From Chitinispirillaceae bacterium (GTDB taxonomy: Bacteria > Fibrobacterota > Chitinivibrionia > Chitinivibrionales > Chitinispirillaceae): a stretch of DNA of 64,000 nt. The notes beneath the pieces were generated by a model. The model saw only the letters and a program-made list of their open reading frames with translations, was not told the origin of the DNA and did no database searches. Numbering within the stretch: position 1 is the stretch's first letter; every line of letters begins with the position of its first letter. The stretch lies in assembly GCA_016930275.1 (NCBI GenBank), contig JAFGHA010000238.1:1-64000 (forward strand), written 5' to 3'. Below are positions 1 to 64,000 of this stretch, piece by piece. The translations under genes were made by a program, and so were the position numbers.

Positions 1-23
1 GATCTCCTGCCTAGCAATCCTGA

Positions 24-224
24 TCTGTTACGCAAGTAAAATACTGTCTCTGCAGACCGCCGGAAATACACCGTTCACCGTTAGCATTCAGTCTGAATGC
101 ATCGCTCACCTGGAGCAGCAACAGGGATTGGGAACGGTTGAGGTCGAATGAATTATGGGAAACGTATCTGTCACGGGGATTCGACTATTCAATTGGGGTG
201 TCATTTACGTGGAAGTTGTTATAA
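24..224 (+). pseudogene. C-terminal fragment of an outer-membrane beta-barrel-like protein (partial or frameshifted)
   Basis: Open frame between TGA at 21-23 and TAA at 222-224; manual translation gives ...SPLAFSLNASLTWSSNRDWERLRSNELWETYLSRGFDYSIGVSFTWKLL*, with alternating beta-strand character at the C-terminus. No start codon or full domain is visible. Confidence 0.35.
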
Positions 225-362
225 ACGGTAGTTCTCTTCGAACGGAGAATTTCTAGGTAAACTGAAGAACTCATATGCATCCGTTCTATCAGAGAGGGGG
301 AAAATGTCAAGTTACTGCAGTTCCCGGTTCCCCCCTCACTCCGGGAGAGGCATGCGCTGTGG

Positions 363-1340
363 CTACTCGAAGTGGGAGAGGTCTTTTTTCACCAGCCCCA
401 TTGACGCGATCATTCCGTCATCAGCGTCAATTCCCGCTCCCTGGGTTGTGAGATACCCGCCCGACACGTAACCGTTGGCACCTGCATGAAACATGAGCGC
501 CTGCAGTCCGCCCAGATGCAGCTCACGGCCGCCGCATACCTTGACGGGTTTCGTCGGCAGGGCAAGTCGGAACAGTGCGACGATTTTGAGAAAATCAAGG
601 GGAGTTTCCTTCGGTGGGGCGATTCGGGTGCCCGGGACGGGATTAAAGAAATTAATCGGTACGGTGTCGACATCGAGAGCCCTGAGTTCGAGGGCGAAAT
701 CCTTACGGTCTTTCCAGCTCTCGCCGATTCCGAAAATACCGCCGCAGCAGACCTTGAGTCCGGCTGCTTTCGCCCGTTTGACAGTGGCGACACGGTCTTC
801 ACGGCGGTGTGTGGAGACGATCGTGGGAAAGAAGTTTCTGCTCGCTTCGAGATTGTGGTTGTAACAGACAACGCCTGCATCGCGCAATTGCGCAAAGGCG
901 TCGTCATCGAGAATCCCGAGCGAGGCGTGTTTTTCACCATCTTCTCCGTTGAGTGCATCGCAGATGGAGGTGATCTGTGTCGGAGTGAGTCTCCTGCCGC
1001 TTGATACCACGCAGAAGGGAAGATTGCGGCTTTTGGCATACGCCAGTTTTTCCCTGATTGCAGCCGCATCGGCAAGTTTGGTGACGTCGACACCGGTATC
1101 GCTGTGCGACGACTGGGCACAGAAGGCGCAGTCTTCACTGCAGGCACCCGATTTGACATTCATGAGTGAACAGGGATCGACACGGTTTCCGTGGAATTTC
1201 CGGCGCACCATGTCGGTAGCGCCGAAGAGTACGGGAAGATCATCATTCGGCCAGGCGATAATCGTGTCGAGATCGCCGGAGTCAATCTGCCCGGCACAGG
1301 AGCGTTCATAGAGCCGCGCGGCTGTTTCAAAGAGATTCAT
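363..1340 (-). CDS. bioB: Biotin synthase (radical SAM)
   Basis: MNVKSGACSEDCAFCAQSSHS (CxxxCxxC), GGIFGIGESWKDR, CGGRELHLG; last gene of a bio operon. Start taken at internal ATG (MNLFETAARLYE), which overlaps the upstream stop as ATGA. Confidence 0.97.
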   Translation of the reverse strand: MNLFETAARLYERSCAGQIDSGDLDTIIAWPNDDLPVLFGATDMVRRKFHGNRVDPCSLMNVKSGACSEDCAFCAQSSHSDTGVDVTKLADAAAIREKLAYAKSRNLPFCVVSSGRRLTPTQITSICDALNGEDGEKHASLGILDDDAFAQLRDAGVVCYNHNLEASRNFFPTIVSTHRREDRVATVKRAKAAGLKVCCGGIFGIGESWKDRKDFALELRALDVDTVPINFFNPVPGTRIAPPKETPLDFLKIVALFRLALPTKPVKVCGGRELHLGGLQALMFHAGANGYVSGGYLTTQGAGIDADDGMIASMGLVKKDLSHFE

Positions 1341-2029
1341 GGTGTATTCCTTTGCAGATAAGTTTCGATTTGAGTGGTAATAGCGGATTCGTTTCCGGTG
1401 AAGCACGCATGTGGCGCATCAAGATGCAGCATGGTTCCGCCGAGTGTCTGATGAAGAAAATTTCCCGCCGCAACGGGAATGACCGTGTCACGGGTGCCGT
1501 GAATGAGCAGCGGTTCACACGGCAATGTATCGACTGTGTCAAGGGTTATGAATTCAAGCAGATCAAGTCCGGCCTGCAGAGCTGCCGGTGTCCAGGGTAT
1601 ATCCGTCGGCAGGTCCGACACGAGACCGCACTGTTGCCGGAAGTCATCCAGTACGGTGGCGGTGTCAGTCGCCAGTTTGGCTCGCATCGCATGAAGCATC
1701 CGTGAGCGGATACCGAACGGATAATTTCCCGTGCGGCAGAACGAAGGGGTTGCACTGATGAGTGCCAGCCCGTCAAGCGACAGGAGCGGAGCGCAACCGA
1801 GAGCGAGTATTGCCCCGGTCGACCAGCCGGCGAGAAACCGGGTATCGTGCAGATGCGGTTGCAGGTGATCGGACAGCTGCAGTTTCCAGTCGGCGGCGAG
1901 CAGGCCGTTGCTGCAGATTCGTGCCGCCAGTTCATTCACGTCAATATAGGTGGATTGCGGGCCGAAGACAGGCCGCAGGATATCGGGGCTGATTCCCCAA
2001 CCGCCAAGTACTGTCCATGTACTATTCAT
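1337..2029 (-). CDS. Alpha/beta hydrolase, BioH-like pimeloyl-ACP methyl ester esterase candidate
   Basis: Nucleophile elbow AGWSTGA, LIHGTRDTVIP and DAPHACF catalytic-type motifs; located between bioF and bioB with overlapping start (ATGAATAG). Confidence 0.75.
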   Translation of the reverse strand: MNSTWTVLGGWGISPDILRPVFGPQSTYIDVNELAARICSNGLLAADWKLQLSDHLQPHLHDTRFLAGWSTGAILALGCAPLLSLDGLALISATPSFCRTGNYPFGIRSRMLHAMRAKLATDTATVLDDFRQQCGLVSDLPTDIPWTPAALQAGLDLLEFITLDTVDTLPCEPLLIHGTRDTVIPVAAGNFLHQTLGGTMLHLDAPHACFTGNESAITTQIETYLQRNTP

Positions 2030-3170
2030 GACGCTGTTTCCATTTCCTGAGACCCTCGACAATACGGAGCCGGTCATCGTTGGTGTGCAGCGTCGACCAG
2101 GAGAACCGTATACGGGCGGTTCCCGCGGGGACGGTAGGCGGCCGGATGGCGGGCGCGATAATTCCTCGGTCGCGCAGGTATTCCGAAAGTGCTACCGCTT
2201 TATGATCATCACCCGTGATACAGGGGATGATCTGTGTGGTACTCGGACGGGTATCGAAGCCGAGTGCTTTCAGATCGTCGCGCAGCAGGACCGATGTCTG
2301 CAGAACCCGTGAAGCAGTATCCGGACGGTTTCTGATATGGCGGATCGCGGCGAGATTATGAGCGAGTACCGGATGGGGGAGACCGGTGGAATAGATCAGG
2401 CTTCGGCTGAAATTGACAAAAAAATCGCGCAGAAGAGAACTGACGGCGATATATCCGCCCAGACCGGCGATCGCTTTGCTCAGTGTGCCCATCCGTACGT
2501 TTATAGCGGCGGCGGTGCCGGTCGCTTCGACAAGCCCGCTCCCGCACTCGCCGAACATGCCGGTGGCGTGGGCCTCGTCGACCATCACCATCGCACCATG
2601 CGTCTGTGCGAGCTGTGCGATGTCCTCCAGGGGTGCGCGATCACCGTCCATACTGAAAACGGTATCGGTGACGATGAGTTTTTCGGTTGAATCGGAAGCT
2701 GCAAGACGCTTCCGCAGGTCGGCCATGTCACCATGCCGGTACCTGTTCAGCCTGCATCCGGCAAGACGGATACCGTCATACAGCGAGGCATGGTTGAGCC
2801 GGTCGGAAAAGACTTCGGTTGAACGGGTGCAGAGCGCCTGCAGAATACCGACGTTCGTCGTATACCCGCTGGTGAACACGAGCGCCGCTTCGGTGTCCTC
2901 CCAGTCGGCTATTTCCCGTTCGAGTTCGTTGTAGAGTTCAGATGCGGTCGCCACCAGACGCGACGCACCGCTTCCGTTCAGTTTACCGTTTGCGAGTCTT
3001 GCAGCTTCACTCGCGACCTCCCTGTTCGCATGAAGACCGAGATAACTGTTGGTGGAACAGTCGATGATCCCGTCGTCGGGTTGAAAAGGCGCGGTGAAAC
3101 GGAACCGTCCTTCCAGCCGGCGCTTATCCAATTCGCGGGATATGCGATCAAGCAGCGGAGTCGATGCCAT
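2022..3170 (-). CDS. bioF: 8-amino-7-oxononanoate synthase
   Basis: STNSYLGLHANREV, GSGASRLVATASELYNELEREIADWE, VDEAHATGMFG, TLSKAIAGLGGYIA; biotin operon context. Confidence 0.95.
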   Translation of the reverse strand: MASTPLLDRISRELDKRRLEGRFRFTAPFQPDDGIIDCSTNSYLGLHANREVASEAARLANGKLNGSGASRLVATASELYNELEREIADWEDTEAALVFTSGYTTNVGILQALCTRSTEVFSDRLNHASLYDGIRLAGCRLNRYRHGDMADLRKRLAASDSTEKLIVTDTVFSMDGDRAPLEDIAQLAQTHGAMVMVDEAHATGMFGECGSGLVEATGTAAAINVRMGTLSKAIAGLGGYIAVSSLLRDFFVNFSRSLIYSTGLPHPVLAHNLAAIRHIRNRPDTASRVLQTSVLLRDDLKALGFDTRPSTTQIIPCITGDDHKAVALSEYLRDRGIIAPAIRPPTVPAGTARIRFSWSTLHTNDDRLRIVEGLRKWKQRHE

Positions 3171-4500
3171 CGAGTGTTTCCGTAAAAGCTTCATGGGTAA
3201 CCGACATAATGAAGTCGAGTTGTTCAGGAGTGGTAATGTAGGGGAGCATGAAGTAGATCACGTCTCCAAGCGGACGGAGCAGCACTCCGCGTTTGAGCGC
3301 GTTTCGACAGATGAGAAACGGGATACGTCGCTGCGGATCGAGGCGTTGTTTCGTTTTACGGTCGGCAACCAGCTCCAGGGCCCCTACCGTTCCCAGGCAC
3401 CGGATATCTCCGACAATATCGTATCCGGCGAAGCTCTGCAGATGCCGGGTGAGCTGCGCTGACAATAAAGTTAGTGATTCCGGAATGTTCATCTCATTCA
3501 TCAGTTCCAGTGTAGCGCAGCCGGCTGCGCAGGCGAGTGCATTCCCGGTGAACGTGTGACCGTGTTCGAAGGTTTTTCCCGAATGCGCATCACCTTTGAA
3601 CGCTTCGAAAATAGTCGCGGTAACCGCGGTGATCGCCAGCGGCAGAAATCCGGCGGTCAGCCCTTTGGCAAGACACATGATGTCGGGGACCACTCCGGCG
3701 TGGTTGCAGGCGAAGAGCGTTCCCGTGCGTCCGAAACCCATGGCGACTTCATCGGCGATGGTGAGGATATGGTGCCGTTCGCAGAGTTCGAAAATCCGTT
3801 TCAGCACGACCGGCGGATAGATGCGCATGCCGACGGCACCCTGCACCATCGGTTCAAAGATGACTGCCGCGACCTCGTCTCCGTGTGCGTCACAAAGTGT
3901 TTCAAGCGAATTCATACATTGCGCGGCGCAGTCGGACGGTGCCTTGCCGCAGGGGCACCGGTAACAGCTGGGAGGATCGGTAAAGAATCCTTGTTTAAAG
4001 GTCTCGTGAAACAGCGCATGATACTGTGGGATGCTTCCCACCGACATCGCACCGAGCGTATCGCCGTGATACCCGCCACCGAGACCGATAAACTGGCGCC
4101 GCCGGTCGTTTCCCGTCTGCCGGTGATACTGCAGCGCAATTTTCATCGCGACTTCGACCGAGGTGGAACCGTTATCGGAAAAGAACAGTTTGTCAAGTTT
4201 TCGGGGGAGCATCGCCGAGAGCAGTCCGGAAAGTCTGATAGTGGGTTCGGCGATACATCCTGCCATCATCACGTGTTCGAGCCGGTCGAGCTGCTGCCTG
4301 ACCGCACTCGTGATATGCGGGTGATTGTGGCCGAACAGGCTTACCCACCATGAACCGGTCGCATCGATGTAGCTGGTATCGTACTGATCGTACAGGTGAA
4401 TACCTGCGGCGCGTCGAATCACCAGCGGCGGATAATCGATACTGTCCCGCCAGGAGGTAAACGGTAGCCAGATGTGATCAAGACCGCTGTTCGATAGCAT
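3148..4500 (-). CDS. bioA: Adenosylmethionine-8-amino-7-oxononanoate aminotransferase
   Basis: HIWLPFTSW, DATGSWWVSLFGHNHP, ADEVAMGFGRTGTLFAC, KGLTAGFLPLA, class III aminotransferase motifs. Confidence 0.96.
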   Translation of the reverse strand: MLSNSGLDHIWLPFTSWRDSIDYPPLVIRRAAGIHLYDQYDTSYIDATGSWWVSLFGHNHPHITSAVRQQLDRLEHVMMAGCIAEPTIRLSGLLSAMLPRKLDKLFFSDNGSTSVEVAMKIALQYHRQTGNDRRRQFIGLGGGYHGDTLGAMSVGSIPQYHALFHETFKQGFFTDPPSCYRCPCGKAPSDCAAQCMNSLETLCDAHGDEVAAVIFEPMVQGAVGMRIYPPVVLKRIFELCERHHILTIADEVAMGFGRTGTLFACNHAGVVPDIMCLAKGLTAGFLPLAITAVTATIFEAFKGDAHSGKTFEHGHTFTGNALACAAGCATLELMNEMNIPESLTLLSAQLTRHLQSFAGYDIVGDIRCLGTVGALELVADRKTKQRLDPQRRIPFLICRNALKRGVLLRPLGDVIYFMLPYITTPEQLDFIMSVTHEAFTETLDGIDSAA

Positions 4501-5170
4501 CACAGAACTCCTTGAGCGCATGCGGATCCGGTTTGCCGAACGGTAGTTCGAGAAACGGGACCGACTTCGTCCGTTCCCGGATCATGCGACGATTGTCATT
4601 GTAGATCGGTGACGGCATTTCGTTACCGACGTTGTTGAATACGATACCGGCAATTGCGGCACTGCACTCCTGCAGAATCCGCAGGGTAAGAAAGGTGTGA
4701 TTGAGGGTTCCCAGACGTGGAGTGGTTACCAGAAGCACGGGCAACTGCAGGTACATGATGAGGTCAAGAATATACACGGTATCACTCAGAGGTACAAGTA
4801 CTCCTCCCGCCCCTTCGACGATGACGGTCCGCATACTGGTGGAAATGATATCCAGATTTGTTTTTATCAGATCGAGATCGATTGAAGTTCCGGCGAGCGA
4901 TGCAGCGAGGTGCGGCGAACAGGACGGTTCGAAACAGTAGGGAACATGCTGTTCATAGGTACCGTTCATCCGGGAACTGCCGCACATCACGTAATCGTAG
5001 TCGGGAGCACGGATCTCTCCGGTACTGTTGCGGGTGCAGCCGGTTTGTACCGGTTTCATATAGGTTGTCGCATGTCTATCCGAAAAACAGTCGGCGAGGA
5101 GTCGGGAAACATGTGTCTTTCCGATTCCCGTATCCGTTCCCGTTACGAAAAAGCCTTTAAGTGACATCAT
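4478..5170 (-). CDS. bioD: Dethiobiotin synthetase
   Basis: FFVTGTDTGIGKTHVSRLL P-loop, KPVQTG, VEGAGGVLVPL. Confidence 0.95.
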   Translation of the reverse strand: MMSLKGFFVTGTDTGIGKTHVSRLLADCFSDRHATTYMKPVQTGCTRNSTGEIRAPDYDYVMCGSSRMNGTYEQHVPYCFEPSCSPHLAASLAGTSIDLDLIKTNLDIISTSMRTVIVEGAGGVLVPLSDTVYILDLIMYLQLPVLLVTTPRLGTLNHTFLTLRILQECSAAIAGIVFNNVGNEMPSPIYNDNRRMIRERTKSVPFLELPFGKPDPHALKEFCDAIEQRS

Positions 5171-5982
5171 CCTTCTCCTTTCCGTGCCGCTCCGAAAAGC
5201 GCTTTGTAGGTGAGCGGAACTCCCTTGTCGGTACCGAAACCGTTTTCGAGGTCATCGCAAAACTTCTGCAGATTCCGGCGGGTCAGCGGACGAGATGAGG
5301 TACCGGTACTTCCGATCGAACTGAGATGCCTCAGCAGCTCCCGTGCCGAAGAAAAATACACGGTTTCCGAAAAAGGAACAATCGTAAGCGGTGTCAGCTC
5401 GAGCCGGTGCAGGATCGGTTCCACCATCTCTTCCCGATAGAGAGCAGCGGGAATGGGGAGATTATGTCGTTTTCTGGTTTCGTACAGTTCCCTGAATGCA
5501 TCTTCGGTGAAGAGTGAAAAAACGAAGTATCCTCCCGGTTCGATAAGTGAGGCGAGTGTCGTGATGGTGAGGTCCGGTCGGGAGGTCCACTGTATCATCG
5601 AGGCAGCAACAAGTCCTTCGAATGTCGCGGGTCTGAAGGGTGGCTGTTCCGCATCGGCGCAGCACCATTTTGTTTCCGATGAAAGTTTTTTTATGCAGAA
5701 GTGCAGTGAATCGAATGCGATGTCGATACCGGTCATGGAACCGTACCAGCCGTTCTGAAGCAGCTTTTTTTCAAGATCACCGTTACCGCACCCGAAATCC
5801 GCCCACGGTCTTCCGGGTGTGCCGTATTTCAGAATCGATGGCAGCAGATTATCGAGTAGTTTCTGCTGTATGATCGCGTATTTTCCGTAATGTGAAACCT
5901 TTCTACCGAAATGCGCGGCAATTCTCGGTTTAGGGGATATCGACTGGTGGATATCCGGAGTGTTACCCGTACTTTTTTTCAT
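5167..5982 (-). CDS. bioC: Malonyl-ACP O-methyltransferase
   Basis: SAM methyltransferase (WADFGCGNGDLEKKL), AASMIQWTSRPDLTI; first gene of bio operon. Confidence 0.88.
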   Translation of the reverse strand: MKKSTGNTPDIHQSISPKPRIAAHFGRKVSHYGKYAIIQQKLLDNLLPSILKYGTPGRPWADFGCGNGDLEKKLLQNGWYGSMTGIDIAFDSLHFCIKKLSSETKWCCADAEQPPFRPATFEGLVAASMIQWTSRPDLTITTLASLIEPGGYFVFSLFTEDAFRELYETRKRHNLPIPAALYREEMVEPILHRLELTPLTIVPFSETVYFSSARELLRHLSSIGSTGTSSRPLTRRNLQKFCDDLENGFGTDKGVPLTYKALFGAARKGEG

Positions 5983-6318
5983 AATAAATAAAATATACAA
6001 CACGTATCTCTGATTTATCGTGCACCGGGGCGGGATGGAGATCAGTTATCCCGGTCGGTTGCTTTAAATCACAACGGAAACAGTCCGTTTGCAGCTTTTA
6101 TGGATATCGTTGCCGAAATTTTTTCTAAAAAACACAACGGAAAGAGAACTTGTTGCCCGGGATGAAGTCGGGCAGTTATTTTGGTTGATTATTTTGTAAG
6201 ACGCGCACTAAAATTGATAGTGATGGGTTGATGGATTGATGAGCTTTTTCTTCTCATACACTCTCCAATACTTGAACCCTCCAATTCACTAACTTACAAA
6301 AACGAATAGATTTTAACG

Positions 6319-7338
6319 ATGAGAACCGTTTTAACCGCTATAATTCTCTGTATTTGTAATCCACTGCAGGCATATTCCCCGATAGAGTCGACCGGTATCT
6401 ATAATTCAGCAATGCTCTATCTTATCCGACAGGACTATAAAAACGCGTCTGCTTCGCTTACCGCTCATCTCAAACGGCAACCGCTCGATCTCAAAGCACA
6501 GTATCTGCTGTTTGCAACGGAACAGACGCGTATACTCGATTATGAATCCTACATCCTCGAAAACAAATCGTTCCAGAAGATGGCTGAAAACCTCCGCGAA
6601 CTGTTCGAAAACCGTCTCAAAGTACTCAAAGGTGCCGATTCAACCACCTGCCTGTTTTATTGCGCCAATGTTTACGGGGGCATCAGTGTGATGCAGGCGA
6701 AAACCGGCAACTGGTTCGATGGCGTTAAAAATGCCATTGCTTCGGTCGGTATGCTCAAGGAGGTTAAGAGCCGGGATTCAACCTTCTTTGCCGCGGATCT
6801 CGGTCTCGGTATTTTCAATTATTATCTCAGTACCAGTCTCAAATGGCTGCCGTTTGTGAATGACAAGGAGGAAGAAGGGCTCGAAGCGATTATCAGGGCA
6901 CTCAATGCTGAATTCCCCTATAATTACGCGGCGAAAAATTCACTCTGCTGGATACTGATCGAACGGGATAATTTTAAACGCGCGGATTCCATCGCACAAT
7001 CGGTTCTCGACGAGTTTCCCGACAATACCATTTTTCTCAGGATCAAGGCGCTGGTGGCGCTCTGGACCGGGAGGTACAAGGAAGCGTTGCGGGATGCGAA
7101 GCGCCTGATCGTGCTGACCGAGAAGAGGGCACCGGTCAACTGGTCGGATCTGGTTGCCGGTTATACGGTACTCGTGCAGGGCAATTACGAGTATGGCAAT
7201 AAAAAAGAGGCGTGCGCGGCGGCGAAGCTCATTCTGGCAAAGCGTCTGCCGAAGGAATACTATGAAATTCCACACATAAAAAAGAACATGAAATTTATCT
7301 CCGGAATCCGGCAGAAGTGCCGCAAAGAGAAATACTGA
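6319..7338 (+). CDS. Secreted TPR-type protein
   Basis: N-terminal signal-like MRTVLTAIILCICNPLQAY; repeated helical TPR-like segments. Confidence 0.6.
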   Translation: MRTVLTAIILCICNPLQAYSPIESTGIYNSAMLYLIRQDYKNASASLTAHLKRQPLDLKAQYLLFATEQTRILDYESYILENKSFQKMAENLRELFENRLKVLKGADSTTCLFYCANVYGGISVMQAKTGNWFDGVKNAIASVGMLKEVKSRDSTFFAADLGLGIFNYYLSTSLKWLPFVNDKEEEGLEAIIRALNAEFPYNYAAKNSLCWILIERDNFKRADSIAQSVLDEFPDNTIFLRIKALVALWTGRYKEALRDAKRLIVLTEKRAPVNWSDLVAGYTVLVQGNYEYGNKKEACAAAKLILAKRLPKEYYEIPHIKKNMKFISGIRQKCRKEKY

Positions 7339-7353
7339 TCTCCGAATTCAACG

Positions 7354-7392
7354 AATTGTCAATACAAATAAAAACGGATTGACAATTTTTTT
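7354..7392 (+). terminator. Rho-independent terminator downstream of 6319..7338
   Basis: Perfect 10-bp inverted repeat AATTGTCAAT...ATTGACAATT with 14-nt loop, followed by a run of T. Confidence 0.7.
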
Positions 7393-7546
7393 GGGTTCCG
7401 GTAGTTCCCGCCTCACTTCCGATTCCCCTCTCCATCCAGCCGAGCGGGAGAGAGGGGCATACATGCATGCACTGAAGGAGTGAGATGGAACAATTCAAGA
7501 ATTCTTTTAGGTAAAAATCGCCGGTTCAGGTATTATTTTACCTATC

Positions 7547-9196
7547 GTGACCAGATTTCTCCTATACCGTTGGTTGATCCTTACCTTTTGGGTAATGGTC
7601 GGCTTCATTCATGCCGGATTTGATCCCAATCTTCCGGTTGGTACCGATCTTGACCGACTTCTTCAGCGGATTGTCGCCCGGAACGGTATCGAACTGCCGG
7701 CTCGCTGGTTTATACAGCCGTATTCATACCGGGATATTGAACCATTCATCATGCTCGCCGATTCCCTTAAGGGTGAGCAGATGCTTTCTCCCGAGGAACG
7801 GCAATTACTGCTTCGGGCCGAAGAGCGATTTGGTACAGGTAAGGCGTTGTTCCGGTACACGGGGAGAAATCCCGCCCGTGATCTTCACCTGAAAGTCAAC
7901 TGTCAGCTGCTCGGTGATGTCCGTCCCGGCTGGAGCGACAGCTTAACCGTGGGGGTCAAAGGAATCCTGCGTCCTTCGATCGCGGGAAATCTGGGAGATC
8001 TCTCCTTCTACAGCGGTATAGGGGTCTGGACCGAATACCGTAATGACACGCTGTTCTCGAAAAGCGGTTACCAGCCCTGGGAGGGGGTGGCGCATAATCT
8101 TTACGGAAGAGATACCGAAAGCAGCAGCGCCCGTTCGTCGGATCTTCCCTTCGGCGGTATACGGTACACGGCCGGACCGATCGATCTCGAAACCGCGATT
8201 GACCGCCTGCGGAGCGGCCCGGCACGTTTTTTCCCGCTAACCCTCTCGGGCGAAGCGCCGCCGATCACCTATTTCCGCGGGATGCTCGATCTCGACGTGA
8301 TCTCCTATTCGCATGTCATCGGCGTGCTTAAGGTCCAGAAAGACAAAAGGAAATATCTCTTCACGCACCGGCTGAGTACCGATCTTTGGAAACGTCGTAT
8401 CCATCTCGGTATAAACGAAGTCATCATCTACGGCAACACGACCACCGAAGAGCCCCGTAGCGATACGGATCTGGTTGCCGATGCCTACATACAGGACGAC
8501 CGCGGACTTGAATGGGTTTATTGCATACCGTTTCTGCCGTTCAAGTTCGTGGAACATTATGCCGGAGACCGGGACAACGCCGCGGTCTCCATCGATTTCA
8601 TGCTCTGCTTTCCCGACCGGTGGAACTGGTACGGTGAATTCTTTCTCGATGACATGCTCGCGCCCTGGAAGCTTCTGAGTGACGACTGGGGTAACAAATG
8701 GGGGTTGACCCTTGGCGGGAGTTACTTCGGCAGGGCAGCGGGGCGGGATCTGACCGTGCAGGCTGAGTATTCACGGGTGGAGCCGTGGGTGTATACTCAT
8801 TTCAGCGGCGGGAGTCACCGGTATTCCCACTTCAACACCGGACTCGGATCACCGCTCGGTCCCAATTCCCAGGGAGCCGTCGTTGCGGTGCTAATGCAGC
8901 TTGACCGGTTGCATGAAGCAGGTATCGGGCTTCGCCATGTCGCCTGGAACCATACGGTGCGTGGGGGGAGCATTACCGATGTGTTTCAGCAGCCGGGGAT
9001 TGTTGACAGCTCCTTGTATTACGACTCAAAGACAAAGCAGTATCTCGGTCCTGGAACCGAATGGTACCTTCAACCGGTATTGTACTGGAATTTCAATGTT
9101 TTCGGACGGTTCGAACTGCATGCCCAGGCGGCAGTCGATCTGCTTGATAAGCGTGGGCGTTCTTCCGGTGCGGTTTATGGTGGACTGTTTTTCTGA
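7547..9196 (+). CDS. Outer-membrane-associated hypothetical protein (predicted beta-rich barrel)
   Basis: GTG start, signal-like N-terminus (LYRWLILTFWVMVGFIHAGF), aromatic/alternating strand composition, C-terminal SSGAVYGGLFF. Confidence 0.55.
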   Translation: MTRFLLYRWLILTFWVMVGFIHAGFDPNLPVGTDLDRLLQRIVARNGIELPARWFIQPYSYRDIEPFIMLADSLKGEQMLSPEERQLLLRAEERFGTGKALFRYTGRNPARDLHLKVNCQLLGDVRPGWSDSLTVGVKGILRPSIAGNLGDLSFYSGIGVWTEYRNDTLFSKSGYQPWEGVAHNLYGRDTESSSARSSDLPFGGIRYTAGPIDLETAIDRLRSGPARFFPLTLSGEAPPITYFRGMLDLDVISYSHVIGVLKVQKDKRKYLFTHRLSTDLWKRRIHLGINEVIIYGNTTTEEPRSDTDLVADAYIQDDRGLEWVYCIPFLPFKFVEHYAGDRDNAAVSIDFMLCFPDRWNWYGEFFLDDMLAPWKLLSDDWGNKWGLTLGGSYFGRAAGRDLTVQAEYSRVEPWVYTHFSGGSHRYSHFNTGLGSPLGPNSQGAVVAVLMQLDRLHEAGIGLRHVAWNHTVRGGSITDVFQQPGIVDSSLYYDSKTKQYLGPGTEWYLQPVLYWNFNVFGRFELHAQAAVDLLDKRGRSSGAVYGGLFF

Positions 9197-9244
9197 CCGG
9201 CTCTATAGTGATTTCCATGGTCATTATATAATGCCTGCAGCCGG

Positions 9245-9679
9245 TTAGAAGGATTGCGCATGTGCCGATTCCAGAATGGCGCGGTTTTTATCGAGACCCA
9301 TATTCTGAAGTACCCATTTATACTCATGATAACCGCCGGGAAGTCCTGCTCGCACGCATATTCTGTCCTGTGCCGTTATAAAGTCTTCCTGGTACCTGAG
9401 CAGGGCAGCAGGGTCTTCGGTCTTGAAGGAGTCCGCGTATCGGAAGGTCAATGAATCAAGCAAAGGATTACAGGTACTCCATGCCATCATCTGATCGACG
9501 GAAATCGCACTGTCTGCCGGAGGAGTGAATGGAACCGGTTTCTGTTGTTCGGTTTTTTCTTTACTGCCTGCAACCAGCGTGTTTCCTGAGGTGGTGCCGG
9601 TATTTTCCGAAGGTTTTTCTTTGCAACCGACGGTAAGAAAAATTACTGCAGCACAGATGAGTAATATCGGATAATTCAT
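9245..9679 (-). CDS. Small lipoprotein
   Basis: Lipobox MNYPILLICAAVIFLTVGC; Thr/Ser/Glu-rich linker. Confidence 0.6.
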   Translation of the reverse strand: MNYPILLICAAVIFLTVGCKEKPSENTGTTSGNTLVAGSKEKTEQQKPVPFTPPADSAISVDQMMAWSTCNPLLDSLTFRYADSFKTEDPAALLRYQEDFITAQDRICVRAGLPGGYHEYKWVLQNMGLDKNRAILESAHAQSF

Positions 9680-9846
9680 GATTGATCTCCTATCTACTAA
9701 ATTTAATTGGTGTCTCGATGAAAGTGATGGAAAACCTGATGAAAACGCTCCCGAAGTAATTGAATCTCAACGAAATCGATTGTTTCGGGTACCAGTTGAT
9801 CAGACACCGGTATGATAGATTATGCCATGATGACGGAACATTGACA

Positions 9847-10620
9847 ATGAAACCTAAAAAACATCTGGGTCAGCATTTCCTCACCGCTCCAGCATATGCC
9901 CGGAGGATTGCCGAATCGGTACCTGCGGAGGCCAGTGATAACGTTCTGGAAATAGGGCCGGGGCAGGGTGCATTGAGTATATTTTTATATGAACGTTTTC
10001 CGTCTTTTCACCTTGTGGAGATTGATTCGGCGGCAATTGAAGCCGTTCAAAAAAAACTCTGCATCGGCGGTTATACGCTTCATCATGCGGACATTCTGAA
10101 ATTTGATTTCGCACGGGCGGGTTTTCCGTTGCATGTCGTCGGGAATCTGCCGTATGTGATAGGTGCTCATATCATCAGGAAAACACTCTGCTACGGCAAC
10201 CGTATTCTCTCGTGCACGTTTATGGTACAGCGTGAAGTGGCTGAACGCATCGTTGCCGGTCCGCACACGAAACGTAACGGTTTTCTGTCGGTATTCTGCT
10301 CGTTTTTCGGAACCCCGCGTCTGCTGTTTCATGTGCCGCCCGGTGCTTTTTTCCCTCGTCCGAATGTCGATTCATCGGTATTCCGGATCGTCATCGAAAA
10401 AGAAATTGAAAGTAAACTGCCTCGTGAACGGTGGGAACCGTTTTTTGAACTGGTAAGCAGAGGTTTCCGGCAGCGCCGGAAAAAACTGGTGAATGCACTT
10501 GCCGCCGACGGAGCGGAAAAGGAGACTGTTCGAGTGGCGCTCTCGTCGATACATGCGGAAGATGTCCGTGCCGAAGATCTGGATGCCGCTGCCTGGCTGG
10601 AGCTGTACCGGCGTCTATGA
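9847..10620 (+). CDS. rsmA: 16S rRNA (adenine1518-N6/adenine1519-N6)-dimethyltransferase
   Basis: MKPKKHLGQHFL, NVLEIGPGQGALS, VVGNLPYVIGAHIIRK, VPPGAFFPRPNVDSSV. Confidence 0.95.
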   Translation: MKPKKHLGQHFLTAPAYARRIAESVPAEASDNVLEIGPGQGALSIFLYERFPSFHLVEIDSAAIEAVQKKLCIGGYTLHHADILKFDFARAGFPLHVVGNLPYVIGAHIIRKTLCYGNRILSCTFMVQREVAERIVAGPHTKRNGFLSVFCSFFGTPRLLFHVPPGAFFPRPNVDSSVFRIVIEKEIESKLPRERWEPFFELVSRGFRQRRKKLVNALAADGAEKETVRVALSSIHAEDVRAEDLDAAAWLELYRRL

Positions 10621-12731
10621 TTCCGCTTCGTCCGATACTGTTTCTTTACTCAATGATACAGAATGTCTCACTTCTGTTGCGGGGTAAACCTGCATGCTCT
10701 CCTTCAGGTGAAATTTCCGGAAGCAGGGCTGCTGCCGCTTGTCTTCCGGCGGTAGTCATTATGCTGGCGGCGATTACGGGATATGCACAGACGAATTTGT
10801 GGCCCGGAGATTTGAATGTTCCCGAGGCCGAGGAGAATGCTGAGACAGGAGACAATGCGGGTTCATCAGTTTCGCTTTTGAGTACCACTTCGATGTACCA
10901 GACTTTCAAAACACGCAATCGTCTTGACTGGCAGCGCCGGTTCAAAGAGGGAACCCTGACGCAGATTGCCGATTACGGTCTCGAACAGGTAAGTTCCCGC
11001 AGCAGTATTCAGTATACTGACTTTACGGGAATGCTGATTTATAGTGATGTGCTGACAAGTGGACTGGACGCAGGGATAGACTGGTCTCCAGTACTGTCCT
11101 ACCGAAAATTTCCTTCGGGGGGAATACTGGAATCGAATGCGGATATCGGTCCGGTGGTGAAGCACACCCTTTTTTCGGTACCCTATACGGTTCGTGGCGG
11201 TTTATACGGGTACGGGTGGAGTGATACCGTTCAATCGCTTCGTGCGGTATCGCAGGGAGTTCTTCACGGGAATCCCGGAGTATATGGATCCGTTTCAGTA
11301 GGCAATCCCCGTTCGACAATAAATGATATTCCATTATACGTCGGAATAAACGCTGACGGCCGTTCGCTCGATGGCAGTAATCTGGGGCTTATGACCGCAT
11401 CGGCACGCCACTGCCGGGTTCTGCCGCATTTGGGCGATTCACTGTTTTTTCACATGGGTGATTCACTGACGAATGGTAAGGAACTTTACCTGGGTGAATA
11501 TGAGGGGAAATCGTTTTACAGCAATACATCATGGCGAATCAACCACTCGTTTTCCGGTGCGGCCGGTGTGAAGATGGTACAGCGGTTCGGTATCGCTCCA
11601 CGGTTGTATTACCGTTACTATTTGAATTCCATTGCTTACCCCGAAAACGCTGCATCGCTTGATGATCAGATGAGAACGGGCAATCAATTCGGGGTTATGG
11701 CGACAACCGATTCTCTTCGCAGACTGTCGTATAGTGGCGGTATTGTGTTCGGACGTGAGTTTGAAAACTGGTTATTCAGACGCGATTTCTCGACAGGCAC
11801 CGCTCTTTCAGCCGCCGACAGCATGGCAATGATAATCAATCAGAGTGATCACCACTCAACTCTGGTGCGAACGGGAAACAGGGTGAAAATAGCGCTTCCC
11901 TGGGGAATGAGTGCCACCTATCATCTTAATGCATCAAAGGATTCCAAGCAATACGATAAAACACTCGACGGAAAATTCAACCGCAACGAATTCGACCGCG
12001 TTCAGATAAATAACGCACTGTCATTGCGATATGAACGGGATACGCTTAATTTTTTTGAGCTGTATGGACAGTACGGAAAAATATATCACTATTATTTCAG
12101 CGAAAAACAGAGCGCCGAGAGCAAAATGATAAATGAGTATCGCCTCGGGATTGACATGGGGCTTTCCGCCGGACCGTTTACAATAAGAGAAAATATCTAT
12201 AGTGACGCCGAAGTTTCGGAAATGCGCTATGCGGTCAATCTGCCGCCCTACGCCCGGGACGTAAATTCCACGTTGTCCGGAAAGATGATACTCATGGAAA
12301 ACCGTCTGCAGATAACCGGGAAATGGGTTGAAATGTATCATGACGACGGTTACTGGTACGGGAGAGATTACTGGACCGATACCCCGAGTGTTGACCATGA
12401 ATTTTACGCAATTGAACAGAAGAATACTCAATACTGGCTTGACTTCGCATTGGAATCACTATGGGAGCGGGGAAAATTGACGGTAGGCACCCTGCTGCAT
12501 GATGTATTTCAGCGTCATTGGAAACGGGACCAGAATACGGGTGAAGCGGAATATGTCGTAAGTGAGCTTGATATGGGATACAATATTGAACCCTATTGTA
12601 CCTTTAAATGGCAGTCGTCGCGGTTTCTGCTTTCAACGCGACTCAGAAGGATTATCAGAACCCGCGATGAATACCGCTTCAGTCTCGACAAAAACTGGGA
12701 TTTCCTGCTTTCACTCCAGATGGTATTTTAG
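10617..12731 (+). CDS. Large hypothetical outer-membrane beta-barrel protein
   Basis: ATGA overlap with rsmA; long beta-rich sequence with many aromatic residues, C-terminal RFSLDKNWDFLLSLQMVF. Confidence 0.55.
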   Translation: MIPLRPILFLYSMIQNVSLLLRGKPACSPSGEISGSRAAAACLPAVVIMLAAITGYAQTNLWPGDLNVPEAEENAETGDNAGSSVSLLSTTSMYQTFKTRNRLDWQRRFKEGTLTQIADYGLEQVSSRSSIQYTDFTGMLIYSDVLTSGLDAGIDWSPVLSYRKFPSGGILESNADIGPVVKHTLFSVPYTVRGGLYGYGWSDTVQSLRAVSQGVLHGNPGVYGSVSVGNPRSTINDIPLYVGINADGRSLDGSNLGLMTASARHCRVLPHLGDSLFFHMGDSLTNGKELYLGEYEGKSFYSNTSWRINHSFSGAAGVKMVQRFGIAPRLYYRYYLNSIAYPENAASLDDQMRTGNQFGVMATTDSLRRLSYSGGIVFGREFENWLFRRDFSTGTALSAADSMAMIINQSDHHSTLVRTGNRVKIALPWGMSATYHLNASKDSKQYDKTLDGKFNRNEFDRVQINNALSLRYERDTLNFFELYGQYGKIYHYYFSEKQSAESKMINEYRLGIDMGLSAGPFTIRENIYSDAEVSEMRYAVNLPPYARDVNSTLSGKMILMENRLQITGKWVEMYHDDGYWYGRDYWTDTPSVDHEFYAIEQKNTQYWLDFALESLWERGKLTVGTLLHDVFQRHWKRDQNTGEAEYVVSELDMGYNIEPYCTFKWQSSRFLLSTRLRRIIRTRDEYRFSLDKNWDFLLSLQMVF

Positions 12732-12754
12732 GCATGTTCAGCGGTGGAGGAAAA

Positions 12755-13249
12755 ATGCGACGGCTGGTATATTTAATTGTGGTTTGTTCAGGGCTTGTCG
12801 GGTGCGGTCTGTTCACTCCGAGAAATGATTTTGAAGATCCCGCAGTTGAGGGAACCGGAACTAACGATTATTTCAATTTTGCGGCACTGATTGCGAGTTC
12901 GGGTGAAAAATTTTCCAAACTCGACTGGTATGAGCTGTTCGACGATCAGTTCAGATATGTCAATGCTCATCTGGCCGATGTCGATTATGATAAAAATGAA
13001 TTCATCAACCATCTGCAGCAGCAGCAGAAACTTTTTTCTGACGCTGCAGTGACATGGAGCAATACGGGCGATTTCCTTCGTACACAGGATACCATTACCC
13101 TGAGTGATGTAAGTTATACCATACAGAGCGGGAGCACCACGTTTTCCGGTATCAGCAGGTTCATCATTGTCCGGTCGGACAATATCTGGCATATAGCCTT
13201 CTGGGTAGATGAGCCGGAAACGGACCCGTTTTTCTCGAGGACGGAGTAA
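12755..13249 (+). CDS. Lipoprotein, hypothetical
   Basis: GGAGG-AAAA-ATG ribosome-binding context; MRRLVYLIVVCSGLVGC lipobox. Confidence 0.65.
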   Translation: MRRLVYLIVVCSGLVGCGLFTPRNDFEDPAVEGTGTNDYFNFAALIASSGEKFSKLDWYELFDDQFRYVNAHLADVDYDKNEFINHLQQQQKLFSDAAVTWSNTGDFLRTQDTITLSDVSYTIQSGSTTFSGISRFIIVRSDNIWHIAFWVDEPETDPFFSRTE

Positions 13250-13252
13250 GCC

Positions 13253-13876
13253 GTGAACCTGCGAGTGTTTTCTGCCGTTGCTCTCTGTGTCTTTGGTCTA
13301 ACATGCCGTAATCCGTTTTTTCCCCCCACGGGTATTCCGGTCAATCTCGATGTCGAACTACCACGCTCCACGCCACAGGGCATAATCAATCAGCTTATCG
13401 ACGCTTATGAAAACCGGCAAATCGACTTGTATGAAGATCTTTTCCCCTCTGACGGCTCATTCAAGTTTTTCGTTGCCCCTCTGTTTGCTGATGCATATAA
13501 AAACCGACCAGGTGCGCTCAGTGAACCGGGGGACAGCCTGCTGCAGTTCGTTTCCCAATCGGAGTTATACTATTACTGGACACAGGAAACGGAAATCGAA
13601 AGCAGCACCCGTCTGTTTGTACAGGCAGCGAGTATTGAATTCATTAAAAAACCCTATATCGAAAGCATCAGGAAATTTGTTACGGAAGGGGACAGCGCTG
13701 CGGAATTGCGTGTCGGCGGGGGGGAACTTACTATCGGTCAGTATCAGGATGTCAGTACAGTTATTTTGTACACCGTATATATCACCAATCAGATATTTCT
13801 TCTGGGTAAAGATGATAAAGGACTCTGGGTAATCCGCAAGTGGTATGATTTCAGTACTGAAACTGCAATACAGTAG
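13253..13876 (+). CDS. Lipoprotein, hypothetical
   Basis: GTG start 3 nt after preceding stop; MNLRVFSAVALCVFGLTC lipobox. Confidence 0.6.
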   Translation: MNLRVFSAVALCVFGLTCRNPFFPPTGIPVNLDVELPRSTPQGIINQLIDAYENRQIDLYEDLFPSDGSFKFFVAPLFADAYKNRPGALSEPGDSLLQFVSQSELYYYWTQETEIESSTRLFVQAASIEFIKKPYIESIRKFVTEGDSAAELRVGGGELTIGQYQDVSTVILYTVYITNQIFLLGKDDKGLWVIRKWYDFSTETAIQ

Positions 13877-13934
13877 CAATTCATTATGGGACGGAACATC
13901 GAACATCGCAAGGCAAGGCGTCTGCCGAGAATGC

Positions 13935-15488
13935 CTACCTCCCCGGTTTGAACAGACTGACGAATCTGCAGAAATCATCGATCCATACCTTGAGGAAATT
14001 CGGACAGACCGGCTTGATGCTCTGCAGAAGGTGAAAGTCCTCCTTTTCAAAGGTTCCGAGTACCAGCGAACCCATCAGATAGACAACCCCACCCGCGACG
14101 ATCGACAGAATGAAGCCGGGGAGTTCCCCGTTCTGCAGAATGATGATTTCCATCACGATTCCCATAATTATCGTTGCAAAGGCGATCTTGCAGAGAGAGA
14201 CGATCGGATACCGCAGATGCATCGTTCTGCAGGTGTATAGAAGGCCGCCGGTGGAACCGAGTACGGTGGTGATACCGTAACAGATGGCCGCTCCGGTAGC
14301 CCCGTACCGTTTGATCAGCAGGATATCAAGCGTGATATTGATAACGGCAAGGAGTGCCCCGTATCTGTAAATGAATGACTGTTTGTCAAATCCGTACAGT
14401 ACCGCCGATGCGGGGTTCGAGAGTGACGCCACGATTGAGGAGATGAAGATGATCTGAAGTGATCGCTGCGCGGCGATGAACTGGTGGCCGTAGAGGAAGT
14501 GAATAAGTTGATAGGCGAGTATCATCCCGGCAACACCCACAGGAAAGGTGAAAAAGGCGAGATACCGGGTCGAGAGAAAAAACAGCCGCCGCATTTTTTT
14601 CCGGTTTCCCGATCCGTAGAATGAGGACATCGCTGGAAAGAGTACCCGCCAGAGTGTCGTCGGGAGAAACGAAATGAACCGCTGTGCAATGTTGAAACCA
14701 AGATTGTAAAAACCGACCTCTTCCGATTTACACAAGCGTCCCAGAAAAAAGTTCTCACTTTTATCCCAGATGATTTTATCGCACAGATGAATCGCAATCT
14801 GGCTTTTATTGTACTGCTGAATACGATGGCGCATATCTCCATCGAGTTTTTTCGATTCACCGGGTTTGAAAAAACCTTCACGACGTAATACGAAAAAATA
14901 GAACAGCATATTTACAAGAGAAAAAATGAGCATGACATAGAGAAGACCGGTGACCCCCTGCCCCGTCAGTAGTACAATGATTTTTGCGGTGAACGAGCAG
15001 GGGGTGATGATGAGATTCGACCAGGTGAAATATTCGAATTTCTGTATTCCTTCCACCGCAGCCGAAAAGACGGCGGTGATGATCCCGGGAAGCAGACCGA
15101 GCGCCGCGATGAAAATGAAGAACGACTCTTTGGGAGAAAAAAAGTAGTCGGCAACAGGCATTTTAAAGAAGATGAGCACTACCGTGGCGAAAACGGTAAC
15201 GGCGACTTCAATCCTGAGAACGAATGAAATAACCGGAGTATACCCGGTACCTTCATTTTTTCCCTGATATTCGGCGATGAATTTGGTTACGGCATGTATG
15301 AGTCCCATTCCGATTATCCCGGTGATGGTACCGGAGATCCAGAGAACCAGCGAGAATATGCCGTAATTGGTGGGACCGAGCTGGCGGGCGATCCAGATGG
15401 AAATCACCCACGATGTGGCCATTGTAAAAAGCGAATTGAAGAGTGAGAAAAGAGAATTGCGGATGAGTCGGGAACCGGTGGTATCCAT
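13935..15488 (-). CDS. Oligosaccharide flippase (Wzx/MATE-like) family membrane protein
   Basis: SLFNSLFTMATSWVISIWIARQLGPTNYGIFSLVLWISG start typical of the family, many TM segments, next to glycosyltransferases. Confidence 0.85.
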   Translation of the reverse strand: MDTTGSRLIRNSLFSLFNSLFTMATSWVISIWIARQLGPTNYGIFSLVLWISGTITGIIGMGLIHAVTKFIAEYQGKNEGTGYTPVISFVLRIEVAVTVFATVVLIFFKMPVADYFFSPKESFFIFIAALGLLPGIITAVFSAAVEGIQKFEYFTWSNLIITPCSFTAKIIVLLTGQGVTGLLYVMLIFSLVNMLFYFFVLRREGFFKPGESKKLDGDMRHRIQQYNKSQIAIHLCDKIIWDKSENFFLGRLCKSEEVGFYNLGFNIAQRFISFLPTTLWRVLFPAMSSFYGSGNRKKMRRLFFLSTRYLAFFTFPVGVAGMILAYQLIHFLYGHQFIAAQRSLQIIFISSIVASLSNPASAVLYGFDKQSFIYRYGALLAVINITLDILLIKRYGATGAAICYGITTVLGSTGGLLYTCRTMHLRYPIVSLCKIAFATIIMGIVMEIIILQNGELPGFILSIVAGGVVYLMGSLVLGTFEKEDFHLLQSIKPVCPNFLKVWIDDFCRFVSLFKPGR

Positions 15489-15494
15489 CAGATG

Positions 15495-16706
15495 CTATCG
15501 TTCCAGTAGTTCACGGTAAAACTGTTCCATTCTGGCGCCGGCAATTTCCGGTGTCAGATGTTGTTCGACATAACTGCGTGCTGCAGGACCAAGCCGGTCG
15601 CAACTCTCTGGTCGCTCGACAAGTCTGATCATTACCGCTTCAATCGCCGCTGATGAATCCGTATCGACAAGTATTCCATTTCTGTCATGTGTGATGATTT
15701 CCGGGAATCCGCCGCACCGGGAGGCGACTACAATGCATCCGCACGCCATCGCTTCCAGACAGGTATATGGAAAATTTTCCCATAATGACGGGAAAAAAGC
15801 AACCGCACTGTTTCTTAGATGTTCAGCAACTTCAGTGAGCGATGCTCCTTCAATCCATCGAACCGCACTGCCGGTGTCAATTCGACCGATCATCGAACGG
15901 ATACTGTCTCCATAGTCAGTACCATCCGGATTGCTCCCGTACGCTCTCCCGATGAGAGTCAATGGAGGTGGCGTGCGTCCTGAGCGTGCGCAGCAGGCGG
16001 TGTAGGCACTGATCAGGTGATGCACTCCTTTGCGGCGTTCTATCCTTCCGGTATAAATCCATTCCTTTCCTGATGACCGGTTATATGCTGCAACCGGTAA
16101 CGGGTTACGGATCACTTCCGGTGCGTGCAGATGCCATCGATGTCTGATTTCCTTTGCTATGGCAAACGAGGGGGCGGTTCGTCCTTCGGCTTTTGCCGCG
16201 GCGATTCTTTCGATAAGCGGCAGGGCGATACGGTCTCCCCATGGTTCTTTTATCCGGTCAAGTTCACGGATCATTTCCCAGGGCGTATGCATGCGTACAA
16301 TCCGTCGACGGGCCATCCGGCAGGAAATAAAAAGACCTTCCGCTCCGCATTCCGGTGCTTCGACAATGTCGAAGCGCGGGGTGGTTTTAAGAATCATTTT
16401 CAGAGCGGCGGCTACGGCAAGCGACCACGAAAGGCGATTGAGGGTATGAGGAAACTGACGGGTGCACCATTGTCGTAACGGATAGGCGGCGCGGAATCGT
16501 GGCAGGGGATAGGGGCGTGGAGGTATCCTGACGATGGTGACGCCGTGTTGGAAGATTACTGATTCGCTGCTGTCAATGCTTCGGGAGAATATCGTAACCC
16601 GGTGGCCCTTTCCCCCGAGATATTCGGCGCAATGTTTCGTGTAGGTTCCGATACCCCCGAAACCGGTTTCCGGCGGATATTCGCCGGATATGAAGCCGAT
16701 ACGCAT
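15495..16706 (-). CDS. Family 4 glycosyltransferase
   Basis: MRIGFISGEYPPETGFGGIGTYTKHCAEYL; WIYTGRIERRKGVHHLI; FFPSLWENFPYTCLEAMACG. Internal start chosen. Confidence 0.9.
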   Translation of the reverse strand: MRIGFISGEYPPETGFGGIGTYTKHCAEYLGGKGHRVTIFSRSIDSSESVIFQHGVTIVRIPPRPYPLPRFRAAYPLRQWCTRQFPHTLNRLSWSLAVAAALKMILKTTPRFDIVEAPECGAEGLFISCRMARRRIVRMHTPWEMIRELDRIKEPWGDRIALPLIERIAAAKAEGRTAPSFAIAKEIRHRWHLHAPEVIRNPLPVAAYNRSSGKEWIYTGRIERRKGVHHLISAYTACCARSGRTPPPLTLIGRAYGSNPDGTDYGDSIRSMIGRIDTGSAVRWIEGASLTEVAEHLRNSAVAFFPSLWENFPYTCLEAMACGCIVVASRCGGFPEIITHDRNGILVDTDSSAAIEAVMIRLVERPESCDRLGPAARSYVEQHLTPEIAGARMEQFYRELLER

Positions 16707-16707
16707 T

Positions 16708-17925
16708 TTAGGTTCTCCTGTTTCCGTCATGCAGTACCAACTGGTAAAAATCGATAGTGGCATCGATGACTGCTTCAGGATCGAAGAGTTGCCGGACGGT
16801 CCGGGCACCTGCTTCGCCCAGACAGAGCGCATACTCACGATCGGAGTAGAGAGTGCGTATATGAGCGAGAAGACGGGAATGGTCGCCAGGCGAAAAAAGC
16901 AGACCACTGGTATTGTGGGTCACGATTTCGCTGATGCCGCTACCTTCCGTGGCAACCACCGGAAGACCGGCGGCCATTGCTTCGATCAGGACATACGGAC
17001 AGTTTTCGTAGAGCGAGGGGAAAAACAGCACCGAGGAGTTCGCGTACAGTGCCTGAAGCTTAACGGAAGGAAGCGGGCCGGGAAACCAGACTCGTTTTCT
17101 CTCGCCGGGTGCCAGCAGCCGTTCAATAGCATGCCGGTAATTGAAGGCATTGTTTATTTCAGTTTCTCCGGCGATGGTTACGGTAACTTCCGCACCGATT
17201 GCCAGCATTCTGCTGATTGATTGAACGAGAACTTCGGCACCTTTCCTGTGTTCCAGGCGGCCGGAAAAGAGAATATCGAAACGGTCGGCGGGGTGCGATT
17301 GCCGATGAAGGTGCTCCTGATTGGTGAAGTCAAATGGATTGCGGATTACCGGTACTGATGATTCCGGGAGATGATACGTGGCGCAGACATGGTTTTTAAG
17401 TGCATGACTGGGGGATTTGTACCCCGCGGCCCGGGTGATGCCTTCACGCTCAAGAAGGTATAATCGGCGACGTGGTTCGGACGGATGCATATTGTTAAGG
17501 CTGTCAACCAGTGACGATGGTGTGTGAAAGGTGATGGCACAGGGTGGCATGTCATCATCGCTACTGTAACAGGCGGCCATTCCGCCGTATTCCGGAATAT
17601 CTGCAATGTCAACTTGTTTTTTTCGGTACAGTTCACGAATAATCCCGTTAACCGAGCGGGCGTGACCCTTTTCCCAGGTAATCGGATCCCGATGAAATCG
17701 TTGGAGAAGTCGTGCTACCGGATTGGCGCTTCCGGTAAACCCGTAGCGGTGAAAACTGACTGAGGGAGAATAGTGCTCCGGCGTAATCAAGGAACGGGTG
17801 AGGACATGGACTGTGTGGCCGCGCTCTGCAAGAAGACCGGCAAGGGTATAGGTATAGGTCGCGATACCACCATGGTCATTTCCGGTGGGAGACGGATGTT
17901 CAGAATTTACTATTGCAATTTTCAT
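16708..17925 (-). CDS. Family 4 glycosyltransferase
   Basis: MKIAIVNSEHPSPTGNDHGGIATYTYTLA; DILFSGRLEHRKGAEVLV; FFPSLYENCPYVLIEAMAAGLPVVA. Confidence 0.92.
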   Translation of the reverse strand: MKIAIVNSEHPSPTGNDHGGIATYTYTLAGLLAERGHTVHVLTRSLITPEHYSPSVSFHRYGFTGSANPVARLLQRFHRDPITWEKGHARSVNGIIRELYRKKQVDIADIPEYGGMAACYSSDDDMPPCAITFHTPSSLVDSLNNMHPSEPRRRLYLLEREGITRAAGYKSPSHALKNHVCATYHLPESSVPVIRNPFDFTNQEHLHRQSHPADRFDILFSGRLEHRKGAEVLVQSISRMLAIGAEVTVTIAGETEINNAFNYRHAIERLLAPGERKRVWFPGPLPSVKLQALYANSSVLFFPSLYENCPYVLIEAMAAGLPVVATEGSGISEIVTHNTSGLLFSPGDHSRLLAHIRTLYSDREYALCLGEAGARTVRQLFDPEAVIDATIDFYQLVLHDGNRRT

Positions 17926-18012
17926 AGCCGCAGTATCTGTAATCGAATGCCGTTGCGGCTAAGTATACCATATTGGAGTCGGGCAGACCATGGTTTTAAC
18001 GGAACCTGCCCA

Positions 18013-18043
18013 TAAAAAAGGCCCTCCAGGAAACGGAAGGCCT
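18013..18043 (-). terminator. Rho-independent terminator downstream of 18076..20583
   Basis: On minus strand GGCCTTCC-gtttcct-GGAGGGCC followed by TTTTTT (one G-T wobble). Confidence 0.65.
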
Positions 18044-18075
18044 GCAGAAATACTTTTGTTAAGAAGGGGAGAAAA

Positions 18076-20583
18076 TTATTCTTCCCAGCTTCCTTCATCA
18101 GGAAGATCATCGAGCATCATATCATCATCGAGGAGAGGAGACGGTTCATCCGGAGCGACCGAATTGCTTTCTTTGTCTTTCTTTTGTTGCTTCTTCTCTT
18201 CCTTCTTCTCTTCCTTTTGTGATTCCTTCTTCGCAGCCTTGGCCTCTTCCTCCTGCAGCTGTCGCTGGAGTTCTTCCATCTGCTTGTCGATTTGACCCTG
18301 TTTCGACTTCATTTCCTGAACTTCTTTCTGGAGTTGCACCTGACCGCCGAGTTTCTGTGATTTCGCAAGCGCATAATCAATATCTTCCTTGATCGATTCG
18401 TAGTTGCGTGAGAAGAACGTGCCACGTTCGAAATTGTCGACATACTTCAGGAAATCATCGATTTTGGATTTGATATCCTTCTGATGGGTATGCAGGCTGT
18501 CAATCTGTTTGAGAACGAAACCGGACTGACGTGAGGTACCGAGGTCGTAGGCTTTGCGGGCGACGTCGGTATACCTTGAACGCAACGCATTGCTCTCGTC
18601 CTGTCGCGACATGAGTTCCTGCTGGGCGGGAGCCTGATAGCCCTCGAGATCTTTCGATGCGCCGGCGAGCAGGGTGGCTGCGGCATTGTAGTTTTTCTCC
18701 ATCATGAAGGCATATGATTGGAGCAGTGCACCCTCCGCTTTCATGACCACGTTGTCCGAAGTTGACTGAATTTCAGCACCGGCGTTTTTGCAATCGTTCC
18801 ACTGTCGTGCCTTGAGAGCTGTCCAGCCGAGTCCAAGCAGTGCATCGACGTAGAAATAGCTCGATTTCGGAACCATGCGAAACGCGGTGACCGCTTTCGC
18901 GAGTGGTCCTTCCTGCTCGGTAAGTTCCTCGTAGAAAATATACCCGATAAAAACATACGATCGGTTGACGATTTCTTTCTGCGCGTCGGCGGTTACCTGC
19001 GCCTGAATGCTGTTTTCAAGATTGGAAATTGCCCCTTCGAAATTGTCGGTTGCTGCGTTGCAGATTGCAGAACTGTGCTGAGCAAAGACGAAATCCGGAT
19101 GTGTTTCGGGTATTAGATCGAAAAGCTGAATCGCTTTCGAGTAACTTCCCTTCTTCATTTCAGTTTCACCCATGTAGTAATAGCCATGATACTTGATCGA
19201 GTCCGGAACACCAAGACGGTTCAGCTCGTTGAACTGCGCCTCGACATTGGAGAAATTTCCGTCGCGGTAATACACCCGCATCAGACCGAGGTCGGCGAAG
19301 GGAACGGCCGCACTCCGAGGGAACATTTCTTTCATCTTTTTAAATGCCTCTTCGGCGGTCAGACGCATATCCATCTGTTCCTGACAGCTTCCGAGGAAGA
19401 AACCGACCCAGTCATTTTTAAAGAAATCGGGGTATTCCACGAATAGTTGACTGAAGATGAAAAACGCATCCCAATAGTTTTCCTGGGCATACAGATTACA
19501 CGCTTTGATGTACAGATCGTTGGGTTGCAGGTTCGCGAGTTTTGCCATTTTCCGCGCGTAAATTTCCTCGCGGTGTTTGCCGATATCCGCTTTGACATAC
19601 AGGCTCATCCACGATGCGGGAGACTTGTCTTCAACTTCATTTATACTGATGTACTGCATCATGAAGGTAAGATCACGTCCGTTATTGATCATCGGAATGT
19701 TCACACCGCCACCGATACCCATGTAGGAAAACGAACCGTCGGCAATACCGAAGAGACCGTATACCTTGATAATACGGAGAATCCATCCGCCCACTTTACC
19801 GTCAAGGTTCCACTCGAGTTTGGTTGCCTGATCGATAAAATCGCCGCTGCTCACGCCGATATCCCTGAAACTGAAATCGAAGTTCGATTCGATCTGACGT
19901 TCCCAGTAACTTGAATTGAGGGATGCCCGAAGAACACGTGGAATGGTGTTGACGATTTTATTGCCGGCTTCATCTTTGTCCAGAATACTCAGGAAAAATG
20001 CGTTGTGCAGACTTATACCTAGGTTATGGGTACCGACAGCAGGGTGCTGGAGAACCCGGTAGTTGAGTCCGATATCCGGACTGATACCGACGGCGGTATA
20101 ATCATAGAATTGTTTCATGATGAGACCGATATTCGCACCGATGGTCAGGCCGGACCAGATATTGTATGACCACGTACCCATAAAATAATCGGTATTGTCG
20201 GAAATCATCACCCCTGTGGAATCATACCGCTGGGTGAGCTGGTTGAACTGCGTTTCCTCATACGATTCATTGAGCCCCTGTCGCAGCCATGAAACGCCGA
20301 CTGACTGATAGAGACCGATAGGGTAGACTACACCCAGATCGTAGGTGAGGAATTCACCCAGAATGGAGGTACCGGTGCCTCTGATCGTCAGGTAGTTCTC
20401 TTCGTTGATATTGGCAGGATTATTGAGTGGAGAATATTGGGAAAACAATGTACGCCACCGTTGGGTAAGCAGATACTCTTCAGGTAGACCGGCAGCTGAA
20501 GCGGCGTGCATCTGACCGTAAACTGAAATAAATATAAGAGGAATAAACGCTCTCTGAAAGAGGATCGTGAACAATTTTGACAT
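18076..20583 (-). CDS. PorV/UPF0164-like barrel fused to TPR region and charged coiled-coil tail
   Basis: Signal peptide; N-terminal third beta-rich (LSQYSPLNNPANINEENYL...); middle TPR repeats; C-terminus EEAKAAKKESQKEEKKEEKKQQKKDKESN then acidic DDDMMLDDLPDEGSWEE. Confidence 0.65.
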   Translation of the reverse strand: MSKLFTILFQRAFIPLIFISVYGQMHAASAAGLPEEYLLTQRWRTLFSQYSPLNNPANINEENYLTIRGTGTSILGEFLTYDLGVVYPIGLYQSVGVSWLRQGLNESYEETQFNQLTQRYDSTGVMISDNTDYFMGTWSYNIWSGLTIGANIGLIMKQFYDYTAVGISPDIGLNYRVLQHPAVGTHNLGISLHNAFFLSILDKDEAGNKIVNTIPRVLRASLNSSYWERQIESNFDFSFRDIGVSSGDFIDQATKLEWNLDGKVGGWILRIIKVYGLFGIADGSFSYMGIGGGVNIPMINNGRDLTFMMQYISINEVEDKSPASWMSLYVKADIGKHREEIYARKMAKLANLQPNDLYIKACNLYAQENYWDAFFIFSQLFVEYPDFFKNDWVGFFLGSCQEQMDMRLTAEEAFKKMKEMFPRSAAVPFADLGLMRVYYRDGNFSNVEAQFNELNRLGVPDSIKYHGYYYMGETEMKKGSYSKAIQLFDLIPETHPDFVFAQHSSAICNAATDNFEGAISNLENSIQAQVTADAQKEIVNRSYVFIGYIFYEELTEQEGPLAKAVTAFRMVPKSSYFYVDALLGLGWTALKARQWNDCKNAGAEIQSTSDNVVMKAEGALLQSYAFMMEKNYNAAATLLAGASKDLEGYQAPAQQELMSRQDESNALRSRYTDVARKAYDLGTSRQSGFVLKQIDSLHTHQKDIKSKIDDFLKYVDNFERGTFFSRNYESIKEDIDYALAKSQKLGGQVQLQKEVQEMKSKQGQIDKQMEELQRQLQEEEAKAAKKESQKEEKKEEKKQQKKDKESNSVAPDEPSPLLDDDMMLDDLPDEGSWEE

Positions 20584-20598
20584 GTTTTTTCCCTTGAA

Positions 20599-21426
20599 TT
20601 AATAAGTTATGCGTGATCCTAGATCTTCGTTGTCAGATCCTTTCGCACTACAGCACTGGGCGGGATCAGATTTGAAATTGAGACTGGTACGAGGTGCGGT
20701 AAATGCGGGATTGAAGGAAAAATTACCATCGGGTATCGGACGGGGGCTCCGCAGATTTCCGTAAAAATTATTATTGGAGACTTGAATCCGTTCAGCATCC
20801 GCAAGATTTTTAAGGCCGAAACGTTCGTTGAAGGCGACGACATTGTTTTCCATAATGAATTCGGAACTTCCGCCGACGGCAACGCCATGATTTGCATTAT
20901 ACGCGATTGAATTGTGGTTGATCGTCGCATTGGTTGATCTTACATCCCAGCCTTGAAATCCGCTGCCGCGGTTGAAGGCGATGATATTGTCTTCAATTTT
21001 CGGAAGATGACGAACGGCAATCACACCGGTCTGCCAGTTTCGTACGATCCGACAGGAAAGAATCTGATTACCTGAGCCGTTGGAAAACACGCCAATGGTA
21101 CCGTTGCGGATTTGAAAACCGCATATTGTGGTGTTTTTTCCCATGGTGACAACTGTACCTCTACCGCCGCCGTCGATAACCGCTTCAAACATTGATCGTG
21201 CCATAAGGGTGACACCCGGGGCAATAAGAATACGTTCGTGATAGATGCCGTTTTCGACCCAGACGGTATCTCCAACGCGTGACCGCATCATTGCTTCGGA
21301 GATTGTCTTGATACCCATCGAGGGGACCTGTACCGAAGCCGCTGAAACGGCGGATTGCCACAGAAGACAACAGGCTGTCAATGCAATAAGAACTCTGCAT
21401 CCACGGTTGACCATATGCTTATCCAT
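20599..21426 (-). CDS. Secreted right-handed parallel beta-helix repeat protein
   Basis: Signal peptide; TISEAMMRSRVGDTVWVENGIYHERILIAPGVTL; repeated ENNVVAFNERFG, NHNSIAYNANHG, EDNIIAFNRGSG units. Confidence 0.8.
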   Translation of the reverse strand: MDKHMVNRGCRVLIALTACCLLWQSAVSAASVQVPSMGIKTISEAMMRSRVGDTVWVENGIYHERILIAPGVTLMARSMFEAVIDGGGRGTVVTMGKNTTICGFQIRNGTIGVFSNGSGNQILSCRIVRNWQTGVIAVRHLPKIEDNIIAFNRGSGFQGWDVRSTNATINHNSIAYNANHGVAVGGSSEFIMENNVVAFNERFGLKNLADAERIQVSNNNFYGNLRSPRPIPDGNFSFNPAFTAPRTSLNFKSDPAQCCSAKGSDNEDLGSRITY

Positions 21427-21467
21427 ATACTACTCCCGTTTTATAAGTTGAACAGAATATGACGAAG

Positions 21468-22292
21468 TCAGTACACCACCCGTGCGCCGATGTTCTGGTT
21501 ATCCGACGCGCGACCGATGCAACGTGAGTTTTTGTCCAATGTAAATATTAATTTCTGCGCATTGATAAACATGGGATTGAACGTATAATTATCACTCGGC
21601 AGAACGTCGGTGAACCGTGCGTTCTGGTAAAAGTTATTGCTGAGCATCTGGATCCGTACTGATTCTTCAGAAGGCTTGATGCCGAACTGATTGTTGAAGG
21701 CGATAATGTTATTTTCGAGGACGATACTCGAGTTACCGCCGAGTGAAAGCCCGTGATTACCGTTATAGGCGAGGGTATTGTGCTTGATGGTGGCGGTCGT
21801 GGTGCGAACATCCCACCCTTGAATACCGGAGCCCTTATTGTAAACGATAATGTTATCTTCGATTTTCGGCAGATTGCCGACGCACATGACGCCTGTCTGC
21901 TGATTATGGACAATTCGGCACTGGGCAATACGAACCCCGCCTGCCGTTGTGAAGACTCCGATGGTACCGTTGCGTACCTCGAATCCGGAGATTGAGGCAT
22001 TGTTTCCCAGGGTCACCACCGTTCCTTTCCCCCCCCCGTCGATCACCGCTTTGAACAGTGAGCGGGAAACGATACAGAGATCCGGATTGACATAAATATG
22101 TTCATTGTAAACACCCCCGTCGACAATGACGGTGTCACCCTTTTTGGCCGAAAGTATTGCCGCTGTTATCGTGGAAAAATTTTGTGGTACTTGCAGTGAA
22201 ACCGCAAAGAGTGGAGTTCCACTGAAAAGCGCGAGTACAATAAAAAACGGGGTGATTTTTTTTAATGTGTTATGCATTACCGAAAACTCCAT
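21468..22292 (-). CDS. Secreted right-handed parallel beta-helix repeat protein (paralog of 20599..21426)
   Basis: TITAAILSAKKGDTVIVDGGVYNEHIYVNPDLCI; ENNIIAFNNQFG, KHNTLAYNGNHG, EDNIIVYNKGSG; co-linear with the neighbouring protein. Confidence 0.8.
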   Translation of the reverse strand: MEFSVMHNTLKKITPFFIVLALFSGTPLFAVSLQVPQNFSTITAAILSAKKGDTVIVDGGVYNEHIYVNPDLCIVSRSLFKAVIDGGGKGTVVTLGNNASISGFEVRNGTIGVFTTAGGVRIAQCRIVHNQQTGVMCVGNLPKIEDNIIVYNKGSGIQGWDVRTTTATIKHNTLAYNGNHGLSLGGNSSIVLENNIIAFNNQFGIKPSEESVRIQMLSNNFYQNARFTDVLPSDNYTFNPMFINAQKLIFTLDKNSRCIGRASDNQNIGARVVY

Positions 22293-22438
22293 TTCAGGCA
22301 GGTGGGGTTTATTCGATTAAACTTAACCAACCCGTTTCCCGGGTCTGTATGATAATTAACTACTCTAAATTAATACAGAGCCCTTTTTGACACAATAGTG
22401 TCGCAAAAGATTTGAACGGTTCACTGCGACATTGCAAA

Positions 22439-23440
22439 TCAGTCCGGAAAACGCCGTTTCGGTTTGAAACAACCGAAAAGTGATTTATAATGAGCATAAA
22501 TGACATATTTCATAATAATATACGAGAATTTAGCGGTTAACGACTGGAAAAATAACCGGTTGAACATATAATTATATGAAGGATCAAAGTAACAGTTGAT
22601 ATGGCAGCCTTCACAAAAAGGGTATCTTCCCTCCATTTTGTATGCTGATTGTATCTCCATGGCCGGTGGTGAACTCTGTTTTACGGGAGTGATTCTGATT
22701 GTCCGATGATGAAAGCAGGGTAATAAGCGTTGATTATCCGGTGAAACGACGATCGTCGATGTTACTGCTTTACATAGAGGGCTTCTGATGTGGTTTCCAC
22801 CGTTTCGCCGCAGGGTGAGATGTGCCGTATTGAGATAGATGCCCGGTTTTTGGCTGAGTTCTGCGGCTTTTTCGTGGGTTGCCGGAGAGGTGGTGTCCGG
22901 TCCGGTGGTTGAAAAGACCGGGTCGAGAATTAGCATCAGTCTGTTTTTCCTGGCGATTTTGTATACCCCTTCAACTTCATCGATGTTGTAATCGGTATAA
23001 GTGAAGAGCAGGTCGGGGACCATTTTCTGCTGCAAAGCCAGGGGGATACTTTCCAGTACTGCATCGAAAGAGGCGCAGCCGCGAATTTCGTCATGAAAGG
23101 TCGGGGTTGCCGCGTCGATGCTGAAGTGGAGCAGATCGATCGTTCCTGCCAGTTCCGCTGCCCTTTGGGGGAAAAGAATACAGTTCGTGGTTACGGACGT
23201 TATGAAGCCGAGGCTTTTGGCGGCAGAAAGAAATCGGGGCAGATCGGGATGCAAAAGCGGTTCGCCGCCGGTAAAATCAACGAACCGGCACCCTGCTTTT
23301 CGTGTGTCGACAAGATTTTGAAGAACGTCATCTGTCAGCGCGTCCTTTTTTGGCATTTCCGACCAGATGGTACAGAATCTGCACCGTGCGTTGCATCTGT
23401 TGGTTATATAATAATGTAAAAGTATCGGTTTTCTAAGCAC
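22439..23440 (-). CDS. Radical SAM protein with C-terminal Cys cluster
   Basis: ITNRCNARCRFCTIW (CxxxCxxC), DFTGGEPLLHPDL, C-terminal CKAVTSTIVVSPDNQRLLPCFHH and CEGCHINCYF. GTG start at 23440 overlaps the upstream GT2 stop. Confidence 0.85.
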   Translation of the reverse strand: MLRKPILLHYYITNRCNARCRFCTIWSEMPKKDALTDDVLQNLVDTRKAGCRFVDFTGGEPLLHPDLPRFLSAAKSLGFITSVTTNCILFPQRAAELAGTIDLLHFSIDAATPTFHDEIRGCASFDAVLESIPLALQQKMVPDLLFTYTDYNIDEVEGVYKIARKNRLMLILDPVFSTTGPDTTSPATHEKAAELSQKPGIYLNTAHLTLRRNGGNHIRSPLCKAVTSTIVVSPDNQRLLPCFHHRTIRITPVKQSSPPAMEIQSAYKMEGRYPFCEGCHINCYFDPSYNYMFNRLFFQSLTAKFSYIIMKYVIYAHYKSLFGCFKPKRRFPD

Positions 23441-23441
23441 G

Positions 23442-24578
23442 TCAGATACTCCGCTTTTTCCAGTGCAGTTTTTTACCCGATAAAAACAGTATAGTAATAG
23501 CGATTGTCTCAACGATGACCATGGGGTAGAACAGGGGAAAGATCAGGGGGGTAACTCCGGATCGGTTTCGGGCAAACATGACAAAAACGACCAGCCATAC
23601 GCAGCAGAAACTTATCAACGCGGTAATTCCGGTGAAAAAAGGCATGATACCGCCGGCAGCAGCGGTGCACAGCAGGATATGCATGAGAAACAGACTACCG
23701 AAAAAAAACAGATTCCTCCCGCAGGAGAACCCCCCCGTAGCCCATCGTGCAACCTGGTGAATAAATCCTGAAAAGGTTTCATGAGGTACGGTGCGGGCCG
23801 TGGGGGTAAACGGTGCGACGATACCGGTCTTCCGTTTACATTTATGGAAAAGCCGGAGAAGCGCCCGGTCTTCGGCGATGGAGTACCCGATCGCCTGTTG
23901 TCCGCCGCACTCCCTGTAGACGCTTTTTCTAACGAGCAGATTGTTTCCCATGCATGATCCGCTAATACGGGCATAATGGAAAAGAACGGCGACCGTAAAG
24001 AGAAATTCGAGCTGCAGTGACTGCAGCAAATAGAAGAAGTTTTTCACCGGTGCGATGACGGTGTGGCCGAACACGAGTACCGTGGAATTATCGAGTGCGT
24101 CGCAGAGCGACATCAGCCAATCGGGATGCAATTCCATATCCGCGTCGGTAAGTGCGATCAGGTCGAAGGAGGCCATCGAAATTCCATGCTCCAGCGCCTG
24201 TTGTTTACTGGTAAGCTTCCGTGAGGGATTGTACGGGTTGGATAAAATTTTTACCTTCCCTGTACGGGTGGACGCGTAATCTTCAAGGAGGCGAATCGAA
24301 CCGTCATCTGAGTGGTCATCGATAAAAAGAATCTCAAGTTCTCCAGGGGCGCACAACCGGTCGAGAGAAGCAAGTAACGGACCGAGTCGTTGTACTTCAT
24401 TTTTAACGGGAATGACTATTGATACATTCTCCCGGATTGGCGAATCGGTACTCTTTTTTCGTTCTGGAATATGCATCGTCATGAAGAGCAGGTAGAAATG
24501 AAGGAGTGCATAGACGACAAGAAAAATTACGGCCGTCCACGTGGTCAGAAATTGTATCAGTTGCATGGTGTCGGACAT
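23442..24578 (-). CDS. Family 2 glycosyltransferase, membrane-associated
   Basis: VSIVIPVKNEVQRLGPLLASLDRL, FIDDHSDDGS, LTDADMELHPDWL, C-terminal TM segments. Confidence 0.9.
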   Translation of the reverse strand: MSDTMQLIQFLTTWTAVIFLVVYALLHFYLLFMTMHIPERKKSTDSPIRENVSIVIPVKNEVQRLGPLLASLDRLCAPGELEILFIDDHSDDGSIRLLEDYASTRTGKVKILSNPYNPSRKLTSKQQALEHGISMASFDLIALTDADMELHPDWLMSLCDALDNSTVLVFGHTVIAPVKNFFYLLQSLQLEFLFTVAVLFHYARISGSCMGNNLLVRKSVYRECGGQQAIGYSIAEDRALLRLFHKCKRKTGIVAPFTPTARTVPHETFSGFIHQVARWATGGFSCGRNLFFFGSLFLMHILLCTAAAGGIMPFFTGITALISFCCVWLVVFVMFARNRSGVTPLIFPLFYPMVIVETIAITILFLSGKKLHWKKRSI

Positions 24579-24706
24579 CGGGGTTTGCGTCTCTCCCGAG
24601 TAACGGCTTTCAATGGTGTTGTAATGACCAGTTGTATTGTTGTCAGGTTTTTAAGTATACTAAAAGTCCTTTACTGTCTGCATGTTTTGGTGGTTCCGGA
24701 GGAACA

Positions 24707-25087
24707 ATGGTTCAGGGTATCGGAATCGATATCGTCGCTGTTTCCCGTATTAAAAAATTGATGGACTTGTACGGGACAAATTTTTTGGAAAAGGTATTCA
24801 CCGGCCCTGAAATCGAGTACTGTTCCGGTAAGGCACATCCGGAAATCCATTTCTCTGGACGTTGGGCGGGAAAAGAGGCTTTTTACAAGGCATTACCGGA
24901 TCAGCTACAATCTGTGGCAACCTGGAAAGGTATCGAAATCCTTTCTGAAACCGCCCGCGGCAGACCGGTAATCAGGTTCATTGATACGGATTTCAGAGAA
25001 CGATGTACGGAAAGTGGTCTTTCCCGGTTCCATCTTTCTATTTCTCATGAACATGATTATTGTACCGCCATGGTATTCATGGAATAG
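24707..25087 (+). CDS. acpS: Holo-[acyl-carrier-protein] synthase
   Basis: MVQGIGIDIVAVSRIKKL, FTGPEIEYCSGKAHPEIHFSGRWAGKEAFYKAL, LSISHEHDYCTAMV. Internal ATG chosen; the upstream extension overlaps the divergent GT2. Confidence 0.93.
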   Translation: MVQGIGIDIVAVSRIKKLMDLYGTNFLEKVFTGPEIEYCSGKAHPEIHFSGRWAGKEAFYKALPDQLQSVATWKGIEILSETARGRPVIRFIDTDFRERCTESGLSRFHLSISHEHDYCTAMVFME

Positions 25088-25159
25088 ATAGAGCTTGAAA
25101 TTTAAGGATTTTTAGGGTATTTTGTTATATAGATTAAACTCTCAGAGGATTAACGACCG

Positions 25160-26023
25160 ATGACTATTAGCCGGAAAATCATCAGCCTCAGCGTGATGAT
25201 TCTGCATCTTTTCAATTTTACACTACTCTACGCACAGGATTGGGGCGAAGATTCCTTTGAGACAGAAGATGAGTCAGTTCAGGAAGAAAGCCCGGAATCG
25301 ACTCAGGTGGAGCCTGCTGCTCCCCGGGTGATTCAGGAACCTGCTCCTGAATATCCGGCGTCCGATCCTTACACTGCAACAGCTCCTTCCGATTCCGTCT
25401 TGGGGGAACAACCTTCCTCGAGCGCTATACAGCCCTCTTCATCAAACGGAGAAAGCGGTTTTCAGAATGCCATTATCGAAGGCGTTCAACTCACTGCTGA
25501 GACGGGGACCGTTCCCGATGAAAAACTGGTTACCGGCTATTTCATTTTCAGAGACAAACCGTCAAGCTACTTCTATGAAGTCAAACTCAGAGAAAAGAAA
25601 CTGATCTTCGAATTCAACGATACCCGGGTCGGTTCATCGCCGGTCCCGACCGCTTCGGAGCCTCCCATCAAGGGCTTTGTCATCGAGCAGGGAAAAATAG
25701 ATGTCAACAAGGCGGTTAAGGGACTCAAGCCGGAATGGCATGATCTCATAAGGGTCGTATTCGATCTCGAGGCCGTACCTGATGTACATGTCAATGATGA
25801 ATACAGTATCATCTCATTCAGTTTCAAATGGACTTCCGATCCTGCAAAACAGAAGAAGTACACGATAAAGGACAAGACTCCCAAAGTGATTCTCTGGTCA
25901 ACCGCCGGAGTAGGCGGTGTCGCTCTCGGTGCCGTTGCCTATCTGCTGCTTCGTCCTGATGAAGGAGAAAAACCGCTCGGTAAACTGACGACTGAAGATC
26001 TTCCCGTTCATGAAGGTCCTTGA
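25160..26023 (+). CDS. Hypothetical secreted/membrane protein with acidic Pro/Ser-rich linker, AMIN-like beta domain and C-terminal TM
   Basis: Signal peptide (SLSVMILHLFNFTLLYAQ), low-complexity E/P/S region, beta domain, then VILWSTAGVGGVALGAVAYLLL. Confidence 0.5.
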   Translation: MTISRKIISLSVMILHLFNFTLLYAQDWGEDSFETEDESVQEESPESTQVEPAAPRVIQEPAPEYPASDPYTATAPSDSVLGEQPSSSAIQPSSSNGESGFQNAIIEGVQLTAETGTVPDEKLVTGYFIFRDKPSSYFYEVKLREKKLIFEFNDTRVGSSPVPTASEPPIKGFVIEQGKIDVNKAVKGLKPEWHDLIRVVFDLEAVPDVHVNDEYSIISFSFKWTSDPAKQKKYTIKDKTPKVILWSTAGVGGVALGAVAYLLLRPDEGEKPLGKLTTEDLPVHEGP

Positions 26024-26401
26024 CGAAATCTGATTTCAGATGCGGCATCAGTCGGACCGGTGCTCTCTTTGGATGAGCTCCACTTCAGCGTTTCGGTTCG
26101 CTTTATTCCTCAACACCCGACCGGTGTACCATCAGGTTTCCTTCAGATCTCCATGCAATTTTAGATTTAGGTTTTCACTACGCACAGAACTATTTTTCAA
26201 CATGGATTCTCCGGTAAAATCGGGCCTGTTCCATCGTTTTCCGGATGCTGTTTCATTGTAGCGCGCTAACGACGGGATGAACGGAGCAGAAGTGAAGAAT
26301 ATGAATTATACTTCCTGCGCCGTATCGAGAAAGAATCCGGATAGTGCTATGAGTAATGTATGTCAAGTGCTGTGACCGACATTCATACATGATTTCCCCT
26401 G

Positions 26402-26424
26402 AACCCGCATGGCGGGTTTATTCA
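26402..26424 (+). terminator. GC-rich hairpin with U-rich tail in the leader of the Crp/Fnr gene
   Basis: AACCCGC-ATG-GCGGGTT then TATT; only about 20 nt before the ATG at 26444, so terminator versus attenuator is unresolved. Confidence 0.35.
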
Positions 26425-26443
26425 CCGATGTACGGGAGTTGTT

Positions 26444-27127
26444 ATGGATTCTCAGGAGCTTGAATCATTCACTTCACGGGTCCCCCTGTTCGCTCATCTG
26501 GCAGAGGAAGAACGTCATGCAATCTGTTCTGCAATGATTCAACGGTCTTTCAGGACCAATGAAGTGATTGTTCATGAAGAGGATGATGAACATCAGACCT
26601 TTTTCATTATCGTATCGGGAAGTGTTCATGTTACCGTGCTCTCCTCGGAAGGAAAGCAGGCGATTCTGGCCACCTTGCGTTCCGGAGAGTTTTTCGGTGA
26701 GATGGCGGTACTCGATGGTGAACCCCGTAGCGCGTCGGTCGTCGCCGCTGAATCGTGCCGGTTGCTTATGCTGTATCGCCGTCCGTTTTTCGAAATCCTG
26801 CAGAAATACCCGAAAATCACCATCGCGATGCTTATCGAGATGTCACATCGTCTGCGACGATCAAACCGGCATATCAATACACTTTCGATGATGAGTGTTT
26901 ACGGCCGTGTCGCGGATGTACTGCTGCAGCTGGCGAAAGAGGGGGGAAGAAAGGTCGGTTCGATGATCGTGATTGATAAACGTCCGACCCACCAGGTTAT
27001 CGCCGAAATGGCCGGTACCAGCAGAGAAACGGTGTCACGTGTTCTGTCGCAGCTGCAGAAGAAACGATATTTGACCATAGATAGAAAGCGTCTGGTGATT
27101 CTGAATGAAGCGAAGTTATACGATTAG
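26444..27127 (+). CDS. Crp/Fnr family transcriptional regulator
   Basis: Cyclic-nucleotide-binding-type fold (GEFFGEMAVLDGEPRSASVVA) and C-terminal HTH (THQVIAEMAGTSRETVSRVLSQLQKK). Confidence 0.92.
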   Translation: MDSQELESFTSRVPLFAHLAEEERHAICSAMIQRSFRTNEVIVHEEDDEHQTFFIIVSGSVHVTVLSSEGKQAILATLRSGEFFGEMAVLDGEPRSASVVAAESCRLLMLYRRPFFEILQKYPKITIAMLIEMSHRLRRSNRHINTLSMMSVYGRVADVLLQLAKEGGRKVGSMIVIDKRPTHQVIAEMAGTSRETVSRVLSQLQKKRYLTIDRKRLVILNEAKLYD

Positions 27128-27875
27128 CATTCCGGTGGGAACGTTCTGGAAAGTACTTCTTCCGGGGATGGCGCTACTGGCGGTCTTCGGTTCGATTGGC
27201 GGTATCGTTTTCGTGGATCGCGTTGTGATGCCCAATGTTGTGGGGGTCAACCGTGACGTGGTCACGGTCCCCGATGTCGCAAAGTTGACTTATGAAGAAG
27301 CGCGCGAGGTTTTTTTCAAAGCTGGACTGCTCACCGAAATACAGGGCCGGGAATATGATGACACCGTTCCGGAACAGGGGGTTATCAGTCAGCAGCCGAT
27401 TGCCGGTGCCCGGGTGAAGAAAGGACGGAAAATTTCAGTTTTCGTAAGCAAGGGTAAAGAAATCGCGATCGTTCCTGATGTGCGTAATGTTACCGAGCGC
27501 CAGGCGCGTATCATTATGAAAAAAGCAGGATTTACTCTCGGGAATGTGAAGAAAGTGTTTTCCGAGGAACGGCCGGTTGATGTGGTGATCAATGCTTTCC
27601 CTAAAAGCGGTACGACTACTTCCCGTGAAATCGAAGTCGATCTCTTTGTTTCGAAAGGACCACGTCCCACGCATGCGGAGGTTCCCAATCTTGTGGGAGA
27701 GAGCCTTAAAAACGCCAAGAAACTTATTGCCGAAAGCGGACTTTCGGTCGGTGCCGTAAGTTATCAGAATAATCCCTCGCTGCTTCCCGGCACCATCATT
27801 TCCCAATCTTCGGCTCCGGGTTCCAATGTACCGCTTGAATCCAAACTCAATCTGGTGGTTTCCGTCATACGATGA
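27105..27875 (+). CDS. Membrane-anchored PASTA-repeat protein without kinase or PBP domain
   Basis: N-terminal TM; three PASTA units: VPDVAKLTYEEAREVFFKAGL, VPDVRNVTERQARIIMKKAGF, VPNLVGESLKNAKKLIAESGL. Confidence 0.88.
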   Translation: MKRSYTISIPVGTFWKVLLPGMALLAVFGSIGGIVFVDRVVMPNVVGVNRDVVTVPDVAKLTYEEAREVFFKAGLLTEIQGREYDDTVPEQGVISQQPIAGARVKKGRKISVFVSKGKEIAIVPDVRNVTERQARIIMKKAGFTLGNVKKVFSEERPVDVVINAFPKSGTTTSREIEVDLFVSKGPRPTHAEVPNLVGESLKNAKKLIAESGLSVGAVSYQNNPSLLPGTIISQSSAPGSNVPLESKLNLVVSVIR

Positions 27876-29644
27876 AACGTACCCGGCAAAACGAATTCAT
27901 GGGCATCATACCGGAAAACCCGATAAAGAAATGTCCGTTTCTTTCCGGAACGCTGCTTCTGTTACTTTTAGGCGGTTGCGCGTCACACCGCTTTCCGGTG
28001 GTGCGTCCGGTCGTTGAGCCGTCACGTAACGTTTACGCGCGCACCAAAGCGCAGGACCACTTCATTCTCGCCAGGGATTTCGACCGGCGCGGTCTGGTGA
28101 AACTTGCCGAACGGGAATATGAACGCGCGTTGCAGCTCGATTCCGGATCCGATGTGCTTAAAAAGCTGCTTTTCCAGAAGTATCTTGAATCGGGGAAGTA
28201 CACCCAGGCGCTGCTCCTCATTAAAGGGGGCCGGAAAAATGAGGCGCTTACCCGGGAAGAAAAGCGCATGGTTTCAACCATCTATATAAAAATGGAAGAA
28301 TTCACCCGGGCAGTCGGGGTGCTGGAGAGTATCAGAAATAAAAATGAAGAAGAGCTCTTTTCAATCGGCAGAATTTATGAGGTGCTCGGAAACAGTGCGA
28401 AGGCACTCGATGCATACCGTCGTTATTTCGAAAAGAAGCCCGATGCACTCGCGATAGGTTTCAGAGTCGCGAAGATGCTTCTTCAACAGAAGCGATATTC
28501 CGAAGCGGAAAGCCTTCTGGTGGTTATTCAGGAAAGGGAAGGACCTCAGGGAGATATTTACACCCTTCGCGGAACGGTTGCACTGATGGATGAAGACACC
28601 GTTCGGGCGCTCGGGTTCTATGATTCAGCCCTGGCGGTTGATTCGCTGCACGAGGAAGCGCTCCGCAGCAAGGCACAGGTGTATATCGGCAGAGCGGATT
28701 TCCCACCGGCTATCGAATGTTACCGGAAACTGATCGGGTCGGAAGCTTACGGTGAAGTATACGGACGTACGCTGGCGCTGCTCTATTTTTACAACGGGCA
28801 GATAGAAGAATCCGAGCAACTGTTCAAGGATCTCCTGCAGGAAAATATCGATGATTATGAATTGCATTATTATCTGGGTCTCGTTTTCGCCGATCGGGAG
28901 AAGAACGAATTCGCCAGAACAGAATTCGAAAAGGCTCTGGCACTTCAGCCCAAACACAAAGAGAGCTGGCGTGAATTATGTTCAGTTGCTCTACGCGATA
29001 AGGACTATCGTACCGCATTGCAGGTCGCGCGAAGATTCACCACCGCACTGCCCGATGAGGCATCGTCGTGGAGGATGCAGGGATACGTGGAGTCGATCCT
29101 GAAAAAGTATCCTGCAGCCATCAAGTCGTTCCGCAAAGCGGTTGCTCTGGATACCGCGGATTCCTATGGTTGGTTTGAACTGGGGAGCGCTCTCGAACGA
29201 AACAAAGAAATTGACAGGGCGGTCAAGGCGTTCAGAAAAGTACTTGTTCTGCGGCCCGACGATCCCGCGACACTCAACTATCTCGGTTACATGTGGGCCG
29301 AACAGGGAAAGCATCTTGATACGGCGAAGGCATACCTCGAACGCGCACTTGAACAGGAACCCAATAACGGTGCATTTCTGGATTCATATGCATGGGTTTA
29401 TTTTCGGCTCGGCGAATTCGACAGTGCATTCGTCTATCTTCAGAAAGCCATTGAACGCATTTACGACGATCCGGTACTCTACGATCATCTTGGTGATATC
29501 CTCGTGGAACGTAAGGATCTTAACGGGGCGGTGGATGCTTATCATACGTCACTCGAACTCGGATCAGAGGATGGTGCCGCCGTACGCAGGAAAATTCTCG
29601 ATCTGGAAATAATTATCCAGCGTCAAGGTATAACGCTGCAATGA
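27872..29644 (+). CDS. TPR-repeat lipoprotein
   Basis: Lipobox LLLLLGGC, multiple canonical TPR units (e.g. SYGWFELGSALERNKEIDRAVKAFRKVLVLRPDD); ATGA overlap upstream. Confidence 0.88.
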   Translation: MKRTRQNEFMGIIPENPIKKCPFLSGTLLLLLLGGCASHRFPVVRPVVEPSRNVYARTKAQDHFILARDFDRRGLVKLAEREYERALQLDSGSDVLKKLLFQKYLESGKYTQALLLIKGGRKNEALTREEKRMVSTIYIKMEEFTRAVGVLESIRNKNEEELFSIGRIYEVLGNSAKALDAYRRYFEKKPDALAIGFRVAKMLLQQKRYSEAESLLVVIQEREGPQGDIYTLRGTVALMDEDTVRALGFYDSALAVDSLHEEALRSKAQVYIGRADFPPAIECYRKLIGSEAYGEVYGRTLALLYFYNGQIEESEQLFKDLLQENIDDYELHYYLGLVFADREKNEFARTEFEKALALQPKHKESWRELCSVALRDKDYRTALQVARRFTTALPDEASSWRMQGYVESILKKYPAAIKSFRKAVALDTADSYGWFELGSALERNKEIDRAVKAFRKVLVLRPDDPATLNYLGYMWAEQGKHLDTAKAYLERALEQEPNNGAFLDSYAWVYFRLGEFDSAFVYLQKAIERIYDDPVLYDHLGDILVERKDLNGAVDAYHTSLELGSEDGAAVRRKILDLEIIIQRQGITLQ

Positions 29645-30330
29645 TCCCCGTTCGTGGTACCGCAGGTTCGGTGGCCGTTTTTTTTCTCAGCTGTGCGGCA
29701 ACACTGGTTCCACCGGGCGATAGTGACGGAACGAAGGCGGTCCCGTCGCTCCATCCGTATTGTTCCGCCGATTCAATTACGGTGTTCGGGAAAATTTCCG
29801 CTTCGAACAACGGTGAGAAGGTGACCGGAGCAATAGAAGTCCGGTATTACGGGATCGATGCGTTCAAAATGGTCTTTTACTCGCCGTTTGGGGCAATCGT
29901 CGGAACCGTTTCCTCTTTCAACGATTCTCTGGTTATGAAATTCGGCAGCCATCACCGGGTAGTGGCGCTTTCCGATCCGTTTCCTTCGGATCTTCTCCCC
30001 TGGGGAGGAACATTACCGTGTGGTGAGCTCATCCGTGCCCTTTGCGGAGGAATTCTCTACTGTGATTCGGTGGTGAACTTCAGACCGACAGAAATAATCG
30101 AGTCCTTTTTCCGTACTTCCTGTGTATGGCAAACACCGGAATGGAATTTCACGGCAGTTCTTTCCCGGTGGAAACATCGTCTGAAACAGGTTGATCTGGA
30201 AAAAAAAGTTTCAGATATCGTGGTATATAGGGTACGGTATACTTCATTTTCGGATAATACGGCAAGATTGATAGCAATAAAGACGGATGACCGGAATTAT
30301 TTTTCAATTGAATATGAAAATCTACGTTAA
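29641..30330 (+). CDS. LolB/DUF4292-like secreted protein, tentative
   Basis: FLSCAATLVPPG lipobox-like N-terminus; beta-rich body; ATGA overlap with TPR gene. Confidence 0.45.
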   Translation: MIPVRGTAGSVAVFFLSCAATLVPPGDSDGTKAVPSLHPYCSADSITVFGKISASNNGEKVTGAIEVRYYGIDAFKMVFYSPFGAIVGTVSSFNDSLVMKFGSHHRVVALSDPFPSDLLPWGGTLPCGELIRALCGGILYCDSVVNFRPTEIIESFFRTSCVWQTPEWNFTAVLSRWKHRLKQVDLEKKVSDIVVYRVRYTSFSDNTARLIAIKTDDRNYFSIEYENLR

Positions 30331-30348
30331 AAGTGTGGAATTCTCCCT

Positions 30349-31374
30349 ATGAAACTCTGTCGGTTGATTATTGAATGCTGTTTTATTGCAGGAATTTGTA
30401 CAATTCCACTTCAGGCACAGTACCAGAGTGCGGGCAGTGTCTCCTATCAGCACCTGCTGCTTGATTATGATGCCCGATCGGTTGGTATGGCGGGAGCCTC
30501 GGTTGCCGTTCCGGGAAATAGTATCGGTGTGTTCGCCAATTCCGCACTTCCCGCGTCGGTAAAACGCATGGAAGCGCTGGTCGGATATCAGCTGGTACTT
30601 GACGGCGTATGGGGGGCACCACTTGGTATTTCGCGGAGGTTTCCGGGGGTCGGGGTGATAACGGTTGCCCTGCAGGGGTTGACGAGTGGAAATATCGAAG
30701 TCGTTGAAGAGGGGCTGGACCACGAACCGCTCTATACCGGACGATCGGCCTACGACCAGTATATCAGTTCAGGAATTTCTTTGTCACGGGCGTTTCTTAA
30801 CAATCAGCTTCACGCAGGAATAACGTTGCGCGGGCTTTATCGAAGGCTTAACGCCTCACCCGAAACCTACAGTTCAAAGGCGATCGCATTTGACTTGGGG
30901 GTTCAATATTTTCTTATGAGCGATCGGCTCGTACTCGGGGCGGTTGTCCGCAACGCGGGGATGGAAGTCTCGTCGTTCGTTGAAGGTACCACCTATCCTC
31001 TTCCCCTCATGTTTGAAGCGGGAGTATCGTATGTTCCGCGCTATCTCTCTTCGGTGCGTCTTGCACTCGACGTCAATAAAATCAGGGGAGAGTATGCAGG
31101 TTTTGAGCCCGGCCTTGAAGTTGAAATTTATCCACGGGTACTTTTTGCACGTTTCGGCTATGCATTCAGTCAGAGTGATCTCAGCGAACAGTTCAAAAAA
31201 TTCTCCGGAGATCAGGATGAAAATTATCAGAAGAGCAATTGGTCCACTCTATGTACCGGTATCGGCATAAGGACCGGTATGCAACAGGTGAAAATCCAGG
31301 TGGATATCGGCCTTGAGTTCAGAGTCTCCTGGTTACCGCCGTCGCCGGTGGTTTCAGCGCTGGTTGAGTTTTAA
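30349..31374 (+). CDS. PorV/PorQ-like outer-membrane protein
   Basis: YQHLLLDYDARSVGMAGASVAVPGNSIGVFANSALPASVKRMEALVGYQ, typical N-terminal pattern of the family; beta-rich remainder. Confidence 0.75.
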   Translation: MKLCRLIIECCFIAGICTIPLQAQYQSAGSVSYQHLLLDYDARSVGMAGASVAVPGNSIGVFANSALPASVKRMEALVGYQLVLDGVWGAPLGISRRFPGVGVITVALQGLTSGNIEVVEEGLDHEPLYTGRSAYDQYISSGISLSRAFLNNQLHAGITLRGLYRRLNASPETYSSKAIAFDLGVQYFLMSDRLVLGAVVRNAGMEVSSFVEGTTYPLPLMFEAGVSYVPRYLSSVRLALDVNKIRGEYAGFEPGLEVEIYPRVLFARFGYAFSQSDLSEQFKKFSGDQDENYQKSNWSTLCTGIGIRTGMQQVKIQVDIGLEFRVSWLPPSPVVSALVEF

Positions 31375-31679
31375 CATTCCATATTTACTCGGGTATCCGT
31401 TCCGCTAAGCAGAATGGAATCAGTATTCATAATGAAGGATCACCTGAGTAATGCCTCCGGAAACTTGTCGAGCAGTACATCAGCCATGTCCGGAATTTTT
31501 CCGTTATTCTTCGTTATTCGATGAAGTGGTGTGATTTTCGTAGTCTATTACCGGTTGACACTTTTCCCGAAATTGACAAACAGAAAAAGACGACGGAACA
31601 TGATCCTGCATTACGCTACGGCTGACGCCGGATCGTTAATGAAACGTTGTGGATTCAGGAATGAAAAAAGTCGTTTCGA

Positions 31680-32072
31680 CTACTGCAGGTCTTCGATGAG
31701 TTTTTTAAGTCCTGATTTTTCGAAATTGACGAGAATCCGGCTTGGTGTACCACGGTCTTTACCGACAACCACGCCGGACTCCTTCCATTTTTTATGATGG
31801 ATGGTTTCACCGATCACAAAGTGTTCCTGCGGATTATACTGGTGTGCTTCCGTTCCCTGTTCTTCATGGCGGGATTGTTCAATAAGGTCATTCCCGCAGT
31901 AGCAGAATGTTTTGAAACATTTGGTACAGAGGTATTCGAATGTTGAATTACGGTCGACGGTTCGTCCGTTTTCGGCGATACTCCGGTCGAGCTGAACCGG
32001 CGTTATCTTGTCGCAGAAACGACAATACACTTCAAGATCATCTGCCGGTGAAAATGGTGAGGACATGCTCAC
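31680..32072 (-). CDS. Zinc-ribbon-like protein with C-terminal SH3-like domain
   Basis: CRFCDK and CTKCFKTFCYCG cysteine pairs; HHKKWKESGVVVGKDRGTPSRILVNFEKSGLKKLIE. Confidence 0.5.
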   Translation of the reverse strand: MSMSSPFSPADDLEVYCRFCDKITPVQLDRSIAENGRTVDRNSTFEYLCTKCFKTFCYCGNDLIEQSRHEEQGTEAHQYNPQEHFVIGETIHHKKWKESGVVVGKDRGTPSRILVNFEKSGLKKLIEDLQ

Positions 32073-32448
32073 TCCTCCTGTGTAGAACTGCGGAATCTGT
32101 TAGTTCTGCCGCATCGTAATAAAAATGAAAATATAACTTCAAATTTATTACATGGCGAACGTGAAATCAAATAGTTAACATGAAGTGGGTATCCCGCTGG
32201 ATCGCAGGCATGTGCGGTATCACCTTGTGAAACCGGATGCTTCGTGACTACCGTACCCGTTTGACTAGGAGTTGACAGGGCTGTTGCAGCCAACAGTTTT
32301 TCCCGTTTCCCGTGTTTCTTCAACGAAATATGCCGATACGACAGTTTCGAATTGGGTGGGGGTGAACGGAAATTGTTACATGCGGCCTGTTCGTTGTGGT
32401 ATTTTATAGCCGCCGCAGTGTTTGGAATGGAAATGGAACAACAGCAAA

Positions 32449-33381
32449 ATGCGTGTCGTCTTTTTGGGAAGTGCCGATTTCGGTATCCCCGCGCTGGATC
32501 TACTTCACGAGAAATGTACGCTTGCCGGGGTCGTGGCTACACCACCCCGAAAGAGCGGTAGGGGACTGAAATTCATCGAATCTCCAGTCGCAAGGCATGT
32601 ACGAACCTTGGCGGATATCCCGGTACTCACTCCGGAGAGGCTTGATGATTCCTCATTTGTGGCAGCTCTCCGGAAGCTTTCCGCAGACTGTTTTGTCGTT
32701 GTCGCCTACCGTATCCTTCCCAGGGAGGTGTTTTCACTGCCGGAACTGGGAACTTTAAATATTCATGCATCGCTCCTTCCTGCATATCGTGGACCGGCTC
32801 CCATTCAGCGGGCTATTGAAGCGGGCGAACGAGAAACCGGAATCACTATATTCCGGATTGATGAAGGAATCGACACCGGTGAAATCCTCCGGCAGAAGGC
32901 CGTTGCTATCGGTGCAGAGGAAACGACTCCTGAGCTGTACGGCCGATTGAGTCTACTCGGTGCCGAAACACTCGCACTGACGCTTGATGAAATTCAAAAG
33001 GGCGAGTGCACTCCGCAGACACAGGATCATTCGAGGGCGTGTAAAGCTCCGAAATTGAAAAAACACGAATCGATAATCGACTGGAGCCTCACGGCACAGG
33101 AAATTTTCAATAAAATAAGAGCGTTCAAACCATTTCCCGGGACGGCAACGATGACCGGTACCGGTCGCCTCGGTATTGAATGGGGAGTACCGGTTACTGA
33201 AACATCCTCCCGGAAATCATGCGGTTCGGTGGTCGCTGTTCATCCCGACAGTTTCGATGTTCAGACCGGAAACGGATTGTTCCGGGTTCGGGTGGTAAAG
33301 CCGGAAGGAAGGAAAGCAATGGCTGCGGCGGATTATCTGCGCGGCACGATTCTCAGAGAGGGAATGCAATTCAATGAATAG
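32449..33381 (+). CDS. fmt: Methionyl-tRNA formyltransferase
   Basis: MRVVFLGSADFGIPALDLL, NIHASLLPAYRGPAPIQRAI, GITIFRIDEGIDTGEIL. Confidence 0.96.
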   Translation: MRVVFLGSADFGIPALDLLHEKCTLAGVVATPPRKSGRGLKFIESPVARHVRTLADIPVLTPERLDDSSFVAALRKLSADCFVVVAYRILPREVFSLPELGTLNIHASLLPAYRGPAPIQRAIEAGERETGITIFRIDEGIDTGEILRQKAVAIGAEETTPELYGRLSLLGAETLALTLDEIQKGECTPQTQDHSRACKAPKLKKHESIIDWSLTAQEIFNKIRAFKPFPGTATMTGTGRLGIEWGVPVTETSSRKSCGSVVAVHPDSFDVQTGNGLFRVRVVKPEGRKAMAAADYLRGTILREGMQFNE

Positions 33382-34720
33382 CCGACAGCTGGTACTGCGG
33401 GTCATCACCGCCTTTGACAAACGACCGGGTAATCTTGAGCGCATGATGGAACATGCACTTTACGGGTTGCATATCGATCATCGTGACCGCCGTCTGGTTT
33501 TCGAAATGGTGTACGGTATCGTGCGACGTCTGGCGACTCTCGATTACATGATCGACCGGTATGTGACCGACGAAAAGAACCGTCGGGATCACCTCTTACG
33601 ACGGCTGTTGCGCATCGGTCTCTACCAGCTGCTCTATCTCGACCGTATCCCCGATCATGCATCGGTCAACGAAACCGTGCTGCTCGCGAAGGCCGATTAC
33701 CGCGGCAAAGGGCTTGCGGGAACAGTGAATGCGGTACTGCGCAATGTCATAAAAAACAAAAAGCAGGTGGAATTTCCGGACCCGCAGAAGGATCTTACCG
33801 AACGCCTTGCGGTGGAGTTTTCACATCCCCGCTGGCTGATCGAACGGTGGTTGTCGGTTTACGGACTCGCCCGAACCCGGAAGCTTCTGGTGTTCAATAA
33901 CGAAAAACCCTCCATTTATCTGCGGCGTACCATTCGATCGATGTCACGACAGCAGTTCGAGGCTGATGTCAGAATGCTGTGTGATTCTCCCTGCGGATAC
34001 CGTGATCTGTATTACCGTTTGAAAAAGGCGCTTCTTCCTGAGAATATCCAGCTGATCAGGCTGGGATACTGCAATGTTCAGGCACCGTCATCCGGGTGGG
34101 TGGTGGCTATGCTCGATGTGGCGAAAGGAGATCATATCATCGATCTCTGCAGTGCCCCCGGAGGGAAAACCGTCCTGATGGCCGAGCTGGCGGGTGATCC
34201 CGGAACCATATGTTCCTGCGAAGTCAATTTCACCAGGTTGCGCAAAGTGGTTGAGGCGGCGGAGTCGATGCACCTCAGGACCGTTTTTCCGATCGTGGCC
34301 GACGGTAATTTTCCTCCCTTTGACGGTATATTCGATAAGGTACTTCTTGATGCGCCCTGCAGTGCCACCGGCGTCCTGCACCGGCATCCGGAAGCTCGAT
34401 GGATCAGAACGGTAAAGGATCTTGAACGGCTGGTGAAAGTGCAGGAAACGCTCCTTGACTCATCTGTCAAACTGGTGGGGGAAGGAGGCGTCATCGTCTA
34501 TGCGACCTGTTCAGTGGAGCCGGAAGAAAATGAACGGCAGATAGAACGGTTCCTCGTGCGGCACCCTGAATTCATTCTCGATCAGTGTCCGGGGGCGGTT
34601 CCGGAACAATTTATTGATGATAACGGGTATCTGAAAATCACACCATTTGACCATGGCATGGATGGCATGTTTGCCGCCCGGCTGCGGTATGTTGGAAGTA
34701 CATCGACGGATACCCGGTGA
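33374..34720 (+). CDS. rsmB: 16S rRNA (cytosine967-C5)-methyltransferase
   Basis: NusB-like N-terminus; DLCSAPGGKTVLMAELA, LLDAPCSATGVLHRHPEARW, YATCSVEPEENE. Confidence 0.94.
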   Translation: MNSRQLVLRVITAFDKRPGNLERMMEHALYGLHIDHRDRRLVFEMVYGIVRRLATLDYMIDRYVTDEKNRRDHLLRRLLRIGLYQLLYLDRIPDHASVNETVLLAKADYRGKGLAGTVNAVLRNVIKNKKQVEFPDPQKDLTERLAVEFSHPRWLIERWLSVYGLARTRKLLVFNNEKPSIYLRRTIRSMSRQQFEADVRMLCDSPCGYRDLYYRLKKALLPENIQLIRLGYCNVQAPSSGWVVAMLDVAKGDHIIDLCSAPGGKTVLMAELAGDPGTICSCEVNFTRLRKVVEAAESMHLRTVFPIVADGNFPPFDGIFDKVLLDAPCSATGVLHRHPEARWIRTVKDLERLVKVQETLLDSSVKLVGEGGVIVYATCSVEPEENERQIERFLVRHPEFILDQCPGAVPEQFIDDNGYLKITPFDHGMDGMFAARLRYVGSTSTDTR

Positions 34721-34802
34721 CTGAAGGTATTTGACCCTGACTTCCGGAGGGTATACAATAAACAGACGGGCACAAATTCCCCTTGAGGAGGAAACCGGAA
34801 GT

Positions 34803-35459
34803 ATGGATGCAGCACGCACACGGGTAAAACGATGGCTTGGAGGAGTGTTCGGTACCATCTGCCTGATTACTGTCGTATGTACCCCTCCACCATTCGAATT
34901 CATGCTGACCAACAATTATCAGCGTGAGCATTTTTCGGGCAGAGACATCTCCGGTGCGGTCATCGGACTCTGCATGCTGCTCGGTGATACGGGAGACGTA
35001 CCCGGTCGGGATGTCGCCTCGGCGATGATCGGAAAGAAGTTCCGTTCTACACGACCCGATCTGCTGTTCAGGGAACCCGATTCAGTGTTCGGAAGGCTGC
35101 AGCGGATGCTGCCGGACACGGAAGCCGCGGGTTTCCGCTCGCTGCTTTACCATGGGGATGTAGTTGCGCTTCAGGCCCTTGATACTGTCTGGAAGAACCT
35201 CGGATACGATTTTCTGCTTGTCGTGCGTCTGCGCCGCGGGATGTACATCAAAACCTTCAATCAGATCATGCGAAAGCGGTTCCTTGTAGAGGCGGAATTA
35301 TGGGACTGTACGGAGGCGGAAACGGTATGGCGGGTTATTATCGACGGGAAATGTTCGCGACCGGGATATTCCGACCGGCAGTTTCTGCTCGAATCACTGG
35401 TGATGGTTGCGACGGCACTGCCCTCGGCTCTTCCGGCATACGATACCAAAGCGTGGTGA
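34803..35459 (+). CDS. Hypothetical secreted/lipoprotein
   Basis: N-terminal hydrophobic segment WLGGVFGTICLITVVC; ATG at 34803. Confidence 0.5.
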   Translation: MDAARTRVKRWLGGVFGTICLITVVCTPPPFEFMLTNNYQREHFSGRDISGAVIGLCMLLGDTGDVPGRDVASAMIGKKFRSTRPDLLFREPDSVFGRLQRMLPDTEAAGFRSLLYHGDVVALQALDTVWKNLGYDFLLVVRLRRGMYIKTFNQIMRKRFLVEAELWDCTEAETVWRVIIDGKCSRPGYSDRQFLLESLVMVATALPSALPAYDTKAW

Positions 35460-35471
35460 GGAATACAACCG

Positions 35472-35684
35472 GTGAAAGAATGTACTGAACGTCTGGTAAA
35501 AATAGGTTTTTCACGGAATCCGCGTCGTATATTTGACGAAATAGAATCGGTCACGGCGGCGATGGTACGTGACGGCTGGCAGTTGCAGGATTCCTGTATC
35601 GAAGAAGGTCTCGGATCAGCCCATCTTTTTTTTGAACGAACCATCGCTCCGGAACCTTCCGAAGAACACCGGAATGCGAAGTGA
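35472..35684 (+). CDS. Small hypothetical protein (70 aa)
   Basis: Immediate spacing between flanking co-directional genes; compact composition. Confidence 0.5.
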   Translation: MKECTERLVKIGFSRNPRRIFDEIESVTAAMVRDGWQLQDSCIEEGLGSAHLFFERTIAPEPSEEHRNAK

Positions 35685-35708
35685 ATACCCGAACGGAAAG
35701 GAAGACGT

Positions 35709-36083
35709 ATGACCTACCGGTTTGAAAACAGCGGTACCGTTACGATCGTGTACATCACCGGTGATATCGATACTGCCGCCACCACCGCTCAGCTCGATCG
35801 GGAGATTGCCGCAATGATTGCCGGAGGACATCTGCATTTTGTTTTCAATCTCGAAAAAACCACGTATCTTGACAGCGCGGGAATAAGCGTGTTCATCCAC
35901 TGTCTGTGCGGCGTGCAGGAAAAGAATGGCTCAATTGTTCTGGTGGCGCCTGATAATCAGGTCAAACGGGTACTGGAAATGGTGGGGCTCAACCGGCTGA
36001 TTACCACGTATGACACCTTGCACGACGGTCTCGTCGCCGCTGGCGGCGACAACGAAAAATCGCAGCGACCGGCTGCACGGTAA
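35709..36083 (+). CDS. STAS-domain protein, anti-sigma-factor antagonist-like
   Basis: MTYRFENSGTVTIVYITGDID..., FVFNLEKTTYLDSAGISVFIHCL, MVGLNRLITTYDTLHDGL. Confidence 0.9.
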   Translation: MTYRFENSGTVTIVYITGDIDTAATTAQLDREIAAMIAGGHLHFVFNLEKTTYLDSAGISVFIHCLCGVQEKNGSIVLVAPDNQVKRVLEMVGLNRLITTYDTLHDGLVAAGGDNEKSQRPAAR

Positions 36084-36099
36084 GAATGGAGATCGCCGC

Positions 36100-36903
36100 G
36101 TGAGCAGAGGAAAAGGAGTCTCGGTACCGGTTATCGTCATGATCGGGATCGTATTCGCCCTTCTGTCGCTTCTGGCGATCATTTCAGTACAGTTTCTGGC
36201 GGGACATTTTTCGCCGACCGTCGCGAATGCGGAGCGATGTCTGCGCCGAGGGAAAATTGACGAAGGATTCGCTCTTGCCGGGAAAATCAGGGCAGGAACG
36301 GTTGCACGCGAGCTGCTTAGAGGTAAACTTTTTCTGGCACGCGGACTTCAGCAGCGGACCGGTGACGGATGGCGTTCCTATGGGAGCAATCCGGCGGACT
36401 GGCTGCAGGGGGCTGATGCCGACAGCGCGCTCGGCTGTTTCAATGCGGTGCTGGCGGTTGAGAAAGATAATGCGGTCGCATGGTATTTCAAAGGTGTGGT
36501 GTTCAAGGAGAAGGGATGGATGGATCGTGCCGATGACGCATTGCATGAAGCATTGCGGCTCGATCCTGCATCAATTGATACTCGAATGGCACTCGGTTCG
36601 CTGTACGCCCAGACCGACCGGCCCGGCGAAGCGGCCGACCTGCTGCTCGAAGCTTACCGGATGGCTCCTGAAAATCCACAGGTGGCGAAAAACCTGGCAT
36701 TTTTATACCGGTTTCATAATCATAATCCGGAATCCTCGCTGGTATGGCTTAACCGGTATCTCACCATCGCCGACCCGAAAGATATCGATATCAACCGGGC
36801 AAAAACCGAATTCAACGATCTGTTGAGCCGGTATCCTGAATACCGGCCGACTGAACCGCAGGTATGGCGGAACCGGCAGAGAAAGTTTTTTTCACGACGA
36901 TGA
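36100..36903 (+). CDS. Membrane-anchored TPR protein
   Basis: GTG start; TM VPVIVMIGIVFALLSLLAIISVQFL; TPR units (AVAWYFKGVVFKEKGWMDRADDALHEALRLDP). Confidence 0.75.
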   Translation: MSRGKGVSVPVIVMIGIVFALLSLLAIISVQFLAGHFSPTVANAERCLRRGKIDEGFALAGKIRAGTVARELLRGKLFLARGLQQRTGDGWRSYGSNPADWLQGADADSALGCFNAVLAVEKDNAVAWYFKGVVFKEKGWMDRADDALHEALRLDPASIDTRMALGSLYAQTDRPGEAADLLLEAYRMAPENPQVAKNLAFLYRFHNHNPESSLVWLNRYLTIADPKDIDINRAKTEFNDLLSRYPEYRPTEPQVWRNRQRKFFSRR

Positions 36904-37997
36904 CACGAAGCAACGATTCTCCCGAAACAGGAAATGTGGAAGCACTGCGTAAAGTATTTGTCGCCATGAGCGGTGGTGTGGATTCTTCGGTGGCGGCATA
37001 TCTGCTGCGTAAGGACGGTTATATGGTTACCGGCGCAACCATGTGCCTCGGTGTTCCCGACGAACAGGGGCGGGCGGCCTGCTGCGGTCCGCAGGCGGTG
37101 CGTGACGCCCGGGAAATATGTGATCGGCTCGAAATACCGCATTACGTGCTTGATTTTTCCACACAACTTTACAATGACGTGGTCAGAGATTTCGTTGAGA
37201 GTTACGCCCGGGGGCGGACGCCGAATCCGTGTGTGCGGTGCAATCAATACCTCAAGTTTACGTCACTTTACAATTATGCCCGCTCCTGCGGGTACGATGC
37301 CATCGCGACCGGTCACTACACGAGAACCGGAATCCATGAAGGTGCGACCGTACTCATGCGGCACCGTGATCAGAAAAAGGATCAGAGTTATTTTTTGTAC
37401 AGTATTCCCGCCACCGTTCTTGAACGGGTACTGTTTCCGCTCGAAAACCTCGAAAAGAATGCGGTACGAGATCTGGCGCGCACGGCCGGACTGCCGGTCG
37501 CGGAAAAAAAGGAAAGCCAGGAAATCTGCTTCATTCCCGATGATGATTATCGCCGCTTTCTCAGGGAACATGGTATTTCCGATGATCCCGGGCCGATGGT
37601 TGATACATCAGGGAAAGTACTAGGAAAACATCGCGGTATCAGTAACTATACCATCGGACAGCGTAAGGGACTCGGTATCGCTACCGGTTCTCCCCGTTAT
37701 GTAGTGGCACTTCGCCGCAAAGAAAATACCGTTATCATCGGGGGCAAGGAAGATCTGCTTTGCAGTTCCCTTACCGCCCGTGATATCAATCTCTATGTCG
37801 ACCACCTGCCCGAACGGTGCACAGCGAAGGTGCGGTATACACAGACCGATGTTCCCTGCGAAGTACGCAGGGAACACGACCGGCTCACCGTCAATTTTCC
37901 CGATCCGGTCGAAGCGGTGACTCCGGGACAGTCAGTGGTACTCTATCTGGGAGATGTCGTACTCGGTGGAGGAATTATCGATGACGATGATGAATAG
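36900..37997 (+). CDS. mnmA: tRNA-specific 2-thiouridylase
   Basis: VFVAMSGGVDSSVAAYLL, TPNPCVRCNQYLKF, ATGHYTR, QKKDQSYFLYSI, ESQEICFIPDDDYRRFL. Confidence 0.96.
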   Translation: MTRSNDSPETGNVEALRKVFVAMSGGVDSSVAAYLLRKDGYMVTGATMCLGVPDEQGRAACCGPQAVRDAREICDRLEIPHYVLDFSTQLYNDVVRDFVESYARGRTPNPCVRCNQYLKFTSLYNYARSCGYDAIATGHYTRTGIHEGATVLMRHRDQKKDQSYFLYSIPATVLERVLFPLENLEKNAVRDLARTAGLPVAEKKESQEICFIPDDDYRRFLREHGISDDPGPMVDTSGKVLGKHRGISNYTIGQRKGLGIATGSPRYVVALRRKENTVIIGGKEDLLCSSLTARDINLYVDHLPERCTAKVRYTQTDVPCEVRREHDRLTVNFPDPVEAVTPGQSVVLYLGDVVLGGGIIDDDDE

Positions 37998-38036
37998 CCG
38001 GTATCGTTTTTTCCACCGGAAGCTGTTTTTTCAATC

Positions 38037-39920
38037 ATGAATGCACCGGTCGCTGCAGTCTGCCGGAATGGCTCCTCGTGGCTGTTCTTCAATGAGCCGC
38101 ATGCGGTAGTGACCACTTCACAAATAGAAGAAGTGACTGCATGCCTGCAACGTATTGCGCAGTATACCGCCTCAGGTTTTTACGCCGCAGGATTTATCGG
38201 GTACGAAGCGGCTGCCGCTTTCGATCCAGCGCTGGTTTCCTTTCCGCCCGATGAGGTACCGCTGCTCTGGTTCGGTATTTTCCGGGATCCCGTGGCAGCG
38301 GCAACCCTGCCGGCAACCGGGTTCGCTCCCGCACCGCCGATATGGCAACCGTCAATTACCTACGATTCGTATATCCATGCCGTCGAACGGATCAAATCGC
38401 ATATTGCGGCCGGGGACACCTATCAGGTAAATTATACGTTCAGACTCACCGCTCCCTTTACCACTGATCCCTGGGAGTATTTCACTGCAGTGGCGGTGCT
38501 GCACCCTGCGCCCTTTGCCGCCTATATTAATGCAGGTCGTTTTCATGTCTGTTCATTTTCCCCGGAACTATTTTTTTCACTTGACGGCACTGCGATTACC
38601 ATGCAGCCGATGAAGGGTACCGCACGCCGTGGTGCCGGCAGTGATGAAGACGTTGCTCTGGAACAGCGTCTGCTGAAAACCGCCAAGGAACGGGCGGAAA
38701 ATATTATGATCGTCGATATGATCCGTAACGATATCGGAAGAATCGCCCGGAGCGGATCGGTTCATGTCTCGGAGTTATGCGCGATACGCCGGTATCCGAC
38801 GCTGTTGCAGATGGTATCCACGGTTGAAGGTGAGGTAACGGTGACGCTACCTGAACTTTTCGGCGCGCTTTTTCCCTGTGCTTCGATAACCGGTGCTCCC
38901 AAAATACAGACCTGTTCCATCATCCGTGACCTCGAAACGACACCGCGCCATGTCTATTGCGGTGCCGTCGGATATTGGGGGCCGCAAGGAGAGAGCCGTT
39001 TCAACGTCGCCATCCGGACACTCCTTGTTGATACCGAAAAGCAGCAGGCGGAATACGGTACCGGTAGCGGTATTGTCTGGGACAGTGTTCCCGAAGCGGA
39101 ATTCGGAGAATGCATGCTGAAAACCGCGGTCGTCAATCCGAAGTACCATATGCACACAACGGAAACCGTGCCGAACCCGCTCTTTGTGCGCGGTAACGGT
39201 TCCGCCACGGTGATGAAAGGATCCGTTGGTGAGGGTACCGGCGAACCGTTGTGTATCGTCGAAACCATGCTCTGGACATCCGGTGAGGGATATTTTCTTC
39301 TTGACGCACATCTCAAACGGCTCATGAATACTGCCGTATCCTTCGGTGTCACTCTTGACGAAGTATCGCTGCGTGAGCGCCTGCTGCGAACTGCCGGAGC
39401 GTTAACCGGCTCCCGATACCGGGTCAGATTGACCGTTGATCTCAATGGAGGGGTCGTCATAGTGACAACAGAGTTTCCGGGGGTATCGGAGGCGATACCG
39501 CTGCCGGTCCGGCTTGCGGCATATCCGGTAGAAAGCTCCGACCCGTATCTGTATGTAAAGACCACCCGGCGCCGGCAGTATACCATTGCACAACAGAACG
39601 GTGTGGTTGGGGAGGAACTGCTGTTTTTCAATGAGCGGGAGGAACTCACCGAAATGTCGATCGGTAATGTGGTACTGGAGATGAGGGACGGAAAACGGTA
39701 TACACCACCGGTCTCGTGCGGGCTGCTGCCTGGTGTGTTCCGGGAACATTGTCTTACAGCGGGTACGATTACCGAGCGCACACTCCGGGTAGAGGAGCTG
39801 CAGCGGGCGGTAAAGGTCTTCCGGATCAATTCGGTCCGTAGATGGCAGGAATGCCGGATTACAGGTTACGGCAGCAGAAATACCGCTACGATTTTTCACC
39901 GGGATCCGGTTTGTAAGTAA
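38037..39920 (+). CDS. Aminodeoxychorismate synthase component I fused to class IV aminotransferase/lyase domain
   Basis: Chorismate-binding motifs (AGDTYQVNYT, MKGTARRG, MIVDMIRNDIGRIA, ITGAPKIQTCSII, YCGAVGYWGP) then class IV-like C-terminus (KTTRRRQYTIAQQNG, LLFFNEREELTEMSIGNVVLE, PVSCGLLPGVFREHCL). Confidence 0.92.
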   Translation: MNAPVAAVCRNGSSWLFFNEPHAVVTTSQIEEVTACLQRIAQYTASGFYAAGFIGYEAAAAFDPALVSFPPDEVPLLWFGIFRDPVAAATLPATGFAPAPPIWQPSITYDSYIHAVERIKSHIAAGDTYQVNYTFRLTAPFTTDPWEYFTAVAVLHPAPFAAYINAGRFHVCSFSPELFFSLDGTAITMQPMKGTARRGAGSDEDVALEQRLLKTAKERAENIMIVDMIRNDIGRIARSGSVHVSELCAIRRYPTLLQMVSTVEGEVTVTLPELFGALFPCASITGAPKIQTCSIIRDLETTPRHVYCGAVGYWGPQGESRFNVAIRTLLVDTEKQQAEYGTGSGIVWDSVPEAEFGECMLKTAVVNPKYHMHTTETVPNPLFVRGNGSATVMKGSVGEGTGEPLCIVETMLWTSGEGYFLLDAHLKRLMNTAVSFGVTLDEVSLRERLLRTAGALTGSRYRVRLTVDLNGGVVIVTTEFPGVSEAIPLPVRLAAYPVESSDPYLYVKTTRRRQYTIAQQNGVVGEELLFFNEREELTEMSIGNVVLEMRDGKRYTPPVSCGLLPGVFREHCLTAGTITERTLRVEELQRAVKVFRINSVRRWQECRITGYGSRNTATIFHRDPVCK

Positions 39921-40060
39921 TTTCCGGACAGACACTAAGTATATTTTCCGGGTATCCCTGGTAGTACATGGGGGGGATGAGCAACTGTTTTTTCAACCGC
40001 CGATGAAGAGCTCCGGTTAAAACATCGTGACCTTCACCGGCCGTAGTGAGGAGATTTTTC

Positions 40061-41149
40061 ATGGCGGCGAACGGCAAACGTCACTGTAGTGTTGCACCTT
40101 TCGGCAGACTTCCCGACGGACGGCAGGTCGACCAGTATTCACTGGTCAATGCACACGGGAACGAAATCACGCTTATCACCTATGGCGCAACGGTTGTGTC
40201 GATCATCGTTCCGGACCGTACCGGAACAAATGCGGATATTTCTCTCGGATTCGATAATCTTGCAGGATATCTGCAACAGGGTAATCCGTTTTTCGGGTCC
40301 ACCATCGGACGCTACGGCAATCGGATCGCACGCGGAAAATTCACCCTCAACGGAGTTGAGTATACCCTCGCGATCAACAACGGTGTGAACCATCTCCATG
40401 GAGGTCCCGGCGGATTTGACAAGGTGCTCTGGAGCGCGCAGCCGATCGATGCCGATGACGCGCAGGTGACCATGACGTATCTGAGTCCCGACGGAGAAGA
40501 GGGGTATCCCGGTACGCTCAATGTGGCCGTCAGGTTTCTATTTACCGACAATAATGAACTCGAGATCGATTACAAAGCGACCACCGATGCGGTTACGATT
40601 GTCAATTTGACCAATCATACGTATTTCAATCTTAATGGTACCGGTACGGTTCTCGATCATCTTCTGCAGATAAATGCTCCCAGATTCACTCCGATCGACG
40701 AAACGTCGATACCGCTCGGTGAAATCAGCAGTGTCGCGGGAACTTCCTTCGATTTCACCCGTCCGAAACGGATCGGTGAACATATCGACCGTGTTGAGGA
40801 TATCCAGATAAAGAACGGATGTGGCTATGATCATAATTTTGTGTTCTCCGCAGGTGAGGGGTTGCGCACTATCGCCAACGTTGTTTCGGAACAAAGCGGC
40901 CGGACGCTCGAAGTAGCTACCACGGAGCCCGGCGTTCAGTTTTACAGCGGCAATTTTCTTGACGGATCATTGCAGGGAAAAGGCGGGGTCACCTACGTGA
41001 AAAGAAGCGGGTTCTGTCTCGAAACACAGCATTTTCCCGATTCTCCAAACCGGCCGGCATTTCCTGCGACGGTGCTTAAACCGGATGAAACGTATACCAG
41101 TCAAACAGTTTTCCGGTTCGGTGTCGCTGGTTGGGATGCAGCACAATAG
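40061..41149 (+). CDS. galM: Aldose 1-epimerase
   Basis: TIGRYGNRIARGKFTLNGVEYTL, NHLHGGPGGFDKVLW, NLTNHTYFNLNG. Confidence 0.95.
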   Translation: MAANGKRHCSVAPFGRLPDGRQVDQYSLVNAHGNEITLITYGATVVSIIVPDRTGTNADISLGFDNLAGYLQQGNPFFGSTIGRYGNRIARGKFTLNGVEYTLAINNGVNHLHGGPGGFDKVLWSAQPIDADDAQVTMTYLSPDGEEGYPGTLNVAVRFLFTDNNELEIDYKATTDAVTIVNLTNHTYFNLNGTGTVLDHLLQINAPRFTPIDETSIPLGEISSVAGTSFDFTRPKRIGEHIDRVEDIQIKNGCGYDHNFVFSAGEGLRTIANVVSEQSGRTLEVATTEPGVQFYSGNFLDGSLQGKGGVTYVKRSGFCLETQHFPDSPNRPAFPATVLKPDETYTSQTVFRFGVAGWDAAQ

Positions 41150-41176
41150 TTTTCGGGTGAAGGGAGAGCAGTACCT

Positions 41177-42163
41177 ATGCCGATACCGCTGCAATTGTTA
41201 CTGCTGACGGCAGGTGTTATCGGTGCCGCATTTTTTGCCGGTTCCGAAACCGGATTTGTTTCCTGGAATCCGTTGAAAGTCAGTCACCGTGCCGCGAACG
41301 GGGATATCGTTGCGCGGTGGGCTCAGTTTCTTTTGAAACATAAAGACCGGCTGCTCAGCGCGCAGCTGATCGGAAACAACGTCTGCATTGTCGGTGCCTC
41401 GCTGGCGTTTGCCTCACTGGTTGCAACCGTTGATCAGCATGTGCAGTGGAATTTGGAGGAGTTACCGTCACCCGAGTCGTGGGTGCTGACCCCACTGATG
41501 GTATTGTTTGGTGAGATGCTGCCGAAATCACTTTTCCGGATGTATCCGTTCCGTTTGACCATGCGTTCCATTCCGATGTTGATGGGGATTTATTTCCTCA
41601 CGCTTCCTTTTACCTGGATGTTCACGTCCGTTACCGGTTTGTTCAGGAGGAACACTCCTGCGAAAGGGGAATCCTTCATGACGAAAGTACGTGAAGAGAT
41701 GGTGCTGGTTGCAATGGAAGGCTCCCGTACCGGTACACTTTTCCGGAGTGCCGATCAGTTCATTCAAAATGTTCTTCTGATGAACGAGAAAAAAACCGGT
41801 GATGTATTCTCGGCGCTGAAACAGGAGGATAGAGACGGTATACACAACTGTTTCGATGGAAACTCTGAAGCCGGCGCGGTGAAACGGCGGGTGGACGACG
41901 GTGAAGGAATACTGGTGCGTGACGGGAATGGAGGACTCTACGGTTATGTGGCGATGCATGACCTTGCCGCGGCACCGGATACTGTGACGATCGATTCCCT
42001 CAGCAGCCCATTACCGAGGCTGGCAACCGGTATGACGATTCCCGCCGCGATCCGTTTGCTTGATGTCAAGGTACCCTTCGTGATGATTCAGGATACCCTG
42101 GGAACCGCACTCGGCGTTATCGCGACGGCGACTTTCCTCAGAGGCGCGCTGCGAGGTTCATGA
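41177..42163 (+). CDS. CNNM (DUF21)-domain membrane protein, CorC/HlyC-like
   Basis: AFFAGSETGFVSWNPLKVSHRA, GNNVCIVGASLAFASL, LMVLFGEMLPKSLFRMYPF. Confidence 0.85.
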   Translation: MPIPLQLLLLTAGVIGAAFFAGSETGFVSWNPLKVSHRAANGDIVARWAQFLLKHKDRLLSAQLIGNNVCIVGASLAFASLVATVDQHVQWNLEELPSPESWVLTPLMVLFGEMLPKSLFRMYPFRLTMRSIPMLMGIYFLTLPFTWMFTSVTGLFRRNTPAKGESFMTKVREEMVLVAMEGSRTGTLFRSADQFIQNVLLMNEKKTGDVFSALKQEDRDGIHNCFDGNSEAGAVKRRVDDGEGILVRDGNGGLYGYVAMHDLAAAPDTVTIDSLSSPLPRLATGMTIPAAIRLLDVKVPFVMIQDTLGTALGVIATATFLRGALRGS

Positions 42164-42526
42164 TATTGTACAGAATGAATAATGTCTGTCAATTTTCCCG
42201 ATCACCGGCGAGACCGGGAATACTATCTGTAAAGACCGACGGCCGGAATGCGTGTTCCGCGGAGATTGGTCATTACCGTCTGCCCGCTTGGATGAGTTGG
42301 TCGGTAGGGGGCGGCAGTAGGGAAAGGTTATACATGAATTTATACCGGCGTGACCCCGGATTGGTTTAGAAAACTGTTTCCGGATAGTGAGTTCCGGAAA
42401 GGTCGTTGGGGAAGGGCTGATGAATTATATATATAAAAAGCGGTTTTAGTTGTATTTTAGAAGGACATTTTATAGATTATTCTATAATTATTCAGTGGAA
42501 GACAATTTAAGCGTGTAAAAATTGCA

Positions 42527-42555
42527 TTGATTGTCATTGTCTTTGATGTTACAAT
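42527..42555 (+). promoter_or_regulatory. Candidate sigma-70-type promoter for the M23 gene
   Basis: TTGATT (42527-42532), 17-nt spacer, TACAAT (42550-42555), in an AT-rich intergenic region 50 nt before the ATG at 42606. Confidence 0.4.
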
Positions 42556-42605
42556 AGTATATATGAAACCGAATCTTCTCTATATACAATTCCGGAATAC
42601 CTGTT

Positions 42606-43538
42606 ATGTATAAAAAACGATGGGGTTTTGTCATCGTTACCGCGCAATCGATGTCGCGGGTCAGACAGGTATATATTTCCGGCATTATCCTTTTTATCCT
42701 CGGTATTGTTTCCTGTATCGGAGTAGTCGGTATGGCCCGACTGGTCTGGTTTTCCGGTTCCTATGCTCATGCCAAATTCGGGGTATATGAAGCGCGCCGT
42801 GAAAATAAGGGACTCATGATGAAAATCAGATTCCTCAACAGATTCATCGCCAAAGAAACCGATAAAATCAATCAACTGGTCGCTTTTGAAGATAAAATCC
42901 GTCTGCAGTATGGAATGGACCGAATCAGTAACGAGGTTCGGCGCGCGGGTGTGGGAGGTCGTCCTTCCCGTGAGGATTTGATGCTCACGAATCTGCTCGA
43001 CCCGGTACTGATGCGTGCGGAAGCGGTACGGGAGAGTCTGGAGGTTTTAATACGAAAAGCGGACCTTCAGGATTCGACACTAACCCGCGTAACTTATAAT
43101 GTTGCAAAAATCCATAAAAAATGGTCACAGCGTCCATCTACATGGCCCACTCAGGGAAGAATCACTTCCTATTTCGGGTATCGTTTCCATCCTATTGCCG
43201 GGCACACGCTTTTTCACGACGGACTTGATATCGCCAATAAAGTCTGGACACCAATCTACTCAACTGCCGATGGAATTGTACATTTTGCCGGTAACAAGGA
43301 TTATTACGGACGGATGGTTGCAATAAACCACCAGGCAAGTGACTGCCAGACGATCTACGGGCATTTGCATCAGACTGCCGTTGTTGCGGGACAGGTGGTC
43401 AAGCGGGGAGATCTGATAGGTTATATGGGCAATACCGGGAGAAGTACCGGACCGCACCTTCACTACGAAGTACGTATCAGCAAAAAGCCCGTAAATCCGC
43501 TCAGCTACATACTTCCTACCGATGCAATTATCGATTAA
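42606..43538 (+). CDS. M23-family metallopeptidase, membrane anchored
   Basis: TM near N-terminus; ITSYFGYRFHPIAGHTLFHDGLDIAN, GNTGRSTGPHLHYEVR. Confidence 0.95.
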   Translation: MYKKRWGFVIVTAQSMSRVRQVYISGIILFILGIVSCIGVVGMARLVWFSGSYAHAKFGVYEARRENKGLMMKIRFLNRFIAKETDKINQLVAFEDKIRLQYGMDRISNEVRRAGVGGRPSREDLMLTNLLDPVLMRAEAVRESLEVLIRKADLQDSTLTRVTYNVAKIHKKWSQRPSTWPTQGRITSYFGYRFHPIAGHTLFHDGLDIANKVWTPIYSTADGIVHFAGNKDYYGRMVAINHQASDCQTIYGHLHQTAVVAGQVVKRGDLIGYMGNTGRSTGPHLHYEVRISKKPVNPLSYILPTDAIID

Positions 43539-43574
43539 TTATACTCTTCCACATCTCGAATCCATTCTTGTATT

Positions 43575-44036
43575 TTGCAGGTGACTATGGTACACTCAGG
43601 CTATGTTAAGGTGGCAACCAGACAGCGTTGCTGTTGGGTGGATATAACCGATGAAGTACAGCGACTGGTAACGCAAGCGGGCATTACCGCTGGTATCTGC
43701 ACTGTTACCTGTCTGCATACCACCGCGGCAATGACCATCAACGAGAATGCGGATCCTGATGTCGCGACCGATTTTTTCGGCAAGCTCGCCTCCATGGTAC
43801 CTCGTGATCCGTCGTTCAGACATTGTGAGGGTAATTCTGACAGTCATATCAAGGCATCACTTGTCGGATTGCATGTGCAGGTTGGCATCGAGAACGCCCG
43901 ACTTGTGCTGGGAACCTGGCAGTCAATTTATTTCTGCGAATTTGACGGTCCCCGGAGCCGACGGTGTCTGGTGACCATTCTTGGAGAATGTGATGCAGAC
44001 AGTCACAGTTCGGCCGCGGGAACCGTCAATCACTGA
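43575..44036 (+). CDS. YjbQ-family protein (UPF0047)
   Basis: ITAGICTVTCLHTTAAMTINENADPDVATDF, HIKASLVG, LGTWQSIYFCEFDGPRSRR. Confidence 0.92.
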   Translation: MQVTMVHSGYVKVATRQRCCWVDITDEVQRLVTQAGITAGICTVTCLHTTAAMTINENADPDVATDFFGKLASMVPRDPSFRHCEGNSDSHIKASLVGLHVQVGIENARLVLGTWQSIYFCEFDGPRSRRCLVTILGECDADSHSSAAGTVNH

Positions 44037-45141
44037 CTCTACGGAACAACTTCTTCCTCCGTTTTCCCTTGCTGTCATTTCGGTGCTGTTCTTTCTGTCA
44101 GCGGCAGTGATTGTCCCGGAGGTATCTGCCGATGACTCGATACGCTATACCGCCGATGTCACCCGTCTTCCGGTTGGTACCGATATCGCAGCCATGGGGG
44201 ATATCGGCGTGGCACTTCCCCGGCGAGCCGTATCGGCGGTATGGAATCCTGCGGCTGCCGCACTTCTCGAACAGTACGAGGTCAGTATGGAAGGTGCCGA
44301 TCTGTATCAGCACCTTTCTCAGCACGGATGTTTTGCCGGTGCGGTGCCGCTGAAAAACCGTCTTGGTGCGGTGTTGTCCTACCAGCCGTTTTACAGCGGT
44401 CGTATCAACCTCTACGATACCATTCCCGAAGCAACGGGATTCAACGGGCTGACCGTGCATTCACCACGCGGTTTCATGCGGAATTATCATCATCTTGTCA
44501 ATCTCTCTTTCGCCGGATATTACCCGCTCCAGTTCCCGCGGGTCGCCGGCACCAACCTGCCGATCCCGATCGATCTCTCTGCGGGGATCAATATGAAAGT
44601 CTACGCCCAGACCATGATGCCCGGGGGCCAGATGTATCTAGGTATGGGATACAACGCGGATGTGGGCCTGCTGGCGCGTATAGGCATTGATTACGATATC
44701 GCCACTAACATGCACCACCGACAGCTCTGTGTGGGGGCAACGCTGCGTGACGTCCTGCCCAGCAGTGTGATCTGGATGAGTTACAGTGACAAACAGCTAT
44801 ACTATTCCCCTGAACGGTACCGGGAACCGTTTCATTTCGCGCAGTATTACGGGGTAACCTACATCGATCAGAGTGGAGCGCTTTTTGCCGACTGGGTCCT
44901 GGGGATCGGGTTGATCAAGGAATATGAAGTCACGTATCACGGCGGCATTGAGGCGACCTTCTGGGATATGGCGAGTTTCCGGGCGGGAATTTCCGGAAAA
45001 ACACCGACCGTCGGTGCCGGATTCCGGTACCGGCGTTTGTTTATCGATTATGCGTTCCGGTTCGAAGAGATCGCTTTTTCCGTGGTCAGGTTGACTATTG
45101 GTGTGGTGTTACCGGTACTGGGGGTGCCGGCAGGGGAGTAA
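43993..45141 (+). CDS. PorV/PorQ-like outer-membrane protein
   Basis: TRLPVGTDIAAMGDIGVALPRRAVSAVWNPAAAALLEQYEVSMEG; beta-rich; start overlaps the yjbQ 3' end. Confidence 0.65.
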   Translation: MQTVTVRPREPSITDSTEQLLPPFSLAVISVLFFLSAAVIVPEVSADDSIRYTADVTRLPVGTDIAAMGDIGVALPRRAVSAVWNPAAAALLEQYEVSMEGADLYQHLSQHGCFAGAVPLKNRLGAVLSYQPFYSGRINLYDTIPEATGFNGLTVHSPRGFMRNYHHLVNLSFAGYYPLQFPRVAGTNLPIPIDLSAGINMKVYAQTMMPGGQMYLGMGYNADVGLLARIGIDYDIATNMHHRQLCVGATLRDVLPSSVIWMSYSDKQLYYSPERYREPFHFAQYYGVTYIDQSGALFADWVLGIGLIKEYEVTYHGGIEATFWDMASFRAGISGKTPTVGAGFRYRRLFIDYAFRFEEIAFSVVRLTIGVVLPVLGVPAGE

Positions 45142-45147
45142 CGGCAA

Positions 45148-45408
45148 TCAGAGGTGTTTGAATTTTTCGCGTTCACCGTAGAGCTGCACGATACGTACCG
45201 ATAGACGGTCGTCAACGACCGTTACTTCACCTTTCGCCATCAATTTTTTACTGATGAAAACATCCACCGCTTCACCCGCCATGCGGTTGAGACGGACAAT
45301 ACCGCCCTTTTTCAGATTGAGCAGTTCACGAATGGTCATTCTGGTCTGTCCGAGCTGGACTCCGATGGGAACATTGACATCCAGAAGCATGTTGATATTG
45401 TTTGCCAT
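45148..45408 (-). CDS. FliN/SpoA-domain protein (flagellar motor switch-like)
   Basis: LLDVNVPIGVQLGQTRMTIRELLNLKKGGIVRLNRMAGEAVDVFISKKLMAKGEVTVVDDRLSVRIV. Confidence 0.9.
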   Translation of the reverse strand: MANNINMLLDVNVPIGVQLGQTRMTIRELLNLKKGGIVRLNRMAGEAVDVFISKKLMAKGEVTVVDDRLSVRIVQLYGEREKFKHL

Positions 45409-45569
45409 GGTATTCGCCTTTGATTTTTATTGTACCATGGTGTTGCAGCGCGGGCAAGGAGTTTATGGGTGGTAGGCCACACTTCCCAAAGCGGATCAGG
45501 GAGTGTTCACACGGATGTATTTTGTGGAAAGGGTATCGATACTGAAAGAAAAGGAAACAAGAAATACCT

Positions 45570-45953
45570 ATGATACGTATCTACGGTCTCGCCTCACGGC
45601 TCAATCCCGTCAAGCAGGAGTTGTCCGATGTTATCAACAGGTGTATGGTTCAGGCGCTCTCCTTTCCGGACAATAAGCGGGCACACCGGTTTTTCCCGAT
45701 GCAACCGGAGGATTTTTTCTATCCGGAGGGGAGAACCGATGCCTATACAGTTATCGAGATTTCACTCATGGCCGGACGTTCCACCGAAGCCAAGAAAAAA
45801 CTGCTGCATCTGCTTTTCTCTTCTATTGAAAAAGAGATCGGTATAGCTTCTGCTGATATCGAGATAACGATCAACGAGTCTGCCCCGGAGAACTGGGGAT
45901 TCAGGGGAATAACCGGTGATGAGGCAACCCTGAGCTACCGCATTGATGTATAG
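45570..45953 (+). CDS. Tautomerase-family protein
   Basis: MIRIYGLASRLNPVKQELSDVINRCMV, YTVIEISLMAGRSTEAKKKLLHLLFSSIEKEIGI, WGFRG. Confidence 0.75.
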   Translation: MIRIYGLASRLNPVKQELSDVINRCMVQALSFPDNKRAHRFFPMQPEDFFYPEGRTDAYTVIEISLMAGRSTEAKKKLLHLLFSSIEKEIGIASADIEITINESAPENWGFRGITGDEATLSYRIDV

Positions 45954-45974
45954 GCGCCAAGGGAACATCCGGTA

Positions 45975-46445
45975 ATGGAAAACGTTCATATACGACCTCT
46001 GATCGATACCGATTTCGATGGATGTATGGATCTATACCGGTATCTTCATGCAGAGGACGATCCGCCCCCTCCGCCCGAAACACTCCATGCTGTCTGGAAT
46101 GCATTGATCAGTGATCCACAGACGATCTGTCTTGGCGCCTTTACGGGCGAACGGATGGTCGCGGTGTGCAATGCCCAAGTAGTCCGGAATCTGACCCGTG
46201 CTGCACGGCCCTACGCGGTGGTCGAGAATGTGGTGACCCATCCCGATTTTCGTCGTCGAGGTATCGGCAGGGATTTGCTAATGGAACTGATCAGTAGATG
46301 TGACCAGTTTGATTGCTATAAAATCATGCTCATGTCTGCCAGCAGACGGACTGAGGCACATGCATTCTACCGGTCAATCGGATTTGACGACTCGGCAAAA
46401 AGGGCATTTGTCCTGTCACGACGCGATCTGTTGCGGGCACAGTAA
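45975..46445 (+). CDS. GNAT-family N-acetyltransferase
   Basis: YAVVENVVTHPDFRRRGIGRDLLMELISRC; RRTEAHAFYRSIGFD. Confidence 0.9.
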   Translation: MENVHIRPLIDTDFDGCMDLYRYLHAEDDPPPPPETLHAVWNALISDPQTICLGAFTGERMVAVCNAQVVRNLTRAARPYAVVENVVTHPDFRRRGIGRDLLMELISRCDQFDCYKIMLMSASRRTEAHAFYRSIGFDDSAKRAFVLSRRDLLRAQ

Positions 46446-46470
46446 TGCGATAGGGATTGACGGTTTTTAC

Positions 46471-47832
46471 TCAAGTATCGCCACGGTGTACTACAAGTTT
46501 TTTTGGCAGCACTTCACACCTCACAAGATCCTCAATGTTCTCTGCCCGTCTGATGCACTCGACAGTTCCGTCTTCCATGACCATGACTACTGCCGGGCGG
46601 TAGGTGATGAACTGCATCCACTGGGTGACATTGTAGGCGCCGACCGGGTGCAACACCAGCCGGCTGTTGACCGGCAGCGACGGCAGGTAGACCGATTCCG
46701 CCACGACATCGATATTCATGCACAGCGGTCCATACAGGATGCACGGCTCCGGCGGTGAAACCAGGGCTTTCTCCGGACGGATATCGAGCGTGTACCAGTT
46801 GGTTGTCGGCAGGATATTGATTCCCGCATCAATGAAATATGCCTTGCTTCCGTCGGGTAACTGTTTGTTCGCCGTAATGGTAGTGACGAGATACCCTGCT
46901 TCGTCGACCAGTGCCCTTCCGGTTTCGAGATAGAGTTTCGGGAACTGTTTCGGACGGAGGTGGTGAAGGAGTTTCGTGCAGATGGCGTCTGCATACTCCT
47001 CCACCGGAGGAACCGCGACATCCGGCGGCTGGTAGATTCCTTTCAGACGGTTTCTTGAAGGAAATCCGCCACCGAGGTCAAGATATTCAATGGTGAAATC
47101 GAAGTTGTCTTCGATTTCATGCATGAATGCCACCATTTTTTCGACGGCATTTGCATATCCGGAAGGATCGAGAATGAACGTCCCTATATGGGTATGCAAC
47201 CCGTTGAGCCGGAGCCATTTGCTCATTGCCAGCCGGTTGACGGCCTCCATTGCCTGATGATTATCGAGATTGAAACCGAATTTGAACCATTGCGGATAGA
47301 TCCCGGTGTCCATGTTGAGCCTGATACCGACGGCCACCTGTTTGCCGAGCCGTTCGGCGGTTTTCTCGGCGAGCAGCAGTTCGCTGAAGTTGTCGATATT
47401 GACCATTGCACCATCGGTAAATGCCCGGGTGAGGTCGTCGGCAGTTTTAAAGGGTCCGTTAAAAATGATGTGATTGCCGGGAATACCGAGTCGCACGGCT
47501 TTTTCGTATTCGAACCCTGAAACGACTTCGGCGATTTCACCTTCCTGGTGGAGGACTGCACAGACAGCATCGAGATAGTTGGTCTTGTACGACCATGCAA
47601 AACGGACGTTGGGATACCGTGTGGAAAAAGATCGGTGGAGTTGCCGGTAACGGTTCCGCAGGTCGCGTTCGCTGAACACGAACAGCGGACTGCCAAACTG
47701 TCTGACCATGGCATCCACGGCAACGCCGTCGATATCCTCTCGTGAATTGCGATAGTACGAATTGCCGAATTTGTTCATGGTTCCCACGATCTGCTTTATG
47801 AGCGTAGGTTTCTCGTACGGTTCCTTTACCAT
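46471..47832 (-). CDS. Fold-III PLP-dependent decarboxylase (Orn/DAP/Arg decarboxylase 2 family), divergent
   Basis: PLP lysine context FAWSYKTNYL; GLHTHIGTFI; YLDLGGGFPSRNRL; LETGRALVDEAGYL; GPLCMNIDVVAESVYLP; VGAYNVTQWMQFI. Start at internal ATG (MVKEPYEK). Confidence 0.88.
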   Translation of the reverse strand: MVKEPYEKPTLIKQIVGTMNKFGNSYYRNSREDIDGVAVDAMVRQFGSPLFVFSERDLRNRYRQLHRSFSTRYPNVRFAWSYKTNYLDAVCAVLHQEGEIAEVVSGFEYEKAVRLGIPGNHIIFNGPFKTADDLTRAFTDGAMVNIDNFSELLLAEKTAERLGKQVAVGIRLNMDTGIYPQWFKFGFNLDNHQAMEAVNRLAMSKWLRLNGLHTHIGTFILDPSGYANAVEKMVAFMHEIEDNFDFTIEYLDLGGGFPSRNRLKGIYQPPDVAVPPVEEYADAICTKLLHHLRPKQFPKLYLETGRALVDEAGYLVTTITANKQLPDGSKAYFIDAGINILPTTNWYTLDIRPEKALVSPPEPCILYGPLCMNIDVVAESVYLPSLPVNSRLVLHPVGAYNVTQWMQFITYRPAVVMVMEDGTVECIRRAENIEDLVRCEVLPKKLVVHRGDT

Positions 47833-47898
47833 ATCTGGCTCCTTTTGGCATACCCCTGCTCCGGTGACCCGGATTGTTCGGTTTATTGTTTGCAAAGT

Positions 47899-49008
47899 TT
47901 AGTTGGAAGTGATTGGTACGGTTTCCCGGTAGTGACTGACACCATGCTCGCGCTTGCCGTGCTTCCCGCCTGCCAGTTCGGCCGAGGTCGTGATGGCGGC
48001 AAGCCTGCCGATATCCAGCACAAGTTCATCGGTGTACCGCATGAGAATTTTTCCCGCCTCGTAATCGGAATGCGTTTCATACGGCTCCCCGAGTACCGCC
48101 TGAACGAGTCGCAACGGCAGGTTGATGCCGCAGCCGGTCGCCATGAAAACCCAGGCGGGGAATCGGGGATTGATTTCGATGAGGTAATAGATACCGGTTT
48201 TATGTTCGCGGATGAGTTCCAGTTCGTAGCCTCCGCGCCAGTTGAGTGCGCCGACGAATGTTTCGGCGATCGCGAAGATCTCACCGTTGGAAATGCTGAC
48301 GTTGGTCCAGATCTTGCCGAGCCTGGTGATCAACATTTTTTTGATGGCGCAATGCCCCATGTCGCCCCCGGAACCGTCGCCCAGACCGATGCAGTTGTAT
48401 TCCTCTCCGGAAATGAATTTCTGGGCAATGATCGGCAGCCCCCATTTGGCGGCATAATGATGAAACTCCGCCAGCGCCTGGGCCCTGGTGGTGACCACGG
48501 TAGCCTCGTAAAAGGGACCCTTGATGAGCAGGGGAAAACCGAGCTGCGCAATGGCGCCGTCGATTTCCGCACCGGAGGTGAGCACGAACGTTGGTGGGGT
48601 GAAAAGACCTGTTTTGTGCGCCAGATCGTCGAGCCGGTCCTTCCCCCGAGCCCTGAATGCGGCCATCGATGGCAGGAACGTCCGTATTCCCATTTCCGCA
48701 AGCTGCGATTCAATTGTTATATACAGCGGCAACTCGGCGTCGAGCGCCGGGATGATGACATCGACCTGTTCCCGTTCATGGATATACCGGATGCGCTCCA
48801 GATAAGAGGAGGGATCGATCGACGGGTAGGGAAGAATGTACGATTTGTCAATAATCCAGTCCATGTAGATGCCGGGTTCCATCGTATCGTAGGCAAGGCC
48901 GATAATCCGGACGTCAAGGCCTGACTCCCTGAGGCTTCGGGCGATTCCGGTTCCCGGCCCGGGGTTGTCGGTGGCATTGATACCGCTCACTGCAATGGTG
49001 TAACGCAT
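47899..49008 (-). CDS. ATP-grasp enzyme (CarB-like), unknown substrate
   Basis: MRYTIAVSGINATDNPGPGTGIARSL; FPLLIKGPFYEATVV; PIIAQKFISGEEYNCIG; GYELELIREHKTGIYYLIEINPRFPAWVFMATGCGINLPLRLVQAVLGE. Confidence 0.85.
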   Translation of the reverse strand: MRYTIAVSGINATDNPGPGTGIARSLRESGLDVRIIGLAYDTMEPGIYMDWIIDKSYILPYPSIDPSSYLERIRYIHEREQVDVIIPALDAELPLYITIESQLAEMGIRTFLPSMAAFRARGKDRLDDLAHKTGLFTPPTFVLTSGAEIDGAIAQLGFPLLIKGPFYEATVVTTRAQALAEFHHYAAKWGLPIIAQKFISGEEYNCIGLGDGSGGDMGHCAIKKMLITRLGKIWTNVSISNGEIFAIAETFVGALNWRGGYELELIREHKTGIYYLIEINPRFPAWVFMATGCGINLPLRLVQAVLGEPYETHSDYEAGKILMRYTDELVLDIGRLAAITTSAELAGGKHGKREHGVSHYRETVPITSN

Positions 49009-49039
49009 GGGTGCTCCTCTGATAGTTCGTTGTCGATCA

Positions 49040-49282
49040 TCAGACCAGTGAATAGTTCTGCAGTGTATCGACCATTTGAAGTATGTCCTGTTCACACGTC
49101 TCGGGGTGCACCTCGAAACGTTCGATCATTCCGGTGGTGATCATGCTGACGGAATCACCCTCTTTTAACCGTGAAATAATGAACTGCCCGGTTTTGTTGG
49201 TGGTATAGCTGTGGCCGCTGTACGGGTCGAAAATGAATCCGCTTTCAGAAATCGCCAGGGTTCGCAGACGGTTGGTGTCCAT
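49040..49282 (-). CDS. PqqD-like protein (RRE-type winged-helix fold, predicted)
   Basis: 80 aa; pattern FDPYSGHSYTTNKTGQFIISRLKEGDSVSMITTGMIERFEVHPETCEQDILQMVDTLQNYSLV matches the PqqD-family layout (N-T-G, L-x-E-G, F-x-V-x-P, D-I-x-x-M-V/L). Confidence 0.7.
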   Translation of the reverse strand: MDTNRLRTLAISESGFIFDPYSGHSYTTNKTGQFIISRLKEGDSVSMITTGMIERFEVHPETCEQDILQMVDTLQNYSLV

Positions 49283-49319
49283 AAAGTCTCCTTTGACAAT
49301 GTTCGTCGGTTGTGGGGCG

Positions 49320-49985
49320 TTATTTGCTGCGTTTCTTCGTTCGCTTTGAACCGCCCGTGCATAACGGCAGATAGCGGTTCGCCGTTTTATTTTCAGGATC
49401 CAGAATGATGCAGCTGAGGAACAGCTCCCGGGCCTCGTCGAATTTTTTCACGGTAAAGAGCGTTTCCCCGAGGGTGACGAGAAACGTCACCGAAGTGGGC
49501 AGTACCGCGAGCATTTTCCTGCTCACTTCTTCGGAAAGCCGGTATTTCCCGTTGAACATCAGTGAACGGGCGTACCAGTAGTTCGCGATGGTGTTGTAGT
49601 AATCGATTTTAACTGCCTTGAGTGCCTCTTTTTCAACGCTCGGCCAGTCGCGCTGCGCCGCGAAGACAATGGTTATGCTGTTGATGATCTCGAGCGAGGA
49701 AGGATAGATCAGTTGTGCCTTTCGGTAGCAGGCGAGCGCATCGGTGAAACTGCTGTCGCAGTAGGAAAGCCAGCCGCAGCGGTAATTGACCGTGTACCCC
49801 GATGGGTACGCCGTCAGGACCGGACTGAGCGCGCGCAGCGCTCCTGCGTAATCATGCTTCCTTTCACAGGCATAGGAATCGTAATATGCCTGCTTGATCT
49901 GTTCATGCTGCAGCGGCTGCGACGGCGCTGCAAAGGAACAGGGCAGTAACAAAAACGGCAGACAATACGGCAGTATGTTACGCAT
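49320..49985 (-). CDS. Secreted TPR protein
   Basis: MRNILPYCLPFLLLPCSFAAPS signal peptide then TPR units; ATGCGTAA overlap of its start with the stop of the UT-M23 gene. Confidence 0.75.
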   Translation of the reverse strand: MRNILPYCLPFLLLPCSFAAPSQPLQHEQIKQAYYDSYACERKHDYAGALRALSPVLTAYPSGYTVNYRCGWLSYCDSSFTDALACYRKAQLIYPSSLEIINSITIVFAAQRDWPSVEKEALKAVKIDYYNTIANYWYARSLMFNGKYRLSEEVSRKMLAVLPTSVTFLVTLGETLFTVKKFDEARELFLSCIILDPENKTANRYLPLCTGGSKRTKKRSK

Positions 49986-52230
49986 GAGGCGCATTTTCCT
50001 TTTCCGGTTCACTGATGAGGGTGACCACCATGGATCCCGGTTTGGCGTGAGGCCGGTGACCGGTACGATGTTCACTTCGGGACGACGCATCGGCGTCGTG
50101 AACGGCAGCGGCAGGTACCACCGGTTCGTATTTCGACGCCCGGACCTTTTCACGCCGGAGTTCATGATGCTCATTCCCGGATGTCACCGTCACGCAAAAG
50201 ATTCCTTTCATCTCGTCGAATTCGGCGGTTGTCGTCATGAATCCGGTTCCGGTCAGTGACCGTACGGTTATCGTACCGTTAATACGGGTTTCATCGCTCA
50301 GGCGGTAGGTACCGGCGGCATTGAATGCCCGGTGGTTGAATGATTTCAGGAAGGTGTACAGCGTGCCGTGCCGGTCTATGAGTGCGGCGTTGACCGAGTC
50401 GGTCCAGATGATGTTTTCACTGCAGAGGGGAAGTGATGGAAGCGCCAGGAAAAAGAGGCGCAGCGGTGAGGTGCGACTCCCCTCGAAACGGTAAAACCTG
50501 AATACGCCGTCGAAATTCGAGAAAAACAGCCGGCTGTTTGTTGTACGATCAAGAAAATGATAGCTTCCGTCGGACGACATGGCAATCGTGCATTCGAACG
50601 ATCGCCTGACGGTGTTTTTCCGACAATACCGGTAGGAGTAGACGAACGTGTCGTCGAGCATCAGCTGCAGGCGTCGTTCAAGAAACCGTGACGGCGAGGC
50701 GGGCCGGACACGTTGCCCCCGATGGAAGGGGTGCGGCGTGAGCAGGTATTCGCTGTCGATGACTGCCGATGAAAAGAAAAACGGTACTGCGGGTGCTCCT
50801 GCATACGCGGCATACTGGCACTGAAAGTGGACGTGCGGTTGCGGTGAATATCCTGAATTGCCGCAGAGCGCCACCCTGGTGCCGACGGAAACCTGATCGT
50901 TGACATTAACGCATACCGACCCGCGCATGCAGTGAGACAGTTCCACATAGTACCCGAACGGACTGTGGATGATCACGTAGTTGCCCCAGTTATTCACCTG
51001 GTCAACAGTGCCGGGAGGGTTATCGGCGCAGTCATTGCACAGTGCAACCACCGTTCCCGAAACCGGTGCGAAAAGCGGTTTGCCGTAACAGTAATAGTCG
51101 TCAAGGGAGTTACCGTCGTTGATGAACGTCGTGCCGTTACGGTCTTCGATGACGAAATCGATTGCATCGATCCAGTTGCCTTTGTGGGTCCACGAGTCAT
51201 CGAACGACTGGTAGACCGCCCAGGTACCCAGAAAGGGCAGACGGGGTTGCGGTACCGAATGACTGAAACGGGCGGAGTAGTTGCAATGGTGTTCGAGATC
51301 CTGCTCGGGCGTTTCGAGAAAAGCGTGATTGAGCAGCGGACTCCGGTTGATGCGCAGTGAATAAAGGATGGTAAGGGTGACGACCGTAAACGGGAGTGTG
51401 AACACCGGAATGTGGTGTGTTGACCAGAATTCTGCACCGGCATCGACGATGATGACGGAGATCAGGACATTGATAAGTGCGATTACGTAGCTCCGTGGCG
51501 ACGGAATGAGGAAATACCCGCCCAGGGCGACGGCAATGAGAATGAAATTGAACGAGAAGGTAGTGGTAAATGCACTGTAATAGGAACCCTTCAGCAGCCA
51601 CAGGAACAGGGTACCGCAGTAGTAGCCGGCCGCCACAAGAAACAGCATGATTCGCGAGTGCCAGGCGATGACGGCGAGTATGCAGAGGCCAACCACGTCG
51701 CAGGGCAGAAACACGAGTATCCCGAGATTTTTAAGCAGGCCGGAAAACCAGAGCGGTAATCCCGGAATGGTGAGCAGGGACAACGGGTGTACCGTATTGA
51801 TCGGCAGATTGGAGTACGAGACCGATGCCAGAAAGAGCAGCGTTGCGATAATGGTGAACGGCAGGTTGAGTACCGGAAGATGCAGGAAGTGGTGAAAGAA
51901 CACTGACATCGCGTACCCGATGAATACGGTAAAGCTCGATGCGACCAGCGTGAGCAGTACTGAAAGTGGCGATAACGAATACATATAGCCGATACAGAGA
52001 CCGACCAGCAGGGAGTTGTAGGTATAGAAACCGCTGACCATCTGACGGCGCGAGAGTCCGATGAGCTTTCCGCAGTACAGCGCAGTCGTATAGGCGATAA
52101 GTGCATGGCCCCCGATCGACGGATTGCTGCACGCGCACAAGAGCAGCATTATTCCCACCACGCGGTTGCGTATCAGGGCGAGAAACGAGAAGCTTGTTAA
52201 CAGGTTCCCGACATAATTTCCGGTTTTCAT
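49978..52230 (-). CDS. Urea transporter (UT/SLC14-type) domain fused to M23 peptidase domain plus C-terminal extension
   Basis: CSNPSIGGHALIAYTTALYCGKLIGLSRRQMVSGFYTYNSLLVGLCIGY and second-half FSFNFILIAVALGGYFLIPS; then THKGNWIDAIDF, YVELSHC, QPHVHFQ (M23 metal/catalytic residues). Confidence 0.85.
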   Translation of the reverse strand: MKTGNYVGNLLTSFSFLALIRNRVVGIMLLLCACSNPSIGGHALIAYTTALYCGKLIGLSRRQMVSGFYTYNSLLVGLCIGYMYSLSPLSVLLTLVASSFTVFIGYAMSVFFHHFLHLPVLNLPFTIIATLLFLASVSYSNLPINTVHPLSLLTIPGLPLWFSGLLKNLGILVFLPCDVVGLCILAVIAWHSRIMLFLVAAGYYCGTLFLWLLKGSYYSAFTTTFSFNFILIAVALGGYFLIPSPRSYVIALINVLISVIIVDAGAEFWSTHHIPVFTLPFTVVTLTILYSLRINRSPLLNHAFLETPEQDLEHHCNYSARFSHSVPQPRLPFLGTWAVYQSFDDSWTHKGNWIDAIDFVIEDRNGTTFINDGNSLDDYYCYGKPLFAPVSGTVVALCNDCADNPPGTVDQVNNWGNYVIIHSPFGYYVELSHCMRGSVCVNVNDQVSVGTRVALCGNSGYSPQPHVHFQCQYAAYAGAPAVPFFFSSAVIDSEYLLTPHPFHRGQRVRPASPSRFLERRLQLMLDDTFVYSYRYCRKNTVRRSFECTIAMSSDGSYHFLDRTTNSRLFFSNFDGVFRFYRFEGSRTSPLRLFFLALPSLPLCSENIIWTDSVNAALIDRHGTLYTFLKSFNHRAFNAAGTYRLSDETRINGTITVRSLTGTGFMTTTAEFDEMKGIFCVTVTSGNEHHELRREKVRASKYEPVVPAAAVHDADASSRSEHRTGHRPHAKPGSMVVTLISEPEKENAPHA

Positions 52231-52250
52231 CCTGAGCCTTTACGTTTGCA

Positions 52251-52448
52251 CTAGCCGGCATCTGCCTTTTCAAGTTGCCGTTTTTTCTTTACTGGGAACT
52301 GCAGGTATTCCGTCCAGGTTGCTACGGCAGGGTATCGCTGTTCCTGATGTTCTGTAAAGATACGAACACCGGTTCTGAAATGACCTGTTTTTCCCGGCAA
52401 CAGACGGAACCTTTGTTCTCTGCAGCGAACATGTTCCTTTTTATTCAT
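52251..52448 (-). CDS. Candidate small basic protein (65 aa) in leader of the UT-M23 operon
   Basis: MNKKEHVRCREQRFRLLPGKTGHFRTGVRIFTEHQEQRYPAVATWTEYLQFPVKKKRQLEKADAG; stop lies 20 nt before the UT-M23 ATG. No homology recognised and no clear SD. Confidence 0.25.
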   Translation of the reverse strand: MNKKEHVRCREQRFRLLPGKTGHFRTGVRIFTEHQEQRYPAVATWTEYLQFPVKKKRQLEKADAG

Positions 52449-52583
52449 GTTTCGCAGACAGGTGAACCGCTCCAGCCGGTCAGCCGGAAACGGTATACGG
52501 ACATCCGGACGGCGCAATGAAGCGGTTACGTTATTTCGGAGGAGATTCCCGGCCGGGGCACGGCCGTATCTGAACCGGCGAGA

Positions 52584-52594
52584 GGGGGGGGGGG
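52584..52594. repeat. Homopolymeric G11 (plus) / C11 (minus) tract
   Basis: Eleven consecutive G read at cgagaGGGGGGGGGGGtagaaa; intergenic, between the LRR gene stop (52637) and the UT-M23 start (52230). Confidence 0.9.
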
Positions 52595-52636
52595 TAGAAA
52601 ATCGTCTGCAGCTTCGGCACCAGATCACCGAACCGG

Positions 52637-53767
52637 TTACTGCGGCGGACATCGCTGAGTGGTACTCCAGCCGGGATTGTACCGGTCGAGCCATTCTGCA
52701 GTCGGCTCACCGATGGCGCAGAGCATGTTTCCTGAAACGTCAAGGTATTCGAGCGCCAGGGAGGCGAATGGTTCCGGCAGCGACTGGAGCATATTCCAGG
52801 AGATGTCAAGTTTTTTCAGAGGCTGCGACATTCCGATCGGGGCGATGATCGTCCGAAGGCTGTTGCTGTCGGCAATCAGTTCTTCAAGAAGGGGGAGACG
52901 GTCGATGCCGAACGGGAGATCGACAAGACCGTTGTTGCCCACGTCAATGACACGCAACCGGGAGAGTCTGCCGACAGATTGCGGCAGTATCGAGAGGTTG
53001 CGCGATCGGAGGTGGAGTTCCACGATGTGCTCTTCTCCGATAACCACCACCGATTCAGGGGGTAGTGACTGCAGTCCGTTTGAATCGAGAATCGCCCTTA
53101 CCTCCTGCAGTTCACAGGCGAGACTGTCACAGGCCTGGAGAACACGGGGCTCCGTCTCCATATCGTGTCGTCCCGGGCGCACATAGACCATTGTGTCGAC
53201 ATCACGATACTCGGCTCCGTAAGCAGGCAGTCGCAACCAGCACCATCCGGAGGGAACCCTCAGGCTGAAATGACCATTGGAGTCGATTTCGGCGCTTCTT
53301 TCGAGTCCGATTACCTGTACGCGTCGATCACTCCCGTCGGGCAGGAAGGTATTGCCCTCGATCACCGCCATCGGATAGACGGTAACAGGTGGCAGTATCG
53401 TCAGGGTATCGAGCGGGGTAACGGTGCAGCGGGTCAACTGTCCCGAAGAGTCCGGAGCAAGACATTCAATGATATACCGGCCGGGCGGTACGCTGTCAAA
53501 ATGAAACAGACCGGAACAATTGGTAGTCACATCGCGTGAATAGACGGCACTTAGTTCATTGCCCGCAACATAATCAAAAGGACGAATCCGGATCAGTCCT
53601 CTCGCAACAGGATCGAGAAGCGTATCGAACACACTGCCTGCTACCGTACAATAACCCACATCGGTACCGGAGGCGCCTCCTGCGGTTTCAACGGGAGAAG
53701 TACACCCCCATGGTCCAACCAGAAGAAAAAGGACGGCTGCTGTAAGTAGATACGTACGGTTATTCAT
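52637..53767 (-). CDS. Leucine-rich-repeat lipoprotein with carboxypeptidase-regulatory-like beta domains
   Basis: Lipobox LLTAAVLFLLVGPWGC; Ig/CarboxypepD_reg-like YCTVAGSVFDTLLDPVARGLIRI; LRRs LRVIDVGNNGLVDLPFGIDRLPLLEELIADSNSL, LKKLDISWNMLQSLPEPF. Confidence 0.82.
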   Translation of the reverse strand: MNNRTYLLTAAVLFLLVGPWGCTSPVETAGGASGTDVGYCTVAGSVFDTLLDPVARGLIRIRPFDYVAGNELSAVYSRDVTTNCSGLFHFDSVPPGRYIIECLAPDSSGQLTRCTVTPLDTLTILPPVTVYPMAVIEGNTFLPDGSDRRVQVIGLERSAEIDSNGHFSLRVPSGWCWLRLPAYGAEYRDVDTMVYVRPGRHDMETEPRVLQACDSLACELQEVRAILDSNGLQSLPPESVVVIGEEHIVELHLRSRNLSILPQSVGRLSRLRVIDVGNNGLVDLPFGIDRLPLLEELIADSNSLRTIIAPIGMSQPLKKLDISWNMLQSLPEPFASLALEYLDVSGNMLCAIGEPTAEWLDRYNPGWSTTQRCPPQ

Positions 53768-54590
53768 GTGAACGGTGACTGACGGGAAAAAGGTTCATGG
53801 TAATCTGGATCGACTGTTCCTGCTGGTCGTCCATGCGGGCAATCTCCATGATGTCGTGCTGAAATTCACGCATACGGAGCTTGAAAAGATCAATGGTCCT
53901 GAGTGAAACGGACAACGTCGTTGATGTTGACATCCTCCAGTCGAACGGTGCGTTTTCATATGCCCTGATCGCCATCTGCAGCATTTCCATCTGGAATCGT
54001 TCGATCTGAAACGCCTGCAGCGGGGTCGGTCGCCCCAGCACGAGGTTGTTGGTCTGATGATAAAGCCCCTGTTCGTCCCGATCAAGAAAACCCAAGCGCT
54101 CAAGAAGACGTACCGACTCCCTGGCTTCATAGCCGGAAACCGCGGGATGGAGAAACGCACCCAGTCTGGTGAAATTGTCCTGAAAATCGAAAAAGGTAAC
54201 TACTTCACGGATGACGCTGTGGTACCATTTCGCATAATATTCGTACCGGTCGGCATCGATCATCTGGATATCAAGCGGTCGCCGGATTTCGATCAGTTTG
54301 CTGTAGTAATGCGTTTTTTCGTTGATGGTTTTGGCCTGATTGAAAAAAACGAGATTGTTGAAGTACTCCGATTCTTCCCGGGTGAGTCCTATCGCCTGAC
54401 AGATCTTGAAAATGCTGTTTTCCGTCAGATTGCGCTTGTTTTCGATTACATAGTATAAAAAAGACGCCGAATTGACCCCCGCCTTTTCAGAAAAATAACG
54501 GTACGAGAAGCGTTTTTTCTTCGCCTTCTGCTCCGCATAATAGTCTTTCAGGTAGGTTCGGTAGTTCTGATATTCAAAAATATTCGGCAT
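53760..54590 (-). CDS. TIGR02147-family (DUF4423) protein, putative HTH regulator
   Basis: MPNIFEYQNYRTYLKDYYAEQKAKKKRFSYRYFSEKAGVNSASFLYYVIENKRNLTENSIFKICQAIGLTREESEYFNNLVFFNQAKT, the typical N-terminus of the family. Confidence 0.88.
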   Translation of the reverse strand: MPNIFEYQNYRTYLKDYYAEQKAKKKRFSYRYFSEKAGVNSASFLYYVIENKRNLTENSIFKICQAIGLTREESEYFNNLVFFNQAKTINEKTHYYSKLIEIRRPLDIQMIDADRYEYYAKWYHSVIREVVTFFDFQDNFTRLGAFLHPAVSGYEARESVRLLERLGFLDRDEQGLYHQTNNLVLGRPTPLQAFQIERFQMEMLQMAIRAYENAPFDWRMSTSTTLSVSLRTIDLFKLRMREFQHDIMEIARMDDQQEQSIQITMNLFPVSHRSHE

Positions 54591-54777
54591 AAACGGATCA
54601 TCTGAAAAAACAGTTGTTGTACCGGAATGGTTATCCGGAAGTAATAATGATAATCAAAAAAGGCCGGGAACAGGTTTTAAAAAAAGTCGTGGAGTTATTT
54701 TATGTTCTCTGAAGTGAACAACAGGGGGATGTATATTTTATAAACACCACAGAATTTCAGGTAAAAAGGTACGGAAA

Positions 54778-56058
54778 ATGGACAATCTGAATACCGGTCG
54801 TGCTGGAAATGACGTCGGTGGCGGAACGGACTTCTTCGGCACCGGCAATCCGTCGGACCTGGCAAAGACCTACGGTACGCCGCTCTATGTCTACAGCGAG
54901 GTGATCCTGCGGCAACGGTGCAGGGAACTCACACGACTGGTAACCTATGGCAAATTCAAGGTGAATTACTCGGCCAAAGCGAATACAAACCTGTCGCTGC
55001 TGCGTATCATCCGCGAAGAGGGGCTTCTGGTTGATGCGATGTCGCCGGGGGAAATTTTCATCGAGCTCAAAGCCGGGTTCAGACCTGAGGAGATCCTGTT
55101 CATTTCCAACAATGTTTCCGCCGAGGAGATGCGATACGCGGTAAAGACCGGGGTGACGGTGAGCGTGGACTCCGTTTCACAACTGGAGCAATTCGGAAAG
55201 ATGTTTCGTGGTAGTAAGGTTGCTATCCGCATCAATCCGGGAGTAGGTGCCGGACATCATGAGAAGGTGATCACCGGTGGAAAGAACACGAAATTCGGTG
55301 TTGATCCGGTCTATCTGGATGAGGTGCAGCGGACCCTGTCGCAGTACAATCTGCATCTTGCAGGGATCAACCAGCATATCGGATCACTTTTTATGACCCC
55401 GGAAACCTATCTGGAGGCTGCGGGATTGCTTCTCGATATCGCCGACCACTTCCCGGACCTCGATTTTGTCGATTTCGGTGGTGGATTCGGTATCCCGTAT
55501 CATAAGCAGGATGGTGAGGTAAGGCTCGATCTGAAGGATCTGGGAAACCGGTTGCAACGGCTGATCGATGAGCGGATTGTTGCGTCAGGAAAGCATCTTA
55601 CCGTCAAGGTCGAACCGGGACGGTACACGGTTGCCGAGTGCGGAATACTGCTCGGCAGAGTCCATTCCGTCAAGATGAACGGCGGGAAAAAATATATCGG
55701 TACCGATATCGGATTTAATGTTCTCGCCCGTCCGGTACTTTACGATGCGTATCATGAGATCGAAGTGTATGGAGTCGAAAACCGTATCGACAGTAAGAGG
55801 GAACCGGTGACGGTTGTGGGAAATATCTGTGAAACCGGAGACGTCCTTGCCAAAGATCGTATACTGCCCGAGGTGATGGAAGGTGACGTGCTCGGTATAC
55901 TCGACGCAGGAGCCTACGGAATGGTGATGAGTTCCAATTACAACTGTCGTCTGCGGCCGGCGGAGGTGCTGATCAACAGAGAGGGAAAACCGGTGCTCAT
56001 CCGCAGACACGATACGCTTGAGGACCTGGTTCGGCATTTCGATGATTTAGAGAGTTAG
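54778..56058 (+). CDS. lysA: Diaminopimelate decarboxylase
   Basis: VNYSAKANTN, GINQHIGS, VDFGGGFGIPYH, VEPGRYTVAECG, GNICETGDVLAKDR, DAGAYGMVMSSNYN. Confidence 0.93.
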   Translation: MDNLNTGRAGNDVGGGTDFFGTGNPSDLAKTYGTPLYVYSEVILRQRCRELTRLVTYGKFKVNYSAKANTNLSLLRIIREEGLLVDAMSPGEIFIELKAGFRPEEILFISNNVSAEEMRYAVKTGVTVSVDSVSQLEQFGKMFRGSKVAIRINPGVGAGHHEKVITGGKNTKFGVDPVYLDEVQRTLSQYNLHLAGINQHIGSLFMTPETYLEAAGLLLDIADHFPDLDFVDFGGGFGIPYHKQDGEVRLDLKDLGNRLQRLIDERIVASGKHLTVKVEPGRYTVAECGILLGRVHSVKMNGGKKYIGTDIGFNVLARPVLYDAYHEIEVYGVENRIDSKREPVTVVGNICETGDVLAKDRILPEVMEGDVLGILDAGAYGMVMSSNYNCRLRPAEVLINREGKPVLIRRHDTLEDLVRHFDDLES

Positions 56059-56139
56059 AGGGTTGGACTGGAAGGGAGTAGTAAGGTATTTTAACGGTGC
56101 TACTACAATGCTGCGTTACCGTTCTGGAAGGAAACCGCT

Positions 56140-56721
56140 ATGAAAACACTCAGGTTTATAATCGTGGGGTTGACAGTCTCTTCTGTTATACTGCTTACGG
56201 CATGTTCATCGGCAACCAAACTTAAATATCTCAATGAGCCGTTTACTACGACTGAAATGAAAATACCGCTTACCCTTACTGAGATCGAATTCACCGATAA
56301 TCGTGCCGATACATCATCGCGGGCAGTGAATATTCCGCGTTACACGAAGCTGGGCCAGAAGGACACCGTCCGGCAGTCGCTGCGTCAGGAGCATCGCACA
56401 CTGCTTAACGAAGAGATGAAAGCCTATTTCACCGGAGGGGGAAAAGAGGTCAAAGCGGTAGTCGAGGTGATTGACGGAAGCAAGTGTTTTGAGGCGGGAC
56501 GTATGACTGAAATAGAATTCGTAAGGGTACGGCTCGGTCTGACGCTTCTCGACGAAGAGCATACTCCCTATTTCCTCAAAAGCAGCGGAGAGGCGATGTA
56601 CGAGATAAAATCCCTTGATGCCAAGAATGAATTCATTGAAAAACTCTATCAGAAAGCGCTCAAAGCCGCACTGTATAAATGCTGCGAAGGAATTACGGGG
56701 ACGCTCCAGCAGGTTCAGTAA
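56140..56721 (+). CDS. Hypothetical lipoprotein
   Basis: MKTLRFIIVGLTVSSVILLTAC lipobox. Confidence 0.65.
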   Translation: MKTLRFIIVGLTVSSVILLTACSSATKLKYLNEPFTTTEMKIPLTLTEIEFTDNRADTSSRAVNIPRYTKLGQKDTVRQSLRQEHRTLLNEEMKAYFTGGGKEVKAVVEVIDGSKCFEAGRMTEIEFVRVRLGLTLLDEEHTPYFLKSSGEAMYEIKSLDAKNEFIEKLYQKALKAALYKCCEGITGTLQQVQ

Positions 56722-56821
56722 ACTGTATTTCCCGAAAGAGCCTGAAATGCATCCGTGACCGGAGCGACATCGTTCCGGGCAACTGCCGTTTACATTATTT
56801 ACCCGCAGGAGTTTCCGCATC

Positions 56822-58906
56822 ATGCTTGAAACACTTTTCAATCCACGTTCAGTGGCAATTATCGGCGCCTCGCAGAAGGCCCTTTCCATAGGAAATGTGA
56901 TAACCGCCAACCTGGTGAAATACGGCTACACCGGTGCAATCTATCCCGTCAATCCCAAAGCGGATGAAATATGCGGGCAACCATGTTATCCATCGGTACT
57001 TGCGATACCCGGGGGGGTTGACGTTGCCCATATCTGTATTCCGGCGCGGTTTACCCTGGATGCCCTGGAGGAGTGCGGGAAAAAAGGTGTGCAGCATCTG
57101 ATCATCAACAGTGCGGGCTTCCGTGAGACGGGGGCCGCCGGGCGGGAACTCGAAAACAGGGTGGTGGAACGGGCACGTTTTTACGGGATGCGGGTTGTCG
57201 GTCCCAACTGTCAGGGAATCACGACTGCCGATCCGGCGGTACGGGCTTACTGCAATTTCACCTTTACCTATCCGGAGGATGGGCACGTTTCGATCGTTGC
57301 GCAGAGCGGGGGGGTCGGCGCACTGTTCATGCAGGCGATACACGACCTCGGTATCGGCATGCGGTATTATGCGTCAACTGGTAATGCCTGTGATGTCTCC
57401 ATTCCCGAAATCCTGCGGTTTTACGGTGATGACGAGAAAACCCGTGCCATCATACTCTACGCCGAAGGATTTACCGATCCCGCGGAATTCATGGACGCGG
57501 CACGGGAGGTGGCGGCGAAAAAACCGGTGCTCGGTATGCGGTCGGGGAGAACGGTTGCCGGAGCGAAAGCGGTGGTATCGCACACCGGGGGGCTGGCGGG
57601 AAGCGGCCGTTCAACGGAAGTATTGTTCAGGAAAACGGGCATTCTGAGTTTTCACAATGTTGAGGAGATGTGTCAGGCCGCTATGGCATTTGCTTCACAG
57701 CCGATACCCGGCGGGAACCGGGTAGGCCTGATTACCGACACCGGCGGACCGGCGGTGATAGCCACCGATGAATTATGTGATGCAGGACTTGAAATTCCCG
57801 GTATTTCCGAAAAAGCAATTTCCGTACTCAGGGAGAAACTCTACCCGGAGGCGTCGGTGAATAATCCGGTGGATGTGCTCGCGACCGGTACCGCCGAACA
57901 GTATCGTGCCGCACTGGACGTGCTTATGGATGAACCGGGAATCGACAGTGTGTACATCAACTATGTCACCCCGCTGTTTATTGACAATGAAGCGGTGGCA
58001 CGGGAGATCGCCACGGTCAGCCGGATGCGTAAAAAACCGATTGTCTGCAACTACATGACCGACAAACCGCAGTGGAAGGCCACTACGGCAATTTTGAAAA
58101 AAGGGGGGATTCCCTGTTATGACTATCCCGAAACGGCCGCCCGCGCGCTTGCGGCCCTTACCCGCTATGCGGCGCTCCGGGGTCGGAAAATGGAACCCCC
58201 GGTACAGTTCAACGATGTCGACCGTGCGCGTGCCGCAGCACAATTACAGGAGGTGCATGAACAGGGAAGGGTGCTGCTGACTTCCTGTGAAGCTGCCTGC
58301 CTACTGCAGTGTTACCGGATTCCGGTTGCTCCGGTACGTATTGCCGCCCATGCCGATGGGGCGGCGGCCGCAGCGGAGCAGATCGGGTATCCGGTGGTGG
58401 TAAAAGCCGAAGCTGCGGAAATCGTCCATAAGACCGAACTCGGTGGGGTAGTGCTGAACTGTACCGATGAATATGCGGTACGTGATGCCATGTCTGGTTT
58501 ACAGGAACGAATATCCGCTGCGGATCTGAAATTCGCCATTCAGCAGTATCTCCCGGGAGGGAGAGAAATCGTCATCGGTGCCTCCGAAGAGAAGGGACTC
58601 GGTCACCTGATCATGTTCGGTGCGGGCGGTATTCAAGTTGAACTGCTCGGGGATGTGGTATTCGAATTGACTCCGGTTTCTGGTCCCGAGGCACAGCATA
58701 TGCTGGAATCAGTCAAATCATACCCGCTCCTTACCGGCTTCAGGGGCGCACCCGGCGTCGATACCGGGCGAATCGTTGAAATCATACAGCGTGTATCACA
58801 ACTGGTAACGGACTTTCCGATGATAAAGGAAATGGATCTCAATCCGGTTATTGCTTTTAAACATGAAGCGGTTACGATTGATGCACGTGTGGTCATTCAT
58901 AAGTGA
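56822..58906 (+). CDS. NDP-forming acyl-CoA synthetase (acetate--CoA ligase ADP-forming type), alpha-beta fusion
   Basis: LFNPRSVAIIGASQK CoA-binding; VGPNCQGI; SQSGGVG; KAVVSHTGGLAGS (phospho-His region); C-terminal ATP-grasp GYPVVVKAEAAEIVHKTELGGV. Confidence 0.92.
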   Translation: MLETLFNPRSVAIIGASQKALSIGNVITANLVKYGYTGAIYPVNPKADEICGQPCYPSVLAIPGGVDVAHICIPARFTLDALEECGKKGVQHLIINSAGFRETGAAGRELENRVVERARFYGMRVVGPNCQGITTADPAVRAYCNFTFTYPEDGHVSIVAQSGGVGALFMQAIHDLGIGMRYYASTGNACDVSIPEILRFYGDDEKTRAIILYAEGFTDPAEFMDAAREVAAKKPVLGMRSGRTVAGAKAVVSHTGGLAGSGRSTEVLFRKTGILSFHNVEEMCQAAMAFASQPIPGGNRVGLITDTGGPAVIATDELCDAGLEIPGISEKAISVLREKLYPEASVNNPVDVLATGTAEQYRAALDVLMDEPGIDSVYINYVTPLFIDNEAVAREIATVSRMRKKPIVCNYMTDKPQWKATTAILKKGGIPCYDYPETAARALAALTRYAALRGRKMEPPVQFNDVDRARAAAQLQEVHEQGRVLLTSCEAACLLQCYRIPVAPVRIAAHADGAAAAAEQIGYPVVVKAEAAEIVHKTELGGVVLNCTDEYAVRDAMSGLQERISAADLKFAIQQYLPGGREIVIGASEEKGLGHLIMFGAGGIQVELLGDVVFELTPVSGPEAQHMLESVKSYPLLTGFRGAPGVDTGRIVEIIQRVSQLVTDFPMIKEMDLNPVIAFKHEAVTIDARVVIHK

Positions 58907-58950
58907 TGCAGTCCGGGAGTGTTTGCAGCAGGGATAAAAAATATTAGTTC

Positions 58951-59802
58951 CTACTGACGGAATCTGAGATTGTGCTCCTTCATCTCCTGATCGAGTGTCC
59001 GGATTTCATGTTCGGAAAGAATTTCTTTTTCGATGAAAAAACGACCGATGCGGCAGTCGTATTTCTCCTGAGCCTTGACCAAGGCAGTGATGACGTTTCC
59101 GGAGAGGAGTCTGTATTTTCTCGCTACTTCTCCGAATCGTTCGCCGTTTTTGATGTGAACGATAATACGCGCGAAACCGTCGGCGGTCAGTTGACCGATC
59201 TGCATTGCCATCTGTCCGATAAGCGGTCGGCGGTTTTTCTGCCAGGCGACCGACTCCATCATATGGTAGTAACTGACGATGCCGCGGTAGTAGAGATAGG
59301 AGCTCAACCGCAACCGGCGGGGAGGAACCGATCCATTGAAGAAGAGTTTTTTCTTCGCATTCAACGACGCGGAACTGAACTGTACTGTTTTTCCGAGTTC
59401 GGGAAGCGGGTAAATAAAGGAGGTTCCCGCCGGTTGCCGTGACAAGTCGTGTCCGTCGAGGGAGAGTAACACTTCGAGATTATGGCCCGTGATGTATTCC
59501 GCCAGCAGATTGTAACTGTTGATATATTCCCTGATCAGTACTTCCGGTGCCGGGCTGTCGTGAATCTTGGTCTGATTATGCAACCGTTTGGCAAGTGCGA
59601 TTTTGATGTCTTCCATCCGGAGCGTCGGCAGAATTCCATGAGCGAGAAACGGTTGTACCAGAAACAGATTCCTGCAGGCATTTACGAGAGAAACACTGTT
59701 CATGTAGGAATACTCCGGAAGTATATAACCGATGTCGGATCGACGGATTTTAACGGCTGTCCGGACTGCGGATAGATCGTTTGAGTTTGCATTGTACCTC
59801 AT
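58951..59802 (-). CDS. Hypothetical protein
   Basis: Single long ORF with plausible codon use between convergent and divergent genes; C-terminal helical region FGEVARKYRLLSGNVITALVKAQEKYDCRIGRFFIEKEILSEHEI. Confidence 0.6.
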   Translation of the reverse strand: MRYNANSNDLSAVRTAVKIRRSDIGYILPEYSYMNSVSLVNACRNLFLVQPFLAHGILPTLRMEDIKIALAKRLHNQTKIHDSPAPEVLIREYINSYNLLAEYITGHNLEVLLSLDGHDLSRQPAGTSFIYPLPELGKTVQFSSASLNAKKKLFFNGSVPPRRLRLSSYLYYRGIVSYYHMMESVAWQKNRRPLIGQMAMQIGQLTADGFARIIVHIKNGERFGEVARKYRLLSGNVITALVKAQEKYDCRIGRFFIEKEILSEHEIRTLDQEMKEHNLRFRQ

Positions 59803-60008
59803 GGCAGTAGTGAAGCCTAACGCTTAATCATACAGAAAACGTGACGGGGATTCAATCAGTAAAAAATGATGATCGGGTGTACTACTGCGCGAAGTGTTAT
59901 TTTTGCAGTCATTCAACGGCACCTGCCACCGAAGCAACCTGTTATTCGCAAATGATATAAATTCAGCATTTTTCATAAAGAACCTCTGTAGTCAGGAACA
60001 GCAAAGTC

Positions 60009-60776
60009 ATGACATTATCAGAAAATACCGGGGAAACCGGTAATGGACCGATCAGGTTTCCATACGCTATTGAACCGATGTTCTGGGGAACGGGTGAAAT
60101 GCTTTTATGGGAATTTGAACAGTTGCTCCCGGAAATCGATCGGTCTGCAATGTTCTCGGAGCTTGCATCCGGAGAAACCGGTGGGCCGATCCAACGGGAT
60201 GAGTTCGAGGCTATCGCCGATGATGTCTCCCGTATGCTGGCGGAAGATGCAGTGCAGGATGGACCACGCGGTTTTTACAGTTTTTTTCCGGTATTCCCGG
60301 AAAAAGCATCATTGGTTGTTCTCGATCCGTCTGATTTCCATTCCGAACTGCTTACTCTCTCTTTTTCAGACCACAGGTCTGTTGATGGTCACCCGTTAAT
60401 TGATTTTTTCAGACCGGATGGCGATGTTATCGCCTTTTCCACTTTTGCGACAGGGACTCTTACTTCATCGACACGTTTTTCTGCAGACGGAAAAAGTGCG
60501 GTTGCCGCAATCTATACTGCTTTCAATCGGCATATTCGTGCGCTCATCGAAGAGCGGATCAATGGGGAAATCAGAAGAGCGATGGGTATCGAAACGGGAA
60601 TAGGACGATCATTTTCATTTCCACCTGCAGCTACCGTCACGAAGCGAGTACTTGCACGGTTGGCTGAACTTCTCAGTATCGAGGAGCGGTTGGATATCGT
60701 TTCCGACAAAGATATTATCCATGAAGAGTATCCGGCGATCGTACGTTTTTTTGTCCACCATCCTGCAGTAGCCTGA
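60009..60776 (+). CDS. Hypothetical protein (255 aa)
   Basis: Long ORF; no domain recognised. Confidence 0.55.
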   Translation: MTLSENTGETGNGPIRFPYAIEPMFWGTGEMLLWEFEQLLPEIDRSAMFSELASGETGGPIQRDEFEAIADDVSRMLAEDAVQDGPRGFYSFFPVFPEKASLVVLDPSDFHSELLTLSFSDHRSVDGHPLIDFFRPDGDVIAFSTFATGTLTSSTRFSADGKSAVAAIYTAFNRHIRALIEERINGEIRRAMGIETGIGRSFSFPPAATVTKRVLARLAELLSIEERLDIVSDKDIIHEEYPAIVRFFVHHPAVA

Positions 60777-60812
60777 AGTGTCTGAAATAAACATATCGGT
60801 AAAAATGTTAGA

Positions 60813-60842
60813 ACAAAAATGTAGCGTGAATACAAAAATGTA
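60813..60842 (+). repeat. Direct repeat ACAAAAATGTA x2 upstream of glnN
   Basis: ACAAAAATGTA at 60813-60823 and 60832-60842 (19-nt period), plus a related AAAAATGTtA at 60801-60810. Confidence 0.6.
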
Positions 60843-60906
60843 TCATTCAAAATTGTGTCATCCTTCGAATTTTAATCCAATCGACGTTTTTTTCAAACCT
60901 TTTTTA

Positions 60907-60922
60907 TGGTTCATTTTTTGCT
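60907..60922 (+). promoter_or_regulatory. Candidate sigma-54 (-24/-12) promoter for glnN
   Basis: TGGTTCATTTTTTGCT, with GG-N10-GC spacing and TGG/TTGCT matches to TGGCACGNNNNTTGCW; 70 nt before the ATG at 60992. Confidence 0.5.
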
Positions 60923-60991
60923 ATATAACCCCATCTTAACTAAATGAGTAGTAACGTTTTCTACCAGTTTCATTTTAGCAGAAAGGTTCTT

Positions 60992-63181
60992 ATGAGCAGT
61001 CGTGCTGAAGTCACTCAGATGATCGAGCCAGTTTCTCTTGTCAAGGATGATTGCCCTGAAGCGGTTTCCACCTATTTCGGTGAAAACACCTTCAGTGAAA
61101 ACACCATGCAGAAAATGGTTTCGGAAAAGACTTATAAAGCTTTTAAAAAATGGCAGGAAGAGGGCGAAGTTATTTCTGCGGCAAAGGCTGACGAAATTGC
61201 ACAGGCCATCAAAGAGTGGGCGATTGCCAAAGGTGCCACTGCCTACACCCACTGGTTTCAGCCGATGACCGGTCTCACCGCTGAAAAGCACGATGCATTT
61301 ATTTCTATCGGCAACGGTGGTAACGTGATCGAAAAATTCACCGGAAGCAAGCTCATCCAGGGTGAACCCGATGCATCCTCATTTCCGTCCGGTGGAATCC
61401 GTGCGACGTTCGAAGCTCGCGGCTACACCGCCTGGGATCCTTCCTCACCGGCGTTTATCACTGAAGTTGAAAGCGCAAAAACACTCTGTATTCCCACGAT
61501 TTTCATCTCATACACGGGCGAGGCACTCGACAAAAAACTGCCGCTGCTGCGCAGTGATGTCGCCATCAACAAAAGTGCCATGGAGCTGCTCAAGCTTTTC
61601 GGGCATACCGATGTGAAAAACGTTTATTCCACCTGCGGTCCGGAGCAGGAATACTTCCTGATCGATGAGGCCTATTATCGCATGCGCAGCGACCTCCTCC
61701 TTACCGGTCGTACCCTCACCGGTGCAGCGTCTCCCAAAGGACAGCAGCTTGAAGACCAGTATTTCGGTTCAATCAAGGAACGGATGCTCAACTTTATGGC
61801 CGAGGTGGAAGAAGAAGCCTATGGGCTCGGTATTCCCGTAACCACCCGTCATAATGAGGTAGCTCCGCACCAGTATGAATTCGCTCCGATTTTCGAGCGG
61901 TCGAATCTTGCCGCCGATCACAATCAGCTGCTTATGGACATCATGAAAAAGGTCGCACAGCGGCACCGCCTCGTCTGTCTGCTGCACGAAAAACCATTCG
62001 CCGGTATCAACGGCAGCGGCAAGCACCTCAACTGGTCACTCGCCGACGACAAAGGAAACAACCTGCTCAATCCCGGTGAAACACCCGAAGAAAACCTGCT
62101 GTTTCTCACTGTGCTCTGCAGCGTGATCTATGCGGTGTATACCCACAGCGATATTCTCCGCGCATCGGTCGCCTTTGCCGGTAACGAACATCGTCTCGGT
62201 GCCAACGAGGCTCCTCCGGCGATCGTGAGTATCTTTCTCGGTGAGCAGTTGACGAAGATCGTTGACATGATCGAAAGCGGCAAGATCGTCAAGGCGAAAA
62301 AACAGGATCTGATGGATCTCGGCGTCAAGCTGCTGCCCAAGTTCCTGCGTGATACCACCGACCGCAACCGTACGTCGCCGTTCGCCTTCACCGGTCAGAA
62401 GTTCGAATTCCGTGCACTCGGAAGTTCAATCAATATTTCCACTCCTATCGCGGTTATAAACACCATTGTCGCCGATGCGATGCAGATCGCCACCGAACGT
62501 ATCGCTGCCGAAAATAAATCCGGTGGTGAGTTCAACGTCGCGGTGCTCAAAGTGCTGCACGGTCTTATCAAGGAATCGCGGGCGATTCTTTTCGAAGGCA
62601 ATAACTACTCGGACGAGTGGGTGAAAGAAGCAGAAAAACGCGGTCTGCCCAACATCGCTTCGACTGCGGAATCTCTGAAAGCGTTTATCACCCCGAAGGC
62701 GATCGATCTGTTCGAACGCCAGGGAGTATTTTCGAAGGTCGAACTGCAGGCCCGCTACGTTATCTGGCAGGAACTGTACGAAAAAGTCATCGACATCGAG
62801 GCGAAAACGCTTATCGAGATGGCGAAGACACAGATTCTTCCGAATGCCTACGAGTATCAGAGTGATCTGGCGAACGGATTTGAAAGTATCAGCGATGTCG
62901 CCGGTAAACTGAGTCTCGAAAGCGGAATTCTCGAAGACCGCAAGGAACTGCTCGAAAGTGTCAGTGCCGACATTTACTACGTTCGTAAGAACGTCAAGGA
63001 AATCGAGAAACTGCTCGAAAAAGCCGAATCGATGGAACTTGAAGAGAAAACAGCATTCTTTTTCAATGAGCTCAAACCGCAGATGGAGCACGTCCGCAAG
63101 CATGTCGATGCTCTCGAAACGGTAATGCCCGATGCACAGTGGCAACTGCCGAAATATCGGGAGATGCTCTTCATCGCGTAA
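60992..63181 (+). CDS. glnN: Glutamine synthetase type III
   Basis: HWFQPMTGLTAEKHDAF, GPEQEYFLID, NEVAPHQYEFAPIFE, INGSGKHLNWSL, NEHRLGANEAPPAIVSIFLG; about 730 aa, characteristic of GSIII. Confidence 0.96.
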   Translation: MSSRAEVTQMIEPVSLVKDDCPEAVSTYFGENTFSENTMQKMVSEKTYKAFKKWQEEGEVISAAKADEIAQAIKEWAIAKGATAYTHWFQPMTGLTAEKHDAFISIGNGGNVIEKFTGSKLIQGEPDASSFPSGGIRATFEARGYTAWDPSSPAFITEVESAKTLCIPTIFISYTGEALDKKLPLLRSDVAINKSAMELLKLFGHTDVKNVYSTCGPEQEYFLIDEAYYRMRSDLLLTGRTLTGAASPKGQQLEDQYFGSIKERMLNFMAEVEEEAYGLGIPVTTRHNEVAPHQYEFAPIFERSNLAADHNQLLMDIMKKVAQRHRLVCLLHEKPFAGINGSGKHLNWSLADDKGNNLLNPGETPEENLLFLTVLCSVIYAVYTHSDILRASVAFAGNEHRLGANEAPPAIVSIFLGEQLTKIVDMIESGKIVKAKKQDLMDLGVKLLPKFLRDTTDRNRTSPFAFTGQKFEFRALGSSINISTPIAVINTIVADAMQIATERIAAENKSGGEFNVAVLKVLHGLIKESRAILFEGNNYSDEWVKEAEKRGLPNIASTAESLKAFITPKAIDLFERQGVFSKVELQARYVIWQELYEKVIDIEAKTLIEMAKTQILPNAYEYQSDLANGFESISDVAGKLSLESGILEDRKELLESVSADIYYVRKNVKEIEKLLEKAESMELEEKTAFFFNELKPQMEHVRKHVDALETVMPDAQWQLPKYREMLFIA

Positions 63182-63210
63182 AATCGGCACCTTTGCAGTA
63201 GATAAAATCA

Positions 63211-63247
63211 GACGGCCCGCTTCGGCGGGCCGTTTTAATTTTTTTAT
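63211..63247 (+). terminator. Rho-independent terminator after glnN
   Basis: ACGGCCCGC-TTCG-GCGGGCCGT followed by TTTTAATTTTTTT; UUCG tetraloop. Confidence 0.9.
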
Positions 63248-63334
63248 CTTCTGGTCCTCATCCCCGAAGAGGGGCTGGGAAGAGGGCCTGTTGTATATTC
63301 ACCCCATGCCAACAGCCCCGGAGCGACTGAAAAC

Positions 63335-64000
63335 ATGATCTCCTGTCCCCATTTTCCCCGCTGCGGCGGTTGCAGTACACTCACGACCCCGTACCGCGAA
63401 CAGCTCAACGCAAAACATGCGCTGCTGCGGGAACTGTTTCATCCGTTTACTGACACAGTACCTCCGGTGATCGGGAGCCCGCAAAGCGAATACTACCGTC
63501 ACAAGGTGCAACTTCCTTTCGGAACTGCCGGCCGGGGTTCTTCGATGAAGCCAACCGTCGGCTGTTACAGCACCGATTCGCACCACGTGGTTGATCAGCA
63601 CGCCTGTCGCATTCAGGACCGGGATTTGAGTACCATCGCCTGGACGTTGCGCGACTGGGCGGTGAAAACCGGTCTCCCGGTTTACAATGAGCGAACAGGA
63701 AACGGCTTTCTGCGTCATGTCGTGCTGCGGAAAGGCGCCGGAACCGGTGAGGTGCTGATCGGTCTGGTGACCAGCGGAGGACGTATCGAGGGGAGCAGGA
63801 GCGTAGCACGTCTGTTGCTGTCGATGCTCGGAAAAAAAAGACTGAACGACAGTACCGTGGTTGGAATCGTCCAGAATGTCAATACCCGGCGTACGAACGT
63901 GGTTCTTGGAAATGAAGAATACCTCTGGTGGGGCCGGCCGTATCTCAAGGAACTTATGGGAGAATGGAAATATAAAATCGGTATCTCCACCTTTTTTCAG
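63335..64000 (+). CDS. RlmD/RumA/TrmA-family RNA (uracil-5-)methyltransferase, truncated by window end
   Basis: Manual translation MISCPHFPRCGGCSTLTTPYREQLNAKHALLRELF...SEYYRHKVQLPFG...; CxxxxxCGGC Fe-S-type cluster; open to the window edge. Confidence 0.82.
   Translation, partial: MISCPHFPRCGGCSTLTTPYREQLNAKHALLRELFHPFTDTVPPVIGSPQSEYYRHKVQLPFGTAGRGSSMKPTVGCYSTDSHHVVDQHACRIQDRDLSTIAWTLRDWAVKTGLPVYNERTGNGFLRHVVLRKGAGTGEVLIGLVTSGGRIEGSRSVARLLLSMLGKKRLNDSTVVGIVQNVNTRRTNVVLGNEEYLWWGRPYLKELMGEWKYKIGISTFFQ

Follow-up and report, generated by a model that had tools for sequence, protein, structure and literature searches.

A compact operon from a Chitinispirillaceae bacterium raises the question of what a urea channel fused to an M23 peptidase (UT-M23), a secreted TPR protein, a PqqD-type protein, a putative ATP-grasp ligase and a PLP decarboxylase could do together. 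The operon lies within a stretch of 64,000 nucleotides, which is referred to here as the window. Its features, in window coordinates, are as follows.

46471..47832, minus strand: fold-III PLP decarboxylase (Orn_Arg_deC_N, 117 bits; nearest relative FslC)
47725..47832, minus strand: N-terminal tail of the decarboxylase, residues 1-36, MVKEPYEKPTLIKQIVGTMNKFGNSYYRNSREDIDG, conserved and predicted to be disordered
47800..47817, minus strand: YxxPxL motif in the tail, residues 6-11, YEKPTL, a lasso leader motif
47899..49008, minus strand: putative ATP-grasp ligase, start ATG 49008 (NCBIfam PRK12767 group, 90 bits; PDB 2pn1)
49040..49282, minus strand: PqqD-type recognition element (PF05402, 48.3 bits against a cut-off of 23.4)
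49320..49985, minus strand: secreted TPR protein, beginning at ATG 49985 or 49994 (Pfam TPR_2, 35.4 bits)
49978..52230, minus strand: UT-M23 fusion, identified from Pfam, AlphaFold, Foldseek and invariant M23 residues
49981..50139, minus strand: C-terminal extension of UT-M23, residues 698-750, found only in this window and lacking in three homologues
52231..52636, no strand: upstream gap of 406 bp, from the stop of an LRR gene to the UT-M23 start

Layout and distribution of the operon

All five genes lie on the minus strand within 46471-52230, in the arrangement of open reading frames drawn in a preliminary description of this DNA. The 8-bp overlap that it placed between the UT-M23 stop and the TPR start is present when the TPR protein starts at ATG 49985, the gaps to the ATP-grasp and PLP gene starts are 31 and 66 nt, respectively, and the PLP gene start, ATG 47832, is preceded by an AGGAG ribosome-binding site. 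The boundaries were also as described, with a convergent GNAT gene (45975-46445, plus strand) on one side and, on the other, the 406-bp gap, which presumably contains the operon promoter. The next gene upstream, encoding an LRR lipoprotein (53767-52637), is transcribed in the same direction as the operon. PADLOC gave no match of the operon to anti-phage defence systems, and no match for plasmid carriage was found.

The neighbourhood check proposed in the preliminary description reveals that the gene set recurs outside the source genome. PqqD, ATP-grasp, PLP and UT-M23 genes were found together in the majority of 80 loci, which span more than 10 phyla and often carry genes for a secreted TPR protein and an outer-membrane beta-barrel alongside. 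The operon thus represents a gene set that bacteria with outer membranes carry across phylum borders. Within one phylum, the ATP-grasp, PLP and UT-M23 genes occur in an identical 36 of 101 genomes, unlinked cases included, and PqqD is present in those 36 plus one more. In two further groups, the genomes with ATP-grasp are also those with PLP (or its tail), 5 of 61 in one group and 3 of 195 in the other. Divergence is correlated among members of the set. Since the genes are conserved across phyla and co-occur even when they are unlinked, we regard them as one functional set. Searches of the literature returned nothing relevant on a urea transporter with PqqD or M23/ATP-grasp, or on PqqD together with ATP-grasp and a decarboxylase. 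The preliminary description had named no characterised pathway for this combination; neither a fitting family model nor a fitting paper was found, and the gene set is apparently undescribed so far.

Envelope proteins and enzymes of the gene set

The UT-M23 fusion comprises a urea channel (approximately residues 10-292), an M23 domain (approximately 330-480) and a C-terminal all-beta domain (approximately 525-693). Pfam assigns the channel to the UT family (PF03253, 172 bits) and the peptidase to Peptidase_M23 (39.5 bits); the TIGR03441 score is 97 against a cut-off of 275. In Foldseek searches with the AlphaFold model (mean pLDDT 85.8), the protein matched the D. vulgaris urea channel structures 3k3f and 3k3g as well as LytM and DipM domains, with a target-normalised TM-score of 0.80 against 3k3f. 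Residues T348, H349, D358, H433, C456, H466 and H468 of the M23 domain are invariant (55/55); they include H433 and the HxH zinc motif, whereas the first zinc motif reads H349-x8-D358 instead of the usual H-x3-D in a domain that matches the LytM fold. Charge counts along the UT part indicated no decisive membrane side for the M23 domain. The TPR protein, which has orthologues of 36-44% identity in four relatives, begins with a sequence that by eye resembles a signal peptide. Both proteins look like envelope proteins, which supports their earlier placement there.

A sixth gene, encoding an outer-membrane beta-barrel, usually lies between the UT-M23 and TPR genes in relatives and is absent from the window, a point that the preliminary description had overlooked. 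It was not found elsewhere in the source genome (an assembly that is 87% complete), where only partial TPR-type matches were obtained, and no remnant of it was detectable at the UT-M23/TPR junction. The UT-M23 extension (residues 698-750, pLDDT below 50) occupies the site of the relatives' barrel gene and is a possible deletion scar.

Together, the three cytoplasmic genes resemble a small unit for biosynthesis, in support of the suggestion that they could make or modify a product. All Pfam matches of the putative ATP-grasp ligase are below cut-off; NCBIfam and PDB comparisons point towards the PRK12767 'carbamoyl-phosphate-synthase-like' group and a PylC-like N domain. Residues K163, E264, E278, N280 and R282 each show at least 95% conservation across 79 sequences, and orthologues occur in many phyla. 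That the predicted assignment is based on below-cut-off matches is a point against the explanation favoured below. The best match of the PLP decarboxylase in both sequence and fold is FslC, an N-citrylornithine decarboxylase, with BtrK also among the fold matches, and residues K83 and C371 are present in 67/67 sequences. It scores 219.4 with the FslC model NF041039 (curated cut-off 500) and 217 with the LysA model TIGR01048 (cut-off 297.9), for which the score of the source genome's own lysA product (gene at 54778-56055) is 384.5. Because N-citrylornithine decarboxylase is its nearest relative, the product of the pathway may be an acylated amine.

The recognition element and the leader-like tail of the decarboxylase

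The PqqD protein had been described as a PqqD-like carrier. Its PqqD identity stands, as judged by PF05402, but the carrier part of that description is not supported: no attachment Ser, Lys or Cys is conserved, which speaks against a covalent carrier, and the alignment contains no Ser at 95% conservation of the kind found in a BtrI-type carrier. Since it has no conserved attachment residue, the protein is better named a RiPP recognition element (RRE). In NCBIfam and the PDB, its best relatives are RREs of lasso type; with the HPr-rel-A PqqD model TIGR04353 it scores 21.6, below the cut-off of 35, while one homologue (L086) lies above it at 37.2. Residue D66 is present in 72/72 sequences and N29 in 56 of them, the other 16 having Ser. 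The two residues are 37 positions apart, fall on their counterparts in TfuB1 and PbaB1 in PDB alignments, and form the predicted peptide-binding pair of the operon PqqD. LppB binds its peptide through N33 and D70, which have an equal spacing of 37, and their mutation weakens or nearly abolishes binding (PMC13381572).

The decarboxylase carries an N-terminal tail that the preliminary description had overlooked; both the tail and its leader motif are new observations of the present analysis. The tail, predicted to be disordered or flexible, has the consensus YxKPxIxK...GxMNKFG over approximately 30 residues and is near-invariant, so that few parts of the enzyme are as well conserved. The motif YxxPx[LIVMF] is present in 69/70 homologues, and N20 and K21 are found in 66/67. 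LysA paralogues of the same genomes lack the tail, and its leader part is retained even in loci whose PLP gene is no longer next to PqqD; one homologue (L115) keeps the leader motif and has MREKK instead of MNKFG. According to the literature, YxxPx[L/I] is the part of the leader to which lasso-type PqqD RREs bind. Its presence on the decarboxylase suggests that this enzyme is the likely PqqD partner within the operon and makes a free-standing precursor peptide less likely. A profile HMM of the tail detected no such peptide in approximately 80 loci (open reading frames of at least 20 residues) or in the source genome, the single non-PLP match at the loci being a decarboxylase truncated where its contig stops, and no conserved cluster of small open reading frames was seen among those of at least 60 residues. 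A hidden precursor peptide in these loci or in the source genome was rejected on these grounds. A point against docking is that the conserved Gly lies 11 residues after the Tyr, whereas in the lasso leader TfuA this spacing is 9 residues.

Possible function and relation to known systems

The explanation towards which we lean as a whole is that the RRE would dock on the decarboxylase tail and couple this enzyme to the ligase, with the envelope proteins handling the product. Its first step, in which the RRE would grip the disordered YxKPx[I/L] tail as lasso-type RREs grip leader peptides, is probable on the aligned residues and motif. The chances are even that the RRE brings the decarboxylase and the putative ATP-grasp ligase together. 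Only tentatively do we suggest that the ligase may form an amide and that the decarboxylase may strip the alpha-carboxylate, as FslC does from N-citrylornithine, to give an acylated amine; the low FslC score speaks against FslC-like chemistry. It is similarly doubtful, though conceivable, that the product is moved or placed across the envelope by the UT channel, the barrel and the TPR protein, and that the M23 domain acts on peptide or peptidoglycan bonds. Export of a charged amine would be an odd task for a urea channel. The missing barrel gene and the Ser that replaces N29 in 16/72 sequences also count against the explanation.

An unlikely alternative is that the tail is itself a substrate, which the RRE would present to the ATP-grasp enzyme for loading with an amino acid (for instance on the Lys of MNKFG, perhaps K21). 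The decarboxylase would then act on its own tethered substrate, the tail being a carrier arm in cis, hydrolysis or the M23 domain would later free it, and the UT-M23, barrel and TPR set would release or export the product. The flexibility of the tail favours this, as does the near-equal conservation of the segment past the leader motif, which docking alone does not require; moreover, the substrate of the fold relative BtrK is an amino acid that an ATP-grasp enzyme has attached to a carrier. It is opposed by the MREKK variant, which retains the leader motif, and we know of no precedent in the decarboxylase's enzyme family. If true, it would extend RiPP logic to a catalytic protein, an enzyme with its own leader, across many phyla.

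Two further readings give the tail a minor or a different role. The ligase and decarboxylase might be free enzymes of a polyamine- or siderophore-like pathway, following rhizoferrin or butirosin logic, with a minor PqqD-tail contact for regulation or stability. FslC is the nearest solved relative, and a glycan cluster in a same-phylum relative has a distant pair of ATP-grasp and fold-III PLP genes without PqqD; yet PqqD is retained as strictly as the enzymes, the tail is one of the best-conserved stretches of the decarboxylase, and the operons showed no sign of a NIS synthetase or a TonB receptor. We consider this reading improbable. The least probable is an ordinary RiPP pathway, in which PqqD and ATP-grasp would serve a precursor encoded elsewhere and the tail would be, for example, an assembly or dimer contact. 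Discrete PqqD proteins normally partner precursor peptides (PMC12710340), which may be unlinked or overlooked as short open reading frames, but the searches with the tail HMM and for small open reading frames speak against this, and the decarboxylase bears the exact motif that such RREs bind.

Compared with FslC of the rhizoferrin pathway, the decarboxylase shares the PLP barrel, the catalytic Cys followed by Met (C-M-x-x-D) and the GAYN motif, but identity is only approximately 30%, no leader-like tail is reported on FslC in the alignment, and the operon has no NIS synthetase. The folds of the UT family and of LytM/M23 peptidases are both recognisable in UT-M23, which differs from known members in the fusion itself, the extra beta domain and the altered first zinc motif; the gene set now offers a context for probing what such fusions do. 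In butirosin biosynthesis, BtrI, BtrJ and BtrK are a small protein, an ATP-grasp ligase and a fold-III decarboxylase, the same three-part make-up, but BtrI is an acyl-carrier protein, whereas the operon PqqD has no conserved attachment residue.

Closest to the RRE are TfuB1/FusB1, PbaB1 and LppB, with which it shares the PqqD type, the N/D pair at 37-residue spacing, cleft hydrophobics at equal offsets and a YxxPx[L/I] partner motif. Of the components that mark a lasso cluster, a precursor with a YxxPxL leader was not found in the loci or the source genome, where the motif occurs solely on the decarboxylase, and the operon proteins include neither a lasso cyclase (Asn-synthetase-like) nor a B2 peptidase. 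The widespread gene set has a molecular handle, Y6 and P9 of the tail and N29 and D66 of PqqD. RREs serve as guides to peptide natural products, but the one described here appears to have an enzyme as its partner. RRE-based genome mining limited to short precursors would therefore miss such systems. In contrast to lasso and LPP systems, the motif stands not on a precursor peptide but at the N-terminus of a 450-residue enzyme.

The operon and its homologues

The preliminary description of a compact five-gene operon at 46471-52230 (minus strand) holds as drawn, with all five genes present, tightly spaced and transcribed in the same direction. Pfam confirmed the urea-channel (UT) and M23 peptidase domains of the fusion protein UT-M23 (49978-52230, minus strand), as well as the TPR, PqqD and fold-III PLP decarboxylase domains. 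Assignment of the remaining protein as an ATP-grasp enzyme is based on Pfam matches below the cut-off together with NCBIfam PRK12767 and PDB 2pn1, and also on its conserved ATP-grasp-type residues, such as an E-x-N-P-R motif. The best start codons are:

49985, minus strand: ATG of the TPR protein gene
49008, minus strand: ATG of the ATP-grasp gene
47832, minus strand: ATG of the PLP decarboxylase gene

Directly upstream and in the same direction, 52637-53767 (minus strand) encodes a lipoprotein-like protein with LRR and carboxypeptidase-regulatory-like domains. Elsewhere in the window, as judged by eye, lie a second M23 (LytM-type) peptidase-like protein, away from the operon (42606-43538, plus strand), and an 86-aa ORF resembling a FliN/SpoA-type flagellar switch domain (45148-45408, minus strand).

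The gene set also recurs outside this genome. The same block is present in four relatives, where it is arranged as UT-M23, TPR/outer-membrane barrel, TPR, PqqD, ATP-grasp, PLP, the contig of one (G037) ending within it. Scanning genome contigs with an ATP-grasp alignment gave 219 confirmed relatives, and HMMs for six proteins located the set in most of the best 80 loci kept. Among 76 loci analysed, PLP was found in 72, PqqD in 71, UT-M23 in 64 and TPR in 45, absences being partly due to contig ends. Outside Fibrobacterota-type genomes the genes mostly run PqqD, ATP-grasp, PLP, UT-M23, barrel, TPR. According to record titles, some of whose MAG labels (Klebsiella, Akkermansia) are probably wrong, the best 80 loci come from Aquificota, Verrucomicrobia, Lentisphaerae, Planctomycetota, Cyanobacteria, 'Deltaproteobacteria', Gemmatimonadota, Delongbacteria, Cloacimonadota, WOR-3, Calditrichota, Kapabacteria/Ignavibacteria, Thermotogota and Thiomargarita; typical single-membrane phyla do not appear among them, which, with the best 80 of 219 kept, does not prove their absence. 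We consider the gene set solid, and found no published description of it in the open-access literature searched.

Near operon copies, a MerR + GyrI-like small-molecule-sensing regulator lies immediately upstream in two relatives (L033, 3368-4165; L035, 1168-1971), two-component genes occur in cyanobacteria, and locus L082 has an LTXXQ (Spy/CpxP-like) protein. One genome carries two operon-type PqqD copies about 2.2 kb apart on one contig (G103 C65:19207-21829).

Using hand-set thresholds well clear of paralogues, the ATP-grasp orthologue and the decarboxylase tail were found in the identical 5 of 61 relatives' genomes, and ATP-grasp and PLP in the identical 3 of 195 genomes from the phylum of a cyanobacterium. 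Of 101 genomes belonging to the same phylum as an Aquificota MAG, the identical 36 are matched by ATP-grasp, by PLP and by UT-M23, and PqqD matches these plus one more, an agreement that, like the others, is inflated by shared ancestry; in several of these genomes (e.g. G062-G065, G069, G088, G104) the genes lie far apart or on separate contigs. The pairwise divergences are correlated between the proteins (Mantel r 0.32-0.90). One exception to co-occurrence is known: Oscillatoriales locus L055 has a lone ATP-grasp of the operon family (9962-11041) with no PqqD beside it, and neither a PLP orthologue nor a close relative was found in its genome. Its neighbours are a histidine kinase, a response regulator and a small secreted protein. 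In a same-phylum relative, a distant ATP-grasp and fold-III PLP pair lies within a surface-glycan cluster, with neither PqqD nor UT-M23 (L036; G050 C1, ~262-265 kb), a second setting for the enzyme pair.

Envelope proteins and the missing barrel gene

The two halves of UT-M23 match the D. vulgaris urea channel (UT) and LytM-type enzymes (M23), respectively. The M23 residues show no variation, but the first zinc motif reads H-x8-D in place of H-x3-D, so peptidase activity is putative, though plausible. Both termini of mammalian UTs are cytoplasmic, so the M23 domain would also be cytoplasmic if the orientation is the same. Behind it, a confidently predicted all-beta domain (aa 525-693; window 50150-50660, minus strand) is common to homologues and has no Pfam match.

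In relatives, UT-M23 is usually followed by a protein with an aromatic C-terminal residue, a feature typical of outer-membrane barrels; the last residue is F, W or Y in 31 of 42 following genes, some of the 42 being unrelated neighbours. A single porin family, OprB by Pfam in L109, fills this slot in cyanobacterial loci L066, L109 and L110. The window lacks a barrel gene, nor was one found elsewhere in its genome, and no remnant is left at the UT-M23/TPR junction. Since UT-M23 of the window has a unique disordered tail of ~53 residues at this very junction, deletion of the barrel gene is plausible.

A leader-like tail on the decarboxylase

The decarboxylases begin with YxKPxIxK...GxMNKFG, within a leader-like tail (aa 1-36; YxxPxL at aa 6-11 in the window). 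Y6 and P9 are conserved in all 66 alignment rows reaching them, N20 and K21 in 66 of 67, and YxxPx[LIVMF] in 69 of 70 decarboxylases, the exception (L072) being an ORF that starts downstream of the motif. A model of the tail did not match LysA paralogues in the same genomes. We consider the tail a solid feature of these decarboxylases. AlphaFold predicts the barrel with high confidence and the tail without secondary structure (pLDDT 35-51); conserved yet apparently unfolded alone, it behaves as expected for a recognition peptide. Aquificota genomes in which the PLP gene no longer lies with PqqD and ATP-grasp retain the leader part, whereas MNKFG has drifted to ANKMS, SNKLG or ANKVS.

Lasso-type RiPP recognition elements (RREs) bind leaders at a motif of this form, YxxP followed two residues further by Leu/Ile (PMC6784204, PMC10368454). 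The recognition element LppB contacts the Tyr through a hydrogen bond from D70 and holds the backbone at the Pro with N33; in a D70A mutant binding is weaker, and in N33A it is almost lost (PMC13381572). N29 and D66 of the operon PqqD have the identical 37-residue spacing and align onto the matching residues of the known RREs TfuB1 and PbaB1. D66 is invariant (72/72) and position 29 is Asn in 56/72 and Ser in 16/72; elsewhere in the cleft, bulky hydrophobic residues are retained (Phe at position 70 in 69/72, with Met in the window; L74 in 71/72; L79 in 65/72). With a lasso-type leader motif on the decarboxylase and the predicted peptide-binding residues in PqqD, the lock and the key of a known pairing are both there, the key being carried by an enzyme. 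Docking of the tail by the RRE is the best explanation, and we hold it to be reasonably probable.

Decarboxylase and ligase chemistry

The decarboxylase retains the PLP lysine (K83) and catalytic cysteine (C371). A housekeeping role was rejected, a true lysA lying 2.5 kb away. The best match of the operon decarboxylase in both sequence and fold is FslC, the N-citrylornithine decarboxylase of the rhizoferrin pathway, with which it shares a Met after the catalytic Cys, a position occupied by Glu in LysA. The Met suggests that the far end of the substrate is something other than a free amine. With the ATP-grasp ligase adjoining the decarboxylase, the pair may first form an amide and then decarboxylate it, following rhizoferrin or butirosin logic.
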